NCBI RefSeq assembly: GCF_000498575.2
Contig: NZ_AWSQ01000006.1
Span: forward strand, 220,432-284,431
Origin: Pseudomonas taeanensis MS-3
GTDB taxonomy: Bacteria > Pseudomonadota > Gammaproteobacteria > Pseudomonadales > Pseudomonadaceae
Direction: 5' to 3'
Length of the DNA: 64,000 nt
Below, piece after piece: positions 1 to 64,000 of the stretch. A program made the translations under genes and the position numbers. The notes below the pieces were generated by a model. That model was not told the origin of the DNA, made no database searches, and saw nothing but the letters and a program-made list of their open reading frames with translations. Each line of letters opens with the position of its first letter. Position 1 is the first letter of the stretch.

Positions 1-15
1 GCGGGGCTTTTTGTT
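1..15 (+). terminator. Right arm of a terminator cut by the window edge
   Basis: The window opens with GCGGGGCTTTTTGTT, a GC-rich arm followed by a T run, as in the 3' half of a rho-independent terminator for a gene to the left. The left arm is outside the window, so this rests on the T run alone. Confidence 0.35.
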
Positions 16-76
16 GGCTGGCGATCCATGGCACCGCTTGAGTAGCCGTCATGAGTGCCGACCGAGTTAACTGAAA

Positions 77-123
77 CCGGCAAGGAATACACTTTAGCTG
101 ACTAAATATGCATTCCGAGCCGG
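77..123. repeat. 47-bp imperfect palindrome downstream of cysNC
   Basis: The outer arms CCGGCAAGGAAT and ATTCCGAGCCGG are complementary at 10 of 12 positions. Inside them TTTAG and CTAAA pair around CTGA. It lies just past the cysNC stop codon and could fold in RNA from either strand. There is no T run, so it is not a classical terminator. It may be a repeat unit or a 3' end structure. Confidence 0.45.
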
Positions 124-168
124 CTTTCAATACCCAATGACCAAGCGCCACTGGCTGGACAAACGCGC

Positions 169-2070
169 TTAGATCGCGCCGCGCTGACGCAGCAATGCCA
201 GGACCTGCTTGACGCCTTCTTCCACCGAAACACTCTGGGTATCGATCAACAGATCGGCATCCAGCGGCACGTCATAGGGAAAGGACTCGCCGGGAATATT
301 GTCGCCAGCAGCCGCATACAAGCCTTGCGGATCACGCGCGCGACACTCTTGCGGCGATGCCTGCACATACACGGTAATCAGGCGCTCAGCACCGATCAGC
401 GTCTTGGCCTGCTCGCGACCCTCGGCATCCGGCGCGACGAATGCTGCCAGAGTCAACAAGCCTGCCTCGTTGAACTGACGCGCAACATGCGCAGCACGCT
501 GCCAGTTCTCGCTACGCCCGGCACGGTCTTGCGGCAACCCCTTATTCAGGTCATGGCGCAGGTTCTGACCATCCAGCACATAGACCGCACGTCCCATATC
601 GAACAACTTGCGTTCTACGGCATAGGCCAGGGTGCTCTTGCCGGCACCGGACAGGCCGCTGAACAACACGGTCGCCGGTTGCTGTCCCAGACGCGATGCG
701 CGCTCTTCGGTGGTCACATGAGCCAGCTTGCCATGGTGACCGCTGACATTTTGCGCACCCACCGGATCAGCGATGATCATGCCTGCGCCAACAGTGCCAT
801 TGGTCAGCCGATCCACAACGATAAAGGCACCGGTGGTGCGGTTATGCTCATAGCCGTCGAGCGCAATTGGCGCGTCGAGCGCGAGCTTGACCCTGCCAAT
901 TTCATTCAGTTGCAAGCTGCTCGCCGACCCCTGTTCCAGGGTGTTCACATCGACCTTGTGGCTGATGCTGGCGATGGAGCCCGGCACATAGCTGGTGGCG
1001 CGCTTGATGTCGTACTTCTTGCCCGGCAGCATCGGCTCTTCGGCCATCCACACCAGCATGGCCTCGAAGCTGTCGACCACCTGCGGACGGTTGTCGGCAT
1101 GCACCAGCATGTCGCCACGCGAGACGTCGATTTCGTCTTCCAGGGTCAGGGTGACCGCCTGACCGGGACCGGCATGCTCCAACTCACCATCGAAGGTGAC
1201 GATGGATTTGATCTTGCTACCCTTACCTGACGGCAGCACCACGACTTCGTCGCCCTTGCGCACGATGCCGCTGGCCAGAGTACCGGCGAAGCCGCGGAAG
1301 TTCAGGTTCGGACGATTGACGTACTGCACCGGGAAGCGCAGATCGTCGAAATTGCGATCACCGGCCACTTCCACGGTTTCCAGAATTTCCATCAGCGACT
1401 GGCCGTCATACCAAGGCGAACGCTCGCTCTTGTTGACCACGTTGTCGCCCTTCAGCGCCGACATGGGCACGAAGTGCAAGGAACTTGGTTGCAGTGCGAT
1501 ACCTTCGGCGAATTTCAGGTAATCGGCCTTGATCTGCTCGAATACGCCCTGATCGAAGTCCTTGAGGTCCATCTTATTGATGGCCACGACTATGTGCTTG
1601 ATGCCCAGCAGCGAGGTGATAAAGCTGTGGCGCTTGGTCTGGGTCTGCACGCCGTAACGCGCATCCACCAGGATGATCGCCAGGTCGCAGGTGGAGGCAC
1701 CGGTCGCCATATTACGGGTGTACTGCTCATGACCGGGGGTGTCGGCGATGATGAATTTGCGCTTGGCGGTGCTGAAATAACGGTAGGCCACATCGATGGT
1801 GATGCCCTGCTCGCGCTCGGCCTGCAGGCCATCGACCAGCAGCGCCAGGTCGACTTCTTCACCTGTGGTGCCGGACTTCTTCGAGTCACGGGTAATGGCT
1901 TCCAGATGGTCTTCGTAGATCATCTTGGAGTCGTGCAGCAGGCGCCCGATCAGGGTGCTCTTGCCATCGTCGACGTTGCCGCAGGTAAGGAAGCGCAACA
2001 GCTCCTTGCGTTCGTGCTGGGCCAGGTAGGCGAGGATGTCCTCGCTGATCAGTTCGGATTGGTGCGACAT
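169..2070 (-). CDS. cysNC: Bifunctional sulfate adenylyltransferase large subunit / APS kinase (CysN-CysC fusion)
   Basis: 633 aa. The N-terminal part is the GTPase subunit of ATP sulfurylase: P-loop GNVDDGKST near residue 31, DTPGHEQY near 110 and NKMD near 165, as in EF-Tu-like GTPases. The C-terminal part, from about residue 472, is an APS kinase with GLSGAGKST and DGQNLRHDL. Together with CysD it makes APS from sulfate and ATP at the cost of GTP, then phosphorylates APS to PAPS for cysteine synthesis. The fusion is usual in Pseudomonas. The kinase half departs from classic CysC ([10 protein letters not shown] where the family usually has FISPFRADRD), so its substrate-lid region is divergent. 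The start lies 1 base after the cysD stop, which indicates co-transcription and probably coupled translation. Confidence 0.96.
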
Positions 2071-2071
2071 C

Positions 2072-2989
2072 TTAAAAATACCCCTGACGTTTTTTCTCTT
2101 CCATCGAGCCGGTTGCGTCGTGATCGATGACTCGCCCCTGGCGCTCGGACGTACGGGTCAGGAGCATTTCCTGAATGATGTCAGTCAAGGTAGTGGCAGT
2201 GGACTCGACCGCGCCGGTCAGCGGGTAGCAGCCGAGGGTGCGGAAACGCACCATCTTCTTGGTGATGCGCGCCTTCTCTTCATCCGTCAGGTGCTCGAGG
2301 ATGCGATCGTCGTCGATCATGATCAGGGTGCCGTTCTTCTCGATCACCTCGCGCTCGGCGGCGAAATACAACGGCACGATCGGGATCTGCTCTAGATAGA
2401 TGTACTGCCAGATGTCTAGTTCGGTCCAGTTAGACAGCGGGAACACGCGGATCGACTCGCCCTTCTTGACCTTGCCGTTGTACACATTCCACAGCTCGGG
2501 GCGCTGATTCTTCGGGTCCCAGCGGTGCTTGCTGTCGCGGAAGGAGTACACGCGCTCCTTGGCACGGGACTTTTCTTCGTCGCGCCGGGCGCCACCGAAG
2601 GCGGCGTCGAAGCCGTATTTGTCCAGCGCCTGCTTGAGACCCTCGGTCTTCATCACGTCGGTGTGCTTGGCACTGCCGTAGGTGAAGGGGTTCATGTCCT
2701 GCGCCACGCCATCCGGGTTGATGTGGGTGATCAGGTCCAGGCCATACTCATTGACCATCTTCTCGCGGAAGCTGTACATCTCTTGGAACTTCCAGCGAGT
2801 ATCGACATGCATGACCGGGAACGGCAGCTTGCCGGGGAAGAACGCCTTGCGTGCCAAATGCAGCATCACGGCGGAATCTTTACCGATGGAATAGAGCATC
2901 ACCGGGTTGTCGAATTCGGCGGCCACTTCACGAATGATGTGGATACTTTCCGCCTCCAGCTGTTTCAGGTGGGTCAATTTATCGAGCAT
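2072..2989 (-). CDS. cysD: Sulfate adenylyltransferase subunit 2
   Basis: 305 aa, full length for CysD. The PP-loop ATP pyrophosphatase motif appears as [18 protein letters not shown] near residues 34-51, and the PAPS-reductase-like fold continues through [16 protein letters not shown]. It catalyses adenylation of sulfate to APS in a complex with the GTPase part of CysNC, encoded 1 base downstream. The chosen ATG at 2987-2989 has a weak SD (GAGTAG). The first gene of the cysD-cysNC operon. Confidence 0.97.
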
Positions 2990-3184
2990 GGCTACTCACG
3001 GATTGCTTTCTATTAGGGCCGGGGGCCGTGGACGTGAGCGCACTCTAGCACAGCGTCATCGTCTATTCAGGGCGCTGGTTAGATCGAAAAAATCTAGCTT
3101 TATACCCGGCGTTTCTGCCGGACCTGCACCTTAAAACCGGCGATAAAGCTGCAAGCAAGGTTGGCCGCAGCGCTTAACCGCCAG
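2990..3184 (-). promoter_or_regulatory. Putative cysD upstream region
   Basis: 195 bases without a gene between cysD and the Nif3-like gene. On the minus strand TATAAA (3104-3099) could be a -10 element. Beside it TAGAT (3080-3084) and ATCTA (3092-3096) form a short inverted repeat around an A-rich loop. CysB normally activates cysDN in proteobacteria, but its site is too degenerate for me to place by eye. Confidence 0.3.
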
Positions 3185-3943
3185 TTAAATCGGATTGGCG
3201 CAATCGATAAACAAATGCTCGATGGCAAAGCGCCGCGCCAGGTAATCGCCCAGCGCCTGCACGCCATAACGCTCAGTCGCATGATGACCTGCTGCGATAA
3301 AACTGATGCCGTTTTCCCGCGCGCTATGAAAGGTCTGCTCGGACGCTTCGCCGGTCAAGTACAGATCGACACCCGCGACTATGGCTTGGTCGATATAGCC
3401 CTGGCCGCCACCAGTACACCAGCCGATCCGCCGAATCATCTGCGGGCCTTCGACCAGCAACGGCTCGCGCCCGAGCACTTCCTGCACACGCAGGGCAAAG
3501 TCACGCGGACTCACTGGCTCGCTCAGTGAGCCGACCAGACCAACGGTACGCGGATTTTCGGGCTCCAGCGGGCCTTCGATGGTGATACCCAGCCGGTGAG
3601 CCAACTGCACGTTATTACCGACTTCTGGATGCACATCGAGCGGCAGGTGATAGGCCAGCAGACTGATATCGTTTAGCAACAGGGTCTTCAGGCGGCGCTG
3701 CTTCATGCCCGTGACACAGGGGTTTTCACCCTTCCAGAAATAACCATGATGCACCAGCAGAACATCTGCCTCGGCCTCCAGGGCTGCATCGAGCAGCGCC
3801 TGGCTGGCCGTAACGCCGCTGACGATGCGCCGCACCTGGGGTCGCCCCTCGACCTGCAAACCGTTTGGGCAGTAGTCGCTGATGCGCTCTGCATTCAAGT
3901 AACGCTGCGCTTCTTCTACTAAAGTACTCAGGGCAATGGCCAT
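3185..3943 (-). CDS. Nif3-like dinuclear metal centre protein (YbgI/YqfO family)
   Basis: 252 aa. Family hallmarks are visible: LLVHHGYFWKG near residue 60, the metal-binding DVHPEVGNN near 103, and the C-terminal GHHATERYG near 217. These His, Asp and Glu residues hold the two-metal site of the hexameric Nif3/YbgI fold. The cellular role is not settled; members have been linked to GTP cyclohydrolase-like or cofactor-related activity. The gene is transcribed away from algW, from which it is separated by 109 bases, and the order cysD, nif3-like, algW is conserved in Pseudomonas. Confidence 0.9.
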   Translation of the reverse strand: MAIALSTLVEEAQRYLNAERISDYCPNGLQVEGRPQVRRIVSGVTASQALLDAALEAEADVLLVHHGYFWKGENPCVTGMKQRRLKTLLLNDISLLAYHLPLDVHPEVGNNVQLAHRLGITIEGPLEPENPRTVGLVGSLSEPVSPRDFALRVQEVLGREPLLVEGPQMIRRIGWCTGGGQGYIDQAIVAGVDLYLTGEASEQTFHSARENGISFIAAGHHATERYGVQALGDYLARRFAIEHLFIDCANPI

Positions 3944-3995
3944 GTAGATTCCTCAACTCTGTGGCAAGCCGCTGCTTTATTGGCACTCGGCCCTC

Positions 3996-4001
3996 TATAA
4001 T
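3996..4001 (+). promoter_or_regulatory. Candidate -10 element for algW
   Basis: A perfect TATAAT lies 52 bases upstream of the algW ATG. No good TTGACA-like -35 sits 16-18 bases upstream, so the assignment rests on the -10 hexamer and its position. Confidence 0.4.
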
Positions 4002-4052
4002 GGCGCACCTTAAGGGGCCCACCTGGCCCTCGCAACCCTCAGGATTCCATAG

Positions 4053-5195
<1,143 letters not shown>

Positions 5196-5234
5196 TCCCT
5201 CAGGCAATCACCTTAACGATAACTTCTCTCGATT

Positions 5235-5257
5235 TTAATGTTATGTTATTACATTAA
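5235..5257. promoter_or_regulatory. Zur-box-like palindrome upstream of the TonB receptor
   Basis: TTAATGT (5235-5241) and ACATTAA (5251-5257) are perfect inverted repeats. The core GTTATGTTATTAC agrees with the gammaproteobacterial Zur core GTTATANTATAAC at 10 of 12 defined positions, and fits the Fur consensus poorly. It lies just upstream of the proposed TTG start at 5280 and would suit zinc-dependent repression of the receptor and DUF4198 genes. Zur binding is inference from sequence resemblance. Confidence 0.5.
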
Positions 5258-5279
5258 CTCGCTCGAGAGGATTTCCGTC

Positions 5280-7364
5280 TTGCGCCCAGCCCTTGCACTC
5301 GCTACCAGCCTGCTTGCCCCCGGCGCGCTGGCCGACACCCCAGTCCAGCTCACCGACAGCGTCATCACCGCTCCAACTGAGGTCGCCGATGGCCCGGTAC
5401 AGGGTTACCGCGCCACCCGTTCCAGCAGTGCGACCAAAACCGACACGCCGCTCAGTGAAATCCCCCAAGCCATCAGTGTGGTGCCCGCCGCCGTGCTGGA
5501 AGACCTCGGCAGCAGCGATGTCGAGCGCGCCCTGGACTTTGCCGGCGGAATAGCCAAGCAGAACGACTTCGGCGGCCTGACCCTCTACGAATACAGCGTG
5601 CGCGGCTTCACCACCTCGGAGTTCTACAAGGACGGTTTCAGCGCCAACCGTGGCTACCCGAGCACCCCGGACGCGGCCAATATCGAACGCATCGAGGTGC
5701 TCAAGGGCCCTGCCGCCAGCCTCTATGGCCGCGGCGACCCCGGCGGCACCGTCAACATCATCACCAAGAAACCCCAGGCCGGCACCTTCGCTCGTCTGCA
5801 AACCAGTGCCGGCAGCTGGAACCGCTACCGCTCCAGCCTGGACCTCAACAGCCCGCTGGATGACCAGGGCGACCTGCTGGCGCGTCTTAACCTGGCCGTC
5901 GAAGACAACAACAGCTTCCGGGAGCACATGACCAGCGAGCGCCTGTTCGCCGCGCCGTCGCTCAGCTGGCAGCTCAGCCCCGATACCCGTGTGCTGTGGG
6001 AGGCCGAGCTGGTGCGCCATCGTTCGGTATTCGACCGCGGCATAGTCGCGCCGAACAACCGACTGGGCAGCGTGTCGCGCTCGACCTTTCTCGGCGAGCC
6101 GAGCGACGGCACTATCGATAACGACAACAACCTTATTCAGGCCAGCCTCGAGCATGCCCTCAACGACAGCTGGCAGCTGCGCCTGGCCAGCCATTTCAAG
6201 GAAGGCGAACTGGCCGGAAATGCCTCGGAAAACCAGGCCCTGGCGGGCGATGGACGCACCCTGACGCGGCGCTTTCGCGAGCGCGAAACCACCTGGCACG
6301 ACAGCATCACCCAGCTGGAACTGCGCGGAGACGTACAGTTCGTCGGCTTGCAGCACCAGCTGCTGATCGGCAGCGAATACGAGGACTACCGCAAGAACGA
6401 GCGGGTCACCGAAGTGCGCCCGCGCAGCGCCATCGATATCTACGACCCGATCTATGGCCGCCCGCGCCCCACTGGCGCACGCTCCGGTAGCGACAATCAC
6501 GAGCAGGTGGAGAGCCATGCGCTCAACCTGCAGGACCAGGTTGTCTTTACCGAGCGCCTGCGCGGCCTGATCGGCGTTCGTTTCGAGCACTTCGACCAGT
6601 CGATCGACAATCAGGTCAATGGTGCACGCAGCAATCAGAGCCACGATGCCCTGACCCAGCGCACCGGCCTGCTCTATCAGCTGACGCCGGCCGTCGGCCT
6701 GTTCGCCAATGCCTCCACCTCGTTCAAGCCGAATAACGGCCTGGATCGCAGCGATCGGCCGTTCGACCCGGAACAAGGCATCGGCTATGAGGCCGGCTTG
6801 AAGCTGGACCTGTTAGACAACCGCCTCAGCGCCACCCTGGCGGCCTTTCACCTGACCAAGGAAAACGTGCTGACCGCTGACCCGGTCGACGCCAGCTTTC
6901 AGACTGCCGCCGGGGAAGCGCGCAGCCAGGGCTTCGATCTGCAGCTCAGCGGCCAGTTGAGCGATGCCCTGCGGGTGATCGGTGCCTTCGCCTTTATCGA
7001 CGCCGAGGTCATCAAGGGCGATGAGGCGCTGCCGGCCGGCAGTCGCCTGCTCGGTGTTGCCCGGCAAAGCGGCAGCCTGCTGGGCGTCTATGAGTTTCAG
7101 GATGGCTGGCTGCGCGGCTCGGACCTGGGCGCAGCCGTCACCTATGTCGGCGACCGCTCCGGTCAGACCGGCAGCGACTTCAACTTGCCGGCCTATCACA
7201 CCCTCGACCTGCTCGCCCATTACGCCTTCAGCCCGCGGGTAAAGGTTGGTACCCATCTCAATAACCTGCTCGACGAGCAGTACTACGAACGCTCCTACAG
7301 CAACCTCTGGGTCATGCCCGGCGAGCCGCGCAACCTGAGCTTCAACCTGACTGTCGACCTCTGA
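5280..7364 (+). CDS. TonB-dependent outer-membrane receptor, probable metal or metallophore uptake
   Basis: About 694 aa from a TTG at 5280. A signal peptide (RPALALATSLLAPGALA, then D), a TonB-box-like DSVITA, a plug domain (about 50-160, with IERIEVLKGPAASLYGRGDPGG) and a beta-barrel to the C-terminus. The reading frame stays open back to an ATG at 5238, but that codon lies inside the Zur-like palindrome and has no SD. The TTG has GAGAGG nine bases upstream and begins a normal signal peptide. It is followed 24 bases later by a DUF4198 gene, which suggests a two-gene uptake unit. The plug resembles the FhuA/FpvA-type siderophore receptors, so ligand identity is open; the operator suggests zinc. 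This pair is absent between algW and hisC in the P. aeruginosa order I know. Confidence 0.9.
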   Translation: MRPALALATSLLAPGALADTPVQLTDSVITAPTEVADGPVQGYRATRSSSATKTDTPLSEIPQAISVVPAAVLEDLGSSDVERALDFAGGIAKQNDFGGLTLYEYSVRGFTTSEFYKDGFSANRGYPSTPDAANIERIEVLKGPAASLYGRGDPGGTVNIITKKPQAGTFARLQTSAGSWNRYRSSLDLNSPLDDQGDLLARLNLAVEDNNSFREHMTSERLFAAPSLSWQLSPDTRVLWEAELVRHRSVFDRGIVAPNNRLGSVSRSTFLGEPSDGTIDNDNNLIQASLEHALNDSWQLRLASHFKEGELAGNASENQALAGDGRTLTRRFRERETTWHDSITQLELRGDVQFVGLQHQLLIGSEYEDYRKNERVTEVRPRSAIDIYDPIYGRPRPTGARSGSDNHEQVESHALNLQDQVVFTERLRGLIGVRFEHFDQSIDNQVNGARSNQSHDALTQRTGLLYQLTPAVGLFANASTSFKPNNGLDRSDRPFDPEQGIGYEAGLKLDLLDNRLSATLAAFHLTKENVLTADPVDASFQTAAGEARSQGFDLQLSGQLSDALRVIGAFAFIDAEVIKGDEALPAGSRLLGVARQSGSLLGVYEFQDGWLRGSDLGAAVTYVGDRSGQTGSDFNLPAYHTLDLLAHYAFSPRVKVGTHLNNLLDEQYYERSYSNLWVMPGEPRNLSFNLTVDL

Positions 7365-7388
7365 TTTCCCTCAACCCAAGGATCTCCC

Positions 7389-8105
7389 ATGAAAAAAGTC
7401 TTTCCGTTACTCGCCGCAGCCCTGTTTATCGGCCAGATCCAGGCCCACGGCCTGTGGACCGAACAACGCCGTGGCAATATCGAAACCATCTACGGCCACG
7501 GCGCCGAGGACAATGCCTTCAAGGCCGAGAAAATCAGCGCTGCCTGGGCCTACGACAACCACGGCAAGATGATCCCGGTCACAGTCAAACGCCTCGACGA
7601 CCACGCACGCCTAGAGCCGTTGAAGCCGCCAGCGCTGATGGCTGTTGCCCTGGACAACGGCCCCTGGTCGTTGACCCCGGACAAGCAGTGGATCAACCAG
7701 GGCCGCAGCAAGGTGCCGAACTCGACCCAGTCGCTGCACACCTTCAAGTACAGCCTGGCGATTTACCGGGAGGGCGCAGAGCTGCCGAAGCTCGATCAGC
7801 TGAAGATGGTCATCCTGCCGGAGACCGATCCGCTCGCAGTCGGCGTGGGCAAGCCGCTGCCGGTACGCGTGCTGATCGACGGCAAGCCCGCCGCGGGCAT
7901 CGACCTGATCGGTGACTACCGCAGCGCCCCACACCAGATCAGCGCCAAGACCGACGCCCAGGGGCGCGCGCAGATCGAAGTACGCAATGAAGGACTGAAT
8001 ATCATCGCCGCCGAGGTCGACTTGCCGGTGGCCAATGATGCGGATATCGAAAGCCGCGGCCTGTTCACGTCGCTGACCTTCCTCGGCGAAGCACACCACG
8101 AATAA
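7389..8105 (+). CDS. DUF4198 (COG5266-type) periplasmic protein
   Basis: 238 aa with a signal peptide MKKVFPLLAAALFIGQIQA; predicted cleavage leaves histidine as residue 1 of the mature chain (HGLWTEQ). Further His residues occur in YGHGAED and in the C-terminal EAHHE. The C-terminal half (about 145-230) looks like the Ig-like/carboxypeptidase-regulatory part seen in DUF4198 proteins. The family is loosely annotated as a periplasmic component of cobalt/nickel transport and often neighbours TonB receptors. It probably binds or delivers a metal imported by the upstream receptor, which is inference. The SD AAGGA precedes the ATG and the gene ends at a strong terminator. Confidence 0.8.
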   Translation: MKKVFPLLAAALFIGQIQAHGLWTEQRRGNIETIYGHGAEDNAFKAEKISAAWAYDNHGKMIPVTVKRLDDHARLEPLKPPALMAVALDNGPWSLTPDKQWINQGRSKVPNSTQSLHTFKYSLAIYREGAELPKLDQLKMVILPETDPLAVGVGKPLPVRVLIDGKPAAGIDLIGDYRSAPHQISAKTDAQGRAQIEVRNEGLNIIAAEVDLPVANDADIESRGLFTSLTFLGEAHHE

Positions 8106-8121
8106 CTAGCAGCGTATCCAT

Positions 8122-8152
8122 AAAAAAGCCGGAGCAGAGCTCCGGCTTTTTT
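8122..8152. terminator. Bidirectional rho-independent terminator
   Basis: GCCGGAGC and GCTCCGGC pair around AGA, flanked by six A on the left and six T on the right. It can end the receptor/DUF4198 transcript on the plus strand and the his operon transcript on the minus strand (hisC stops at 8165). Confidence 0.93.
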
Positions 8153-8164
8153 ATATTCCAATGC

Positions 8165-9217
8165 TTACAAGCCGCTCAAGGCATCCAACAGCGCCTGGTT
8201 CTGCTCCGGCGTGCCGATGCTGATGCGCAGGAACTGGGCAATGCGCTGCTGCTTGAAGTGCCGCACGATCACCCCCTGCTCACGCAGGCCCGCGGCCAGG
8301 GTCGCCGCATCCTTGCCCGGATGGCTGGCGAAGACGAAGTTGGCGGCCGAGGGCAGCACCTCGAAGCCCAGCCCCTCGAGGCCGGCAACCACCGCGTCGC
8401 GACTTTCGATGACCTGGCGGCAGGTTTGCTCGAAATAGGCGCGATCCTCGAAGGCCGCCGCCGCACCGGCAATCGCCATGCGGTCCAGCGGATAGGAGTT
8501 GAAGCTGTTCTTGATCCGCTCCAGGGCCTCTATCAGCTCCGGGTGACCGACTGCAATACCGACCCGCAACCCCGCCAGAGAACGCGATTTTGACAGGGTC
8601 TGGGTCACCAGCAGGTTCGGATACTTGTCCACCAGCGCGATGGCGCTCTGGCCGCCGAAGTCGATATAGGCCTCGTCGACCAGTACCACCGAATCCGGAT
8701 TGGCCGTCAGCAGCTGCTCGATGGCCTCCAGCGCCAGCACGCAACCGGTCGGTGCATTGGGATTGGGGAAGACAATGCCGCCATTCGGCCGCGCGTAGTC
8801 CTCGACACGAATCTGGAACTGCGGGTCCAGAGCGATCTGCTCCGAGGCGATGCCATAGAGACCGCAGTAGACCGGGTAGAAGCTGTAGCTGATATCCGGA
8901 AACAGCAGCGGCTTGTCGTGCTGGAACAGGCCGTGAAAGGCATGCGCCAGCACTTCATCGGAACCGTTGCCGACGAACACCTGGGCCGGCTGCACCCCGT
9001 AGTAATCAGCCACCGCCTGCTTCAGGCGCTCGCCGCTGGGGTCCGGGTACAGGCGCAGATTGTCATTCAGCTCGGCCTGCATGGCCTCGATGGCCTTGGG
9101 CGAGGGGCCGTAAGGGTTTTCATTGGTGTTGAGCTTGACCAGCTTGGCCAGTTTCGGCTGTTCACCCGGTACGTAAGGCACCAGGTCTTTGACGAAGGGG
9201 CTCCAGAATTTGCTCAT
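8165..9217 (-). CDS. hisC: Histidinol-phosphate aminotransferase
   Basis: 350 aa. PLP-dependent fold-type I enzyme that converts imidazole acetol phosphate and glutamate to histidinol phosphate. [11 protein letters not shown] near residue 30 is the family N-terminus, and the Schiff-base lysine is in [10 protein letters not shown] near 215. The ATG at 9215-9217 is chosen because GGAGAGAAGGG precedes it and homologues begin MSKFWSP; an upstream in-frame extension lies over a REP-type repeat. It is the last gene of the minus-strand murA-hisG-hisD-hisC block and is separated from hisD by that repeat. Confidence 0.96.
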
Positions 9218-9254
9218 CTGCCCTTCTCTCCTCGAATTCGTTCGATTGGCTTGC

Positions 9255-9330
9255 GTAGGAGCCAGCTTGCTGTGGTCCGGCAATCTGGCGATCGACGCCA
9301 AAGAGCATCGCGAGCAAGCTCGCTCCTACA
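9255..9330. repeat. REP-type inverted pair between hisD and hisC
   Basis: GTAGGAGCCAGCTTGCT (from 9255) faces ATCGCGAGCAAGCTCGCTCC (from 9307), the familiar Pseudomonas REP sequence in inverted orientation. In RNA the two units can pair into a long hairpin inside the his operon transcript, which may protect hisD mRNA or lower hisC output. Confidence 0.8.
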
Positions 9331-9345
9331 GGTTCGGTATTCGCC

Positions 9346-10656
9346 TCAGGGCTTAATGCGGTACTCGGCGCTGCGGGCGTGGGCGGTCAGCGACTCGCCA
9401 CGGGCCAATACACTGGCGCTCTTGCCCAGTTCGGAGGCACCGGCGGCCGAGCAATGGATGATCGACGAGCGCTTCTGGAAGTCGTACACGCCGAGCGGCG
9501 AGGAGAAGCGTGCAGTGCCCGAGGTCGGCAGCACGTGGTTCGGCCCGGCGCAATAATCGCCCAAGGCCTCGGCGGTATAGCGACCCATGAAGATCGCGCC
9601 GGCGTGACGGATCAGCGGCAGGTACTGCTCGGGGTTTTCCACCGACAGCTCCAGGTGCTCCGGGGCGATACGGTTGGCCACTTCGATCGCCTGGGCCATA
9701 TCGGCGACCTGAATCAGCGCACCACGGGCGTCCAGGGAGGCGCGGATGATTTCGGCGCGCTCCATGGTCGGCAGCAACTTGGCGATGCTCGCGGCGACTC
9801 GGTCGAGGAATGCGGCATCTGGGCTGAGCAGAATCGACTGGGCGTCTTCGTCGTGCTCGGCCTGGGAGAACAGGTCCATGGCAATCCAGTCCGGGTCGGT
9901 CTGGCCGTCGCAGACCACCAGGATTTCCGAGGGTCCGGCGATCATGTCGATGCCGACCTTACCGAACACATGACGCTTGGCAGTGGCCACATAGATGTTG
10001 CCGGGGCCGACGATCTTGTCCACCGGCGGCACGCTCTCGGTACCATAGGCCAGCGCGGCCACGGCCTGGGCACCACCGATGGTGAAGACCCGATCGACCC
10101 CGGCGATGCACGCGGCCGCCAGCACCAACTCGTTGATTTCACCGCGCGGGGTCGGCACCACCATCACTACTTCCGGCACACCGGCAACCTTGGCCGGGAT
10201 GGCATTCATCAGCACCGAAGAAGGATAGGAGGCCTTGCCACCCGGCACATACAGGCCGGCACGATCCAGCGGCGTGACCTGCTGACCGAGCACCGTGCCG
10301 TCGGCTTCGGTGTAGCTCCAGGAGTCCTGTTTCTGCTTCTCGTGATAGCTGCGCACGCGCTCGGCTGCCGTTTCCAGCGCCGCGCGCTGAGCCGGAGTGA
10401 TGCGGGTCAGCGCCAACTCCAGACGCTCGCGCGGGAGGATCAGGTCGGCCATGCTGGCGACCTCGAGCCCATCGAAGCGCTGGGTGTATTCGACCAAAGC
10501 AGCATCGCCGCGGCTGCGCACGGCATCGATGATTTCCAGCACGCGCTGATTGACGCCCTCGTCCGACACGCTTTCCCAGCTCAACAGATGATCCAGATGA
10601 CGGGCAAAGTCCTGATCTGCGGCGTTGAGTCGGCGGATAGCGATAGGACGGGTCAT
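9346..10656 (-). CDS. hisD: Histidinol dehydrogenase
   Basis: 436 aa. Zinc- and NAD-dependent enzyme that makes the last two oxidations of histidine synthesis. Visible motifs: [12 protein letters not shown] near 220, the signature [10 protein letters not shown], and catalytic residues in [10 protein letters not shown] near 318. The ATG at 10654-10656 is preferred, because AAGAGG lies six bases before it and the conserved N-terminus begins [10 protein letters not shown]; an ATG 21 bases further upstream is possible. Confidence 0.96.
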
Positions 10657-10779
10657 AGCGGGCCTCTTGATTGGCAAATGCTCGGGCGTCGCTAGGCTAC
10701 CAAGCCCACCGCATGGACGCCCGAGAAAAGTGGCTATGACACGGATAGGCGAATGCGGCAGGACGCCGCACTGAGGGTA

Positions 10780-11415
10780 TTAGCTGGGGTGTCGCGCCTC
10801 AACGGCTTCACGCAGCGTGTCAATCAGCGCCTGAATGCGCGCGTGCTGCATCTTCATCGAAGCCTTGTTGACGATCAGTCGCGAACTGACGTGAGCAATC
10901 AACTCCTGGGCCTCCAGACCATTGGCGCGCAGGGTGTTGCCGGTATCCACTACGTCGATGATCTTATCGGCCAGGCCCACCAACGGCGCCAGCTCCATCG
11001 AGCCGTACAGCTTGATCACGTCGACCTGACGGCCCTGTTCGGCGTAATAACGCTTGGCCACGTTGACGAACTTGGTGGCCACCCGCAGGCGTCCAGTCGG
11101 CTCCGGCGCACCGATCGCGCCGGCCGTCATCAGCTTGCACTTGGCGATCTGCAGGTCCAGCGGCTCATACAGCCCCTGGCCGCCGTACTCCATCAGCACG
11201 TCCTTGCCCGCGACGCCGAGGTCGGCCGCACCATGCTCGACATAAGTCGGCACATCGGTCGCGCGAACGATCAACAGGCGCACATCTTCCAGCGTGGTGG
11301 GGATGATCAGCTTGCGGCTTTTATCCGGATTCTCGGTTGGCTCGATACCGGCCGCAGCGAGCAACGGCAAGGTGTCATCGAGAATACGGCCTTTGGACAG
11401 GGCAATCGTGAGCAT
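10780..11415 (-). CDS. hisG: ATP phosphoribosyltransferase, short catalytic form
   Basis: 211 aa, the HisG(S) type that lacks the C-terminal regulatory domain and needs the HisZ subunit, which is not in this window and is usually near purA in Pseudomonas. It performs the first committed step, joining ATP and [23 protein letters not shown] at the N-terminus and [14 protein letters not shown] near 160 (the PRPP-binding loop) are typical. Upstream of hisD with a 123-base gap. Confidence 0.96.
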
Positions 11416-11514
11416 GGTTGATACACATCCTTAGAAACGGTTTGAAACGTCGCGAGCGCAGGCGAAGCGGCTTACAGTGCCGCCTCACCCAACGCAGCAG
11501 TTTTAAACTGCCTC

Positions 11515-13042
<1,528 letters not shown>

Positions 13043-13178
13043 GCTCAACCTCGATCAGCGCATTCATTAACGACAGCAGAGCCTAGGCTCGCGGGTCGAG
13101 CATCATACAAAAAAGCCCCTCGCCTGCGAACCCCGCGTGACACTGCGCCGACCGGGGCCCTGCCTATAGGGTCGGGAC

Positions 13179-13487
13179 TCAGCCCTCCAGCGGCAGCACT
13201 TCGAGCAGCCCCGAAACACTGGCGATATCGCGCATATCCGCCGGCAGGCCACGCACAGCAAGGCTTTTAGCCGCTGCCTTGGCGTCACGCATGAACGCCA
13301 GTAGCAGCGACAGGCCCACGCTGCTGGACTTCTCCACAGCGCCGCAATCGATCACACAGACCTCGGCCTGACTGGCGCCAATCAGCCGACCGCCCTGCTC
13401 ACGCAGCGCCGGACCACTCAGGTAGTCGAGCACGCCGGACAGCAGAAAAACCCCAGGCGCCTGCTCGACGATACTGGCCTGGCTCAC
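13179..13487 (-). CDS. mlaB: STAS-domain protein MlaB
   Basis: 102 aa STAS domain (IDCGAVEKSSSVGLSLLLAFM carries the usual S/T site). Cytoplasmic partner of the MlaFE ABC transporter that stabilises and stimulates MlaF. It starts with GTG at 13487, overlapping the mlaC stop codon (GTGA), so translation is coupled. Last gene of mlaFEDCB. Confidence 0.9.
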   Translation of the reverse strand: MSQASIVEQAPGVFLLSGVLDYLSGPALREQGGRLIGASQAEVCVIDCGAVEKSSSVGLSLLLAFMRDAKAAAKSLAVRGLPADMRDIASVSGLLEVLPLEG

Positions 13488-14116
13488 GACTCGCCCTTGG
13501 CCTGGCGGGCCCTGGCCACGGTGTTAGCCCAGGTATCGATGACCTTATCCAGGTCATTGCCATTGTTCTGCATGGACTGAGAGAACTGATCGCGGAACAA
13601 CTTGCCGACGTTGATACCGTTGATCACCACATTGCGCAGCTTCCAGCTACCTTCCTGGCTGACCATGGTGTAGGACAATGGATAAATCGTGCCCTTACCG
13701 TCCTTGATCTCCATGTTCACTGCCGTACGTTTCGGGTCCTGCTTACCGCTGGCCGGCAGTACGCGAATATCCTGGTTGTTGTATTCGAGCAAGGCGTTAC
13801 CGTAGAACTGCATCAGGCTGCGCTTGAAGTTCTCCTGAAAACGCTGCATTTGCTCCGGGCTTGCCTGGCGCGAATACCGCACCGTCATGACGCCGCGAGA
13901 GATCCCCTCGACATCCACCACCGGGCCGAGGATGTTGTTCAGTGCCGAGTAGAACGCCGATGGATCGTTACGATATTGCTCCTTGTTGGCCTTCAAGTCG
14001 TCCAGCAGGGTACTGGTGGTCTGCTGCACCACCTCATGGGCAGTCGGTGCGGCGACTGCAAGTACAGGCAGGGCGGTCAGCAATATGAAAAAAGTAGTAC
14101 GCAGTGTCTTGAGCAT
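13484..14116 (-). CDS. mlaC: Phospholipid-binding periplasmic protein MlaC
   Basis: 210 aa with a signal peptide (MLKTLRTTFFILLTALPVLAVA). The MlaC/Ttg2D domain fills the rest, including VVDVEGISRGVM and NPSAFY-type helical segments; it shuttles phospholipid between the outer-membrane MlaA complex and the inner-membrane MlaFEDB complex. The ATG at 14114-14116 has GAGGGA seven bases upstream; an ATG six codons earlier is possible. mlaA is not in this window. Confidence 0.92.
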   Translation of the reverse strand: MLKTLRTTFFILLTALPVLAVAAPTAHEVVQQTTSTLLDDLKANKEQYRNDPSAFYSALNNILGPVVDVEGISRGVMTVRYSRQASPEQMQRFQENFKRSLMQFYGNALLEYNNQDIRVLPASGKQDPKRTAVNMEIKDGKGTIYPLSYTMVSQEGSWKLRNVVINGINVGKLFRDQFSQSMQNNGNDLDKVIDTWANTVARARQAKGES

Positions 14117-14130
14117 CGTTACATCCCTCA

Positions 14131-14601
14131 TCAATTGGCCTGATCTTTATTCACTGAATTGAGCAGGAACTTACCGATCAGGTCTTCCAGCACCAGTGAC
14201 GACTGGGTGTCGTGAATAGTGCTGCCATCGGCGAGCAACTCTTCGTCCCCCCCCACACTGATGCCGATGTACTTCTCACCGAGCAAACCGGCGGTGAGGA
14301 TCGAGGCAGTCGAATCCAGCGGCAGGTTGTCCACGTCCTTGTCCAGCGCCATGGTGACACGTCCGGTGTAGCTGTCACGATCCAGGTCGATCGCCGTCAC
14401 CTTGCCGATGGTCACCCCTGCCGTAGTCACCTTGGCCCGCACAGTTAGACCGGCGATATTGGTGAAGTGCGCATAGACCTTGTAAGTATTGTCAACGCTG
14501 CCGACCGTAAGGCCGCTGACGCGCAGCGCCAGCAGCAGCAGAGCCAGCAGTCCGGCCAACAAAAACAGGCCGACACCGATTTCCAGGGTGCGGTTTTGCA
14601 T
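14131..14601 (-). CDS. mlaD: MCE-domain protein MlaD
   Basis: 156 aa. One N-terminal transmembrane helix (about 8-28), followed by a single MCE domain (about 38-118: TYKVYAHFTNIAGLTVRAKV). It forms the hexameric lipid-binding ring of the MlaFEDB complex. Its ATG overlaps the mlaE stop by one base (ATGA context). Confidence 0.94.
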   Translation of the reverse strand: MQNRTLEIGVGLFLLAGLLALLLLALRVSGLTVGSVDNTYKVYAHFTNIAGLTVRAKVTTAGVTIGKVTAIDLDRDSYTGRVTMALDKDVDNLPLDSTASILTAGLLGEKYIGISVGGDEELLADGSTIHDTQSSLVLEDLIGKFLLNSVNKDQAN

Positions 14602-15398
14602 CAGAAGTCTCCAAACATCAAAGCGGTCAAAATAAAGTCCAACCCCAACACGGCCAGCGAGGCGTAGACCACTGTTCGGGTCGTGGCGCGACTGATGCCC
14701 TCCGAGGTGGGCTCACAGTCATAGCCTTGAAATACGGCGATCCAGGTAACGACGAAGGCGAAGACCAGGCTTTTGATCACCCCATTGAGCACGTCTTCGC
14801 GGAACGCCACACTGCTCTGCATATTGGCCCAGAACGAGCCTTCGTAGACCCCGAGCCAGTCGACGGCAACCATCGCCCCGCCCCAGATGCCGACCACGCT
14901 GAAGATCATCGCCAGCAGCGGCATCGAGATAAAACCGGCCCACAGGCGCGGCGCAACGATGTATTTGAGCGGATCGACGCCAATCATCGCCAGGCTGGAC
15001 AGCTGCTCGGTGGACTTCATGTTGCCGATTTCCGCCGTCAGCGCCGAGCCGGCGCGCCCAGCGAACAATAAAGCAGTGACCACCGGTCCCAGTTCACGCA
15101 GCAACGTCAGCGCAACCATCTGCCCGACTGCCTGCTCCGAACCGTACTTCGCCAGGATACTGAAACCCTGCAGCGACAAGACCATGCCGATAAACACACC
15201 CGAGACCACGATGATTGCCAGGGACATGACCCCGACCGAATACAGCTGCTTGATCAACAACTGCAGCGAATTGCCCGATGAGCCACGGCCGAATAACGCG
15301 CGCAGGAGAAACACGGTAGAACGACCCAGCGTGGCCAACACATCGAGACCGGCACGACCGAACAGGCGTACCCGCTCGAGCGTAGATGTCTTGCGCAT
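14601..15398 (-). CDS. mlaE: Mla ABC transporter permease MlaE
   Basis: 265 aa MlaE/YrbE permease with about five to six hydrophobic segments (for example residues 50-80, 150-175, 200-220, 240-262). It contains the conserved [20 protein letters not shown] loop that couples to MlaF. Inner-membrane part of the phospholipid transporter that keeps outer-membrane lipid asymmetry. Start overlaps the mlaF stop (ATGA). Confidence 0.95.
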
Positions 15399-16207
15399 CA
15401 GCGCTCCCCCAATAAATCGTCGCGGTAGTTCGCCGCCGGAAAGTGAAAAGGCACCGGACCATCTGGCGTGCCCTGCATGAACTGGCGAACGCGTGGGTTC
15501 TCCGAGTTCATCAGTTCCTCCGGCGTGCCCTGCCCCAGTACCTGAGTATCACCCACGACATAGAGGTAGTCGGCAATACTGGCGGTTTCCGCCAAATCAT
15601 GAGAGACCACGATACTAGTAATACCCAAGGCATCGTTGAGCAGACGAATCAAGCGCACCAAGACACCCATGGCAATAGGGTCCTGGCCGACGAAAGGCTC
15701 GTCGTACATCAGAATTTGTGGATCCAGGGCAATCGCCCGAGCCAGCGCAACGCGGCGCTTCATGCCGCCAGACAATTCATCCGGCATCAAGTCCAAGGCA
15801 CCGCGCAACCCTACGGCCTGCAACTTCATCAGCACGATGTCACGAATCATTTCATCAGGTAGCTGGGTGTGCACGCGCAATGGAAAAGCAACGTTCTCGA
15901 ACACATCCAGATCGGTGAACAGCGCGCCACTTTGAAACAGCACGCCCATCTGCTTGCGCATATCGAACAGCTCAGCGCGCGATAGCTTGGGCAGGTTCAG
16001 CCCATTGACCCACACCTCGCCCCGGCTCGGCTTAAGCTGAGCACCGATTAGGCGCAACAGCGTGGTTTTGCCACAGCCCGACGGTCCCATGATCGCGGTG
16101 ACCTTACCGCGCGGGATGCGAATATCGACATTATTGAAAATTGCCCGGTCGCCCCGCTGAAAGCTCACGCCCTTCAACTCGACCGCGTACTTATTCTCGG
16201 CGCTCAT
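15398..16207 (-). CDS. mlaF: Mla ABC transporter ATP-binding protein MlaF
   Basis: 269 aa ABC ATPase. Walker [10 protein letters not shown] near residue 41, signature ELSGGMKRR near 145, Walker [14 protein letters not shown] near 165 and the H-loop VVSHD near 200. Powers MlaE-mediated phospholipid movement. The AAGGAG SD before the ATG and the 249-base divergent spacer to kdsD mark it as the first gene of mlaFEDCB. Confidence 0.95.
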
Positions 16208-16414
16208 CTGGACTCCTTGCGAACAACCTCCCTGGCAGACGTCCCGCTTCGCGTTGAAGACACCACGCCGACAGGACGGGCCGAAAACGGCCGCGCACTA
16301 TAGCACCGCTCGATTAGCCGGCCCAAGTGACAACAAACGCTGCCAAGTACTGCACAATTTGAGATCAATCCGGCAGTCGAGCGATTCAAAGGTGAGTGCG
16401 CGAGCCTTTACCGC

Positions 16415-16420
16415 TATAAT
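16415..16420 (+). promoter_or_regulatory. Candidate -10 element for the kdsD-lpt operon
   Basis: TATAAT lies 36 bases upstream of the kdsD ATG, in the spacer shared with divergent mlaF. No strong -35 hexamer is seen at the usual distance. Confidence 0.45.
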
Positions 16421-16456
16421 CGCCGCCTTTTCATTCGGCATGCCCCTCTAAACGCT

Positions 16457-17431
16457 ATGAGCCAGTCCCACGAGCTGATCAAGTCCGCGCACCGCACCAT
16501 CCGCCTAGAGATCGAGGCGGTCGAGGAGCTATTGCAACGGATCGACACTGACTTCATCCGCGCCTGCGAGCTTATTTTGGCCAGCAAAGGCCGTGTGGTC
16601 GTGGTCGGCATGGGTAAATCCGGGCATATCGGCAACAAAATTGCCGCCACTCTGGCCAGCACAGGCACCACGGCATTCTTCGTCCACCCGGCCGAGGCCA
16701 GCCACGGCGACATGGGCATGATCACCCGCGACGACGTGGTGCTGGCGCTGTCCAACTCGGGATCAACGGCAGAAATAGTCACCCTGCTACCGCTGATCAA
16801 GCGTCTCGGCATTACCCTGATCAGCATGACCGGCAACCCGGACTCACCGCTGGCCAAAGCCGCCGAAGTCAACCTGGACGCCCGCGTCTCCCAGGAAGCC
16901 TGCCCACTCAATCTGGCGCCGACTTCCTCTACTACCGCCTCGCTGGTTCTAGGCGACGCCCTGGCTATCGCCCTGCTGGAAGCGCGCGGCTTCACCGCCG
17001 AAGACTTTGCCTTCTCCCACCCAGGCGGCGCCCTGGGTCGACGCCTGCTGCTCAAGGTCGAGAACGTGATGCACGCGGGCAAGAGCCTGCCCCAAGTGCA
17101 ACGTGGCACGTCGCTACGCGAGGCCCTACTGGAAATGACCCAGAAAGGCCTGGGCATGACCGTCGTCCTGGAACAGGATGGCCGTCTCGCAGGAATATTC
17201 ACCGATGGCGACCTGCGCCGCACCCTGGATCGCGGCATCGATGTGCGTCACGCGACCATCGATGAGGTGATGACCATCCACGGCAAGACCGCTCGCGCCG
17301 AAATGCTCGCCGCCGAAGCCTTGAAAATTATGGAAGACCATAAGATCAGCGGACTCGTGGTGGTCGATGACGACGACCGGCCAGTCGGCGCCTTGAATAT
17401 GCACGACCTGCTACGCGCTGGAGTGATGTGA
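16457..17431 (+). CDS. kdsD: D-arabinose 5-phosphate isomerase
   Basis: 324 aa. A SIS sugar-isomerase domain (about 35-170, with GMGKSGHIGNKIAATLASTG and ALSNSGSTAE), followed by two CBS domains (about 205-320). Interconverts ribulose 5-phosphate and arabinose 5-phosphate, the first step to Kdo for the LPS core. Catalytic His in SHPGGALGRR near 193. Overlaps kdsC start. Confidence 0.96.
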   Translation: MSQSHELIKSAHRTIRLEIEAVEELLQRIDTDFIRACELILASKGRVVVVGMGKSGHIGNKIAATLASTGTTAFFVHPAEASHGDMGMITRDDVVLALSNSGSTAEIVTLLPLIKRLGITLISMTGNPDSPLAKAAEVNLDARVSQEACPLNLAPTSSTTASLVLGDALAIALLEARGFTAEDFAFSHPGGALGRRLLLKVENVMHAGKSLPQVQRGTSLREALLEMTQKGLGMTVVLEQDGRLAGIFTDGDLRRTLDRGIDVRHATIDEVMTIHGKTARAEMLAAEALKIMEDHKISGLVVVDDDDRPVGALNMHDLLRAGVM

Positions 17432-17955
17432 TGAACCCGCAACTACAGCAACGCGCGCAAGCGATCAAACTGGCGATCTTCGATGTCGACGGTGTGCTCA
17501 CCGACGGCAAACTGTATTTCCTGGTCGACGGTAGTGAGTTCAAGACGTTCAACACCCTCGATGGCCACGGCATCAAGATGCTGATCGCTTCAGGCGTACG
17601 CACCGCGATTATCAGCGGTCGCAAGACCCCGGTGGTCGAGCGCCGCGCGCAGAACCTCGGCATTCAGCACCTGTACCAGGGCCGTGAAGACAAATTAGTG
17701 GTACTCGATGAGCTTCTTGGCGAACTCGGCCTAAGCTATGAACAGGTCGCCTATTTGGGTGACGACCTGCCGGACCTGCCAGTGATACGCCGGGTTGGCC
17801 TGGGCATGGCCGTTGCCAGCGCGGACAGTTTCGTCCGCCAGCATGCCCATGGCGTAACCCAGGCGCGCGGCGGCGAAGGCGCCGCGCGGGAATTCTGCGA
17901 GCTGATCATGTGCGCCCAAGGCAGTCTTGACGCCGCTCAAGCCGCCTACCTGTAG
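17431..17955 (+). CDS. kdsC: 3-deoxy-D-manno-octulosonate 8-phosphate phosphatase
   Basis: 174 aa HAD-family phosphatase without cap domain. The nucleophile motif is FDVDGVLTDGK near residue 17; motif III residues and GDDLPDLPVIRRVG near 110 complete the site. Removes phosphate from Kdo-8-P. The ATG at 17431 is used (a GTG precedes it directly); it overlaps the kdsD stop, so the genes are translationally coupled. Confidence 0.96.
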   Translation: MNPQLQQRAQAIKLAIFDVDGVLTDGKLYFLVDGSEFKTFNTLDGHGIKMLIASGVRTAIISGRKTPVVERRAQNLGIQHLYQGREDKLVVLDELLGELGLSYEQVAYLGDDLPDLPVIRRVGLGMAVASADSFVRQHAHGVTQARGGEGAAREFCELIMCAQGSLDAAQAAYL

Positions 17956-17963
17956 AGCCTACT

Positions 17964-18533
17964 ATGCTGCGTAAACTGCTGACCCCCATCCTGTTCGTCA
18001 TAGCCGCCGCACTCCTGGCCGCGATTGGCTACTGGAACATCAACCCCGACAGTTTTTCGGATAGACCGACCAAGCCCGGCAGCGAAAACGCTATCGACTT
18101 CTACGTAATCAACGCCAAGACCGTGCAATACCAGGTCGACGGCAAGCTGCATTACGAGATGACCACGGACAAATTGAAGCACCTCAAGGCCACCGACATC
18201 ACCCTGCTGAGCAATCCGAACCTGGATCTATATCGCGGCAGCGACTTTCCCTGGCACGTGCGCAGCGAGCGTGGCGAAGTGGCGCCGGAAGGCAAGGAAG
18301 TCGAACTCATCGACAAAGTGCGCGTCGAGCGCACCGATGCCAAGGGCCGCCCAACCATTCTCACGACCAGTCGCCTGACCGTATTCCCCGAGAAGGAATA
18401 TGCGCAGACCCAGCAAGCCGTTAGAATCGACGCGGCCAATGGGGTGACCACGGCACAAGGAATGAAAGCGTACTTGAATGACGGCAGGATGCTCCTGCTG
18501 TCCAACGTAAGAGGCCAGCATGAGGTTCGTTAA
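17964..18533 (+). CDS. lptC: LPS export protein LptC
   Basis: 189 aa. A single N-terminal transmembrane helix (about 5-22), then a periplasmic beta-jellyroll LptC domain (YVINAKTVQYQVDGKLHYEM). It hands LPS from LptB2FG to LptA. Its 3' end overlaps lptA by 14 bases. Confidence 0.94.
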   Translation: MLRKLLTPILFVIAAALLAAIGYWNINPDSFSDRPTKPGSENAIDFYVINAKTVQYQVDGKLHYEMTTDKLKHLKATDITLLSNPNLDLYRGSDFPWHVRSERGEVAPEGKEVELIDKVRVERTDAKGRPTILTTSRLTVFPEKEYAQTQQAVRIDAANGVTTAQGMKAYLNDGRMLLLSNVRGQHEVR

Positions 18534-19062
18534 AACCTTCCCCCTACTCCTCGTTTTAAGCGCCGCGCTCGGAAGCGTCAGCGCTTGGGCACTGCCATCC
18601 GATAGCGAGCAGCCCATCCGCGTACAAGCTGATAGCGCAGAGCTTGACGACAAGCAGGGCGTTGCAGTTTATCGCGGCGACGTAGTGATTACCCAAGGCA
18701 CCCTGAAGATCACCGGCAACACAGTGACTATCACGCAAAATGCCCAGGGCGATATCGAAGTCTTCACCGCAGTCGGCAAACCCGCCTACTACGAACAAAA
18801 ACCCTCTGCGGACAAACAGATCGTCAAGGCTTACGGGCTGACCATCCAGTATTTCGCAGCCAATGAGCGCATCGTGCTGATCGATCAAGCCAAGGTGATT
18901 CAGGAAGGCAACACCTTCGAAGGCGAGAAGATCGTCTATGACACCCAGCGCCAAATCGTCAATGCAGGTCGCGCCACCGGCACCAACGTCACCACGCCAC
19001 GCCCACGCATCGACATGGTGATCCTGCCGAAGAACAAACCAGCCGAACAGCAGGCACAGTAG
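18520..19062 (+). CDS. lptA: LPS-binding periplasmic bridge protein LptA (LptH)
   Basis: 180 aa. The signal peptide ends near ALGSVSAWA. The OstA-like jellyroll follows ([25 protein letters not shown]). Forms the periplasmic bridge carrying LPS to LptD/E. The P. aeruginosa orthologue is called LptH. The C-terminus is Lys/Gln-rich and lies 2 bases before lptB. Confidence 0.94.
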
Positions 19063-19064
19063 CA

Positions 19065-19790
19065 ATGGCCACTTTGAAAGCCCAACACCTGGCCAAGAGC
19101 TACAAAGGTCGCCAAGTCGTCCGAGACGTCAGTCTGAGCATTGACAGCGGGCAAATCGTCGGCCTGCTCGGCCCCAACGGCGCCGGCAAAACCACCTGTT
19201 TCTACATGATTGTCGGCCTGGTACAGGCGGACCAAGGCCGTGTATTGATCGATGACAACGACGTCAGCCATCAACCGATGCATGGCCGCGCACGTGCCGG
19301 CATCGGTTACCTGCCACAGGAAGCGTCGATTTTTCGCAAGCTCAGCGTGGCCGACAACATCATGGCCATCCTCGAGACGCGCAAAGACCTCGATAGCCCT
19401 AGCCGCCGCAAGGAGCTGGAGAGCCTGCTGCAGGAGTTCCACATCAGCCATATCCGCGACAACCTGGGCATGAGTCTGTCGGGAGGCGAACGCCGTCGCG
19501 TGGAAATTGCCCGCGCCCTGGCCACCGCACCGAAATTCATTCTGCTCGACGAACCCTTTGCCGGCGTCGACCCGATTTCGGTCGGCGATATCAAGCAGAT
19601 CATCCACCACCTCAAAGCCAAGGGCATCGGCGTACTGATCACCGATCATAACGTCCGCGAAACCCTGGACATTTGCGAAACCGCTTACATAGTCAATGAC
19701 GGCCAGTTGATCGCCGAAGGGAATGCCGAAGTCATCCTGGCCAACCAAATGGTCAAAGAAGTCTATCTGGGACATGAGTTCCGCCTGTAA
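19065..19790 (+). CDS. lptB: LPS export ABC transporter ATPase LptB
   Basis: 241 aa. Walker [14 protein letters not shown] near 38, signature [10 protein letters not shown] near 138, Walker [13 protein letters not shown] near 160 and the H-loop ITDHNVRET near 195. Energises LPS extraction with LptF/LptG, which are encoded elsewhere. Last gene of the kdsD-lptB unit before a 134-base spacer to rpoN. Confidence 0.97.
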
Positions 19791-19849
19791 TAACGGCTTT
19801 TCTCAACCGAACAGCAGCTAGCGCTAGGCAAACCACTCAAGCTCAGGCA

Positions 19850-19855
19850 TATAAT
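19850..19855 (+). promoter_or_regulatory. Candidate -10 element for rpoN
   Basis: CATATAAT is found 70 bases before the rpoN ATG in the 134-base spacer after lptB. The -35 region (TAGGCA) is weak. Confidence 0.4.
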
Positions 19856-19924
19856 TTGCTTCCTTGTGGCGCCCAAAGCGCCCTGTAGTGGATTGCGCAC
19901 AGACGCCGGTAAATAAGGTCTGCA

Positions 19925-21433
19925 ATGAAACCATCGCTAGTCCTGAAGATGGGCCAGCAGCTGACGATGACCCCGCAGCTGCAACAGGCCATCCGCCTAC
20001 TCCAACTGTCCACCCTTGATCTGCAACAGGAGATCCAGGAGGCCTTGGAGTCCAACCCGATGCTCGAACGCCAGGAAGACGGCGAAGACTTCGACAATTC
20101 GGACCCCATGGCCGACGGTGCCGAAAACCAGACCCCTACCGCTCAGCAGGAACCCGCTCAGGCGGAGACCAGCTACCAGGAAACCCCGCAGACCGTGGAC
20201 AACCTGGAGGACGGTGAGTGGGGCGAGCGCATTCCTAATGAGCTGCCGGTCGACACCGCCTGGGAAGACATCTACCAAACCAGCGCCAGCAGCCTGCCGA
20301 GCAACGATGACGACGAGTGGGACTTCACCACCCGCACCTCCGCAGGTGAAAGCCTGCAGAGCCACTTGCTCTGGCAGCTCAACCTGGCATCGATGTCCGA
20401 CAAGGATCGCCTGATCGGCGTCACCCTGATCGATTGCATCAACGCCCAGGGCTATCTGGAGGAGACTCTCGAGGAAGTAGTAGAAGCCTTCGACCCTGAG
20501 CTGGACATTGAACTGGACGAAGTGGAAGCCGTACTGCACCGCATCCAACAGTTCGAGCCGGCCGGCATCGCCGCCCGGGACTTGCGCGAATGCCTGCTGC
20601 TGCAACTACGTCAACTGCCAGCCAATACTGCCTGGCTGTCCGAAGCCCAGCGCTTGGCAAGCGACTATCTCGACTTGCTCGGTAGCCGCGACTTCAGCCA
20701 GCTGATGCGCCGCATGAAGCTCAAAGAGGATGAACTGCGGCAGATCATCGAGCTGATCCAGAGCCTCAACCCGCGCCCAGGCTCGCAGATCGAATCGGGC
20801 GAACCGGAATATGTGGTACCCGACGTTATCGTGCGCAAGCACAACGACCGCTGGCTGGTCGAGCTCAACCAGGAAGCCATGCCGCGCCTAAGGGTTAACG
20901 CCCAGTACGCCGGCTTCGTGCGCCGCGCCGATGCCAGTGCCGACAACACGTTCATGCGCAACCAACTGCAAGAAGCACGCTGGTTCATCAAGAGCCTGCA
21001 AAGCCGCAACGAAACCCTTATGAAAGTGGCCACCCAGATCGTCGAACACCAACGTGGCTTTCTCGACTATGGCGATGAAGCCATGAAACCCTTGGTACTG
21101 CACGATATTGCCGAGGCAGTGGGCATGCATGAATCGACCATTTCACGGGTCACTACGCAAAAATTCATGCACACCCCTCGCGGCATTTACGAGTTGAAAT
21201 ACTTCTTCTCCAGCCACGTCAGCACCGCAGAGGGCGGCGAGTGCTCGTCGACTGCAATCCGCGCCATTCTCAAGAAACTGGTCGCCGCGGAAAATGTAAA
21301 AAAGCCGTTGAGTGACAGCAAGATCGCTGGTTTACTGGAAGCACAGGGCATACAAGTGGCCCGCCGCACTGTCGCAAAATACCGTGAATCCCTCGGAATA
21401 GCGCCCTCCAGTGAGCGCAAGCGATTGATGTGA
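19925..21433 (+). CDS. rpoN: RNA polymerase sigma-54 factor
   Basis: 502 aa. Region I is Gln/Leu-rich ([28 protein letters not shown]), region II is acidic (about 60-120), and region III has the core-binding and helix-turn-helix parts. The RpoN box [10 protein letters not shown] near residue 479 recognises the -24 element. It directs transcription of nitrogen, motility and many catabolic genes under AAA+ activators. Followed by hpf-ptsN-rapZ-ptsO, the usual context. Confidence 0.98.
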
Positions 21434-21618
21434 GGCGGCACGAACAGGAGATTGATCACAACACCCTTGCCCTCGCCCCCTTCAAAAGCAGCCATACTGC
21501 CAAGACGCGAGAGCGACAGTGCCTAGGTCAGTTTTTCGCAACAGTCTTCAGCATCAAAGTGTTCCGGCGGCAGGGCCGTTAGCCTGCCTCTTACACATGG
21601 CAACAAGGAGAAAGCGGT

Positions 21619-21927
21619 ATGCAAGTCAACATCAGTGGACACCAGCTGGATGTGACCGACGCCCTGCGCGACTATATCGACGAGAAGCTCAGTCGATTGG
21701 AGCGCCACTTCGACAAAATCACCAATGTGCAAGTCACCATGGAGGTCGAGAAGCTCAAGCAGAAGATCGAGGCGACGTTGCACATCGCCGGCGGCGAAGT
21801 CGTCGCCAATGCTGAACATGACGACATGTATGCAGCCATCGACCTACTGACCGACAAACTCGACCGACAACTCATCAAGCACAAGGAAAAGCATCTCGAC
21901 CGTCAGCAGGGTGCAATGGCTCGCTGA
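21619..21927 (+). CDS. hpf: Ribosome hibernation promoting factor, short form
   Basis: 102 aa sigma-54 modulation/S30EA family protein of short HPF type with no C-terminal dimerisation domain. MQVNISGHQLDVTDALRDYI is the typical start and AAIDLLTDKLDRQLIKHKEK the typical end. It binds the 30S decoding centre to form inactive 100S ribosomes with RMF. AAGGAG stands eight bases before the ATG. Confidence 0.95.
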   Translation: MQVNISGHQLDVTDALRDYIDEKLSRLERHFDKITNVQVTMEVEKLKQKIEATLHIAGGEVVANAEHDDMYAAIDLLTDKLDRQLIKHKEKHLDRQQGAMAR

Positions 21928-21942
21928 CAGCGCCTACCTCCT

Positions 21943-22407
21943 ATGATCCGACTTGAAAATATCCTGACCCCCGGCCGTTCCTTGGTGAATGTGCCGGGCG
22001 GCAGTAAAAAACGTGTTCTCGAACAGATTGCCAATCTGGTAGCGCGCGAGCTGCCGGACCTCAATGGTCAAGACATTTACGAGAGCCTGATTGCCCGCGA
22101 AAAGCTTGGCTCGACCGGTTTCGGTAACGGCATTGCCATCCCGCATTGTCGCCTGCCGGGCTGCGCCGCGCCGATCAGCGCCCTGCTGAGACTGAGTACA
22201 GCGGTGGATTTCGATGCCATCGACGGCGTACCCGTCGATCTGCTGTTTGTCTTGTTGGTGCCAGAGGCCGCTACCGATGAGCACCTGGAACTACTACGTC
22301 AGATCGCCAGCATGCTCGACCGAGGCGACGTGCGCGAACGTCTGCGCCAGGCCCCAGATAGCGATACCCTGTATCAGGTCGTAGTGGACGTGCAGAGCGG
22401 CCGCTAG
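21943..22407 (+). CDS. ptsN: PTS IIA-like nitrogen regulatory protein EIIA-Ntr
   Basis: 154 aa PTS_EIIA type 2 domain. The phosphorylated histidine is in GNGIAIPHCRLPGC near residue 68. It receives phosphate from NPr (ptsO, in this cluster) and regulates potassium transport, PHA metabolism and sigma-54 genes. Only 15 bases after hpf. Confidence 0.96.
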   Translation: MIRLENILTPGRSLVNVPGGSKKRVLEQIANLVARELPDLNGQDIYESLIAREKLGSTGFGNGIAIPHCRLPGCAAPISALLRLSTAVDFDAIDGVPVDLLFVLLVPEAATDEHLELLRQIASMLDRGDVRERLRQAPDSDTLYQVVVDVQSGR

Positions 22408-22643
22408 GCAGAAACTCTGTTGAACGCAGGCCGCGAGGAGAGAGGCTTGGCTACTCGAAACAAACGGCACGTTATGCAGACCGGTAACCAGATGCCCCCT
22501 TCCCTCTGGGCGACGTATCGACTCTTGCCCTGCCTCGCAGCAGGGCTTGTCCAGAAAAATGCCACTGCCTGCATCAAACGTCTCGTCTGGCGAGCTTCGG
22601 AGTGGCAACGCGGTACCACCTGTCATCTCAGCAGAGCCTAATC
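22408..22643. other. 236-base spacer between ptsN and rapZ, structured
   Basis: No convincing gene is seen. GCCCTGC (22527-22533) and GCAGGGC (22540-22546) form a perfect 7-bp hairpin around CTCGCA. Near the 3' end CGCGGTACCACC (22609-22620) reads GGTGGTACCGCG on the minus strand, identical to the core of Gram-positive T-box leaders, and GGAGTGGCAACGCGG (22599-22613) on the plus strand is a weaker match. The spacer is unusually long for this cluster. It may hold an untranslated leader of rapZ or a small RNA, but neither is shown. Confidence 0.4.
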
Positions 22644-23501
22644 ATGCGTTTGATCATCGTCAGCGGCCGCTCCGGCTCCGGCAAAAGCACCGCCCTCGAT
22701 GTTCTTGAAGACAACGACTTCTACTGCATCGACAACCTCCCCGCCGGGCTGCTCCCTGAGCTGGCCGAGCGCGCCCTGCTGCACACCGAACTGTTGCACC
22801 CCCAGGTGGCGGTATCGATCGATGCCCGCAACCTGCCAAGCCACCTCAAGCGCTTCCCCGAACTGCTCGACGAGGTTCGTGCTCGGCATATTCAGTGTGA
22901 TGTGATTTACCTGGATGCCGACGAAGAAACCCTGCTCAAACGCTTTTCCGAAACACGTCGGCGCCACCCCCTGACCAACGAAAACCGCTCATTGGCGGAA
23001 GCCATTGCCGATGAAAGCCAATTGCTGGGACCGATCATCGACCTGGCCGACCTGAAGATAGACACCACTCATCTCAATCTGTATCAGTTGCGCGACAGCC
23101 TCAAGCTACGCCTGCTGAACCGCCCCGAACCCGGCACGGCTTTTCTGGTGGAGTCTTTCGGCTTTAAACGCGGCATGCCGGTGGATGCCGACCTGGTCTT
23201 TGATGTGCGCTGCCTGCCCAACCCTTATTGGAAACCTGATCTACGCGACTACTCAGGCCTCGACCAGCCCGTGGTCGAGTACCTGTCAGCTCAGGCCGAT
23301 GTCGAGGAAATGTATCAAGACGTCTTCACTTATCTGAAGAAATGGCTGCCACGTTTCGCCGCCAGCAATCGAGCTTATGTCACAGTGGCCATCGGCTGTA
23401 CTGGCGGCCACCACCGCTCGGTATACTTGGCCAACCGCCTCGGTGAGGCCCTCAAACCCATCCTGAAAAACGTCCAGATTCGCCACCGCGACCTCAGTTA
23501 A
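22644..23501 (+). CDS. rapZ: RNase adapter protein RapZ (YvcJ family)
   Basis: 285 aa. Walker [10 protein letters not shown] near residue 8, Walker B-like [10 protein letters not shown] near 94, and the C-terminal [14 protein letters not shown] near 252, the UDP-sugar/RNA-binding domain signature. In E. coli it brings RNase E to the GlmZ sRNA; GlmY/GlmZ are not known in Pseudomonas, so its targets here are uncertain. The ATG at 22644 gives the conserved start [11 protein letters not shown]; a GTG 42 bases upstream has no properly spaced SD. Confidence 0.95.
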
Positions 23502-23513
23502 GGAATTGCCGCG

Positions 23514-23786
23514 ATGCCCACCTGCGAAATCACCATCATCAACAAACTGGGCTTGCATGCGCGTGCTGCCGCAAAGTTTGTCGGCGTCGCAGGGCGCTTT
23601 CCTTGTCAGGTCAGGGTCGGTCGTGCGCCGGAAAGTCTGGTGGACGGCAAAAGCATCATGGCCGTGATGATGCTCGCCGCAGGCAAAGGCACACCGATTC
23701 ACCTGCACACCGAAGGCGAACAGGATCATGACGCGCTCTCTGCATTGGTAGAGCTGATCAACAACCGCTTCGACGAAGGCGAATAA
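23514..23786 (+). CDS. ptsO: Phosphocarrier protein NPr (HPr-like)
   Basis: 90 aa HPr fold with the phosphorylated His in NKLGLHARAAAKF near residue 16 and the Ser-46-like region DGKSIMAVMML. Passes phosphate from EI-Ntr (ptsP, elsewhere) to EIIA-Ntr. Twelve bases after rapZ and ends at a strong terminator. Confidence 0.96.
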   Translation: MPTCEITIINKLGLHARAAAKFVGVAGRFPCQVRVGRAPESLVDGKSIMAVMMLAAGKGTPIHLHTEGEQDHDALSALVELINNRFDEGE

Positions 23787-23802
23787 GCGCAGCCAGGCAA
23801 AC

Positions 23803-23842
23803 AAAAGCGGCTAGCCGAGCCAACGGCTAGCCGCTTTTTTTT
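23803..23842. terminator. Bidirectional terminator between ptsO and pmbA
   Basis: GCGGCTAGCCG and CGGCTAGCCGC form an 11-bp stem around AGCCAA, with four A before and eight T after. It closes the ptsO transcript and can also serve the converging pmbA transcript. Confidence 0.93.
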
Positions 23843-23854
23843 AACTCACAATGA

Positions 23855-25201
23855 TCAGCTACCTGCCACCGTCATCCGTTCGATCAGCACCGAGCCGGTG
23901 CGGATATTGCTGCGCAGCTCCAGGTCACTGCCCACCGCTACGATTTGCTTGAACATATCGCGCAGGTTGCCGGCGATGGTCACTTCCTGCACTGGAAACT
24001 GAATCTCGCCATTCTCCACCCAGTAACCGCCGGCGCCTCGAGAATAGTCGCCGGTGACCATATTCAAGCCCTGCCCCATCAGCTCGGTGACCAACAGGCC
24101 ACGACCCATACGCTTGATCAATGCCTGCTGGTCTTCCTCGCCATGGCTGACGAACAGGTTATGCACCCCGCCCGCGTTAGCCGTGCTGGGCATGCCCAGC
24201 TTGCGCCCGGAGTAGGTGCCGAGCACGTAGGACAGCAACTCGCCGCCCTCGACGAACGACTTGGCATAGGTAGCCAGACCATCGCCATCGAAAGCGGCAC
24301 TGCCCAGCGCACGCGGAATATGCGGGCGTTCATCGAGTTTCATCCACTCGGGGAATAACTGCTGGCCCAAGGTACCTTCGAGAAAGGAGGACTTGCGGTA
24401 CAGGTTGCCGCCGGAGATCGCCGCCAGGAAGTTGCCGAACAAACCGGTCGCCAGCTCGGCGGAAAACAGCACCGGCACCTCACAGGTCGGCACAGGACGA
24501 GCGCCCAGACGACTGACCGAACGCTGCGCGGCGCGCAGGCCAATGCTCGCGGCATCGCTCAGTAACTCGCCCTGACGATTGACGTCATACCAGTAGTCGC
24601 GCTGCATCTGCCCACCATCCTCGGCGATCATCACGCAGCTCAGGCTGTGCCGTGTACTGGCATAACCACTGACAAATCCATGGCTGTTGCCGTACACGCG
24701 GCAGCCTTGATGAGTATTCAAGGTGGTGCCATCGGCGTTCTTGATTCGCGTGTCCGCGGCAAAGGCCGCCGCCTCGCAGACCAGCGCTTGCTCGATAGCC
24801 TGCTCCGGACTGATCGCCCAGGGATGATAGAGGTCCAATTGCGGCAACTCGGTAGCCATCAGCGCGGCATCGGCCAGACCGGAACAGTCGTCCTCCGACG
24901 CATGCTTAGCAATCGCCAGCGCCGCCGCCACGGTCTCGCGAATGGCCGCCTCACCGCTGGCAGAGGTACTCGCCGAGCCCTTGCGCTGACCAACATACAG
25001 GGTGATGCCAAAGCCCTGATCACGGTTGAACTCGACTGTTTCCACTTCGCGCTGGCGCACCGTGGTGGACAGGCCCTGCTCCACCGATACTGCGACCTCA
25101 CAGGCACTGGCACCCTGCTTTTTCGCCTCGGCGATGATCTGCTCGACCTGAGCCTGCAATTGCGGCACGGCCTGAGGACCGACTATTTCTACTGCACTCA
25201 T
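23855..25201 (-). CDS. pmbA: Metalloprotease PmbA (TldE)
   Basis: 448 aa of the TldD/PmbA family, the subunit without the metal site; no HExxxH is present. It forms a heterodimer with TldD (encoded nearby at 26072-27529), a protease that unfolds and cuts small peptides such as microcin B17 precursor and CcdA. AGGAG five bases before the ATG at 25199-25201 fixes the start. Confidence 0.95.
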   Translation of the reverse strand: MSAVEIVGPQAVPQLQAQVEQIIAEAKKQGASACEVAVSVEQGLSTTVRQREVETVEFNRDQGFGITLYVGQRKGSASTSASGEAAIRETVAAALAIAKHASEDDCSGLADAALMATELPQLDLYHPWAISPEQAIEQALVCEAAAFAADTRIKNADGTTLNTHQGCRVYGNSHGFVSGYASTRHSLSCVMIAEDGGQMQRDYWYDVNRQGELLSDAASIGLRAAQRSVSRLGARPVPTCEVPVLFSAELATGLFGNFLAAISGGNLYRKSSFLEGTLGQQLFPEWMKLDERPHIPRALGSAAFDGDGLATYAKSFVEGGELLSYVLGTYSGRKLGMPSTANAGGVHNLFVSHGEEDQQALIKRMGRGLLVTELMGQGLNMVTGDYSRGAGGYWVENGEIQFPVQEVTIAGNLRDMFKQIVAVGSDLELRSNIRTGSVLIERMTVAGS

Positions 25202-25452
25202 AAACACTCCTAAGAATCTGTTCAGGATCTACTACGGGCCTGGGCGTGATGCTGCGTTAACGATGGCTTCTAAAGGCTCATTTACAGCCAGTCATCCCCG
25301 CTCACTCAGCCGTTTTGCCTTGCCTGACCTTTCCTCGCTTTGACCCTGATCGGATTCTAAGCATTAGAAGCCAAGCTGCGGCCTGTAAGTCCAAACGCTT
25401 GCAGCTGGAAACTTGCTGCTATCATGGCGGCGTTTTCCACTGGACCGCCCCC

Positions 25453-25971
25453 ATGTCTGAATACCTTGACGACTTCTCCGGCGAGAAGAGTAAAACCCAG
25501 GTCAAACGCGAGCTGCACGCATTACAAGATCTGGGTCAACGCCTGACCACCTTAAAGCCCGACCTGCTGAACAAGCTACCGTTGACCGATGAGCTACGCC
25601 GCGCATTGGCCGAGGCGCCGAAGCACACCGCCAACTCCGCGAAAAAGCGCCATGTGCAGTTCATCGGCAAGCTCATGCGTGACCAGGATATCGAAGCGAT
25701 CCTTACTCTGCTCGATCAGCTCGACGCCTCGACCCGCCAGTACAACGAACGTTTTCACAACCTGGAGCGCTGGCGCGACCGCCTGCTCAACGGCAACGAC
25801 GAAACCCTTGAGACTTTCGTCGGTGAGTACCCGCAAGCGGATCGCCAGCACCTGCGTCAACTGATCCGCCAGGGCCAGCACGAGCTCGCGCAAAACAAAG
25901 CGCCTGCCGCCTCACGCAAGCTTTTCAAATACATCCGCGAGCTGGATGAAACCCAGCGCGGGCTGCGTTAA
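25453..25971 (+). CDS. yjgA: Ribosome-associated protein YjgA/DarP (DUF615)
   Basis: 172 aa, all-helical DUF615 protein ([20 protein letters not shown] near the start, [18 protein letters not shown] in the centre). Associates with late 50S assembly intermediates and helps ribosome biogenesis. The ATG at 25453 gives the family N-terminus; TATCAT at 25420-25425 with TTGCAG at 25399 is a possible promoter with a short 15-base spacer. The gene lies between convergent pmbA and tldD. Confidence 0.93.
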
Positions 25972-25991
25972 AAACCGCTACAGCCCTGTAG

Positions 25992-26023
25992 GGTGGGTTA
26001 GCCGCGCAGCGGCGTAACCCACC
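25992..26023. repeat. Palindromic hairpin repeat between yjgA and tldD
   Basis: GGTGGGTTAGCCGC and GCGGCGTAACCCACC pair around GCA with one bulged G. The motif GTAGGGTGGGTTA recurs in inverted form at the end of the spacer (ACCCACCCTAG, 26065-26075). It can act as a stem-loop at the converging gene ends; it has no T run. Confidence 0.7.
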
Positions 26024-26071
26024 ATAACCAGCCGCCGCTCCCGCGGCCCGCTCGGAGGGTCAAGACCCACC

Positions 26072-27529
26072 CTAGGCACCGGTCCCGCCCACGGTAATAG
26101 CATCGATCTTCAGGGTCGGCTGACCGACGCCCACCGGCACCGACTGGCCGTCCTTGCCACAAGTGCCAACGCCGCTGTCCAGAGCCAGGTCATTACCAAC
26201 CATCGACACCCGACTCATGGCTTCGGGACCATTGCCGATCAGGGTTGCGCCCTTGACCGGCGCGGTGATCTTGCCGTCCTCAATCAAATACGCTTCGCTG
26301 GTGGAGAACACGAACTTGCCGCTGGTAATGTCGACCTGGCCACCGCCGAGATTGGCGCAGTAGATACCCCGCTTTACCGAACGGATAATTTCTTCAGGGT
26401 CGCTCTCACCCGCCAGCATGTAGGTGTTGGTCATGCGCGGCATCGGCAGGTGTGCATAAGATTCGCGCCGACCATTACCGGTACAGGCCACGCCCATCAG
26501 ACGCGCGTTCAGCTTGTCCTGCATATAGCCCTTGAGTACGCCATTTTCGATCAGCGTGGTGCACTCGGTCGGCGTGCCCTCATCATCCACGCTCAACGAT
26601 CCGCGGCGCTCGGCCAGAGTGCCGTCGTCGACGATGGTGCACAGGCTGGAGGCAACCATTTCACCCATGCGGCCGCTGTAGGCGGAACTGCCCTTGCGGT
26701 TGAAGTCGCCCTCCAGGCCATGCCCCACCGCCTCATGCAGCAGCACGCCGGACCAGCCAGCGCCCATCACCACCGGCATGCTACCGGCCGGCGCGGGAAT
26801 CGCCTCCAGATTGACCAGCGCCTGACGCAGCGCCTCGCGGGCATAACCCATGGCGCGGCTTTCGTTGAGGCCATCTTTCGCCAGGAAATAGCGGTAATCG
26901 GTACGCCCACCACCGCCATGACCACCGCGCTCGCGCCGGCCATTCTGCTCGACGATGACACTGACATTGAAACGCACCAGCGGGCGTACATCGGCGCCCA
27001 GACTACCGTCGTTGGACGCGACCAACACCCGATCCCAGACCCCGGCAAGGCTGACCGTTACTTGCTTGATCCGCGTATCGAGGGCCCGAGTCGCCTGATC
27101 GATCTGCTTCAACAGCTCGACCTTCTCCGCCCGGCCGATCACATCCAACGGGTTATCCGGAGCATACAAGGCCGTCACGGCTGAGCTGCTGAACGCCTGT
27201 ACCCGGCCCTGCTGTCCGGCGCGGGCAATCGAGCGGGCAGCGCGCGCCGCCTGGCTCAGGGCCTCAGCAGTGATGGCGTTGCTGTAAGCGAAACCGGTTT
27301 TCTCGCCGGACTGGGCGCGCACCCCAACCCCTTGGTCGAGATTGAAGCTGCCCTCTTTGACGATGCCATCCTCGAGCACCCAGGTTTCCGAGACCTGACT
27401 CTGAAAGTACAAATCGGCGGCATCGATGCCAGGGCCGACCAACTCGCCCAGCACGCTGGGCAGATGATCGATAGTCAAACCGCCCGGGCTCAACACATGC
27501 TCACTGACGGACAACAACATCTCGCTCAT
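26072..27529 (-). CDS. tldD: Metalloprotease TldD
   Basis: 485 aa. The catalytic zinc motif [12 protein letters not shown] near residue 263 is intact and a second metal-ligand Cys follows in the C-terminal half. With PmbA (TldE) it forms the Tld protease. It lies 2 bases after the nitrilase-family gene upstream (stop 27532), so the two are co-transcribed. Confidence 0.96.
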
Positions 27530-27531
27530 AA

Positions 27532-28380
27532 CTACTCCAAACCTGGCAGCCGCGGTTCGGCCGCTGCAAAAAATCGTTTATGCCGGGCCACCGGCATACG
27601 TTGGCGGATAGCGGCTTGCTCGGCAGCGTCGCGCGCGGCCAGGAGCAGCCCTTCACCCTGTGCCTGTTCGGCCAACACCCGCCCCCAGGGATCGATGATC
27701 GCCGAGTGGCCAAAAGTCTCGCGACCACCAGGATGACAACCACCCTGGCCTGCAGCCAACAGGTAGCACTGCGTTTCAATGGCGCGAGCGCGGGTCAGCA
27801 CCTGCCAATGAGCCGCACCGGTCACCGCAGTAAAGGCCGAAGGAACGCTGATCAGCTCCGCCCCCGCTTCACACAAGGCGCCATACAGCTCAGGAAAACG
27901 CAGGTCGTAGCACACCGTCAAACCCAAGCGCCCAACGGGCGTGTCGGCCACCACCAGACTATGCCCATGGGCATAGTCGTCCGACTCGCGGTAACGACCG
28001 CGACTGTCGGCGACATCCACATCGAACAGGTGCAGCTTGTCATAGCGCGCCACGCGCTCGCCCTGCTCGTCGATCAGCAGCGAACAGGCCATTGCCTTGG
28101 CATCGGGCTTGCCGTCCGGCGGCAAGGGCAAGGTGCCGGCGACTATCCATAAGCGCAAGTCACTCGCGGCCTGTTTCAACCAGGGCAAGATCGGCCCGTC
28201 ACCATAGGCTTCACGGCGACCCAGTGCGGCCAGGTCACGCCGGCCCATGGCGGCGAAATTTTCCGGCAACACTGCCAGTCGTGCACCGCCCGCGGCCGCC
28301 CGTTCAAGCAGGCGGCGGGCCTGAGCCAGATTAGCCAGCACATCGTCCTGACTGACCATTTGAATCACCGCGAGGCTCAT
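27532..28380 (-). CDS. Carbon-nitrogen hydrolase (nitrilase superfamily, Nit2/amidase type)
   Basis: 282 aa. The catalytic triad is visible: Glu in [11 protein letters not shown] near 40, Lys in [10 protein letters not shown] near 120, and Cys in [13 protein letters not shown] near 160. The length and motifs match the Nit2-like branch, which hydrolyses deaminated glutathione or omega-amides; the exact substrate cannot be read from sequence. Located between yhdP and tldD as in other Pseudomonas. Confidence 0.93.
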
Positions 28381-28467
28381 GCGTACTCCTCCTCGGGGGA
28401 GAGATGAACCACCAGCTTACAAGGCATGCCCGCCGAATGCATGGCCGTACCAGTCAATCCACGACCC

Positions 28468-31400
28468 TCAGCGCTGCTTTTCAAAGGGCTTGTCGAAAGT
28501 GATTTGCGGGTCATCCAAGGAACCTTTGACGTCGTATTGCACGCTGGCAAAGCGCGCCACACGATCGCCCAGCAGTTTATCCACCAGGAATAACGCCCCG
28601 CCAATCGCCGGCGCACCGACGATCAAGGCCGCCAGCGGCAGGTTGTTGGTCACCGGCAAGGTGACCAACAGCTTGGCATCGATCGACTGGTCGACCATGT
28701 TCAGGGTGCCATTCAGCTCCAGGTTGCTCGAGGGCCCAGTCAGGGCGATCGGTTTACGGGTGACGAAGACCCCGTCCGAGGCGACCAGCAGCCCCTTGAC
28801 CCGGTCATAACTCAGTCCTTTACCGAGCAGGTCGGAAAAGTCCAGGCGCAGGCGGCGGCCAATCGAATTGAAGTTGAGCAGGCCAAATATCCGCAGTGCC
28901 GAAGCAGAACCCTGCACCTCGACGAACTGGCCTTTGCGCAAGGATGCATCCATGCTGCCGGAGAAACGTTTCAGGCTGACCCAGGCCGGCGAGCCCGGCC
29001 AGCGTCCATCGACATCCAGACGGAAGCTTTCGCTTGTGGCCGTTGGCGCGAAACCCCAGGCCAGCAGCACCTCAGTCAGATCCTTGCCCTGCAGGCGGCC
29101 TTTATACCAACTGCTGGATGCGCCCGGTGCGCCTTCCCAGCCGGCGTTGCCCGTCACCTGCAGCCCCTTGAGATTCAGGTTCAAGCTGCTGAACTGCAGA
29201 CCACTGGCATTCGGCCGCGCCTTGAACGACCAGGCGCCCAACAGCTCTGTGCCTCGCAATACCTGGTCGATTCGCAGATCAAGAGCCGGGATTTGCCGAG
29301 GATCGACACTGGCCAACAGGTCGGGCCGGTCCTCGACCGTGGCCACCTTCGTCTCGGCTGCGGGTAACCGCAGGTATTCAAGCTCGACCGCAATTGGTGC
29401 AGCAGACGCATCAGGCAGGCCAACTCGACCTTTCAACAACTGACTGTCCAGACTCAGGGACCAGGCTCCAGATGCGCGCTGTAGCTGCACCTGGAGGTTG
29501 TCCACCGTGCTGCCAAAACCGCTGAATCGACCGATGCTTAAGCGTGCATCCTTGAACAGCTGCTGGGCATCGTCCCGCGGCACATTCGCATAGGGTTTCA
29601 GAGCTGCCTGCCAGGCGGACCAGTCCAACTCTGATACCTTGCCACGGACTCGCAGCCCTTTACCCCCCGGCAAGCTGGCCAGACCATCGGCCAAACGCAG
29701 CTCGCCTCGCCCCTCACCCGGCAGCCCAGGCGGCGCGGCAAACGACAAGCTAGCCAGATCGGCGTACTCCAACCAGTAACGCCGCTCGCTCCCGCCCAGG
29801 CTCATGCGCCAGTCGGCATAACGCTGCTCATCCGCACGCTTACCAAAGGGCGCCGGCAACTCGACAGCCAGACCCTCGAGACTGGAGTCCACCCGCAGCA
29901 GGCTGTCGTCACCATCGAGGGTCAGGCGCAGGCGATAGGGTAAGGTGCCGGCCAAAGGCAGCGGCTGGGTGACGCCCAGCCAGTCAGTCAGGTTGTTCAG
30001 GGGTACCTGACCACGCGCTTCTATCAGGCTGCGCGGGCGGCCATTGGCGCCTTCGGCAACCGCCTTGCCGCGTACCGCATGACCCAGCACCTGGGCACGA
30101 ATATCCGGCGCACTCAAACCACTGGCAGTGTTGTAACGAAAAGCGCCGCGCAGCTGACTCAGCTCTAGCACCGGGGTACTCAGCTTGAGCTGCGCGCCCT
30201 CGGTGGCGAAATCCACCAGCACATCCGGAGTCTGCCCTTTGCGCAAGGGTAGATCGAGCGTGAGCGAGCCGCTCAGCGGCCCCTTGCCCTGCCAGCCGGC
30301 GAACGTCTCGGCCGTGCCCATGGGCGCCTCCTGGAGAATTGTCAAGGCATCGCCCACGCTGCTCTGGATCTCGGCAGTCAACTGCAAGCGCGGTGCCTGC
30401 CCCTCAGCGGCATGCGGAATATCGGCGCGAACGCTGCTCACTCGACTGTTCAGCAAACGCCCCTGGCTTACCCGTACCCGGACGCCACTGTCCTCGATGA
30501 ACACGTCACCCTGCGCCTCGCGCAATGCTGGCCAACCTGGCTGGAAAGCCAACTCGGCATCCTTGACGGCGAAGAACAGGCTGAGGCTGCGCGCCGCATC
30601 GCTGGCGCCCGTGTTCAATGAGCCCTGATACTGGAAGTAGCCCTCATCGACCTTGCCGCTATTAATCGCGACCTTGAGCCATCGAGCCAACTCTGCACTC
30701 ATACCCGGCGCACGAGTTGGCAGGTATTTCTCGGTATAACGGGCGTCGCCTTCACGCAGGCCGACACGCAGATCCATGTAGTCTTCCGCTTCGGCATCGT
30801 GCAGCAGGCGAATGAGGAAATCGCCTGCGATCCTGCCCTCTTCGCCGACCACCTGCAAATACGGGCTGCGCAGGGTGAAACCCTGCTCATCCAGCCGCCA
30901 GGTCAGGCGCGCATTAGCCTGCTGATACAACCAGGGTTTGGGAAACAACGTGGTCAGGTGCAGGGAAAAGTTTTCCGTGGCAAGCCGCAGCTCACCCTCA
31001 CCCAGGTCGCCACTGAGGCTGCCCGTGACATTCTCCACCGCTGGCGACGCGTGATAGGCGGCAAAGCCAATACGCTCGAGATTGACGGCAAACTGCAGGC
31101 GTTTTGCGCCCTCCACCTGAGGTCGGTAGTCCAGCGTCATATTGCGCAGGGCACCGTGCGGTTGCAGGCTACTGAGGAGCTGCATGCCGCTGTCAGGCAA
31201 GGGTGCCAAGCCTTCGATCAATGGCAATAACGGCGCCAGGTCGAGCCGATCGGCACTCACCAGCCATTGCTCTTCAACTTCCTGGCTACCCGGCTGCTGG
31301 CGCAGACTCAACTGCACCTCCCCCCAGCGCTTGTCGCCCTGGCTCAGGGCCAGGTCATCCAACAACAGCTCGAAACCCTGCTTCTTACGGGTGAAATAGG

Positions 31401-32295
31401 CGCTCACCGCCACGTCTTGCAGCTGCACCGCTTCACGCTGGGCATAAGCGGCCGACACCTGAGGCGCATGCAAGCGACTGACTGCACGCTGCACGGCACC
31501 CTCGGCCCAGGACAACCAGACTTCACCGCCGGCCTCCAGCTGCTCCAGGCGCCAGGCGCGCGTCAGGCTCGGCGGCAGCCAACGCGCCCAGTCACTTTGC
31601 GGCAGGCTCAGGTACAGTTCGGCAGATGAATTCCGCCAGTTCTCGGTCGACAGTCGCGTGCGCAGCTGCAACGCCACAGGCTGGCCATCCGGCAGCAACA
31701 GACGCGCATCCAAACGCTGGCGCCGGGCCCCATTACCCAGCGTCAGATTGACATAGGTGAAGGTTTGCGCCGGGTGTCCATGGGCCTCCAGGGTCACCTG
31801 ACTGTTGAGCAGCGACAGTCGGCTGACCGCTTGCAGCTGAGTCAGCATCTGCCGCGGATCGACGCCCCCCACCTCACTCCGCTGCGGCAGGCCTTTGAGC
31901 GTCCAGGCCCCCTGCGGATCTTGCAGTACGCTGAGCTGCACGCCATCCAGCTCGAGCTGGGCCAGCCGCGGCTGGCCAGTCAACAGACTGGCCAGCATAT
32001 CCGGCACTACGCGTATCTGATCCAGGCGCAGCGCACTGGGGCCTTCGCCCACCAGTACATCGTGGGCGATCAGCACGGGGGCAAAGCCTTGCCAGTGACC
32101 TTCCAGCCGACCTATTTCGAGCGACATGCCCAACGCTGCGCGGGCCTTGTCTTCGGCTTCCAGGCGATATTCGGCAACCAGCGGCACCAGCTGACGGCCG
32201 AGGCTGACATACAGCGCCGCCAGCATCAAAACCAGGGCACAGAAACCCAGGCCCCAGCGAATCGAAGCGAAGAACCAGCGGGCCAAACGCTCCAC
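28468..32295 (-). CDS. yhdP: YhdP family AsmA-like lipid transport protein
   Basis: 1275 aa. One N-terminal transmembrane helix (about 9-30) followed by a very long repeated beta-groove region with DUF3971 and a C-terminal AsmA-like domain (GLLNFNSIGRRLRLDFSDLL near 1150). YhdP, TamB and YdbH are the bridge-like proteins that move phospholipid to the outer membrane. Starts with GTG (32293-32295) and has only a weak SD. Thirty-one bases after rng. Confidence 0.94.
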   Translation of the reverse strand: MERLARWFFASIRWGLGFCALVLMLAALYVSLGRQLVPLVAEYRLEAEDKARAALGMSLEIGRLEGHWQGFAPVLIAHDVLVGEGPSALRLDQIRVVPDMLASLLTGQPRLAQLELDGVQLSVLQDPQGAWTLKGLPQRSEVGGVDPRQMLTQLQAVSRLSLLNSQVTLEAHGHPAQTFTYVNLTLGNGARRQRLDARLLLPDGQPVALQLRTRLSTENWRNSSAELYLSLPQSDWARWLPPSLTRAWRLEQLEAGGEVWLSWAEGAVQRAVSRLHAPQVSAAYAQREAVQLQDVAVSAYFTRKKQGFELLLDDLALSQGDKRWGEVQLSLRQQPGSQEVEEQWLVSADRLDLAPLLPLIEGLAPLPDSGMQLLSSLQPHGALRNMTLDYRPQVEGAKRLQFAVNLERIGFAAYHASPAVENVTGSLSGDLGEGELRLATENFSLHLTTLFPKPWLYQQANARLTWRLDEQGFTLRSPYLQVVGEEGRIAGDFLIRLLHDAEAEDYMDLRVGLREGDARYTEKYLPTRAPGMSAELARWLKVAINSGKVDEGYFQYQGSLNTGASDAARSLSLFFAVKDAELAFQPGWPALREAQGDVFIEDSGVRVRVSQGRLLNSRVSSVRADIPHAAEGQAPRLQLTAEIQSSVGDALTILQEAPMGTAETFAGWQGKGPLSGSLTLDLPLRKGQTPDVLVDFATEGAQLKLSTPVLELSQLRGAFRYNTASGLSAPDIRAQVLGHAVRGKAVAEGANGRPRSLIEARGQVPLNNLTDWLGVTQPLPLAGTLPYRLRLTLDGDDSLLRVDSSLEGLAVELPAPFGKRADEQRYADWRMSLGGSERRYWLEYADLASLSFAAPPGLPGEGRGELRLADGLASLPGGKGLRVRGKVSELDWSAWQAALKPYANVPRDDAQQLFKDARLSIGRFSGFGSTVDNLQVQLQRASGAWSLSLDSQLLKGRVGLPDASAAPIAVELEYLRLPAAETKVATVEDRPDLLASVDPRQIPALDLRIDQVLRGTELLGAWSFKARPNASGLQFSSLNLNLKGLQVTGNAGWEGAPGASSSWYKGRLQGKDLTEVLLAWGFAPTATSESFRLDVDGRWPGSPAWVSLKRFSGSMDASLRKGQFVEVQGSASALRIFGLLNFNSIGRRLRLDFSDLLGKGLSYDRVKGLLVASDGVFVTRKPIALTGPSSNLELNGTLNMVDQSIDAKLLVTLPVTNNLPLAALIVGAPAIGGALFLVDKLLGDRVARFASVQYDVKGSLDDPQITFDKPFEKQR

Positions 32296-32326
32296 TCAGT
32301 TCATGCCCCGAAACAGCACGGCCAGA

Positions 32327-33784
32327 TCACAGCAGGACCACATCGTATTGCTCCTGGGAGTACATGGTCTCGACCTGAAATTTGATGGTACGACCGATAA
32401 AAGCCTCCAGATCGGCGACATTGCCCGACTCTTCGTCGAGCAGACGGTCCACCACCTTCTGATTGGCCAGCACTCGGTAACCTTCGGCCTGATAGGCACG
32501 GGCCTCGCGGAGAATTTCGCGAAAGATGTCATAGCAAATGGTTTCCGGCGTCTTCAGCTTGCCACGACCCTGGCAGCAGACACACGGTTCACACAATATC
32601 TGTTCCAGGCTCTCGCGCGTGCGCTTGCGGGTCATCTGCACCAGGCCCAGCTCGGTAATACCGATGATGTTGGTCTTGGCGTGGTCGCGCTCCAGTTGCT
32701 TTTCCAGGGTGCGCAACACTTGCCGCTGGTGCTCTTCATCTTCCATGTCGATGAAGTCGATGATGATGATGCCGCCGAGGTTACGCAGACGCAGCTGGCG
32801 GGCGATGGCCGTGGCAGCCTCCAGGTTGGTCTTGAAAATGGTTTCCTCGAGGGTGCGGTGGCCGACGAAGGCGCCAGTGTTGACGTCGATGGTGGACATC
32901 GCTTCGGCGGGGTCGATGATCAGGTAACCGCCCGACTTCAGCGGCACTTTGCGCTCCAGGGCTTTCTGAATTTCGTCCTCAACGCCATACAAATCAAAAA
33001 CCGGCCGCTCGCCCGGGTAATGCTCCAGACGGCCGGCAATTTCCGGCATCAGTTCGGCGCCAAACTGGGTGATCTTCTGGAAGGTTTCCCGCGAGTCGAC
33101 GCGGATCTTCTCGGTACGCAAGCTGACCAGATCACGCAGGGTGCGCAAGGCCAGGCTGAGGTCCTCATAGATCACCGAGGGTGCCGGCGCGGCCTGGATT
33201 TGTCCGCCAATCTGCTCCCACAGGCGGCGCAGGTAGCGAATATCGATGAGAATCTCCTCGGCACCGGCACCATCTGCGGCGGTGCGCAGGATGAAGCCGC
33301 CGGCCTCCTCGATACCTTCGGCTTCGACGCAATCGGCAACGACCTGCTTGAGCCGCTCGCGCTCGCCTTCGTCTTCGATCCTCAGCGAGATGCCAACGTG
33401 GCTGGTGCGTGGCATGTACACCAGGTAGCGCGAGGGAATCGACAGCTGGGTGGTCAGCCGCGCGCCCTTGCTGCCAATCGGGTCCTTGGTGACCTGTACC
33501 ACCAGCGCCTGCCCTTCATGCACCAGGGCGCTGATGCTTTCCACCGCACTGCCCTCACGGCTGGAAATTTCCGAGGCGTGGATAAACGCCGCGCGCTCAA
33601 GGCCGATATCGACGAACGCCGCCTGCATGCCCGGCAGGACGCGCACCACTTTGCCTTTATAGATATTGCCGACGATGCCGCGCCGCTGTGTGCGCTCGAC
33701 ATGCACTTCCTGCAGCACGCCGTTTTCCACCACCGCCACGCGCGACTCCATCGGCGTGATATTGATCAGAATCTCTTCACTCAT
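32327..33784 (-). CDS. rng: Ribonuclease G
   Basis: 485 aa RNase E/G family. An S1 domain near residues 38-120 (GNIYKGKVVRVLPGMQAAFVDIGLERAAFIH), the DNase I-like catalytic region with the Mg-binding IIDPAEAMSTIDVNTG near 300 and IIIIDFIDM, and the Zn-link CEPCVCCQGRG near 415. No C-terminal scaffold, so it is RNase G and not RNase E. Processes the 5' end of 16S rRNA and some mRNAs. Confidence 0.96.
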   Translation of the reverse strand: MSEEILINITPMESRVAVVENGVLQEVHVERTQRRGIVGNIYKGKVVRVLPGMQAAFVDIGLERAAFIHASEISSREGSAVESISALVHEGQALVVQVTKDPIGSKGARLTTQLSIPSRYLVYMPRTSHVGISLRIEDEGERERLKQVVADCVEAEGIEEAGGFILRTAADGAGAEEILIDIRYLRRLWEQIGGQIQAAPAPSVIYEDLSLALRTLRDLVSLRTEKIRVDSRETFQKITQFGAELMPEIAGRLEHYPGERPVFDLYGVEDEIQKALERKVPLKSGGYLIIDPAEAMSTIDVNTGAFVGHRTLEETIFKTNLEAATAIARQLRLRNLGGIIIIDFIDMEDEEHQRQVLRTLEKQLERDHAKTNIIGITELGLVQMTRKRTRESLEQILCEPCVCCQGRGKLKTPETICYDIFREILREARAYQAEGYRVLANQKVVDRLLDEESGNVADLEAFIGRTIKFQVETMYSQEQYDVVLL

Positions 33785-33870
33785 GCGGCCATCTCTTCTC
33801 AGGTGAAGCTGAAAGCTGGGGAAGCGCAGCGCTCAGCCCGCGCCGTCGCTCACTCGCCGCTTGCAACCTC

Positions 33871-34470
33871 TTAACTGTGGACCGGCAGCGACTGCCAGCA
33901 CGGAATAGCGAATTCTGCGAGCAGTTCAGCCGTTTCGCACAGGGGTAAGCCCACCACCGCCGAATAACTGCCCTGCAACTGGCTGACGAATATCGCCGCC
34001 AGGCCTTGAATAGCATAACTGCCGGCTTTGTCCTGCGGTTCGCCACTAGCCCAATAAGCCTCTATCTCGCCGCGCGACAGCGCACGGAAGGTCACCTGGC
34101 TGGAGACCACCCGTACCGCCAAGCGCGCGCGTGATGCCAACGCCACCGCCGTCAGCACCTGGTGCTCGCGACCGGCCAATGCTGTCAGGGTAGCAAGGGC
34201 CTCTTCGCGATCAGCAGGTTTACCGAGAATGCGCCCATCGAGCACCACCGCGGTATCGGCTCCCAACACCACGACCTCTTGCGGACTGTCCAGCGAGCCC
34301 AGGCCGGCCAAGGCTTTAGCGCGCGCCAGGCGCTCGACATAGGCACTGGGCAGTTCATCTGGCAGCGGGCTTTCATCGATGGGAACACTGAGCTGGATGA
34401 AGGGCACACCAATTTGCGTCAACAACTCACGTCGACGCGGCGACCCCGAAGCCAGATAGAGCGTGGCCAT
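33871..34470 (-). CDS. maf: Maf-family nucleotide pyrophosphatase
   Basis: 199 aa. N-terminal [14 protein letters not shown] and [17 protein letters not shown] near 70 are the Maf signatures. Hydrolyses non-canonical or excess nucleotides (dTTP/UTP type in the YhdE branch) and sits between mreD and rng, the classical location. Confidence 0.93.
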
Positions 34471-34510
34471 GCAGACTTCTCCCTGTTAGGTACGGCAAGA
34501 CCAGACCCGC

Positions 34511-34999
34511 TTAATTGACGCTGAGACGCTGATGCACGCCTCGCAAGATCGCATAGACCCACGGCCACAACAGCGCACTGACCAGGGCCGGCAAGACAAA
34601 CTCCAAGGTCGGCGGGCGACTGCCGGTCAAGGCATTGAGCCACAGTTGCACCAGTTGGGCCAAGCCGAACACCACCAGCAGCACCATGCTCTGTTGCCAC
34701 AGCGGGAACATGCGCAAGCGCTGATGCAGGTTCAGCACCAAGAAGGTGATCAGGGTCAGGATCAAGGCATTCTGCCCCAGCAGAGAACCGTTGAGTACGT
34801 CGGCCAGCAGGCCGAAGCACCAGGCAGTGGCCATGCCTACGCGATGTGGCACGGCCAACGTCCAATAGGTCAGGAACAGCGCCAGCCAGAGCGGGCGACC
34901 AATCTCCATGAACTTGGGCAAAGACGCCACACTGAGCAATAACGCCAAGGCGAGACTGAGCCAGATCACCCACACATTGCGCGCACGTACAGCGATCAT
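34511..34999 (-). CDS. mreD: Rod shape-determining protein MreD
   Basis: 162 aa with about five transmembrane segments. Inner-membrane partner of MreC and RodA/PBP2 in the elongasome. Its ATG overlaps the mreC stop (ATGA). Confidence 0.94.
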   Translation of the reverse strand: MIAVRARNVWVIWLSLALALLLSVASLPKFMEIGRPLWLALFLTYWTLAVPHRVGMATAWCFGLLADVLNGSLLGQNALILTLITFLVLNLHQRLRMFPLWQQSMVLLVVFGLAQLVQLWLNALTGSRPPTLEFVLPALVSALLWPWVYAILRGVHQRLSVN

Positions 35000-35961
35000 T
35001 GCCGGGGCTCCTGATCAGTGGCTGGAGCGGGCCGCGGGGACGCGACTGCGCCGCCGGGTGACACCTCCGGCTGCGCCCGCTCCTGGCGATCCACCGCTTC
35101 CTGAGCCTCGGCCGACTCGGTCGCACGCTGCTCCGGCGTACGCGGATCGGTAAACACCAGAAGCATGTAGCGGCTGCGATTCAAATTAGCGGTCGGAGTG
35201 GCCCGAACGATAGCAAAAGGCTGACCAGAGTCGTGAATCACTTCAGTCACAGTGGCCACCGGGTAGCCCGTCGGAAAGCGCTGACCGAGCCCGGAGCTGA
35301 CCAACAGGTCGCCTTCTTTGATATCCGCGGTATCGGCCACATGGCGCAATTCCAGACGCTCCGGGTTACCGGTGCCGCTGGCGATAGCGCGCAGGCCGTT
35401 ACGATTGACCTGCACCGGAATGCTGTGGGTGATATCGGTCAGCAGCAACACCCGCGAGGTGTAGGGCATGACCTCGACCACTTGTCCCATCAGACCGCGC
35501 GCGTCGAGGATCGGCTGGCCGAGCAGCACCCCGTCTTTCTCGCCCTTGTCGATCAGGATGCGATGAGTGAACGGGTTGGGGTCGATACCGATCAGCTCGG
35601 TGGCCAAGACCTCGTCATCGACCAGCGCCGAGGAATTGAGCAGCTCGCGCAAGCGCACATTCTGCTCGGTCAGCGCCGCGAGCCGCTGCAGGCGACGCTG
35701 CATCATTAGCCCTTCGGCCTTGAGCTTTTCGTTTTCGGCGGCCAGCTCACTGCGCGAGCTGAGTTGCTCGTTGGCGTTTTGCCACAGGGTGACGGGCAAG
35801 CGTCCCAACCAGTAGACCGGCTCGACGATCAGACCCAACTGATTGCGCAACGGCTGCAACGCCGAGAAGCGTGCATCCACCACCATCAGCGCGACCGAGA
35901 GCACGGCAAGCACCAACAGGCGTACGCCGAGCGAAGGACCTTTGGCAAATAGGGGTTTGAT
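34996..35961 (-). CDS. mreC: Cell shape-determining protein MreC (probable AUC start)
   Basis: About 321 aa. One transmembrane helix (VLAVLSVALMVVDARF), a coiled coil (LSSRSELAAENEKLKAEG) and the tandem beta-barrel domain (LIGIDPNPFTHRILIDKG). It binds PBP2 and links MreB to peptidoglycan synthesis. No ATG, GTG or TTG is in frame at the expected N-terminus; ATC at 35961-35959 has TGAGGAG six bases upstream and yields the sequence KPLFAKGPSLGVRLL that I associate with Pseudomonas MreC. The first conventional choice is a TTG at 35916, already inside the membrane helix. The Pro- and Gln-rich C-terminus is expected. Confidence 0.88.
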   Translation of the reverse strand: MKPLFAKGPSLGVRLLVLAVLSVALMVVDARFSALQPLRNQLGLIVEPVYWLGRLPVTLWQNANEQLSSRSELAAENEKLKAEGLMMQRRLQRLAALTEQNVRLRELLNSSALVDDEVLATELIGIDPNPFTHRILIDKGEKDGVLLGQPILDARGLMGQVVEVMPYTSRVLLLTDITHSIPVQVNRNGLRAIASGTGNPERLELRHVADTADIKEGDLLVSSGLGQRFPTGYPVATVTEVIHDSGQPFAIVRATPTANLNRSRYMLLVFTDPRTPEQRATESAEAQEAVDRQERAQPEVSPGGAVASPRPAPATDQEPRQ

Positions 35962-35992
35962 CGGCGGCTCCTCACGGCTTCAAGCATCACGC

Positions 35993-36030
35993 AAAAAAGC
36001 TGCAAGCGAGTGGTAACCGGCTTGCAGCTT
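35993..36030 (-). terminator. Terminator downstream of mreB, before mreC
   Basis: On the minus strand, AAGCTGCAAGC and GCTTGCAGC form a stem of about 9 bp around a 12-base loop, followed by six T. It lies between mreB and mreC, so it would end or attenuate the mreB transcript before mreC. Confidence 0.75.
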
Positions 36031-36049
36031 GGGACTTGGAGCAGATGAC

Positions 36050-37099
<1,050 letters not shown>

Positions 37100-37326
37100 C
37101 TAGGCAACGCGTGGGTAAAAAAGTGCGGCAAACTCTAACAACGGCAGGGATTTTGAGCAAGGCACCAATATGTTAGATTGCCTGTTTTTCCGGGCTTCTG
37201 GGCCCATCATCGCGGCCTTAGACTGCCAATTCATGGCATACGTTCCTTGCATATTTCATGCACGGCGACCCAGCTCACATTTCCACTGGCAGCCTTACAT
37301 CGACTGCCTTCCATATGGAGAACCTA

Positions 37327-37614
37327 ATGGCGCTTGAACGCTCCGAGGTGGAAAAAATCGCCCATCTGGCCCGACTGGGCCTGAATGAAGGCGATATTCC
37401 ACGTACCACCGAGACTCTCAACAACATTCTCGGCCTGATCGATCAGATGCAAGCGGTCGACACCAGCGGCATCGAACCACTGGCCCACCCGCTGGAAGCC
37501 ACTCAGCGCCTGCGCGCCGATGCAGTCACCGAAGAAAACCGTCGCGCCGCCTATCAGGCCATCGCACCCGCGGTGGAAAACGGCCTGTACCTGGTTCCGA
37601 AAGTCATCGAGTAA
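37327..37614 (+). CDS. gatC: Asp-tRNA(Asn)/Glu-tRNA(Gln) amidotransferase subunit C
   Basis: 95 aa. Conserved [15 protein letters not shown] at the start and [14 protein letters not shown] in the middle. Stabilises the GatAB complex. The ATG at 37327 follows GGAGAA; upstream in-frame ATGs lack the family N-terminus. First gene of gatCAB. Confidence 0.95.
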
Positions 37615-37630
37615 GGGAAAGAGCCTAGCC

Positions 37631-39082
37631 ATGCATCAATTGAACCTGGCCGAGATCGCCCGCGGACTCGCCGACAAGCAATTTTCGTCCGAAGAACTGA
37701 CCCGCAGCCTGCTGGCGCGCATTCAGCAACTCGACCCGCAACTGAACAGCTTCATCACCGTGACCGAAGAACTGGCCCTGGCGCAGGCCAAGGCGGCCGA
37801 TGCTCGCCGCAGTGCTGGCGAAAACGCCCCCCTGCTCGGCGCACCGATAGCGCACAAGGACCTGTTCTGCACTGAAGGCGTACTGACCAGCTGCGGCTCG
37901 AAGATCCTTAGCGGCTTCAAAGCGCCCTATAACGCCACCGTGGTCGAAAAGCTCGCCGCTGCCGGCACCGTGACCCTGGGCAAGCTGAACATGGACGAAT
38001 TTGCCATGGGCTCGGCAAACGAATCCAGCCACTACGGCCCGGTGAAGAACCCCTGGGACCTGACCCGCGTCCCTGGCGGCTCTTCCGGTGGTTCGGCTGC
38101 CGCGGTAGCTGCACGCCTGCTGCCAGCCGCCACCGGCACCGACACCGGCGGTTCGATCCGCCAGCCAGCGGCGCTGACCAACCTCACCGGAATCAAGCCG
38201 ACCTACGGCCGCGTTTCGCGCTGGGGCATGATCGCCTACGCCTCCAGCCTTGATCAGGGCGGCCCCCTGGCGCGCACCGCCGAGGACTGCGCACTGATGC
38301 TGCAGGCCATGGCCGGCTTCGACGCCAAGGACTCGACCAGCGTCGAGCAGCCAGTGGACGACTACCTCGCAGCCCTGACGCAACCACTCAAAGGCATGCG
38401 CATCGGCCTGCCGAAGGAGTACTTCGGCGCGGGACTCGATGCCCGTATCGCCGACGCCACGCTGGCCGTGGTCGAAGAACTGAAGAAGCTCGGCGCCACG
38501 GTCAAAGACATCAGCCTGCCGAACATGCAGCACGCGATTCCGGCCTACTACGTGATCGCCCCGGCCGAGGCCAGCTCCAACCTGTCGCGCTTCGATGGCG
38601 TGCGCTTCGGCTACCGCTGCGAGAACCCGGCCAACCTCGAAGACCTGTACAAGCGCTCGCGCGGCGAAGGTTTCGGTGCGGAAGTGAAGCGTCGCATCAT
38701 GGTTGGCACCTACGCGCTGTCCGCCGGTTACTACGACGCCTACTACCTGAAGGCGCAGAAGATCCGTCGGCTGATCAAGAATGACTTCGTCAGCGCCTTC
38801 AACGAGGTCGACGTGATCCTCGGCCCGACCACGCCGAACCTGGCCTGGAAGCTGGGCGAAAAGAGCGACGACCCGGTCGCCGCCTACCTGGAAGACATCT
38901 ACACCATCACCGCCAACCTCGCCGGCATTCCCGGCCTGTCGATGCCGGCCGGTTTCGTCGACGGCCTGCCGGTGGGCGTGCAGTTGCTCGCGCCGTACTT
39001 TCAGGAAGGTCGCCTGCTCAACGTGGCGCACCAATATCAACAAGTCACTGATTGGCACACTCGTGCGCCAGCCGGATTCTGA
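37631..39082 (+). CDS. gatA: Asp-tRNA(Asn)/Glu-tRNA(Gln) amidotransferase subunit A
   Basis: 483 aa amidase-signature enzyme. The Ser-cisSer-Lys triad is visible: Lys in IAHKDLF near 75, cisSer in [15 protein letters not shown] near 150, and the nucleophile Ser in [12 protein letters not shown] near 174. Supplies ammonia from glutamine to GatB. Starts at ATG 37631, 16 bases after gatC. Confidence 0.97.
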
Positions 39083-39093
39083 GGACGATTCAC

Positions 39094-40542
39094 ATGCAAT
39101 GGGAAACCGTGATCGGGCTGGAAATCCACGCACAGCTCAGCACCCAATCGAAGATCTTCTCCGCCAGCGCCATCGCCTTCGGCGCCGAGCCGAATACCCA
39201 GGCCAGCCTGATTGACCTCGGCATGCCTGGCACCTTGCCGGTGCTCAACGCCGAAGCGGTGCGCATGGCCTGCAAGTTCGGCCTGGCGATCGATGCCGAA
39301 ATCGCCGGCAAGAACATCTTTGCGCGCAAGAACTACTTCTACCCGGACCTGCCCAAGGGCTACCAGACCAGCCAGATGGATGACCCCATCGTCGGCAAGG
39401 GTTTCCTCGACATCACCCTGGAAGACGGCAGCCAGAAGCGCATCGGCATCACCCGTGCGCACCTGGAAGAAGACGCCGGCAAGAGCCTGCACGAAGACTT
39501 CCACGGCATGAGCGGCATCGACCTCAACCGCGCCGGCACGCCGCTGCTGGAGATCGTCTCCGAACCGGACATCCGCAGCGCCAAGGAAGCGGTAGCCTAC
39601 GTCAAGGCGATCCACGCCCTGGTGCGGTATCTGGGCATCTGCGACGGCAACATGGCCGAAGGCTCGCTGCGCTGCGACTGCAACGTCTCGGTACGCCCGG
39701 TCGGTCAGGCCGAATACGGCACCCGCGCCGAGATCAAGAACGTCAACTCGTTCCGTTTTATCGAGAAGGCGATCAATCATGAGGTGCAGCGGCAGATCGA
39801 GCTGATCGAGGACGGCGGCAAGGTGGTGCAGGAAACTCGCCTGTACGACCCGAACAAGGACCAGACCCGCTCCATGCGCAGCAAGGAAGAAGCCAACGAT
39901 TACCGCTACTTCCCCTGCCCCGACCTGCTGCCGGTGATAATCGAGCAGAGCTTCCTCGACGAGGTACGCGCCAGCCTGCCGGAATTGCCGGTGCAGAAAC
40001 GCGCACGCTTCGAGGCCGAGTTCGGCCTGTCCGCCTATGACGCCGACGTGCTGGCAAGCAGCCGCGAGCTGGCCGACTACTTCGAGGCGGTCAACAGCGT
40101 GTGCGGCGACGCCAAGCTGGCCGCTAACTGGGTGATGGGCGAGCTGTCCAGCCTGCTCAACAAGGACAATCTGGAGATCCAGCAATCGCCGGTCTCCGCC
40201 GCGCAACTGGGCGGGATGATCCAGCGCATCAAGGACAACACCATCAGCGGCAAGATCGCCAAGATGGTCTTTGAAGCCCTGGCCACTGGCGAAGGTGCAA
40301 CGGCTGACGAGGTGATCGAGAAGAAGGGCCTCAAGCAGGTCACCGATTCTGGCGCCATCGAGAAGATGCTCGATGAAGTGCTGGCGGCCAACGCCGAGCA
40401 GGTCGAACAGTACCGCGCCAGCGATGAAGCCAAGCGCGGCAAGATGTTCGGCTTTTTCGTCGGTCAGGCCATGCGCGCCTCCAAGGGCAAGGCCAACCCG
40501 GGGCAAGTGAACGAATTGCTGAAAAAGAAACTCGAAGGCTAA
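39094..40542 (+). CDS. gatB: Asp-tRNA(Asn)/Glu-tRNA(Gln) amidotransferase subunit B
   Basis: 482 aa. N-terminal kinase-like cradle ([29 protein letters not shown]) and C-terminal helical YqeY-like tail ([34 protein letters not shown]). Phosphorylates and amidates misacylated tRNA, essential for Gln-tRNA or Asn-tRNA in bacteria lacking the direct synthetase. Start ATG 39094, 11 bases after gatA. Confidence 0.97.
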
Positions 40543-40560
40543 GCCTTTTACCATGACCAG

Positions 40561-40587
40561 CGCCGGGCTTGCCCGGCGTTGTTTTAT
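40561..40587 (+). terminator. Terminator of gatCAB
   Basis: CGCCGGGC and GCCCGGCG pair around TT and are followed by TTGTTTTATT. Confidence 0.8.
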
Positions 40588-40606
40588 TCAGCGGAGAACC
40601 CGACCG

Positions 40607-41056
40607 ATGCCCACTCGTAGCCCGGATGCAATCCGCGGCCATTGCCACCCCCGGAATTCATCCGGGCTACAGCTGCGCACACTGATCCAGCGCGGAGCGA
40701 TCCTACTGGCTCTGTTCGGCATACTTGCCGGCTGCGCCGGTCATCGTTTCAACCAGGGTGGTTACAGTGCCGAGGGCAAGGCGTCCTATTACGGCGCGCG
40801 ACACCACGGCAAGAAAACCGCCAGTGGCGAACGCTTCGACCAGCACGCACTCACCGCCGCCCACCGCAGCCTGCCCTTCGGCAGCCGGGTGCTGGTGACC
40901 AACTTGCGCAATGAACACAGCGTAGTGGTGCGCATCAATGATCGCGGCCCCTACTCCAGAGGGCGGATCATCGACCTGTCGAAAGGTGCCGCCGAGAGAC
41001 TTGGCATGCTGCGCGCAGGCGTAGTGCCGGTGCGCGTGCAACAACTGGCGGACTGA
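40607..41056 (+). CDS. RlpA-like double-psi beta-barrel lipoprotein with a repeat-encoded N-terminus
   Basis: 149 aa from ATG 40607 (GGAG ten bases upstream). After about 22 residues encoded mainly by an intergenic-type repeat there is a hydrophobic helix and a lipobox (ALFGILAGC), then a DPBB domain: [19 protein letters not shown], and [18 protein letters not shown] with the putative catalytic Asp. RlpA-family proteins act on septal or naked-glycan peptidoglycan; this is a short homologue without a SPOR domain. CTG codons after the repeat (40672, 40681) are possible alternative starts. Confidence 0.8.
40617..40670. repeat. Palindromic repeat, copy 1, inside the RlpA-like gene
   Basis: The left arm GTAGCCCGGATGCAATCCG and the right arm CCGGAATTCATCCGGGCTAC flank a 15-base spacer. 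Total 54 bases, a multiple of three, so the reading frame is preserved through it. Confidence 0.85.
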
Positions 41057-41154
41057 ATCCGCGCCTTACAAACGGTAACCAAGTCGCGCCACGCCCCTCT
41101 GGTGCACCGCCGGCGGATCACTACACTAGGCGCACTTTCCAGGAGCCCCCAAGC

Positions 41155-42243
41155 ATGACCCTGCTGACCTTCGTTTACCTGATCGCCGGCTTGGTGCTGC
41201 TGGTCGCCGGCGCTGAAGTGCTGGTCCGCGGAGCTGCCAAGCTGGCCGCGCAGTTCGGCATCCCACCATTGATCATCGGACTGACCGTGGTCGCCTTCGG
41301 TACCAGCGCACCGGAAACCGCCGTCAGCGTGCAGGCCGCGCTCGGCGGTAACGGAGATATCGCGGTCGGCAACGTGCTCGGCAGCAATATTGCCAACGTC
41401 TTGCTGGTACTCGGCCTGTCAGCCCTGGTTGCACCACTGGTGGTGTCGCGGCAGCTGATCCGCCTGGATGTACCGATCATGATCGGTGCCAGCCTGCTGA
41501 CCTTCGCCCTGGCCTGGGACGGCAGCCTTAGCCGACTCGACGGCAGCTTACTGATCGTCGGCATACTGGCCTACACCGCCTTCCTGATCATCGGCAGTCG
41601 CAAGGAAAAAACCGCAGAGGACGATGAATTCACCAAAGAGTACGGCCTGCAGCAAACGCCCAAGCGTTATGCCGGGCTGATCAATCTGGGCCTGATCGTC
41701 CTGGGCCTCGTACTGCTCGTGGTCGGCTCCAACTTCCTGGTCGAAGGCGCCGTCAGCCTGGCCCGCGCCCTGGGCCTGTCGGAGCTGGTCATCGGCCTGA
41801 CGGTCATTGCCGTCGGTACTTCACTTCCCGAACTGGCCACCTCGATCATCGCCGTCGCCAAGGGCGAGCGCGATATCGCCGTGGGCAACATTGTCGGCAG
41901 CAACATCTTCAACCTGCTTCTGGTACTCGGCCTCGCTTCGCTGGTATCGACGCCGGGCCTGTCGATCTCGCCGAACGCCCTGGCCTTCGATTTCCCGGTA
42001 ATGATCGCAGTGGCCGTCGCCTGCCTGCCGATCTTCTTTACCGGTTACCGTATCAACCGCTGGGAGGGCCTGCTGTTCTTCGCCTACTACCTGGCCTACA
42101 CCTTCTACCTGGCCCTGTTCGCCAGTGGTCGATCATTCGCCCAGACCTTTGGCGAGGCCATGCTCGGTTACGTGCTGCCGCTCACCGCGGTGACCCTGCT
42201 GGTGATTGCCGGTCGTTCCTGGCACAGAAAACGCCTGGCTTGA
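41155..42243 (+). CDS. Calcium/sodium antiporter (CaCA family, YrbG-like)
   Basis: 362 aa with about ten transmembrane helices in two homologous halves. The alpha repeats are visible as VVAFGTSAPETAVS near residue 55 and VIAVGTSLPELATS near 220, each followed by GNxxGSN. Exchanges Na+ or H+ for Ca2+ at the inner membrane. Strong SD (AGGAG) upstream. Confidence 0.93.
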   Translation: MTLLTFVYLIAGLVLLVAGAEVLVRGAAKLAAQFGIPPLIIGLTVVAFGTSAPETAVSVQAALGGNGDIAVGNVLGSNIANVLLVLGLSALVAPLVVSRQLIRLDVPIMIGASLLTFALAWDGSLSRLDGSLLIVGILAYTAFLIIGSRKEKTAEDDEFTKEYGLQQTPKRYAGLINLGLIVLGLVLLVVGSNFLVEGAVSLARALGLSELVIGLTVIAVGTSLPELATSIIAVAKGERDIAVGNIVGSNIFNLLLVLGLASLVSTPGLSISPNALAFDFPVMIAVAVACLPIFFTGYRINRWEGLLFFAYYLAYTFYLALFASGRSFAQTFGEAMLGYVLPLTAVTLLVIAGRSWHRKRLA

Positions 42244-42262
42244 ATATCAAAGGAGCACAGCA

Positions 42263-42643
42263 ATGAGCGATCAAACCGTCGACGGCCTGCAGGTGCGTCG
42301 CGAAGTCATGGGCGACGCCTTCGTCGACCGTGCCCTGGACAACGCCAGCGACTTCAGCCAACCGCTGCAAGATTTCATCAACCAGCACGCCTGGGGTGGT
42401 GTGTGGAACCGTCCGGGCCTGGATCGTAAAACCCGCAGCCTGATCACCCTGGCCGCGCTGACCGCACTGAAATGCCCGCAGGAGCTGAAAGGCCATGTAC
42501 GCGGTGCGCTGAACAACGGCTGCACGGTGGAGGAAATCCGTGAGGCGCTGCTGCATTGCGCGGTATATGCCGGCGTGCCGGCCGCGGGCGAAGCCTTCCG
42601 CGCGGCGCAGGAAGTGATAGACGCCCATCAGGCCCAGGCTTAA
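42263..42643 (+). CDS. Carboxymuconolactone decarboxylase family protein (PcaC-like)
   Basis: 126 aa, single CMD domain: SLITLAALTALKCPQELKGHVRGALNNGCTVEEI and HCAVYAGVPAAGEAF. No CxxC, so it is not AhpD-type. Length and motifs fit the 4-carboxymuconolactone decarboxylase branch of protocatechuate breakdown, but no other pca gene is nearby, so the substrate is open. AGGAG precedes the ATG; gap of 19 bases after the antiporter suggests joint transcription. Confidence 0.85.
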   Translation: MSDQTVDGLQVRREVMGDAFVDRALDNASDFSQPLQDFINQHAWGGVWNRPGLDRKTRSLITLAALTALKCPQELKGHVRGALNNGCTVEEIREALLHCAVYAGVPAAGEAFRAAQEVIDAHQAQA

Positions 42644-42684
42644 TCCTGCCTCGAGCCATGGCCTGACGCGTCCGCTGGCGCGGC

Positions 42685-43626
42685 TTAGATCCAGCCGGCC
42701 CACTGCAGCAGCAGCAGGCCGACATTGATGGTCAGCACCGCCGCCAGGGTGGTGATCACCACGATCACCGCCGCCAGCTGATGATTGCCGTTGTAGGCCC
42801 GCGCCATGACGAAGCTGGCGGCGGCAGTGGGACTGGCGAAGTAGAGAAACAGAATTGCCAGATCGGCATCCCGAAAGCCGCACAACCAGGCCCCCAGAGT
42901 CGCCAGCAGCGGCTGCCAGACCATCTTCATCAGGCTCGAACTGAGGGCGATGCCACTGCTCGCGCGCAGCGTGGCCAGGGTCAGGGTGCCACCAATGCAG
43001 ATCAGCGCCAGCGGCAGGGTCATCTGCGCGAAATACTGGCCGGAGGTCATCAGCCAGTCCGGCAGCGGCACCTGCCAGTAGGCGAACGGCATGGCCGCGA
43101 CCACCCCGATGATCAGCGGATTGCGCAGGATACTCCGGCAGATGGCCCACGGATCAGACTTGGCGTCCTGGCTGTAGATGGCGAGGATCATCGCGGCGAG
43201 CACGTTGTAGCAGAGGATCACCAGGCCAGCCAGCACACTGCCGACCGACAAGCCGTAATCGCCGTACAGGCTGGTGGCCAGGGCCAGGCCGACGATGCCA
43301 TTGTTGCCGCGAAACGCCCCCTGCACATAGATGCCGCGGTCCACCTTGGGGCAGCGCCAGATGGCCCAGCCCCAAATCAGCAGAAAGCACGCCAGGGTCG
43401 CCAGCACGAAGTAGCCGAGCAGGGCCGGGCGCAGGGCCGTCTGCAGATCCGCCTTGATGATGCCGAGAAACATCAGGGTGGGCATGGTGCCGCGAAACAC
43501 CAGCGCCGAGGCGGTGTTGATAAACGCGGCGTCGATCCAGCCCACTCGCTTCAATGCCACACCGAGAAACAGCATGGCGAAAACCGGTGCGGTGATGCCG
43601 AGGGTTTGCTGGACGACGGCGAGCAT
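42685..43626 (-). CDS. AEC family transporter (auxin efflux carrier type)
   Basis: 313 aa, about ten transmembrane helices, membrane-transport family typical start VQQTLGITAPVFAMLFLGV and closing helix ITTLAAVLTINVGLLLLQWAG. Bacterial members export or import malonate, malate or other organic acids; the substrate here is unknown. The start is uncertain: ATG 43624-43626 or an upstream TTG at 43638; neither has a good SD. Confidence 0.88.
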   Translation of the reverse strand: MLAVVQQTLGITAPVFAMLFLGVALKRVGWIDAAFINTASALVFRGTMPTLMFLGIIKADLQTALRPALLGYFVLATLACFLLIWGWAIWRCPKVDRGIYVQGAFRGNNGIVGLALATSLYGDYGLSVGSVLAGLVILCYNVLAAMILAIYSQDAKSDPWAICRSILRNPLIIGVVAAMPFAYWQVPLPDWLMTSGQYFAQMTLPLALICIGGTLTLATLRASSGIALSSSLMKMVWQPLLATLGAWLCGFRDADLAILFLYFASPTAAASFVMARAYNGNHQLAAVIVVITTLAAVLTINVGLLLLQWAGWI

Positions 43627-43715
43627 GACGGAGGCCAATAATGATCGGGGCGCCGATAGTAGGGGCTGCGCGCGGTGGCGTCGAGGCCAGCGCCTACCCG
43701 GTCATGGGCCAGCGC

Positions 43716-43784
43716 GTAGCCCGGATGCAATCCGGGGCAGGTTCTCAACTGCGCCGCAGAGTTCCCGGATTACATCCGGGCTAC
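43716..43784. repeat. Palindromic repeat, copy 2
   Basis: GTAGCCCGGATGCAATCCGG (from 43716) faces CCGGATTACATCCGGGCTAC (to 43784) around a spacer of about 28 bases. It lies in the 208-base gap between the AEC gene start and the roxR stop. Confidence 0.85.
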
Positions 43785-43834
43785 GGTCGTTCAGATCGTG
43801 CTGGAACCGAGCAACAACCCATGAAGAGGATCAG

Positions 43835-44395
43835 TCAGCGACGTACCGGGCGCTTCTGCAATTTGCGCTGCAGGGTGCGCCGATGCATGCCCAGCGCGCG
43901 GGCGGTGGCGGAGATGTTGCCTTCGTGCTCGGCCAGCACCCGCTGGATGTGCTCCCACTGCAGGCGGTCCACCGACATCGGGTTTTCCGGTACCAGGGTG
44001 TCCAGGTCGGCGTGCTGGGAAAGCAAGGCAGTGAGCACGTCATCGGCGTCGGCCGGTTTGCACAGGTAATTGGTCGCACCGCGTTTGATCGCCTCGACTG
44101 CGGTGGCGATGCTCGAATAACCGGTGAGGATCACCACGCGCATCTCGGCATCCAGTTCCAGCAGCTTGGGCAACAGCACCAGTCCGGAGTCGCCTTCCAT
44201 CTTCAGATCCAGTACCGCGTAATCCGGCAGGTCCTGCTCGGCCAGTTTCAGCCCTTCCTCGGCCGAACTGGCGGTGGACACCCGCAGGCCCCGGCTGCTC
44301 ATGGCGCGTGCCATGACCCGGGTGAACGTCGGGTCGTCGTCGACCAGCAGCAGGTGCGGCTTTTCTTCGCCGTCTAACAGGGATTCTTCGCTCAT
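43835..44395 (-). CDS. roxR: Redox response regulator RoxR (RegA/PrrA/ActR family)
   Basis: 186 aa. Receiver domain (about 14-130) with phospho-acceptor Asp in DYAVLDLKMEGDSG near 66, and a short C-terminal Fis-type HTH (EGNISATARALGMHRRTLQRKL). The fully conserved HTH is the RegA family hallmark. Phosphorylated by RoxS, encoded immediately upstream; in Pseudomonas it controls cyanide-insensitive oxidase and other respiratory genes. Confidence 0.94.
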   Translation of the reverse strand: MSEESLLDGEEKPHLLLVDDDPTFTRVMARAMSSRGLRVSTASSAEEGLKLAEQDLPDYAVLDLKMEGDSGLVLLPKLLELDAEMRVVILTGYSSIATAVEAIKRGATNYLCKPADADDVLTALLSQHADLDTLVPENPMSVDRLQWEHIQRVLAEHEGNISATARALGMHRRTLQRKLQKRPVRR

Positions 44396-44417
44396 ATTCA
44401 CTCCTTGATGGCCTGAT

Positions 44418-45671
44418 TCAGGCCCGGCCATAGGCGCGCGGCAACTTGAGCTCGGTGAGCGTGCCGCCCTCTTCGTGGTTATACAGTTTTACCGTACCGC
44501 CGGCACGGGTGACACTGGCCTGACTGAGAAACAGGCCGAGACCGAACCCCTTGCCCTTGGTGGTAAAGAACGGCCGGCCGAGCTGCTCGGCAATCGCCAG
44601 CGGCACCCCGTCGCCAAAATCGCGGATGCTCAGGCGCAGCCACTGATGATCCCAGTCGAGGCGGATATCCAGCTTGTCCGGGCAGGCGTCGGCGGCATTA
44701 TTCAGCAGATTGAGCAGCGCCTGGGTGAGGTCCGCCGGCGGCATCAACCGTGGCGGTGCGCCACGCCCCAGGCATTGATAGCGGTAGCTGGCCTCGGGCC
44801 GCATCAGGTGCCAACGATTGAGGGTGGTTTCCAGCCACTCGACACTGGACTGTTCCACCACGGCCTGACGACGGTCCGCCTCGGCGGCGCGCACCAACTG
44901 CTGCAAGGTCTCTTTGCACAGTTTGACCTGCTCTTGCAGCACGGCCAGGTCTTCTTGCAGCATCGGTTCCTGATGCTCGCGGCGCAGCTCCTTGATCAGC
45001 ACGCTCATGGTCGCCAGCGGAGTGCCCAATTCATGGGCGGCGCCGGCGGCCTGGGTGGCAACGGCGAGCAACTGCTGATCACGCAGGCCCTCCTCGCGGC
45101 GCTCTGCGCGGTGCTGCTCCTGTTGACGCAGTTCCTCGGCCATCTTCGCCACGAAGAAGGTGATCAGCGCCGCCGCCAGGGCGAAGCTCAGCCACATGCC
45201 GTAGATCAACAGACTCTCGCGTGGCCCCGGCGGCAGCTGCAGCGGATGCGACCACATCAACAACAGCGTGTAGCCGGCCAGCGCCAGCCCCGACAGGGTG
45301 ATGGTGTACAGCCAGGGCAAGGTCGCTGCGGCGATAGTCAGCGGCACCAGGTAGTAGGAGACGAACGGGTTGGTCGAGCCGCCTGAGTAATACAGCAACA
45401 CGCTGTGGATAATCAGGTCGCAGCCCAGTTGCACCGCGTATTCCTGCTCGGTGACAGGCCAGGGCCCGCGCAGGCGCAGGGCCGTGAGCAGACACAGCAC
45501 CAGCGAGACGCCGAGCGTGACGCTCAGTTCCAGCCAGGGCAGTGGCAACAGACCGGAGTTATAGGCCAGGCCCACCGAGCCTGCCTGGGCCGCCAGGACC
45601 AGGATGCGGATCAGGGTCAGACGCCAAAGATTTTGCCGACTGGCCGACAACAACTGCACGGGTGCGAGCAT
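44418..45671 (-). CDS. roxS: Redox sensor histidine kinase RoxS (RegB/PrrB family)
   Basis: 417 aa. Six transmembrane helices (about residues 15-180), the quinone-binding motif GGSTNPF near 97-103, HisKA box with phospho-His in AAGAAHELGTPLATM near 213, and an HATPase_c domain (NLLNNAADAC, DFGDGVPL). A Cys near 252, 39 residues after the His, lies where RegB has its redox-active Cys265, which is inference from spacing. Senses ubiquinone redox state. ATG 45669-45671 gives the family start. A 22-base gap separates it from roxR, so they form one operon. Confidence 0.94.
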   Translation of the reverse strand: MLAPVQLLSASRQNLWRLTLIRILVLAAQAGSVGLAYNSGLLPLPWLELSVTLGVSLVLCLLTALRLRGPWPVTEQEYAVQLGCDLIIHSVLLYYSGGSTNPFVSYYLVPLTIAAATLPWLYTITLSGLALAGYTLLLMWSHPLQLPPGPRESLLIYGMWLSFALAAALITFFVAKMAEELRQQEQHRAERREEGLRDQQLLAVATQAAGAAHELGTPLATMSVLIKELRREHQEPMLQEDLAVLQEQVKLCKETLQQLVRAAEADRRQAVVEQSSVEWLETTLNRWHLMRPEASYRYQCLGRGAPPRLMPPADLTQALLNLLNNAADACPDKLDIRLDWDHQWLRLSIRDFGDGVPLAIAEQLGRPFFTTKGKGFGLGLFLSQASVTRAGGTVKLYNHEEGGTLTELKLPRAYGRA

Positions 45672-45723
45672 AGACTCTCCAAAAGGCTCGTGTGCCGAGC
45701 TTGGCGAGTATAACCAAGGCTCC

Positions 45724-45762
45724 CGCCCCTCAACTGCGGCAACTGGCCGCAGTTGAGGGGCG
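45724..45762. promoter_or_regulatory. Perfect 17-bp inverted repeat upstream of roxS
   Basis: CGCCCCTCAACTGCGGC and GCCGCAGTTGAGGGGCG pair around AACTG with no mismatch. It lies 53-91 bases upstream of roxS and about 136 bases upstream of the divergent SIMPL gene. The central TGCGGCAACTGGCCGCA resembles the YGCGRC ... GYCGC half-sites described for RegA/PrrA proteins, so an autoregulatory RoxR site is possible. As RNA it would be a very stable stem but has no T run. Confidence 0.5.
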
Positions 45763-45897
45763 CGGCGCACGCCAGCCGAGACGGCACAGCCAGCGAGCCC
45801 ATCAAGGAACCGCTGTTAACCCGAATAGTCGGATATCTACGTCTACCCTCAGGAACACGTCGCACATCCCGTGCGCAGTTGCTCACAAGGAACCGTT

Positions 45898-46626
45898 ATG
45901 CAGCCATTGTCTCGTCTCACCAGTGCCCTCATCTTCAGCGCCGTTGGTCTGCTCAGCCTAGCGGCGCAGGCCGATGAAGCGCGCTACAACCAGATCGCCT
46001 TGCGCGCTGAAGTCAGCCAGGAAATCAGCCACGACCTGATGCACGTCACCCTCTACAGCGAGGCGCAGCACAGCGACCCGGCCAAACTGGCCGCCGAGAT
46101 TACCCGCACGCTGAACAGCGCGGTCAACCAGGCGCGCGCCGTCAAAGAGGTCAAGGTCGCCCTCGGCAGCCGGCACAGCTACCCGATTTATTCTGAAAAC
46201 AAGGGGGACGACAAGGGACAGGACATCAGCGCCTGGCGCGAGCGCGCCGAACTGCGCCTGGAAAGCGCCGACTTCGCCGCGCTGTCAAAACTCACCGGCG
46301 AGATGCTCAAGCAGCTGAAAATGGGTGGCATGGACTTCAGCATTGCCACAGCCACTCGCAAAAACCATGAGGATGCGCTGCTCAAAGAGGCCGTGGCGGC
46401 CTTTCAGGCCCGCGCCAAGCTGGCGACCGAAGCGCTCGGCGGCAGCGGCTACAAGCTGGTCAGCCTGAGCCTCAACAGTAACGGCTTCCAACCGCCGATG
46501 CCGATGCGCATGGCACGCGGCAAAGGCATGGCGATGATGGAGGCCGCAGTGGCGCCGGAGATCGAGGCCGGCACCAGTCAGGTGACCGTTAATGCCGACG
46601 GCATCATCGAAGTGCAGATGCCCTGA
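45898..46626 (+). CDS. SIMPL domain (DUF541) periplasmic protein
   Basis: 242 aa. Signal peptide MQPLSRLTSALIFSAVGLLSLAAQA then the SIMPL/DUF541 fold (about 28-235). The domain has been linked to interleukin-1 signalling in animals and to oxidative-stress tolerance in bacteria (YggE), but its molecular role is unknown. Strong AAGGAA SD. Divergent from roxS with 226 bases between starts. Confidence 0.85.
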   Translation: MQPLSRLTSALIFSAVGLLSLAAQADEARYNQIALRAEVSQEISHDLMHVTLYSEAQHSDPAKLAAEITRTLNSAVNQARAVKEVKVALGSRHSYPIYSENKGDDKGQDISAWRERAELRLESADFAALSKLTGEMLKQLKMGGMDFSIATATRKNHEDALLKEAVAAFQARAKLATEALGGSGYKLVSLSLNSNGFQPPMPMRMARGKGMAMMEAAVAPEIEAGTSQVTVNADGIIEVQMP

Positions 46627-46646
46627 ACCGCCCCTTGCAAGCCTCC

Positions 46647-46677
46647 AGCGCTGCTAACCGAAGATAGCGGCGCTTTG
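46647..46677 (+). terminator. Hairpin after the SIMPL gene
   Basis: AGCGCTGCTA and TAGCGGCGCT pair with one T-G wobble around an 8-base loop, followed only by TTTG-like sequence. Weak rho-independent terminator or 3' end stem. Confidence 0.45.
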
Positions 46678-46849
46678 CCAGCCTTATCGGCGAAAAATTG
46701 CATAGATGCGACAGTCACGTACAACTTCATCACGGTTACCCGGCTCAAGTTCACTCAGCACTTGCCTCCGGCATATGCCGTGCATAGTTTCTGCCAAGGT
46801 CTTCACAAGAGGCCCCTCAGGATCACAACCACAATAATATGAGGTCGTC

Positions 46850-48451
46850 ATGCGTAAAAACGCCGTCATCCAGGCTTTTCTCGTTGCTGGGCTGATCGCC
46901 AGCACTCCGCTCGCCCAAGCCGCCAGTAACCTGGTGTACTGCTCCGAAGGCAGCCCCGCCGGGTTCGACCCGGGCTTGTACACCACCGGCACCGACTTCG
47001 ATGCCTCAGCGGAAACCGTATTCAACCGCCTGACCCAGTTCGAGCGCGGTGGCACCGCCGTCACCCCCGGCCTGGCGGAGAAATGGGACATCGCCGACGA
47101 TGGCCTGAGCTATACCTTCCATCTGCGCCCAGGGGTGAAATTCCATACCACCAGCTACTTCAAGCCGAGTCGCGAGTTCAACGCCGACGACGTGCTGTTC
47201 ACCTTCCAGCGCATGCTCGACAAGAACCATCCATTCCGTAAGGCCTACCCTACCGAGTTCCCATACTTCACCGACATGGGCATGGACGCCAACATCGCCA
47301 AGCTGGAAAAGCTCGACGACAAGACCGTCAAGTTCACCCTCAACACAGTGGACGCCGCCTTCATCCAGAACCTGGCCATGAGCTTCGCCTCGATCCAGTC
47401 GGCCGAATATGCCGAGCAGTTGCTCAAGGCGGGTCAAGCCGCCGACATCAACCAGAAACCGGTCGGCACCGGGCCCTTCGTGTTCAAGCGTTACCAGAAG
47501 GACTCGCAGATTCGTTTCACTGGCAACAAGGACTACTGGAACCCGGATGACGTGAAGATCGACAACCTGATCTTCGCCATCAACACCGACGCCTCGGTAC
47601 GCATGCAGAAGCTCAAGGCGGGCGAATGTCAGGTCACCGTCTACCCGCGCCCCGCCGATCTGGACTCGCTGAAGCAAGAAGCCGACCTGCAGATGCCGGA
47701 ACAGGCCGGTTTCAACGTCGGTTACCTGGCGTACAACACCGAGCACAAGCCATTCGACAAGCTTGAGGTGCGCCAGGCGTTGGATATGGCGGTGAACAAG
47801 CAGGCCATCATCAAGGCCGTCTATCAGGGCGCCGGACAGCTGGCCGTCAACGGCATGCCGCCGACCCAGTGGTCCTACGATGAGACCATCAAGGACGCCG
47901 GCTACAACCCGGAAAAAGCCAAGCAGCTGTTGCAAGAGGCCGGTGTCGCCGAAGGCACCGAAGTCAGCTTGTGGGCCATGCCGGTGCAACGTCCTTACAA
48001 CCCCAATGCCAAGCTGATGGCCGAGATGCTTCAGGCCGACTGGGCCAAGGTCGGCATCAAGGCGAAGATCGTCAGCTACGAATGGGGCGAGTACAACAAG
48101 CGCGCCAAGGCCGGCGAGCACGACGCCCTGCTGATCGGCTGGACCGGCGACAACGGTGACCCGGACAACTGGCTGGGCGTGTTGTATGGCTGCGATGCCA
48201 TCGGTGGCAACAACTATGCTCGCTGGTGTGACCCTGAGTTCGACAAGCGCATCAAGCAGGCCAAGGCGATTAACGACAAGGAGCAACGCAGCGTCCTCTA
48301 CAAAGAGGCTCAGCAGATCCTCAAGCGCGAAGTGCCGATCACCCCGATTGCTCACTCCACGGTGTATCAGCCGATGAGCAAGAAGGTCCAGGACTTCAAA
48401 ATCAGCCCATTCGGCCTGGTTTCGTTCTACGGCGTCAGCGTCGGTAAGTAA
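46850..48451 (+). CDS. dppA: Dipeptide/oligopeptide ABC transporter substrate-binding protein (DppA-like, first copy)
   Basis: 533 aa. Signal peptide (MRKNAVIQAFLVAGLIASTPLAQA) then SBP_bac_5: LVYCSEGSPAGFDPGLYTTG near 25, LAEKWDIADDGLSYTFHLRPG and AFNADDVLFTF-type segments. Binds di- or short peptides in the periplasm for DppBCDF. It is a paralogue of the next gene with clear block-by-block similarity. GAGG lies before the ATG. The 223-base upstream region contains no clear repressor site; A-rich triplets just before the SD could be a Crc/Hfq target, unproven. Confidence 0.93.
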   Translation: MRKNAVIQAFLVAGLIASTPLAQAASNLVYCSEGSPAGFDPGLYTTGTDFDASAETVFNRLTQFERGGTAVTPGLAEKWDIADDGLSYTFHLRPGVKFHTTSYFKPSREFNADDVLFTFQRMLDKNHPFRKAYPTEFPYFTDMGMDANIAKLEKLDDKTVKFTLNTVDAAFIQNLAMSFASIQSAEYAEQLLKAGQAADINQKPVGTGPFVFKRYQKDSQIRFTGNKDYWNPDDVKIDNLIFAINTDASVRMQKLKAGECQVTVYPRPADLDSLKQEADLQMPEQAGFNVGYLAYNTEHKPFDKLEVRQALDMAVNKQAIIKAVYQGAGQLAVNGMPPTQWSYDETIKDAGYNPEKAKQLLQEAGVAEGTEVSLWAMPVQRPYNPNAKLMAEMLQADWAKVGIKAKIVSYEWGEYNKRAKAGEHDALLIGWTGDNGDPDNWLGVLYGCDAIGGNNYARWCDPEFDKRIKQAKAINDKEQRSVLYKEAQQILKREVPITPIAHSTVYQPMSKKVQDFKISPFGLVSFYGVSVGK

Positions 48452-48468
48452 CCCACCCAAAGTGAACA

Positions 48469-48495
48469 CCCGAGCCGGTTACCCACCGGCTCGGG
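48469..48495 (+). other. Intercistronic hairpin between the two dppA genes
   Basis: CCCGAGCCGG and CCGGCTCGGG pair perfectly around TTACCCA, 17 bases after the first dppA stop codon, with no T run. A stem of this type can protect the upstream mRNA from 3' exonucleases and give the binding protein excess over the other subunits. Confidence 0.6.
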
Positions 48496-48559
48496 CTCCG
48501 TGCCAGAGCGGCCTATCCGGCGGCTACTGATCCGCACTGCCGTCCTTCGGGGAAGCACC

Positions 48560-50167
48560 ATGGCGAACTGTCCACGCTTGTTGATCCACCTGCTGCTCTG
48601 TGGCGCCCTCGCCGCTGCCAGCCAGACTTTTGCCGCCAGTGACGATCTGGTGGTCTGTACCGAAGCCAGTCCAGAAGGCTTCGATATTGTCCAATACACC
48701 GCCGCAACCACCGCCGACGCCTCGGCAGAAACCCTGTTCGAGCGCCTGCTGGCCTTCGCCCCCGGCACTACCCAGCTGATTCCCGGCCTGGCCGAGCGCT
48801 GGGAGGCGTCCGTCGATGGCCTGAACTACACCTTTCACCTGCGCCACGGGGTGAAGTTCCACAGCACCACCTGGTTCACCCCGAGCCGCGACTTCAACGC
48901 CGACGACGTGCTCTGGAGTTTCCAGCGCCAGCTCGATCCGCAGCACCCCTGGCACGCGCAATCGCTGCGCGGCTTTCCCTACGCCGAAGCCATGGGCATG
49001 GCGGCGCTGATCGAGCGCATCGAGCGACTCGACGACTACCGTGTGCGCTTTGTCCTCAAACACCCGGAGGCGCCCTTCCTGGCCGACCTGGCCATGGGCT
49101 TCGCCTCGATCTACTCCGCCGAGTACGCCGACCAACTGCTCAAGGCTGGCACGCCGGAGCGGCTCAACAGCCAACCGATCGGCACGGGGCCATTCGTCTT
49201 CGAGCGCTACGCCAAGGATGCCCAGGTCCGCTATCGCGGCAATCCGCAGTACTGGCAGGGCGCGCCGGCGCTGCAGCGACTGATTTTCGCCATCACCGCC
49301 GATCCCAATGTGCGCCAGCAGAAACTCAAGGCCGACGACTGCCAGATCGCCCTGTACCCGCGCCCGGTGGATATCCCCGCGCTGAAAGCCGATACCGCGC
49401 TGCAGGTGCTGGAGCTGGACTCGTTGCTGACCGCCTATATCGGCATCAACACCCGCCACCCGCCGCTGGACGATGTGCGAGTGCGCCAGGCGCTCAACCT
49501 GGCCTTCGACCGCGCGGCTTACCTGCGCGCGCAATACGGCGAAGGCGGTGCCAGCCTGGCGGTGGCGCCTTACCCCGCCACCCTGCTCGGTTACAACGAG
49601 CAGCTCAGCCCCTGGCCGTATGATCCGCCCCGCGCGCGCCGGTTGCTCCGCGAGGCAGGACACCAGGATGGCTTCAAGCTGTCGATCTGGACCCGTCCCG
49701 GCGGCGGCCCGACCAACCCCAATCCGGGCATCGGCGCGCAGATGCTGCAGGCCGATCTAGCAGCCATCGGCATCCAGGCCGACATTCGCGTGTTCGAGTG
49801 GGGCGAGCTGATCAAGCGGGCGAAGAATGGCGAACACGACCTGGTGTTCATGGGCTGGGCCGGCGACAACGGCGACCCGGACAACTTCCTCACGCCCAAC
49901 CTGTCCTGCGCCGCGGCCGAATCCGGGGAAAACCAGGCCGGCTGGTGCGATGCGCAGTTCGACGCGCTGATCAGCCAGGCTCGTCAGGTGCAGGCGCCGG
50001 CACAGCGCGCCGAGTTGTACCGCCAGGCCCTGGCCATCTTCCATGAGCAGGCGCCCTGGATAGCCTTGGCCCACCCCAAGCAGTTCAGCGCCCTGCGCCG
50101 CGAGGTCAAAGGCTTCGTCCTCAGCCCCATGGGCTCGAACAACTTTGCCCGGGTGACACGACAATGA
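48560..50167 (+). CDS. dppA: Dipeptide/oligopeptide ABC transporter substrate-binding protein (DppA-like, second copy)
   Basis: 535 aa, paralogous to the gene before it, with the same SBP_bac_5 plan (LVVCTEASPEGFDIVQYTAA, LAERWEASVDGLNYTFHLRHG, and near the C-terminus WAGDNGDPDNFLTPNLSC). A signal peptide ends near ASQTFA. ATG 48560 has GGGGAAG upstream. Differences in the ligand-pocket region suggest another peptide range. P. aeruginosa has five such binding proteins for one Dpp permease; this window shows two. Confidence 0.93.
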   Translation: MANCPRLLIHLLLCGALAAASQTFAASDDLVVCTEASPEGFDIVQYTAATTADASAETLFERLLAFAPGTTQLIPGLAERWEASVDGLNYTFHLRHGVKFHSTTWFTPSRDFNADDVLWSFQRQLDPQHPWHAQSLRGFPYAEAMGMAALIERIERLDDYRVRFVLKHPEAPFLADLAMGFASIYSAEYADQLLKAGTPERLNSQPIGTGPFVFERYAKDAQVRYRGNPQYWQGAPALQRLIFAITADPNVRQQKLKADDCQIALYPRPVDIPALKADTALQVLELDSLLTAYIGINTRHPPLDDVRVRQALNLAFDRAAYLRAQYGEGGASLAVAPYPATLLGYNEQLSPWPYDPPRARRLLREAGHQDGFKLSIWTRPGGGPTNPNPGIGAQMLQADLAAIGIQADIRVFEWGELIKRAKNGEHDLVFMGWAGDNGDPDNFLTPNLSCAAAESGENQAGWCDAQFDALISQARQVQAPAQRAELYRQALAIFHEQAPWIALAHPKQFSALRREVKGFVLSPMGSNNFARVTRQ

Positions 50168-50328
50168 GCACAACTCCCGTAGCCCGGATGCAATCCGGGG
50201 AAACCATTTCGCAACGACCTAGAGCAGTCCCCGAATTTCATCCGGGCTACGCAAGACTGCATAACCCCCTACAACAACAGCGCCTGGCCATGCAGCCCGG
50301 CGCGCCGATCCAACCGTTGGAGTACTGA
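50164..50328 (+). CDS. Possible 54-residue ORF through repeat copy 3
   Basis: The ATG at 50164 overlaps the second dppA stop codon (ATGA) and the frame stays open to TGA at 50326, six bases before dppB. The repeat is read as VARMQSG. No known protein resembles it. The coupled start may be a relic of an older gene junction, so I list it as doubtful. Confidence 0.18.
   Translation: MSTTPVARMQSGETISQRPRAVPEFHPGYARLHNPLQQQRLAMQPGAPIQPLEY
50179..50250. repeat. Palindromic repeat, copy 3
   Basis: GTAGCCCGGATGCAATCCGG faces CCGAATTTCATCCGGGCTAC with a spacer of about 31 bases, in the 167-base gap between the second dppA and dppB. Confidence 0.85.
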
Positions 50329-50334
50329 CATCAC

Positions 50335-51345
50335 ATGCTGTCCTTCATAGCCAGACGCCTGGGGCTGCTGATCCCCACTTTCTTCGGGGTCACCCTGTTG
50401 ACCTTCGCCTTGATCCGCCTGATTCCGGGCGATCCGGTGGAGGTGATGATGGGTGAACGCCGGGTCGACCCGCAGATGCACGCCGAGGCCATGGAGCGCC
50501 TGGGCCTGAACAAGCCGCTGTACGCCCAGTACCTCGACTACATCGGTGACCTGGCCCAGGGCGACCTGGGTGAATCGCTGCGCACCCGCACCAGCGTGTG
50601 GAGCGAGTTCCTCACCCTGTTCCCCGCCACCCTGGAGCTGTCGCTTGCCGCGCTGCTGTTCGCCGGCACCCTGGGGCTGACCGCCGGAGTGATCGCCGCA
50701 CTGAAACGCGGGTCGCTGTTCGACCACGGGGTGATGGGCATCGCCTTGACCGGCTACTCCATGCCGATCTTCTGGTGGGGCCTGCTGCTGATCATGTTCT
50801 TCTCGGTAAACCTGGGCTGGACCCCGGTGTCCGGGCGCATCGACCTGCTCTACGACATCCCGCCGGTGACCGGTTTCATGCTGATCGACAGCCTGCTCTC
50901 GGACGAGGAAGGCGCCTTCGTCGATGCCCTGCAGCACCTGATTCTGCCGGCCGTGGTGCTCGGCACCATTCCCCTGGCGGTGATCGCGCGCATGACCCGC
51001 TCGGCGATGCTCGAAGTACTGCGTGAAGACTACGTGCGCACGGCGCGGGCCAAGGGCCTGTCGCCGGCTCGCGTGGTGTTCGTGCACGGCCTGCGCAACG
51101 CGCTGATCCCGGTGCTCACGGTGTTCGGCCTGCAAGTCGGCGCCCTGCTGGCCGGCGCGGTGCTGACCGAGACCATCTTCTCCTGGCCGGGCATCGGCAA
51201 GTGGCTGATCGAGTCGATCGGCGCCCGCGACTACCCGGTGGTGCAGAACGGCATCCTGCTGATCGCCTGCCTGGTGATCCTGGTCAACTTCGTGGTGGAC
51301 ATCCTCTACGGCCTGGCCAATCCACGCATTCGCCATCAGCGCTAA
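50335..51345 (+). CDS. dppB: Dipeptide ABC transporter permease DppB
   Basis: 336 aa with about six transmembrane helices. The EAA loop that docks the ATPases is LREDYVRTARAKGLSPARVVFVHGLRNALIPV near 220-250. Forms the inner-membrane channel with DppC. Confidence 0.96.
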   Translation: MLSFIARRLGLLIPTFFGVTLLTFALIRLIPGDPVEVMMGERRVDPQMHAEAMERLGLNKPLYAQYLDYIGDLAQGDLGESLRTRTSVWSEFLTLFPATLELSLAALLFAGTLGLTAGVIAALKRGSLFDHGVMGIALTGYSMPIFWWGLLLIMFFSVNLGWTPVSGRIDLLYDIPPVTGFMLIDSLLSDEEGAFVDALQHLILPAVVLGTIPLAVIARMTRSAMLEVLREDYVRTARAKGLSPARVVFVHGLRNALIPVLTVFGLQVGALLAGAVLTETIFSWPGIGKWLIESIGARDYPVVQNGILLIACLVILVNFVVDILYGLANPRIRHQR

Positions 51346-51358
51346 GGAGAGCCGGACC

Positions 51359-52270
51359 ATGAATGCTTCCACCGAAGTTCCAGTCATCGACCAAAGCCTG
51401 CTCTACCCCTCGCCGCTCAAGGAATTCTGGCAGGCCTTCGCCCACAACAAGGGCGCCGTGGCCGGTCTGCTGTTCATGCTGCTGGTGGTGTTCTGCGCGC
51501 TGTTCGCCCCCTGGGTCGCGCCGTACAACCCCAGCGAGCAGTTCCGCGACTTCCTCCTCACCCCACCGGCGTGGCTGGAAGGCGGCCAGGCGCAGTTCCT
51601 CCTCGGCACCGACGAACTGGGCCGCGACCTGCTCTCGCGGCTGATCCATGGCGCGCGGTTGTCACTGATGATCGGTCTGGCCTCGGTGCTGATGTCGCTG
51701 ATCCCCGGCATCCTTCTGGGCCTCACCGCCGGCTTCTTCCCGCGCCTGCTCGGGCCCTCGATCATGCGCCTGATGGACGTGATGCTGGCCCTGCCCTCGC
51801 TGCTGCTGGCGGTGGCCATCGTCGCCATCCTCGGCCCAGGCCTGATCAACACGGTGATCGCCATCGCCATCGTCTCGCTGCCGGCCTACGTGCGCCTGAC
51901 CCGCGCGGCGGTGATGGGCGAACTGCACCGCGACTACGTGACCGCCTCGCGCCTGGCCGGCGCCGGCCTGCTGCGCCTGATGTTCGTCACCGTGCTGCCC
52001 AACTGCATGGCGCCGCTGATCGTCCAGGCCACCCTGAGTTTCTCCTCGGCGATTCTCGACGCCGCCGCGCTGGGTTTCCTCGGCCTCGGCGTGCAACCGC
52101 CGACGCCCGAGTGGGGCACCATGCTGGCCTCGGCGCGCGACTACATCGAGCGCGCCTGGTGGGTGGTCTCCTTGCCCGGCCTGACCATTCTGCTCAGCGT
52201 GCTGGCGATCAACCTGATGGGCGACGGCCTGCGCGACGCGCTGGACCCGAAACTCAAGAATGCCGTCTGA
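51359..52270 (+). CDS. dppC: Dipeptide ABC transporter permease DppC
   Basis: 303 aa. N-terminal OppC-type region and six helices, EAA loop [22 protein letters not shown] near 200. GGAG is found before the ATG and it lies 13 bases after dppB. Confidence 0.96.
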
Positions 52271-52292
52271 GGAGCCCCGGATGAACGATCGA

Positions 52293-52353
52293 GTAGCCCG
52301 GATGCAATCCGGGACCGCCCCCCATGAATCGCCCCGGATTGCATCCGGGCTAC
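52293..52353. repeat. Palindromic repeat, copy 4, at the dppD start
   Basis: GTAGCCCGGATGCAATCCGG faces CCGGATTGCATCCGGGCTAC around a spacer of about 20 bases. It is 12 bases downstream of an SD-equipped ATG (52281) and upstream of the GTG at 52371. Confidence 0.88.
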
Positions 52354-52370
52354 ACGCTGGAGCGCACCCT

Positions 52371-53348
52371 GTGAACCTCCTCGACATCAAGAACCTGTCC
52401 GTGCGCTTCGGCGACGCCAGTGCCGTACCGGTGGTCGACGGTCTCGACCTGCACGTCGACAAGGGTGAAGTGCTGGCCATAGTCGGCGAGTCCGGCTCCG
52501 GCAAATCGGTGACCATGATGGCGCTGATGGGCCTGATCGAAGCCCCCGGCAGGGTCAGCGCCGACAGCCTGCAGTTCGACGGCACCGACATGCTGCGCCT
52601 GAAGGGCAAGCAGCGCCGGCACATCGTCGGCAAGGACCTGGCGATGGTCTTCCAGGACCCGATGACCTCGCTCAACCCGAGCTTCACCGTCGGTTTCCAG
52701 ATCGAGGAAGTGCTGCGCGAGCACCTCGGTCTGAAGGGCAAGGCCGCGCGCCAACGGGCCCTGGAGCTGCTGGAGAAGGTCGAAATACCCGCCGCCGCCA
52801 GCCGCCTGGATGCCTATCCGCATCAGCTCTCCGGCGGCATGAGCCAGCGCGTGGCGATTGCCATGGCGATCGCCGGCGAACCCAAGTTGTTGATCGCCGA
52901 CGAACCGACCACGGCGCTGGACGTGACCATTCAGGCGCAGATCATGGACCTGCTGCTCAACCTGCAACGCGAGCAGAACATGGGCCTGGTGCTGATCACC
53001 CACGACCTCGCCGTGGTCGCCGAGACCGCCCAGCGCGTGTGTGTGATGTACGCCGGCCAGGCGGTGGAGGTGGGCAGCGTGCCCGAGCTGTTCGACGCCC
53101 CGGCCCACCCCTATACCGAGGCGCTGCTCAAAGCGATTCCCGAACACTCGCTGGGGGCCAAACGCCTGGCCACCCTGCCCGGCATCGTCCCCGGCCGCTA
53201 TGACCGGCCGCAGGGCTGCCTGTTGTCGCCGCGCTGCCCCTATGCCCAGCCACGCTGCAGCGAGCAGCGGCCGACGCTGGACCCCCACCCGCGCGGCGCG
53301 GTGCGCTGTTTCTTTCCCCTCAACCTGAACGCGGAGGTGGCCCGATGA
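52371..53348 (+). CDS. dppD: Dipeptide ABC transporter ATPase DppD
   Basis: 325 aa from GTG 52371 (GGAG eight bases before), giving a start ([14 protein letters not shown]) of the usual DppD kind. Walker [10 protein letters not shown] near 38, signature LSGGMSQR near 158, Walker [13 protein letters not shown] near 178; C-terminal oligopeptide domain with Cys motif [15 protein letters not shown] for a 4Fe-4S or Zn site. An alternative ATG at 52281, with TGAGGAG upstream, is in frame and would add 30 residues read from the palindromic repeat. Confidence 0.94.
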
Positions 53349-54334
53349 GCACCGCAGCAACTACTAATGCCGTGCTCAGCGCCCGCGACCTGACCCGTCA
53401 CTACGCCGTGTCACGCGGCCTGTTCAAGCCGCATGCCAATGTGCAGGCGCTCAACGGCGTGTCCTTCGAGCTGCAAGCCGGCAAGACCCTGGCCGTGGTC
53501 GGCGAATCCGGCTGTGGCAAGTCGACCCTGGCGCGCGCCCTGACCCTGATCGAGGAGCCCAGCTCCGGCAGCCTGCAGATCGCCGGGCAGGAAGTCACAG
53601 GCGCCAGCAAGAGCCAGCGCAAGCAACTACGCCGTGACGTGCAGATGGTGTTCCAGAGCCCCTTCGCCTCGCTCAACCCACGGCAGAAGATCGGCGATCA
53701 GCTGGGCGAACCGCTGCTGATCAACACCCCACTGTCGCGTGTCGAGCGCCGCGAACGGGTGCAGGCGATGATGCAACAGGTTGGCCTGCGCCCCGAGCAC
53801 TACCAGCGCTACCCGCACATGTTCTCCGGCGGCCAGCGTCAGCGCATCGCCCTGGCCCGGGCGATGATGCTCAACCCCAAGGTGCTGGTGGCGGACGAAC
53901 CGACCTCGGCCCTGGACGTGTCGATCCAGGCCCAGGTGCTCAACCTGTTCATGGACCTGCAGGAGCAGTTCAACACCGGCTACGTGTTCATCTCGCACAA
54001 CCTCTCGGTGGTGCGCCACGTCGCCGACGACGTGCTGGTGATGTACCTCGGCCGCCCGGTGGAAATGGGTCCCAGCGAACGCATCTATGCGCGCCCGCTG
54101 CACCCCTATACCCAGGCGCTGCTCTCGGCCACCCCGACGATCCACCCGGACCCGGCGAAGCCGAAAATCAAGATCAGTGGCGAGCTGCCCAACCCCCTCG
54201 ACCCACCGTCCGGCTGCGCCTTCCACCAGCGCTGCCCCTATGCCAACGAGCGTTGCCACGGCGAGGTGCCGCAACTGCGCTTGCTCGATGCGCGGCAGGT
54301 GGCCTGTCACCATGCGGAGCGGATCAACAGCTGA
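53345..54334 (+). CDS. dppF: Dipeptide ABC transporter ATPase DppF
   Basis: 329 aa. Walker [15 protein letters not shown] near 55, signature FSGGQRQR near 165, Walker [15 protein letters not shown] near 185; C-terminal [19 protein letters not shown]. Overlaps dppD by 4 bases. Last gene of the dpp operon, ending in a REP-rich spacer. Confidence 0.96.
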
Positions 54335-54361
54335 GCCTCAGGGAGTGCGCGCTGGAACAGC

Positions 54362-54436
54362 TTCGCGGCCAAGGCCGCTGCCACAACACTCGGCATATCG
54401 AGGGGCTCCCGTGGGAGCGGCCTTGGCCGCGATTGG
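54362..54436. repeat. REP-type inverted pair between dppF and pxpC
   Basis: TCGCGGCCAAGGCCGCTGCC (from 54363) faces GTGGGAGCGGCCTTGGCCGC (54411), the common Pseudomonas REP sequence, in the spacer between convergent dppF and pxpC. It can fold into a strong stem and probably marks both transcript ends. Confidence 0.85.
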
Positions 54437-54468
54437 CCGGCGACGATCAGGTCCTCAAGGATGACCAG

Positions 54469-55389
54469 CTAACGCCCGAAGAACCGATAGAACCGCCGCA
54501 GTTCGTCCTGGGCGTCGCTGAGGCTGACGGCGATAAAGCGCAGGTGCTGGTGCGCCGGGCACTGCGCCAGACGACTCAGGTCGAGCGGATGCAGCCAGCC
54601 GAGCAGCGGATAGCCGCCCATGGTCTGACGGTCCGCCATGAGGATGATCGGCTGGCCATCCGCCGGCACCTGGATGGCGCCGCTGGCAACCCCCTGCGAC
54701 CACTGCCGCTCAGGCGCCACCAGCGCTTCACCCTGCAGCCGCGCACCCATGCGGTCGGACTGTGGGCTGAGTTGCCAGCTCCGGGCGAAGAAGGCCTGCA
54801 ACTGGTCTTCGTCGAACTCCGCCGCATCGCCCCCGGTAATCACCCGCAACACCGGCGTTGCCCGGTAATCCGGTTGATAGGTCCAGGGCACGCTGGCCGC
54901 CAAGGCGAAGCGGGCCGGCGCACAGGACAACAGATCGCCCGCGACCAGCTTGCCGCCCAGGCCGTGCAAGCCGCCGAGTTCCTCGCGCGCTTGCGTGCTG
55001 ACACTGCCCAGCACCGCGCTCGCGCGAAAACCTCCGGCCACCGCCAGATAGGCGCGCTGACCACTGCGCACGAAGCCCAGCTTGAGGTGTTGACCGGCGC
55101 GCACCGCGAAGCGCGACCAGGCCGGACGCGTCTGGCCATCGATGCCAATCGGCGTGTCGGCGCCGCACACCGCGACCCAGGTATCCACTTCGGCGAGCAG
55201 TTCGAGATCACCCAGGGCGACTTCCAGCAACGGCGTGCCCCAGGGGTTGCCGAGCAAACGGTTGGCCCAGGCCGCCGCGTGCAGATCCAGCGGCCCGGCC
55301 GGGGAGACGCCGAGGTGCTGCCAGCCATAGCGTCCACCATCCTGCAGCAGGCTCAACGGTCCCGGCTTGAGCACCCGCAGGCCCTTCAC
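54469..55389 (-). CDS. pxpC: 5-oxoprolinase subunit C (biotin-dependent carboxyltransferase-like, AHS2)
   Basis: 306 aa, KipA/UreA-C-like domain: LKPGPLSLLQDGGRYGWQHLGVSPAGPLD at the start and VASGAIQVPADGQPIILMADRQTMGGYP near 215. Together with PxpA and PxpB it hydrolyses 5-oxoproline to glutamate with ATP. Starts with GTG at 55389, overlapping the pxpB stop (GTGA). Confidence 0.92.
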   Translation of the reverse strand: MKGLRVLKPGPLSLLQDGGRYGWQHLGVSPAGPLDLHAAAWANRLLGNPWGTPLLEVALGDLELLAEVDTWVAVCGADTPIGIDGQTRPAWSRFAVRAGQHLKLGFVRSGQRAYLAVAGGFRASAVLGSVSTQAREELGGLHGLGGKLVAGDLLSCAPARFALAASVPWTYQPDYRATPVLRVITGGDAAEFDEDQLQAFFARSWQLSPQSDRMGARLQGEALVAPERQWSQGVASGAIQVPADGQPIILMADRQTMGGYPLLGWLHPLDLSRLAQCPAHQHLRFIAVSLSDAQDELRRFYRFFGR

Positions 55390-56063
55390 TGGCGGCTCCG
55401 TTCGTCGCGAAAACGCTGCTCGTCGACGGCCACGAAACGCACCCGGTCGCCCAGCGCTAGCGGACAGGGCGGCTCGCGCCTCGCCTCGAACAGGCGCCAG
55501 GGACACAGGCCGAGCAGGTGCCAGCCACCGGGCGAGACCTGCGGGTAGATCGCTGTCTGCCGCTCGGCGATCGCCAGGCTACCGGCCGGCACCGTCGTGC
55601 GGGGCGTGGCGCGGCGTGGCAAGACCAGGCGCTCGGGCAATTCGCCGAGGTAGGCAAAGCCCGGCGCGAAACCAATCGCACCGACCCGGTATTCGCTGGC
55701 GCTGTGCAGCTCGATCACCTGCTCGACGCTCAGGCTGCACAGGCGGGCGACCTCCTGCAGGTCCTCGCCGGCGTACCAGATCGGAATCTCATGCAGCGTT
55801 GCGGGTGACTCCAGGGGCGGGTCGCCCAACCACTGTTCCAGTAACGGTGTCAGCCCCTGGGCCAGCGTCAGGTGGTCGGTACGGCTGAGGTCATAGTGCA
55901 GCAGCAGGCTGGTCCAACCGGGCACCAGATCGATCAGCTGCTCGCCGAAGCGCAGACGGATTTGCTCGGCCAATGCAGCGATGCGCAACGGTAGCTGCGC
56001 GTCGGGTTGTTCGGCCAACACCAGCATCAGCGCCTCGGCGCCAGCCGGTTCGAGGCGGATCAC
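55386..56063 (-). CDS. pxpB: 5-oxoprolinase subunit B (KipI/AHS1)
   Basis: 225 aa, AHS1 domain: VGAIGFAPGFAYLGELPERLVLPRRATPRTTVPAGSLAIA near 130-168. GTG start at 56063 overlaps the pxpA stop (GTGA), so the three pxp genes are coupled. Confidence 0.93.
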   Translation of the reverse strand: MIRLEPAGAEALMLVLAEQPDAQLPLRIAALAEQIRLRFGEQLIDLVPGWTSLLLHYDLSRTDHLTLAQGLTPLLEQWLGDPPLESPATLHEIPIWYAGEDLQEVARLCSLSVEQVIELHSASEYRVGAIGFAPGFAYLGELPERLVLPRRATPRTTVPAGSLAIAERQTAIYPQVSPGGWHLLGLCPWRLFEARREPPCPLALGDRVRFVAVDEQRFRDERSRQ

Positions 56064-56806
56064 AGGGCATCCAGTTGCGCACGCAGGCGGCGCAGCACGG
56101 CCAGCGACTCGGGGTTGTCGCCATGCACGCAGAGGCTGTCGGCGATGAGCTGCAGGGGCTTGCCGTCGATATCGGCGAACGGCTCACCGTGAGCGATCGC
56201 CATGGCCTGGTCGAGAATCCGTTGCGGCTCGTGGTGTATTGCACCAGCCAGGCGCCGGGGCGCCAGCTGACCATCGGCCAAATACGCACGGTCGGCGAAC
56301 GCCTCGAAGATCAAGGGCACGTCGGCAGTATCGGCCAGCTCCAGCTCGCGGCGGTTGTCGGCCAGCGCCAGTACCATCAGCGGCAGGCCCTTGCGATAGG
56401 TGACGCAGGCCTCCAGCACGGCGGCGAACAGGGCATCGTCGCGCACCAGGTCGTTGTACAGCGCGCCATGCGGTTTGACGTAAGCCAGCTGGGTGCCGGC
56501 GGCGCGGCAGAAGGCCTCCAGCGCGCCGAGCTGATACAGCACCAGCGCGGTGACCTCCTCCGGCGAGCAGCTTAGATGCCGGCGGCCGAAACCAGCCAGG
56601 TCGGGATAGGACGGATGGGCACCGATGCGCACACCGTACCGCATCGCCAAGGCCACGGTGCGCTGCATGGTCAGGGGGTCGGCGGCGTGGAAGCCACAGG
56701 CCAGGTTGGCCTGGTCAATCAGCGGCATGGCGAGCGCATCGTCGCCCATCTGCCAGACGCCGAAGCTCTCGCCCATGTCGCAGTTCAGTAGGATTCGTCT
56801 GTTCAT
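56060..56806 (-). CDS. pxpA: 5-oxoprolinase subunit A (LamB/YcsF)
   Basis: 248 aa. LNCDMGESFGVWQMGDDALAMPLIDQANLACGFHAADP is the family N-terminus and VKPHGALYN near 108 the conserved core. Catalytic subunit of prokaryotic ATP-dependent 5-oxoprolinase that recycles pyroglutamate, a spontaneous glutamine and peptide breakdown product. Confidence 0.95.
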   Translation of the reverse strand: MNRRILLNCDMGESFGVWQMGDDALAMPLIDQANLACGFHAADPLTMQRTVALAMRYGVRIGAHPSYPDLAGFGRRHLSCSPEEVTALVLYQLGALEAFCRAAGTQLAYVKPHGALYNDLVRDDALFAAVLEACVTYRKGLPLMVLALADNRRELELADTADVPLIFEAFADRAYLADGQLAPRRLAGAIHHEPQRILDQAMAIAHGEPFADIDGKPLQLIADSLCVHGDNPESLAVLRRLRAQLDAL

Positions 56807-56841
56807 GCAGCAAGCTTAGAGCGGCGGCAGGAGCGGCACCA

Positions 56842-56904
56842 GTAGCCCGGATGCAATCCGTGTTCATGCGCTCTCTGGCCGGCCGCGAATTACATCTGGG
56901 CTAG
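56842..56904. repeat. Palindromic repeat, copy 5, degenerate
   Basis: The left arm GTAGCCCGGATGCAATCCG is intact; the right arm CGAATTACATCTGGGCTAG has three or so changes. It lies in the 101-base gap between pxpA and the downstream-strand flavoprotein gene. Confidence 0.75.
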
Positions 56905-56907
56905 GCG

Positions 56908-59286
56908 TCAATAGACGTCGCGGCGATAACGTCCCTGTTCGATCAAATCAGTCACCGTCGTCTCGCCCAGCTGTTCATGCAGCACGTCATCCACCCCGGC
57001 GGCCATGCCGGCGAGGCTGCCGCACACGTAGATCGCAGCACCTTGATCCAGCCAGTCGCGTAGCTGCTCGGCGGACTCGCGCAAGCGATCCTGCACATAG
57101 ACCTTGTGCGTCTGGTCGCGGGAAAACGCCAGGTCCAGGCGTTCCAGCTCAGCACTGGCCAGCCAGCCATGCAGTTCGTCGCGGCAATAGAAGTCGTGGG
57201 CCTGATTGCGCTCGCCGAACAGCAGCCAGTTACGCCTGTGCCCGGCCGCGATGCGCGCCTTGAGCAGGCTGCGCAAGCCTGCCAGACCGGTGCCATTGCC
57301 CAGCAGAATCAGCGGCCGGGCATCTTCCGGCGGATGGAAGCTGCTGTTGCGCCGCAACCGCGCCCTGAGTGCCTGCGCGAGTTCGAGCTCATGGCACAAC
57401 CAGCCAGAGCCCAGCCCCAGGGAACCGTCGGGGTGGGTTTCCTGGCGCACGATCAACTCCAGTGCGCCATCGCTCGGCAACGACGCAATCGAGTACTCGC
57501 GCACGGCCACTTCGCCGTCGTTGCGCGGCAGCACTTCGAGCAGATCCCCCGCCTGCCAGGTCGCGCCCTCGGGCGGTTGCAAGCGCAACATAAAGGTCGG
57601 CGCGCCGGCACTGCCGGGGTTCAGGCATTCTCGGGCGAGCAAGCGCCACTCGGCGAAGGGCCGCTCCAGCGTCGGCAGCGCAGCGGCCCCGGTCAGCGCG
57701 GTGAGTTGCCGCCGCCAACTGGCAAGCGCCTCGACATCGCCACCGTCCACCTCCACCGGAGCGAACAGACTGCTGGCGCCCTGGCGGGTCAACCAGCCAT
57801 GCAGACGCCGGGCAAAGCCACAGAACTGCTGGTACTGGCGGTCGCCCAAGGCCAGCACCGCATAGCTCAGCTCGCCCAGCGCCAGCTCACCCTCAAGCAG
57901 CCTGCGTTCAAAGCCACGCGCGCTGTCCGGTGCCTGACCGTCGCCGAAGGTGCTGACCACGAACAACGCGTTCTGCGCCTGACTCAGGCTGCGCTCATCC
58001 AGCGAGGCCAGGGATTGCACCGTCACCGGCAGCCCAGCCGCTTGCAATTGCCCGGCGGTCTGCCAGGCCAGTTGCTCGGCGAAACCACTCTGGCTGGCAA
58101 AACCGATCAGCCAATTCTTTTGCCCGGTTGCGCCTTCGACCAAGCCCCGGCGTGCGCGCAAGATCGCGCGTTTTTTGCGCCGTCGATCGAGATAGAGCAA
58201 CCAGCCGGTGATCGCGAACAGCGGCATGGCGGCGCTGGCCAGCAGCATCAGGATGCGCCCGGGTAAGCCGAAATACTCGCCGGTGTGCAGGGCATAGACG
58301 CTGGCCAGCAACTGCGCGGAGAAGGACTTGTCGACATAGCGCTCATGCCGACTGACCTGACCGCTGAGCGGGTCGAGCCTGAGCTGGTTGAGTGCACGCG
58401 GATGCTCGGCGTCCGCCAGCAGGTAGAACACCGTAGCCGGCTTACCGGCCACGGGTGCCAGGCGCAGGTTCCAGGCCACCAACTGCGGGCCGGCGGCGTC
58501 CTGCAAGCTGCGCCAAACCGCGTCATAGTCGACCGCCGGCGGCGCGACTGGTGCCTCTCCTCGCCCGCTTCGTGACGCTCGTGAGCCGTCCCGTTTGCCT
58601 TGCTGTTGCGCGGGTGCATCGCCGAGCAGACGAGTCATGCCCTCACGGTACCAGTCGTAGGACCAGTACAGGCCGGTCAAGGATGCACAGAGATAAAACA
58701 CCAGGCACCAGGTGCCGGCGACCGCGTGCAAGTCCCACTTGAAGGCACGCCCGCGCTTAGCCCAGTCGAGGGTCAGCCAGGCACGCCAGTTCAGCGCCTT
58801 GCGCGGCCAACGCAGATACAGACCAGACAGACAGAAGAACACCAGCGCCAGGGTGCTGGCAGCGGTGATCTGCTGGCCCGTCTCGCCCATGGCCAGGAAC
58901 CGATGCAACTGCAGCATCAAGCCGAAGAACTGCTGGCCGCTGGGCTCGGCGAGCAGCTCGCCGCTGTAGGGGTCGAAGTAGCGCATTGGCCCACGCCGCT
59001 CGCCCGCCGGCGGGGTGAAGAACACTCGTGCGGCGCTGTTATCACGGCTATCCAGCCACAACCCGGAGACAGTCTTGCCTTCTGCTGCCTGAATCTTGCT
59101 CACCAGCTCGGCCGGCGTCAGCATCCCGGAGTCGCGCGACTCGACGCGCAGCACCTGTGGATTGAGCGCCGCCATGATCTCGCCTTCGAAACTATAGAGC
59201 GCACCGGTTACGCCCATCAGGGCTAACACCAGGCCGGCACTGATGCCAAAGAACCAATGCAACTGGAACAGAACTTTCTTCAACAC
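56908..59286 (-). CDS. PepSY-domain membrane protein fused to flavodoxin and CPR-type reductase (PiuB-like)
   Basis: 792 aa from GTG 59286 (GAGG nine bases upstream). The N-terminal ~370 residues form a PepSY-TM region with about four helices ([56 protein letters not shown]). A flavodoxin-like domain ([15 protein letters not shown]) follows, then an FAD/NADPH reductase part ([41 protein letters not shown]). The architecture suggests electron transfer from NADPH across or at the inner membrane for iron reduction next to the siderophore receptor. P. aeruginosa PA4513 is the likely orthologue. Confidence 0.88.
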
Positions 59287-59362
59287 GACCCGCCACCTCA
59301 ACCCATGAAGCTCACGCCCACCGCCTCGTATGGGCGGTAGATTTCAGCGCGCAAGTTTATTT

Positions 59363-59381
59363 GAGAATTAATATCAAGCGA
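59363..59381 (-). promoter_or_regulatory. Weak Fur-box-like site upstream of the PepSY-flavoprotein gene
   Basis: GAGAATTAATATCAAGCGA agrees with the 19-bp Fur consensus at 10 of 19 positions, 77 bases before the start. Reported because the neighbours have Fur-type sites. Confidence 0.3.
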
Positions 59382-59420
59382 GAATAATTTACACATCACT
59401 TACTCAGACCCGGACACAAC

Positions 59421-59452
59421 AGGCCCCGCCCGACAGCAGTCGGGCGGGGCCT
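59421..59452 (-). other. 14-bp perfect stem-loop after the PiuA-like gene
   Basis: AGGCCCCGCCCGAC and GTCGGGCGGGGCCT pair around AGCA, 23 bases downstream of the receptor stop codon. No T run follows on either strand, so it is a 3' end stem or a terminator that needs help. Confidence 0.6.
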
Positions 59453-59474
59453 GTGCGTACATCCTCTAGCAGGC

Positions 59475-61772
59475 CTAGAAGTGAACGTTGGTGCTGAGCA
59501 GAGCCGTACGACCCGCTGCCTGACTGGCGAAGTGAGCCGAGTAGGCCTTGTCGTAATAGGTTTCGTCGGTGAGGTTCTGCACGTTGAGTTGCAGGTCGAC
59601 GTTCTTGGTCAGCTTGTAGCTGGCCATGGCGTCGTAGCGCCAGTACGAGTCAACGTAGACGGTGTTGGCGACGTTACCCCAGACTTCATCCATGTAGAAG
59701 GCACCACCGCCAACGGTCAATTTGTCGGTCACGTTGTAGGTGGTCCACAGGGTTAAGCTGTTTTCAGGCGTATTGGCCAACTGGTTGCCGTTATCCAGGC
59801 TGTCGACAAATACACCGCCGAGCGAGACTTTGCCGCCATCAACCAATTCGCTATCCAGGTAGCTGTAGCCCGCAAATACCTGCCACTTGTCGGTGATCTT
59901 GCCGGTAGCCGACAGTTCCACACCCTCAACCCGGGTGGTGCCCACGTTTTCGTAGGTATTGGTGTCCACCAGTACGCGGGCGTTGTCTTTCTCGGTACGA
60001 AACACTGCTGCCGTCAACGACAAGCGATCATTCAATACATCCCACTTGGTACCGAGTTCATAGTTACGGGTTTGTTCCGGCTCAAAATCGCTGGCAAGCA
60101 AGTTGCCAGCGCGATCGGTGCTACCAGGCAACGGGTTGGCATCGGTGCCTTCACTGAGCATCGAACCCGGTGGAGTGGCCGCCGTGGCGTAAGACACATA
60201 GATGCTGCCGTTATCGGCTGGCTTCCAGACCAAGCCCAGCTGACCGGTCACGAACTCGCTGGTGTCGTTGCCCTTGGCGGTAGTCGCGCCAGCTGCGGTA
60301 TAGGTCTTGTACTGGGTATCGAAGTGGTCGTAACGCAGGCCCATGTTCAACAACCATTCGGGCGCCAATTCCAGGGTATCGAAGGCATAGAGCGCCCGCG
60401 TAGTGCTGGACGTGTCCGTACCGGCGTAATTGCGGGCAATGCTCCCGGTCCAGGCATCATCAGGGTTCGGATTGCTCAGCGAGGTGCAGTTGCCGCCGTC
60501 GCTCGGCCCCGTGCAGGTAGTGATTTTGCTGTTCGGGGATACGCTATAACTCTGTTTCTCAGCATTCTCGCGACTGAACTCGATACCGGTAGAGAAGCTG
60601 TTCTTGTGCCCTCCGAGATAGAACTCTCCAAACAGATCGGTCTGGTTGGTGGTGGTAGCGGTATTGCCGACCCGACTATTAGCACGACGCCATACGCCAT
60701 CATTGACCACGTTACCGGCACTGTCATCGGGCTGGGTGAGCACGTAATCCTGCATGCTGTTGCCATGGCGCAAGGTGTTCTTGAGCGTCAGCGTATCGTT
60801 CAGGTCGTGCTCGATGGCGATGGTGGCGATGTCGGTACGCGTCTTGCGAAAATCACGCTCCGTTAAACCGTAGAAGTTGCTGCTATCGCCGCCGTCAGTT
60901 GGCTTATCCGGGCTGGCGGTCGTGTGCGCCCGACCCACCGAGTAGCCGTAGGGAATGCCGGAATCCGGCAAGTCATTACTTTCCATATGGTAGAAATCGA
61001 GATTCACCCGAGTGTCCGTGCCCAGGCCAAAGGCCAATGACGGCGCAATGCCCCAGCGGTCATAGTTGACCTTGTCGCGTCCCGCCACATTGCTTTCGTG
61101 GCTCATCAGATTGAGGCGGCCAGCGGCGTTATCAGTGAATTGATAGTTACCGTCGAGGGTATAGCGCTGGGTCTGGTCGGAGCCCCAGGTAGAACCACCG
61201 TCAAAGGAGTTACCCAGGTGCGCCTTCTTGCTCACCAAGTTGATGCTCCCACCGGCGGCGCCGCGCCCACCAATGGCCGAGTTCGGCCCTTTGCTGACCT
61301 CGATGGACTCGACCGCGAAGATTTCCCGAGTTTGCGCCCCCGTATCGCGCACGCCATCCAGATAGGTATCGCTCTGCGCATCAAACCCACGAATGAACGG
61401 CCGGTCCCCCTGAGGGTTCCCCCCCTCACCCGCGCCCATGGTGATGCCCGGCACGGTGCGCAAGGCATCCTGCAATGACATGGCGCCGGTGTCCTTTAGC
61501 ACCTGTTGCGGCACAACCGTGATGGAGCGCGGTGTATCTAGCAACGCAGCCGTATATTTCGGCGACTGAGCACGCTCGGCCTGATAGCTAGTGGCGGTAT
61601 CTTGCTCGCCCACTACCGTAGTGGCATCGAGGGACAGCGGCGACGGCTTGCTCTCGATGCTTTCCGCGGCGAGGGCCATTTGCGCCGTAGACAGCGTGGA
61701 GATCGCCACACCAACAGCAGTGGCAAGCAAGCGTGGCGAGTAAGTGGTCGCCCCATTGGACGTGATGGACAT
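59475..61772 (-). CDS. piuA: TonB-dependent catecholate siderophore receptor, PiuA/Fiu type
   Basis: 765 aa. Signal peptide to about residue 35 (TAQMALA, then AESIE), TonB-box-like DATTVV, plug domain with FIRGFDAQSDTYLDGVRD and VSKGPNSAIGGRGAAGGSINL, a 22-strand barrel, and an aromatic C-terminal residue (LSTNVHF). GGGGAGGAA precedes the ATG at 61770-61772. Neighbours piuC and the reductase match the PA4513-PA4516 order, so PiuA function (catecholate and cefiderocol-type uptake) is likely. Confidence 0.9.
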   Translation of the reverse strand: MSITSNGATTYSPRLLATAVGVAISTLSTAQMALAAESIESKPSPLSLDATTVVGEQDTATSYQAERAQSPKYTAALLDTPRSITVVPQQVLKDTGAMSLQDALRTVPGITMGAGEGGNPQGDRPFIRGFDAQSDTYLDGVRDTGAQTREIFAVESIEVSKGPNSAIGGRGAAGGSINLVSKKAHLGNSFDGGSTWGSDQTQRYTLDGNYQFTDNAAGRLNLMSHESNVAGRDKVNYDRWGIAPSLAFGLGTDTRVNLDFYHMESNDLPDSGIPYGYSVGRAHTTASPDKPTDGGDSSNFYGLTERDFRKTRTDIATIAIEHDLNDTLTLKNTLRHGNSMQDYVLTQPDDSAGNVVNDGVWRRANSRVGNTATTTNQTDLFGEFYLGGHKNSFSTGIEFSRENAEKQSYSVSPNSKITTCTGPSDGGNCTSLSNPNPDDAWTGSIARNYAGTDTSSTTRALYAFDTLELAPEWLLNMGLRYDHFDTQYKTYTAAGATTAKGNDTSEFVTGQLGLVWKPADNGSIYVSYATAATPPGSMLSEGTDANPLPGSTDRAGNLLASDFEPEQTRNYELGTKWDVLNDRLSLTAAVFRTEKDNARVLVDTNTYENVGTTRVEGVELSATGKITDKWQVFAGYSYLDSELVDGGKVSLGGVFVDSLDNGNQLANTPENSLTLWTTYNVTDKLTVGGGAFYMDEVWGNVANTVYVDSYWRYDAMASYKLTKNVDLQLNVQNLTDETYYDKAYSAHFASQAAGRTALLSTNVHF

Positions 61773-61837
61773 GCAAGTTCCTCCCCAGGAGTGGCAAAGG
61801 CCGCGGAGGTTATTGCAATCGACTCTCATGCACAATT

Positions 61838-61856
61838 GAAACTTATTCTCATTTGT
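61838..61856 (-). promoter_or_regulatory. Fur-box-like site upstream of piuA
   Basis: On the minus strand ACAAATGAGAATAAGTTTC matches 12 of 19 positions of GATAATGATAATCATTATC. It is about 75 bases upstream of the receptor ATG, in the 216-base spacer shared with divergent piuC. Confidence 0.6.
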
Positions 61857-61988
61857 GAAAATTTACACTCTACTTACACTTCTGCCGAGTGCTCTAGCTC
61901 AACGGATAAGCGCAGTTAGCCAGGGTTTTACATCGCACATGAGAACAAATATCATCGGCATCTAATTTTCAATACGCGCAGGCGCATC

Positions 61989-62669
61989 ATGCTTTTTCAC
62001 ATCCCTGGCATTTTTTCCCCTGCTGAAGTGGCGCAGATTCGCCAAGCACTTGAACAAGCCGAATGGGTGGATGGCAAGGTCACAGCGGGTTATCAATCCG
62101 CCAAAGCCAAGCACAACCTGCAACTGCCGGAAGACTCTCCTCTTGCACGTGATATCAGCGAATCCATGCTGCAGCGCCTGTGGCTAAACCCCCTATTCAT
62201 GTCCGCCGCCTTGCCGCACAAGGTTTTCCCTCCGTTGTTCAACTGTTACACCGCCGGTGGCTCATTCGATTTCCATATCGACAACGCCATCCGCCAGGTA
62301 CGCAACAGCCCGGAGCGAGTGCGCACCGACCTGTCTGCCACCCTATTCTTCACTGAGCCGGACGAATACGACGGTGGCGAACTGGTGATTCAGGACACCT
62401 TCGGCACCCAACGTATCAAGCTGCCGGCTGGTGATCTGCTGCTGTACCCCGCCACAAGCCTGCATAAGGTCGAGGCCGTGACACGCGGCGCGCGCCTGGC
62501 ATCGTTCTTCTGGACCCAGAGCCTGGTTCGCGAGGACAGTCAACGCAGCTTGCTGTTCGAGATGGATCAGGCCATTCAGAGCCTGACGCGAGACGTACCC
62601 GAGCACCCGGCACTGATCCAGTTGACCGGCAACTACCACAACCTGCTACGCCGCTGGGCAGAGGTCTGA
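61989..62669 (+). CDS. piuC: PKHD-type Fe(II)/2-oxoglutarate hydroxylase PiuC (YbiX family)
   Basis: 226 aa. The iron ligands are His and Asp in [11 protein letters not shown] near residue 97 and His in [16 protein letters not shown] near 159, with Arg for 2-oxoglutarate nearby. Cytoplasmic enzyme found with catecholate receptors; it probably modifies or breaks down siderophore. Divergent from piuA and 3 bases before the Sel1 gene. Confidence 0.94.
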
Positions 62670-62672
62670 ACG

Positions 62673-63470
62673 ATGAACGTCGTCCTGCACCGCAAGGTAG
62701 TACTGACCGACGATGACCTGCCGGCCGCACTGGACAGCGACCCACGCCAGTCGGCCCGCCTGATCCTGACTGCCGCAGGCCAGGGCATCGTCGAGGCGCA
62801 AGTGTTGCTCGGCCAGATCCTGCTGGACGGACGCGGCATCAGCAAGGACCCGCCTCTGGCGCTGAACTGGTTCCGCATTGCCGCCCGCAGCGGCAATGCC
62901 ATGGCACTGAATATGCTCGGCCGCTGCCTGGAACATGGCTGGGGCTGTTCAGCCGATGCAGCTACAGCGGCGCAACACTACCGCACAGCCACACACGCGG
63001 GGCTGGATTGGGGCATGTACAACCTGGCCAACCTGCTGGCCACCGGACGCGGATTGGCACGGGACCAGGCAAGCGCATTCACCCTCTATCAGCGCGCCGC
63101 CGACCTGGGGCATGCCAAGTCGATGAACCTGGTTGGGCGTTTTTTCGAGGAGGGTCGCCTTGTACCACGCAACCTGCCACTCGCCCATGACTGGTACCGC
63201 CGCTCCGCCGAAGCCGGCGACTTTCGCGGTCAGTTCAGCCATGCCGCCGTGCTCGCCGAACGTAATCACATCGAGCAGGCCCTGGTCTGGCTGCACCGCG
63301 CACTAGAGGCCGGCAATCTGAATTTCCTCCGGTTCGCCCGCCACGCGCTGCTGCAATCCAGCCACGAGGCCATACGCATACTGGCCCGCAACTATTTTTC
63401 CCGTGCCGCCTTGCTCGGTGATGACGACGATCGTCAAGCGCAACGCGACTTTATCCAAAGCCGCGGCTGA
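62673..63470 (+). CDS. Sel1-repeat (tetratricopeptide-like) protein
   Basis: 265 aa with about four or five Sel1-like repeats, each a helix pair (AQVLLGQILLDGRGISKDPPLALNWFRIAA, NMLGRCLEHGW, YNLANLLATGRGLARDQASAFTLYQRAAD, NLVGRFFEEGRLVPRNLPLAHDWYRRSAEAG). No signal peptide; likely a cytosolic protein-interaction scaffold. Directly behind piuC and probably co-transcribed, as for PA4516. Confidence 0.88.
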   Translation: MNVVLHRKVVLTDDDLPAALDSDPRQSARLILTAAGQGIVEAQVLLGQILLDGRGISKDPPLALNWFRIAARSGNAMALNMLGRCLEHGWGCSADAATAAQHYRTATHAGLDWGMYNLANLLATGRGLARDQASAFTLYQRAADLGHAKSMNLVGRFFEEGRLVPRNLPLAHDWYRRSAEAGDFRGQFSHAAVLAERNHIEQALVWLHRALEAGNLNFLRFARHALLQSSHEAIRILARNYFSRAALLGDDDDRQAQRDFIQSRG

Positions 63471-63637
63471 CCGGCAGGGACACGAATCACTGACGCTGAT
63501 GCACGTGGTTGACGAAAAGCTGTGAGTTTCGCGGTCGAGATCGCCCTCATAGAGCCATGCCTGAAATCTGATGATTCCCCCTGAGTCGGGCGCCCGCTGC
63601 GCACAGACCTCCACTTCCAAATAAAGTTGCAACGTAT

Positions 63638-63670
63638 TTGCATGCGCTAATGCAAAGCAATATCATTCGC
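63638..63670 (+). promoter_or_regulatory. Fur-type promoter of the last TonB receptor
   Basis: TTGCAT (63638-63643) and TATCAT (63661-63666) are separated by 17 bases and make a good sigma-70 promoter. GCAAAGCAATATCATTCGC (63652-63670) matches the Fur consensus at 11 of 19 positions and covers the -10 element. Confidence 0.65.
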
Positions 63671-63694
63671 ACTCTTTTCATGGGGAGTCGCGCG

Positions 63695-64000
63695 GTGACC
63701 GTCTTACGCTTAAATCCACTCTATCTATCGCTGCTGGGCGCCTTCGCCGTGCAGGCCGTACATGCCGAATCGAACACCGCGCTGGAGATTCCTGCCGCCG
63801 TGGTGACCGGGCAACAGCAACAGAGCAGCTACAAGCCCAGCATTAGCAAGAGCGCGCTGAAGATCGATGCGCCTCTGCGCGATATTCCGCAGACAGTCAA
63901 CGTCATCCCGCAGAGCGTGATCAAGGATCAGGGCGCCCAGTCGATGGAAGACGTGCTGAAGAACGTGCCCGGCGTCGGCCTGTCCAACGGCGATGGCCAG
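63695..64000 (+). CDS. TonB-dependent siderophore receptor, 5' part only
   Basis: The first 102 codons of a receptor running off the right edge. GTG at 63695 is chosen because GGGGAG (63682-63687) lies seven bases before it and gives signal peptide MTVLRLNPLYLSLLGAFAV, cut near VHAE; an ATG at 63680 overlaps that SD. Then TonB-box-like AAVVTG and the plug-domain start PLRDIPQTVNVIPQSVIKD, with LKNVPGVGLSNGDG. Third TonB receptor of the window and next to piuA-piuC, so a ferric siderophore is the probable ligand. Confidence 0.88.
   Translation, partial: MTVLRLNPLYLSLLGAFAVQAVHAESNTALEIPAAVVTGQQQQSSYKPSISKSALKIDAPLRDIPQTVNVIPQSVIKDQGAQSMEDVLKNVPGVGLSNGDGQ

Follow-up and report, generated by a model that had tools for sequence, protein, structure and literature searches.

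The REPINs of Pseudomonas are described in the accessible part of PMC3116915 as mainly extragenic, just 14 of the most abundant 16-mers overlapping genes. One such repeat in the DNA analysed here (a stretch of 64,000 nucleotides from Pseudomonas taeanensis MS-3, below called the window) is read in frame shortly after the start codon of a small lipoprotein gene. Is this copy translated, or is the open frame across it incidental, and what keeps it in place? Judged from the comparison of related loci, the REPIN is old and probably translated.

The Lipoprotein Gene and Its Surroundings

The gene lies downstream of gatB, the end of which served as the anchor for orthologous loci. The region contains the following features:

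39094..40542, + strand: gatB (Asp/Glu-tRNA amidotransferase subunit B), open frame named by sequence recognition; the upstream neighbour
40561..40588, + strand: terminator-like hairpin GCCGGGC-TT-GCCCGGC, then a T-rich stretch, read from the sequence between gatB and the lipoprotein gene
40593..40596, + strand: Shine-Dalgarno-like GGAG, with a 10-nt gap to the ATG
40607..41056, + strand: RlpA-like (DPBB) lipoprotein gene, 149 codons and a stop; PF03330 95.5 bits (cut-off 28.8), TIGR00413 145.9 bits (cut-off 82.15)
40694..40735, + strand: hydrophobic core and lipobox L-A-G-C, from the translation, the motif recognised by eye; the codon for Cys43 is at 40733
40733..41053, + strand: predicted mature lipoprotein, with the DPBB domain at residues 55-144

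The frame is open from the ATG at 40607-40609 to the stop ending at 41056, and after the repeat it reads L-R-T-L-I-Q-R, a hydrophobic stretch, the lipobox and the DPBB domain. A hydrophobic core followed by a lipobox cysteine is the arrangement of a lipoprotein, and this cysteine is kept in all 27 carriers of the repeat described below. The protein shares the DPBB domain and the TIGR00413 match with the RlpA septal ring lytic transglycosylase family, passing the cut-off for the latter, but it is short and reaches only 109.3 of the 201 bits set for the canonical RlpA equivalog PRK10672. The searched genomes also contain a second, longer-framed DPBB match, which is presumably the canonical RlpA. 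Hairpins comparable to the terminator-like one are visible in many orthologous gatB-rlpA loci. In the window (40561-40606) some 20 bases separate its end from the lipoprotein start, which is scant space for a promoter.

The Repeat and Its Copies in the Genome

A preliminary description of this DNA had placed a 54-base repeat copy in frame ten bases after the Shine-Dalgarno-equipped ATG 40607, giving the protein a 22-residue prefix ahead of the lipoprotein signal helix. Direct reading confirmed the former and translation the latter. The repeat begins ten bases past the A of the ATG and contributes to codons 4-22. Its left end is GTAGCCCGGATG (40617, + strand), and the reverse complement of this sequence forms its right end (40659, - strand), so that two inverted GTAG-type REP arms make up a 54-nt REPIN at 40617-40670. 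The repeat and its relatives in the window are:

40617..40637, + strand: start-proximal REP arm, 21 nt; 0.90 changes/site, third positions with 8 changes in 7 sites
40638..40649, + strand: REPIN spacer, 12 nt; 6.58 changes/site, length fixed in 27/27 carriers
40650..40670, + strand: distal REP arm, 21 nt, inverted; 2.33 changes/site
43716-43784, 50179-50250 and 52293-52353: further two-arm REPINs of the same family
56842-56853: single REP core of the same family

The window holds nine occurrences of GTAGCCCGGATG at a tolerance of one mismatch, all nine exact, against 0.33 expected, and none of 100 shuffles reached nine. The whole genome contains 53 (26 + 27) GTAGCCCGGATGC cores versus 1 + 0 for the reversed control pattern, and a 62-nt query gave 66 matches in it, a figure that counts both strands and many places twice. 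Among the fetched loci of this genome and the window, 26 distinct two-arm copies were found, 51-72 nt long; ten have a length divisible by three and two are exactly 54 nt. Inverted GTAG-ended arms and many genomic copies are thus both present as in other REPINs, whereas an extragenic location is not, the copy being in frame inside the lipoprotein gene. On sequence and copy number 40617-40670 is still to be classed as a REPIN copy, "extragenic" denoting the usual place of the family. An Rfam search around the repeat gave four sub-threshold matches and none at the gathering score. The genome has two Y1_Tnp (PF01797) genes, and the stretches fetched around both (L215, L216) are without an exact GTAGCCCGGATG. 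An E. coli RAYT is reported, in the part of PMC8266576 available, to cut at a CT on either the 5' or the 3' side of the REP. The window has a CT one base ahead of GTAG, which fits this report and proves nothing.

Eight long open frames around REPIN loci of the same genome were compared with Pfam. Seven are without a family, while the eighth is a phosphoribosyltransferase. In that case (L202/L203, contig C1 near 923210) the REPIN lies in the open frame just upstream of the phosphoribosyltransferase start, and no start codon precedes the repeat. The enzyme's own start thus appears to lie after its repeat, making this locus a non-coding counterpart to the lipoprotein gene. The eight frames are a subset of the REPIN loci, and the lipoprotein gene is therefore not claimed as the only case.

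Occurrence of the Repeat among Orthologues

Orthologous loci were collected from a protein search of 199 genomes of the genus (among the matches listed), from 28 further genomes, from contigs of named genomes, from DNA relatives and from chosen regions. The 186 loci with a match to the mature part reduced to 162 distinct ones, 115 of which are linked to gatB. The 47 loci left out have no gatB within 900 nt; they belong mostly to other phyla, lie at contig ends (L069, L074) or are paralogues (L197, L198). The repeat is present in 27 of the 115 distinct gatB-linked orthologues among the matches listed, a fraction that is no prevalence, since REP cores were the reason for choosing most of the 28 further genomes, and the repeat itself contains one of the six peptide patterns used. 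In all 27 its place, orientation, 54-nt length and frame are identical, and codons 4-22 contain no stop, although they exist in 24 distinct versions. The carriers include P. tumuqii (L040), P. xionganensis (L045), P. khazarica (L052) and P. mendocina (L064). The distance from the gatB stop to the start codon takes 12 lengths among them, representing all three classes modulo 3.

Because the carriers were found through an in-frame peptide motif, out-of-frame copies were sought in a separate scan. From the last 60 bases of gatB to the mature part, the other 88 orthologues contain no REP copy within 6 mismatches of 21 in any frame or orientation. The best match had seven mismatches (5 of the 88), a level also reached by 18 of 440 shuffled intervals; six or fewer were seen in one of the 440. 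All copies of this REP family found at the locus are hence in frame. As is the mark of a coding, in-gene REP, the insertion is in frame in the gene of a protein with a recognised family and is kept in 27 of 115 relatives.

Start Codon and Signal Peptide

If the repeat is translated, ribosomes would have to start ahead of it. Over the rlpA tree of the 27 carriers the start triplet has changed once in its three sites (ATG to TTG in L014, TTG also being a valid start). Codons 2-3 have 24 changes in six sites on the same tree, and the 12 bases before the start have 2-9 changes per site, counts that are inflated by comparing these bases without gaps despite variable spacing. GGAG is found 8-10 nt upstream of the start in 26 of the 27 carriers; the remaining one (L174) has GGGA. 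Apart from L174, any further ATG, GTG or TTG that stands in frame ahead of the cysteine lies at codons 2-3, inside the repeat, or at codon 26 or later in or beside the hydrophobic core. No plausible alternative start was found in 26 of the 27.

The preliminary description had allowed for a bypass of the prefix by an in-frame CTG start. The positions it gave (40672 and 40681) are one base off, the correct ones being 40673 and 40682, and the idea gained no support: the other clade of carriers, with 19 members, has not retained these CTG codons, and start and frame are common to all 27. A CTG bypass is thus rejected as a general explanation. The sole case that fits a downstream start is L174 (genome G345), in which an ATG preceded by GGAG stands at codon 28, after the repeat, and would give a peptide like that of the repeat-less L193. 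There the repeat may be a leader or an optional extension. The locus is a natural hybrid, with the repeat and its own ATG in frame ahead of the second, GGAG-preceded ATG of an L193-like rlpA allele.

The predicted signal peptides of the carriers have 35 (19 cases), 41 (three) or 42 (five) residues. For the repeat-less orthologues the start was taken as the closest ATG on the upstream side, or as a GTG/TTG if a purine-rich site accompanies it, a rule that left one of the 88 without a start. The other 87 have predicted signal peptides of 14-34 residues with a median of 16, the comparison being limited in that the rule picks the shortest possible peptide, so that real repeat-less signal peptides may be longer. 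Orthologues sharing the long N-terminus of the carriers but lacking the repeat, which according to the preliminary description would have refuted its reading, were not seen among these 87. Between the repeat and the lipobox cysteine there is no Arg or Lys in 19 of the 27 carriers (13 residues in the 19-member clade), so that the basic residues of their n-region are those encoded by the repeat. Of these, Arg10 and Arg16 are each conserved in 26 of all 27 carriers, and residue 4 is Arg in 23. The earlier view of a long hydrophilic front on the lipoprotein signal peptide accordingly stands, the repeat being in frame. That this front is a damaging accident finds no support, as 27 of the 115 orthologues keep repeat, frame and start; such conservation argues against impaired export.

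Base Changes and RNA Structure

Changes were counted by parsimony on the 27-taxon rlpA tree, and the count was repeated on a gatB tree. The values listed above for proximal arm, spacer and distal arm refer to the former; on the gatB tree they are 0.90, 7.5 and 2.33 changes/site. Codon positions 1, 2 and 3 of the mature part have 0.98, 0.72 and 4.04 changes/site on the rlpA tree, and 1.16, 0.76 and 4.83 on the gatB tree. In the repeat, approximately 147 parsimony changes have produced no stop, while about three would be expected, since some 2.1% of single changes make one. These changes are distributed over the three codon positions as 50, 44 and 53. This absence of codon-phase bias means that purifying selection at the amino-acid level is not visible across the whole repeat, and such selection over its entire length was rejected as an explanation. 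Among the carriers compared, what is held is the frame and the arms; the spacer is free except for its length.

The two arms, equivalent as REPs, differ in how well they are kept. The proximal arm has 19 changes versus 49 in the distal one (p 0.0004 on the assumption of independent changes, which may not hold given shared history), and mismatches to the REP consensus number 15 versus 50 of 486 cells each, these cells coming from related sequences. Five of the eight third-position changes in the proximal arm fall at the hairpin loop base. The total is lower than in every one of the 92 seven-codon windows of the mature part, the minimum there being 18 and 19 on the two trees. Third positions of the distal arm have 17 and 19 changes, with 0 and 1 of the 92 windows as low. 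Synonymous conservation is therefore not limited to one arm, but merely stronger in the proximal one. For the start-proximal arm it suggests an extra constraint at the nucleotide level, or a process specific to the repeat.

An obvious candidate for such a constraint is RNA structure. Of the 189 pairs in the proximal stem, 182 are preserved. Compensatory double changes were found in neither arm hairpin, and in one cell of the long pairing among the 27 carriers, so that there is no covariation proof of an RNA structure. Accessibility of the ribosome site was compared with synonymous recodings in 16 of the 27 orthologues; the native sequence lay above most recodings in three and below most in three, and accessibility was rejected as the reason for the hairpin for want of a consistent effect. 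In nine of the 16, none of the 60 synonymous recodings reached the stability of the native 120-nt fold. In four others (L010, L039, L186, L188) at least nine of the 60 were as stable as the native fold, and the long hairpin is consequently no fixed feature. The repeat may have a role in RNA. Tentatively, and with considerable doubt, the start-proximal arm might be of dual use, encoding part of the basic n-region and at the same time forming an mRNA hairpin that controls translation or mRNA level, both demands together keeping a once-mobile repeat fixed across Pseudomonas species.

History of the Insertion

The carriers do not form one clade. Presence and absence of the repeat require no fewer than 11 changes with the gatB tree (p 7e-6) and no fewer than six with the rlpA tree (p 2e-10), and a single clade was rejected on both, these being quick trees with SH-aLRT support only. 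L038 and L060 have near-identical rlpA genes but distant gatB genes, so that gene exchange accounts for part of the patchiness; in this pair a repeat-bearing gene has apparently been exchanged between species. The flanks around the start are common to the window and to L045 of the other clade, and decay of the distal arm is common to L010 and L013 and also to L040 and L042. One old insertion, followed by gene exchange and losses, would fit place, length, flanks, decay and the L038/L060 pair. REP cores are spread over the genome in all 22 carriers whose genomes were included in the REP census, the other five lying outside it.

Variants of the locus were also observed. In L041 (ATGCCGACTAGTAGCCCGCTG) the repeat seems to have been deleted, with GTAGCCCG remaining as a scar, and L016 may be an empty or an emptied site. 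In L190/L074 (P. indoloxydans; contig start, about 1-180) the repeat is cut, and no more than its last few bases precede the lipoprotein signal. Where the proximal arm and the start of the gene would be, the region near the contig start has different sequence. This reads MKLKRIGVDLAKQVFQVHGVD on the reverse strand, which we take to resemble the N-terminus of an IS110-type transposase; Pfam gave no family for these 31 residues. Insertion of an IS into the REPIN is possible in this case. Other lineages (L021, L025, L029 and others; L017, L020, L049) have palindromic repeats of other kinds, either GCGGGCTTGCCCGC-like or GTAGGATGGG...CCCATC-like, in the gatB-rlpA gap ahead of the gene, which suggests that repeats of several families have landed there.

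Interpretation and Alternatives

We regard it as likely that an old REPIN has been kept here as coding sequence, read from ATG 40607 and forming the basic n-region of a long lipoprotein signal peptide. The REPIN would have entered the small RlpA-like lipoprotein gene long ago, about ten bases past the start codon. Its frame would have been readable and its length a multiple of three, and it would since have been retained as coding sequence. Translation would begin at ATG 40607 and run across the repeat, and the repeat-coded peptide would serve as the basic n-region of a signal peptide of unusual length. After export and lipidation, signal peptidase II would take off the repeat-coded part by cutting before Cys43, leaving a mature protein without the repeat peptide, which would explain why the insertion was tolerated. 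Translation, export, lipidation and cleavage are what we infer from these sequence comparisons, together with a single old insertion that was spread and lost by gene exchange.

It is most improbable that the repeat is an untranslated 5' leader followed by a downstream start (CTG 40673, CTG 40682 or a different codon), its open frame being incidental. Such a leader would agree with the opinion, in the accessible part of PMC3733652, that most REPs at the 5' ends of genes are non-coding, with the GGAG-preceded ATG after the repeat in L174, with the repeat-less orthologues beginning close to the hydrophobic core, and with the REPIN in open frame just upstream of the phosphoribosyltransferase start. 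What speaks against it is that frame, length and start are identical in 27/27 carriers, and that the 19-member clade, besides not retaining the CTG codons, would have no Arg or Lys left before the core. The repeat could also owe its retention mainly to a function in RNA or DNA, for instance as a hairpin after the start that tunes translation or mRNA stability, coding being secondary. The low third positions of both arms and the well-kept proximal stem favour this, yet it seems very unlikely, as the arm hairpins lack compensatory double changes and the long pairing has a single cell of them, ribosome-site accessibility is not consistently altered, recodings match the native fold in four of 16 orthologues, and an RNA or DNA element alone does not account for the strict frame.

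Repeated REPIN insertion at a hot spot, or overwriting by other REPs of the genome, would make the likeness among carriers a reflection of the mobile family and not of selection. The patchy distribution on both trees, the fast spacer, the REP cores in all 22 censused carriers and the other palindromic repeats in the same gap of other lineages are all in line with this, and we consider it unlikely rather than far-fetched. The identity of nucleotide position, orientation and 54-nt length in 27/27 carriers is against it, as are the start flanks common to the window and L045, the shared distal arm decay in two pairs of loci, and the unequal numbers of changes in arms that are equivalent as REPs (with the same proviso on independence). 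Part of the patchiness is moreover explained by the gene exchange seen with L038 and L060. The old, translated insertion read from ATG 40607 thus remains the preferred explanation.

Relation to Known Repeats and Significance

The repeat resembles the Pseudomonas REPINs as described in the accessible part of PMC3116915 in having two inverted GTAG-ended arms, a spacer, many copies per genome and a predicted hairpin; it differs from them in lying inside a gene, in frame, at one site common to many species. GTAG REPs inside ORFs are dealt with in PMC3733652, according to the available text of which in-frame REPs or REP dimers encode 20-30 residues, N-terminal cases outnumbering C-terminal ones. 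Most N-terminal REPs are there thought to be non-coding or misannotated, with expressed Rickettsia proteins carrying an N-terminal RPE-1 as a counter-case. Compared with the N-terminal REPs of that account, the evidence from cross-species frame, start and signal peptide in the present case favours coding. The lipoprotein gene may itself be among the in-gene REPs listed in that paper.

The Rickettsia palindromic elements are described, in the accessible part of PMC10969869, as coding palindromes of about 150 bp placed along various proteins. They have in common with the present repeat that a palindromic mobile repeat is kept in frame in a protein gene, while the repeat studied here is shorter, unrelated in sequence and located in a predicted cleavable signal peptide. 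Its ends are GTAG, unlike the CGTC-type end given for Rickettsia RPEs in the same part of PMC3733652. No published account of this gene with a REPIN in its signal peptide was found in the titles and abstract openings of the open-licence literature. What appears new is one case, followed across species, in which translation is favoured alike by the place and frame of the repeat, by the start codon and by the composition of the signal peptide.

REPINs are usually seen as intergenic mobile sequences, and REPs at gene starts are mostly ascribed to misannotation. Here a REPIN looks like real coding sequence, traceable across species, in a segment expected to be removed after export. A cleaved signal segment may thus be a cheap route for mobile repeats into proteins. 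The conservation of synonymous sites, strongest in one arm, would make a role of REPs in mRNA testable at a single locus, where natural variants exist in which the pairing has been lost, the repeat has been lost, or a start has been gained after the repeat.
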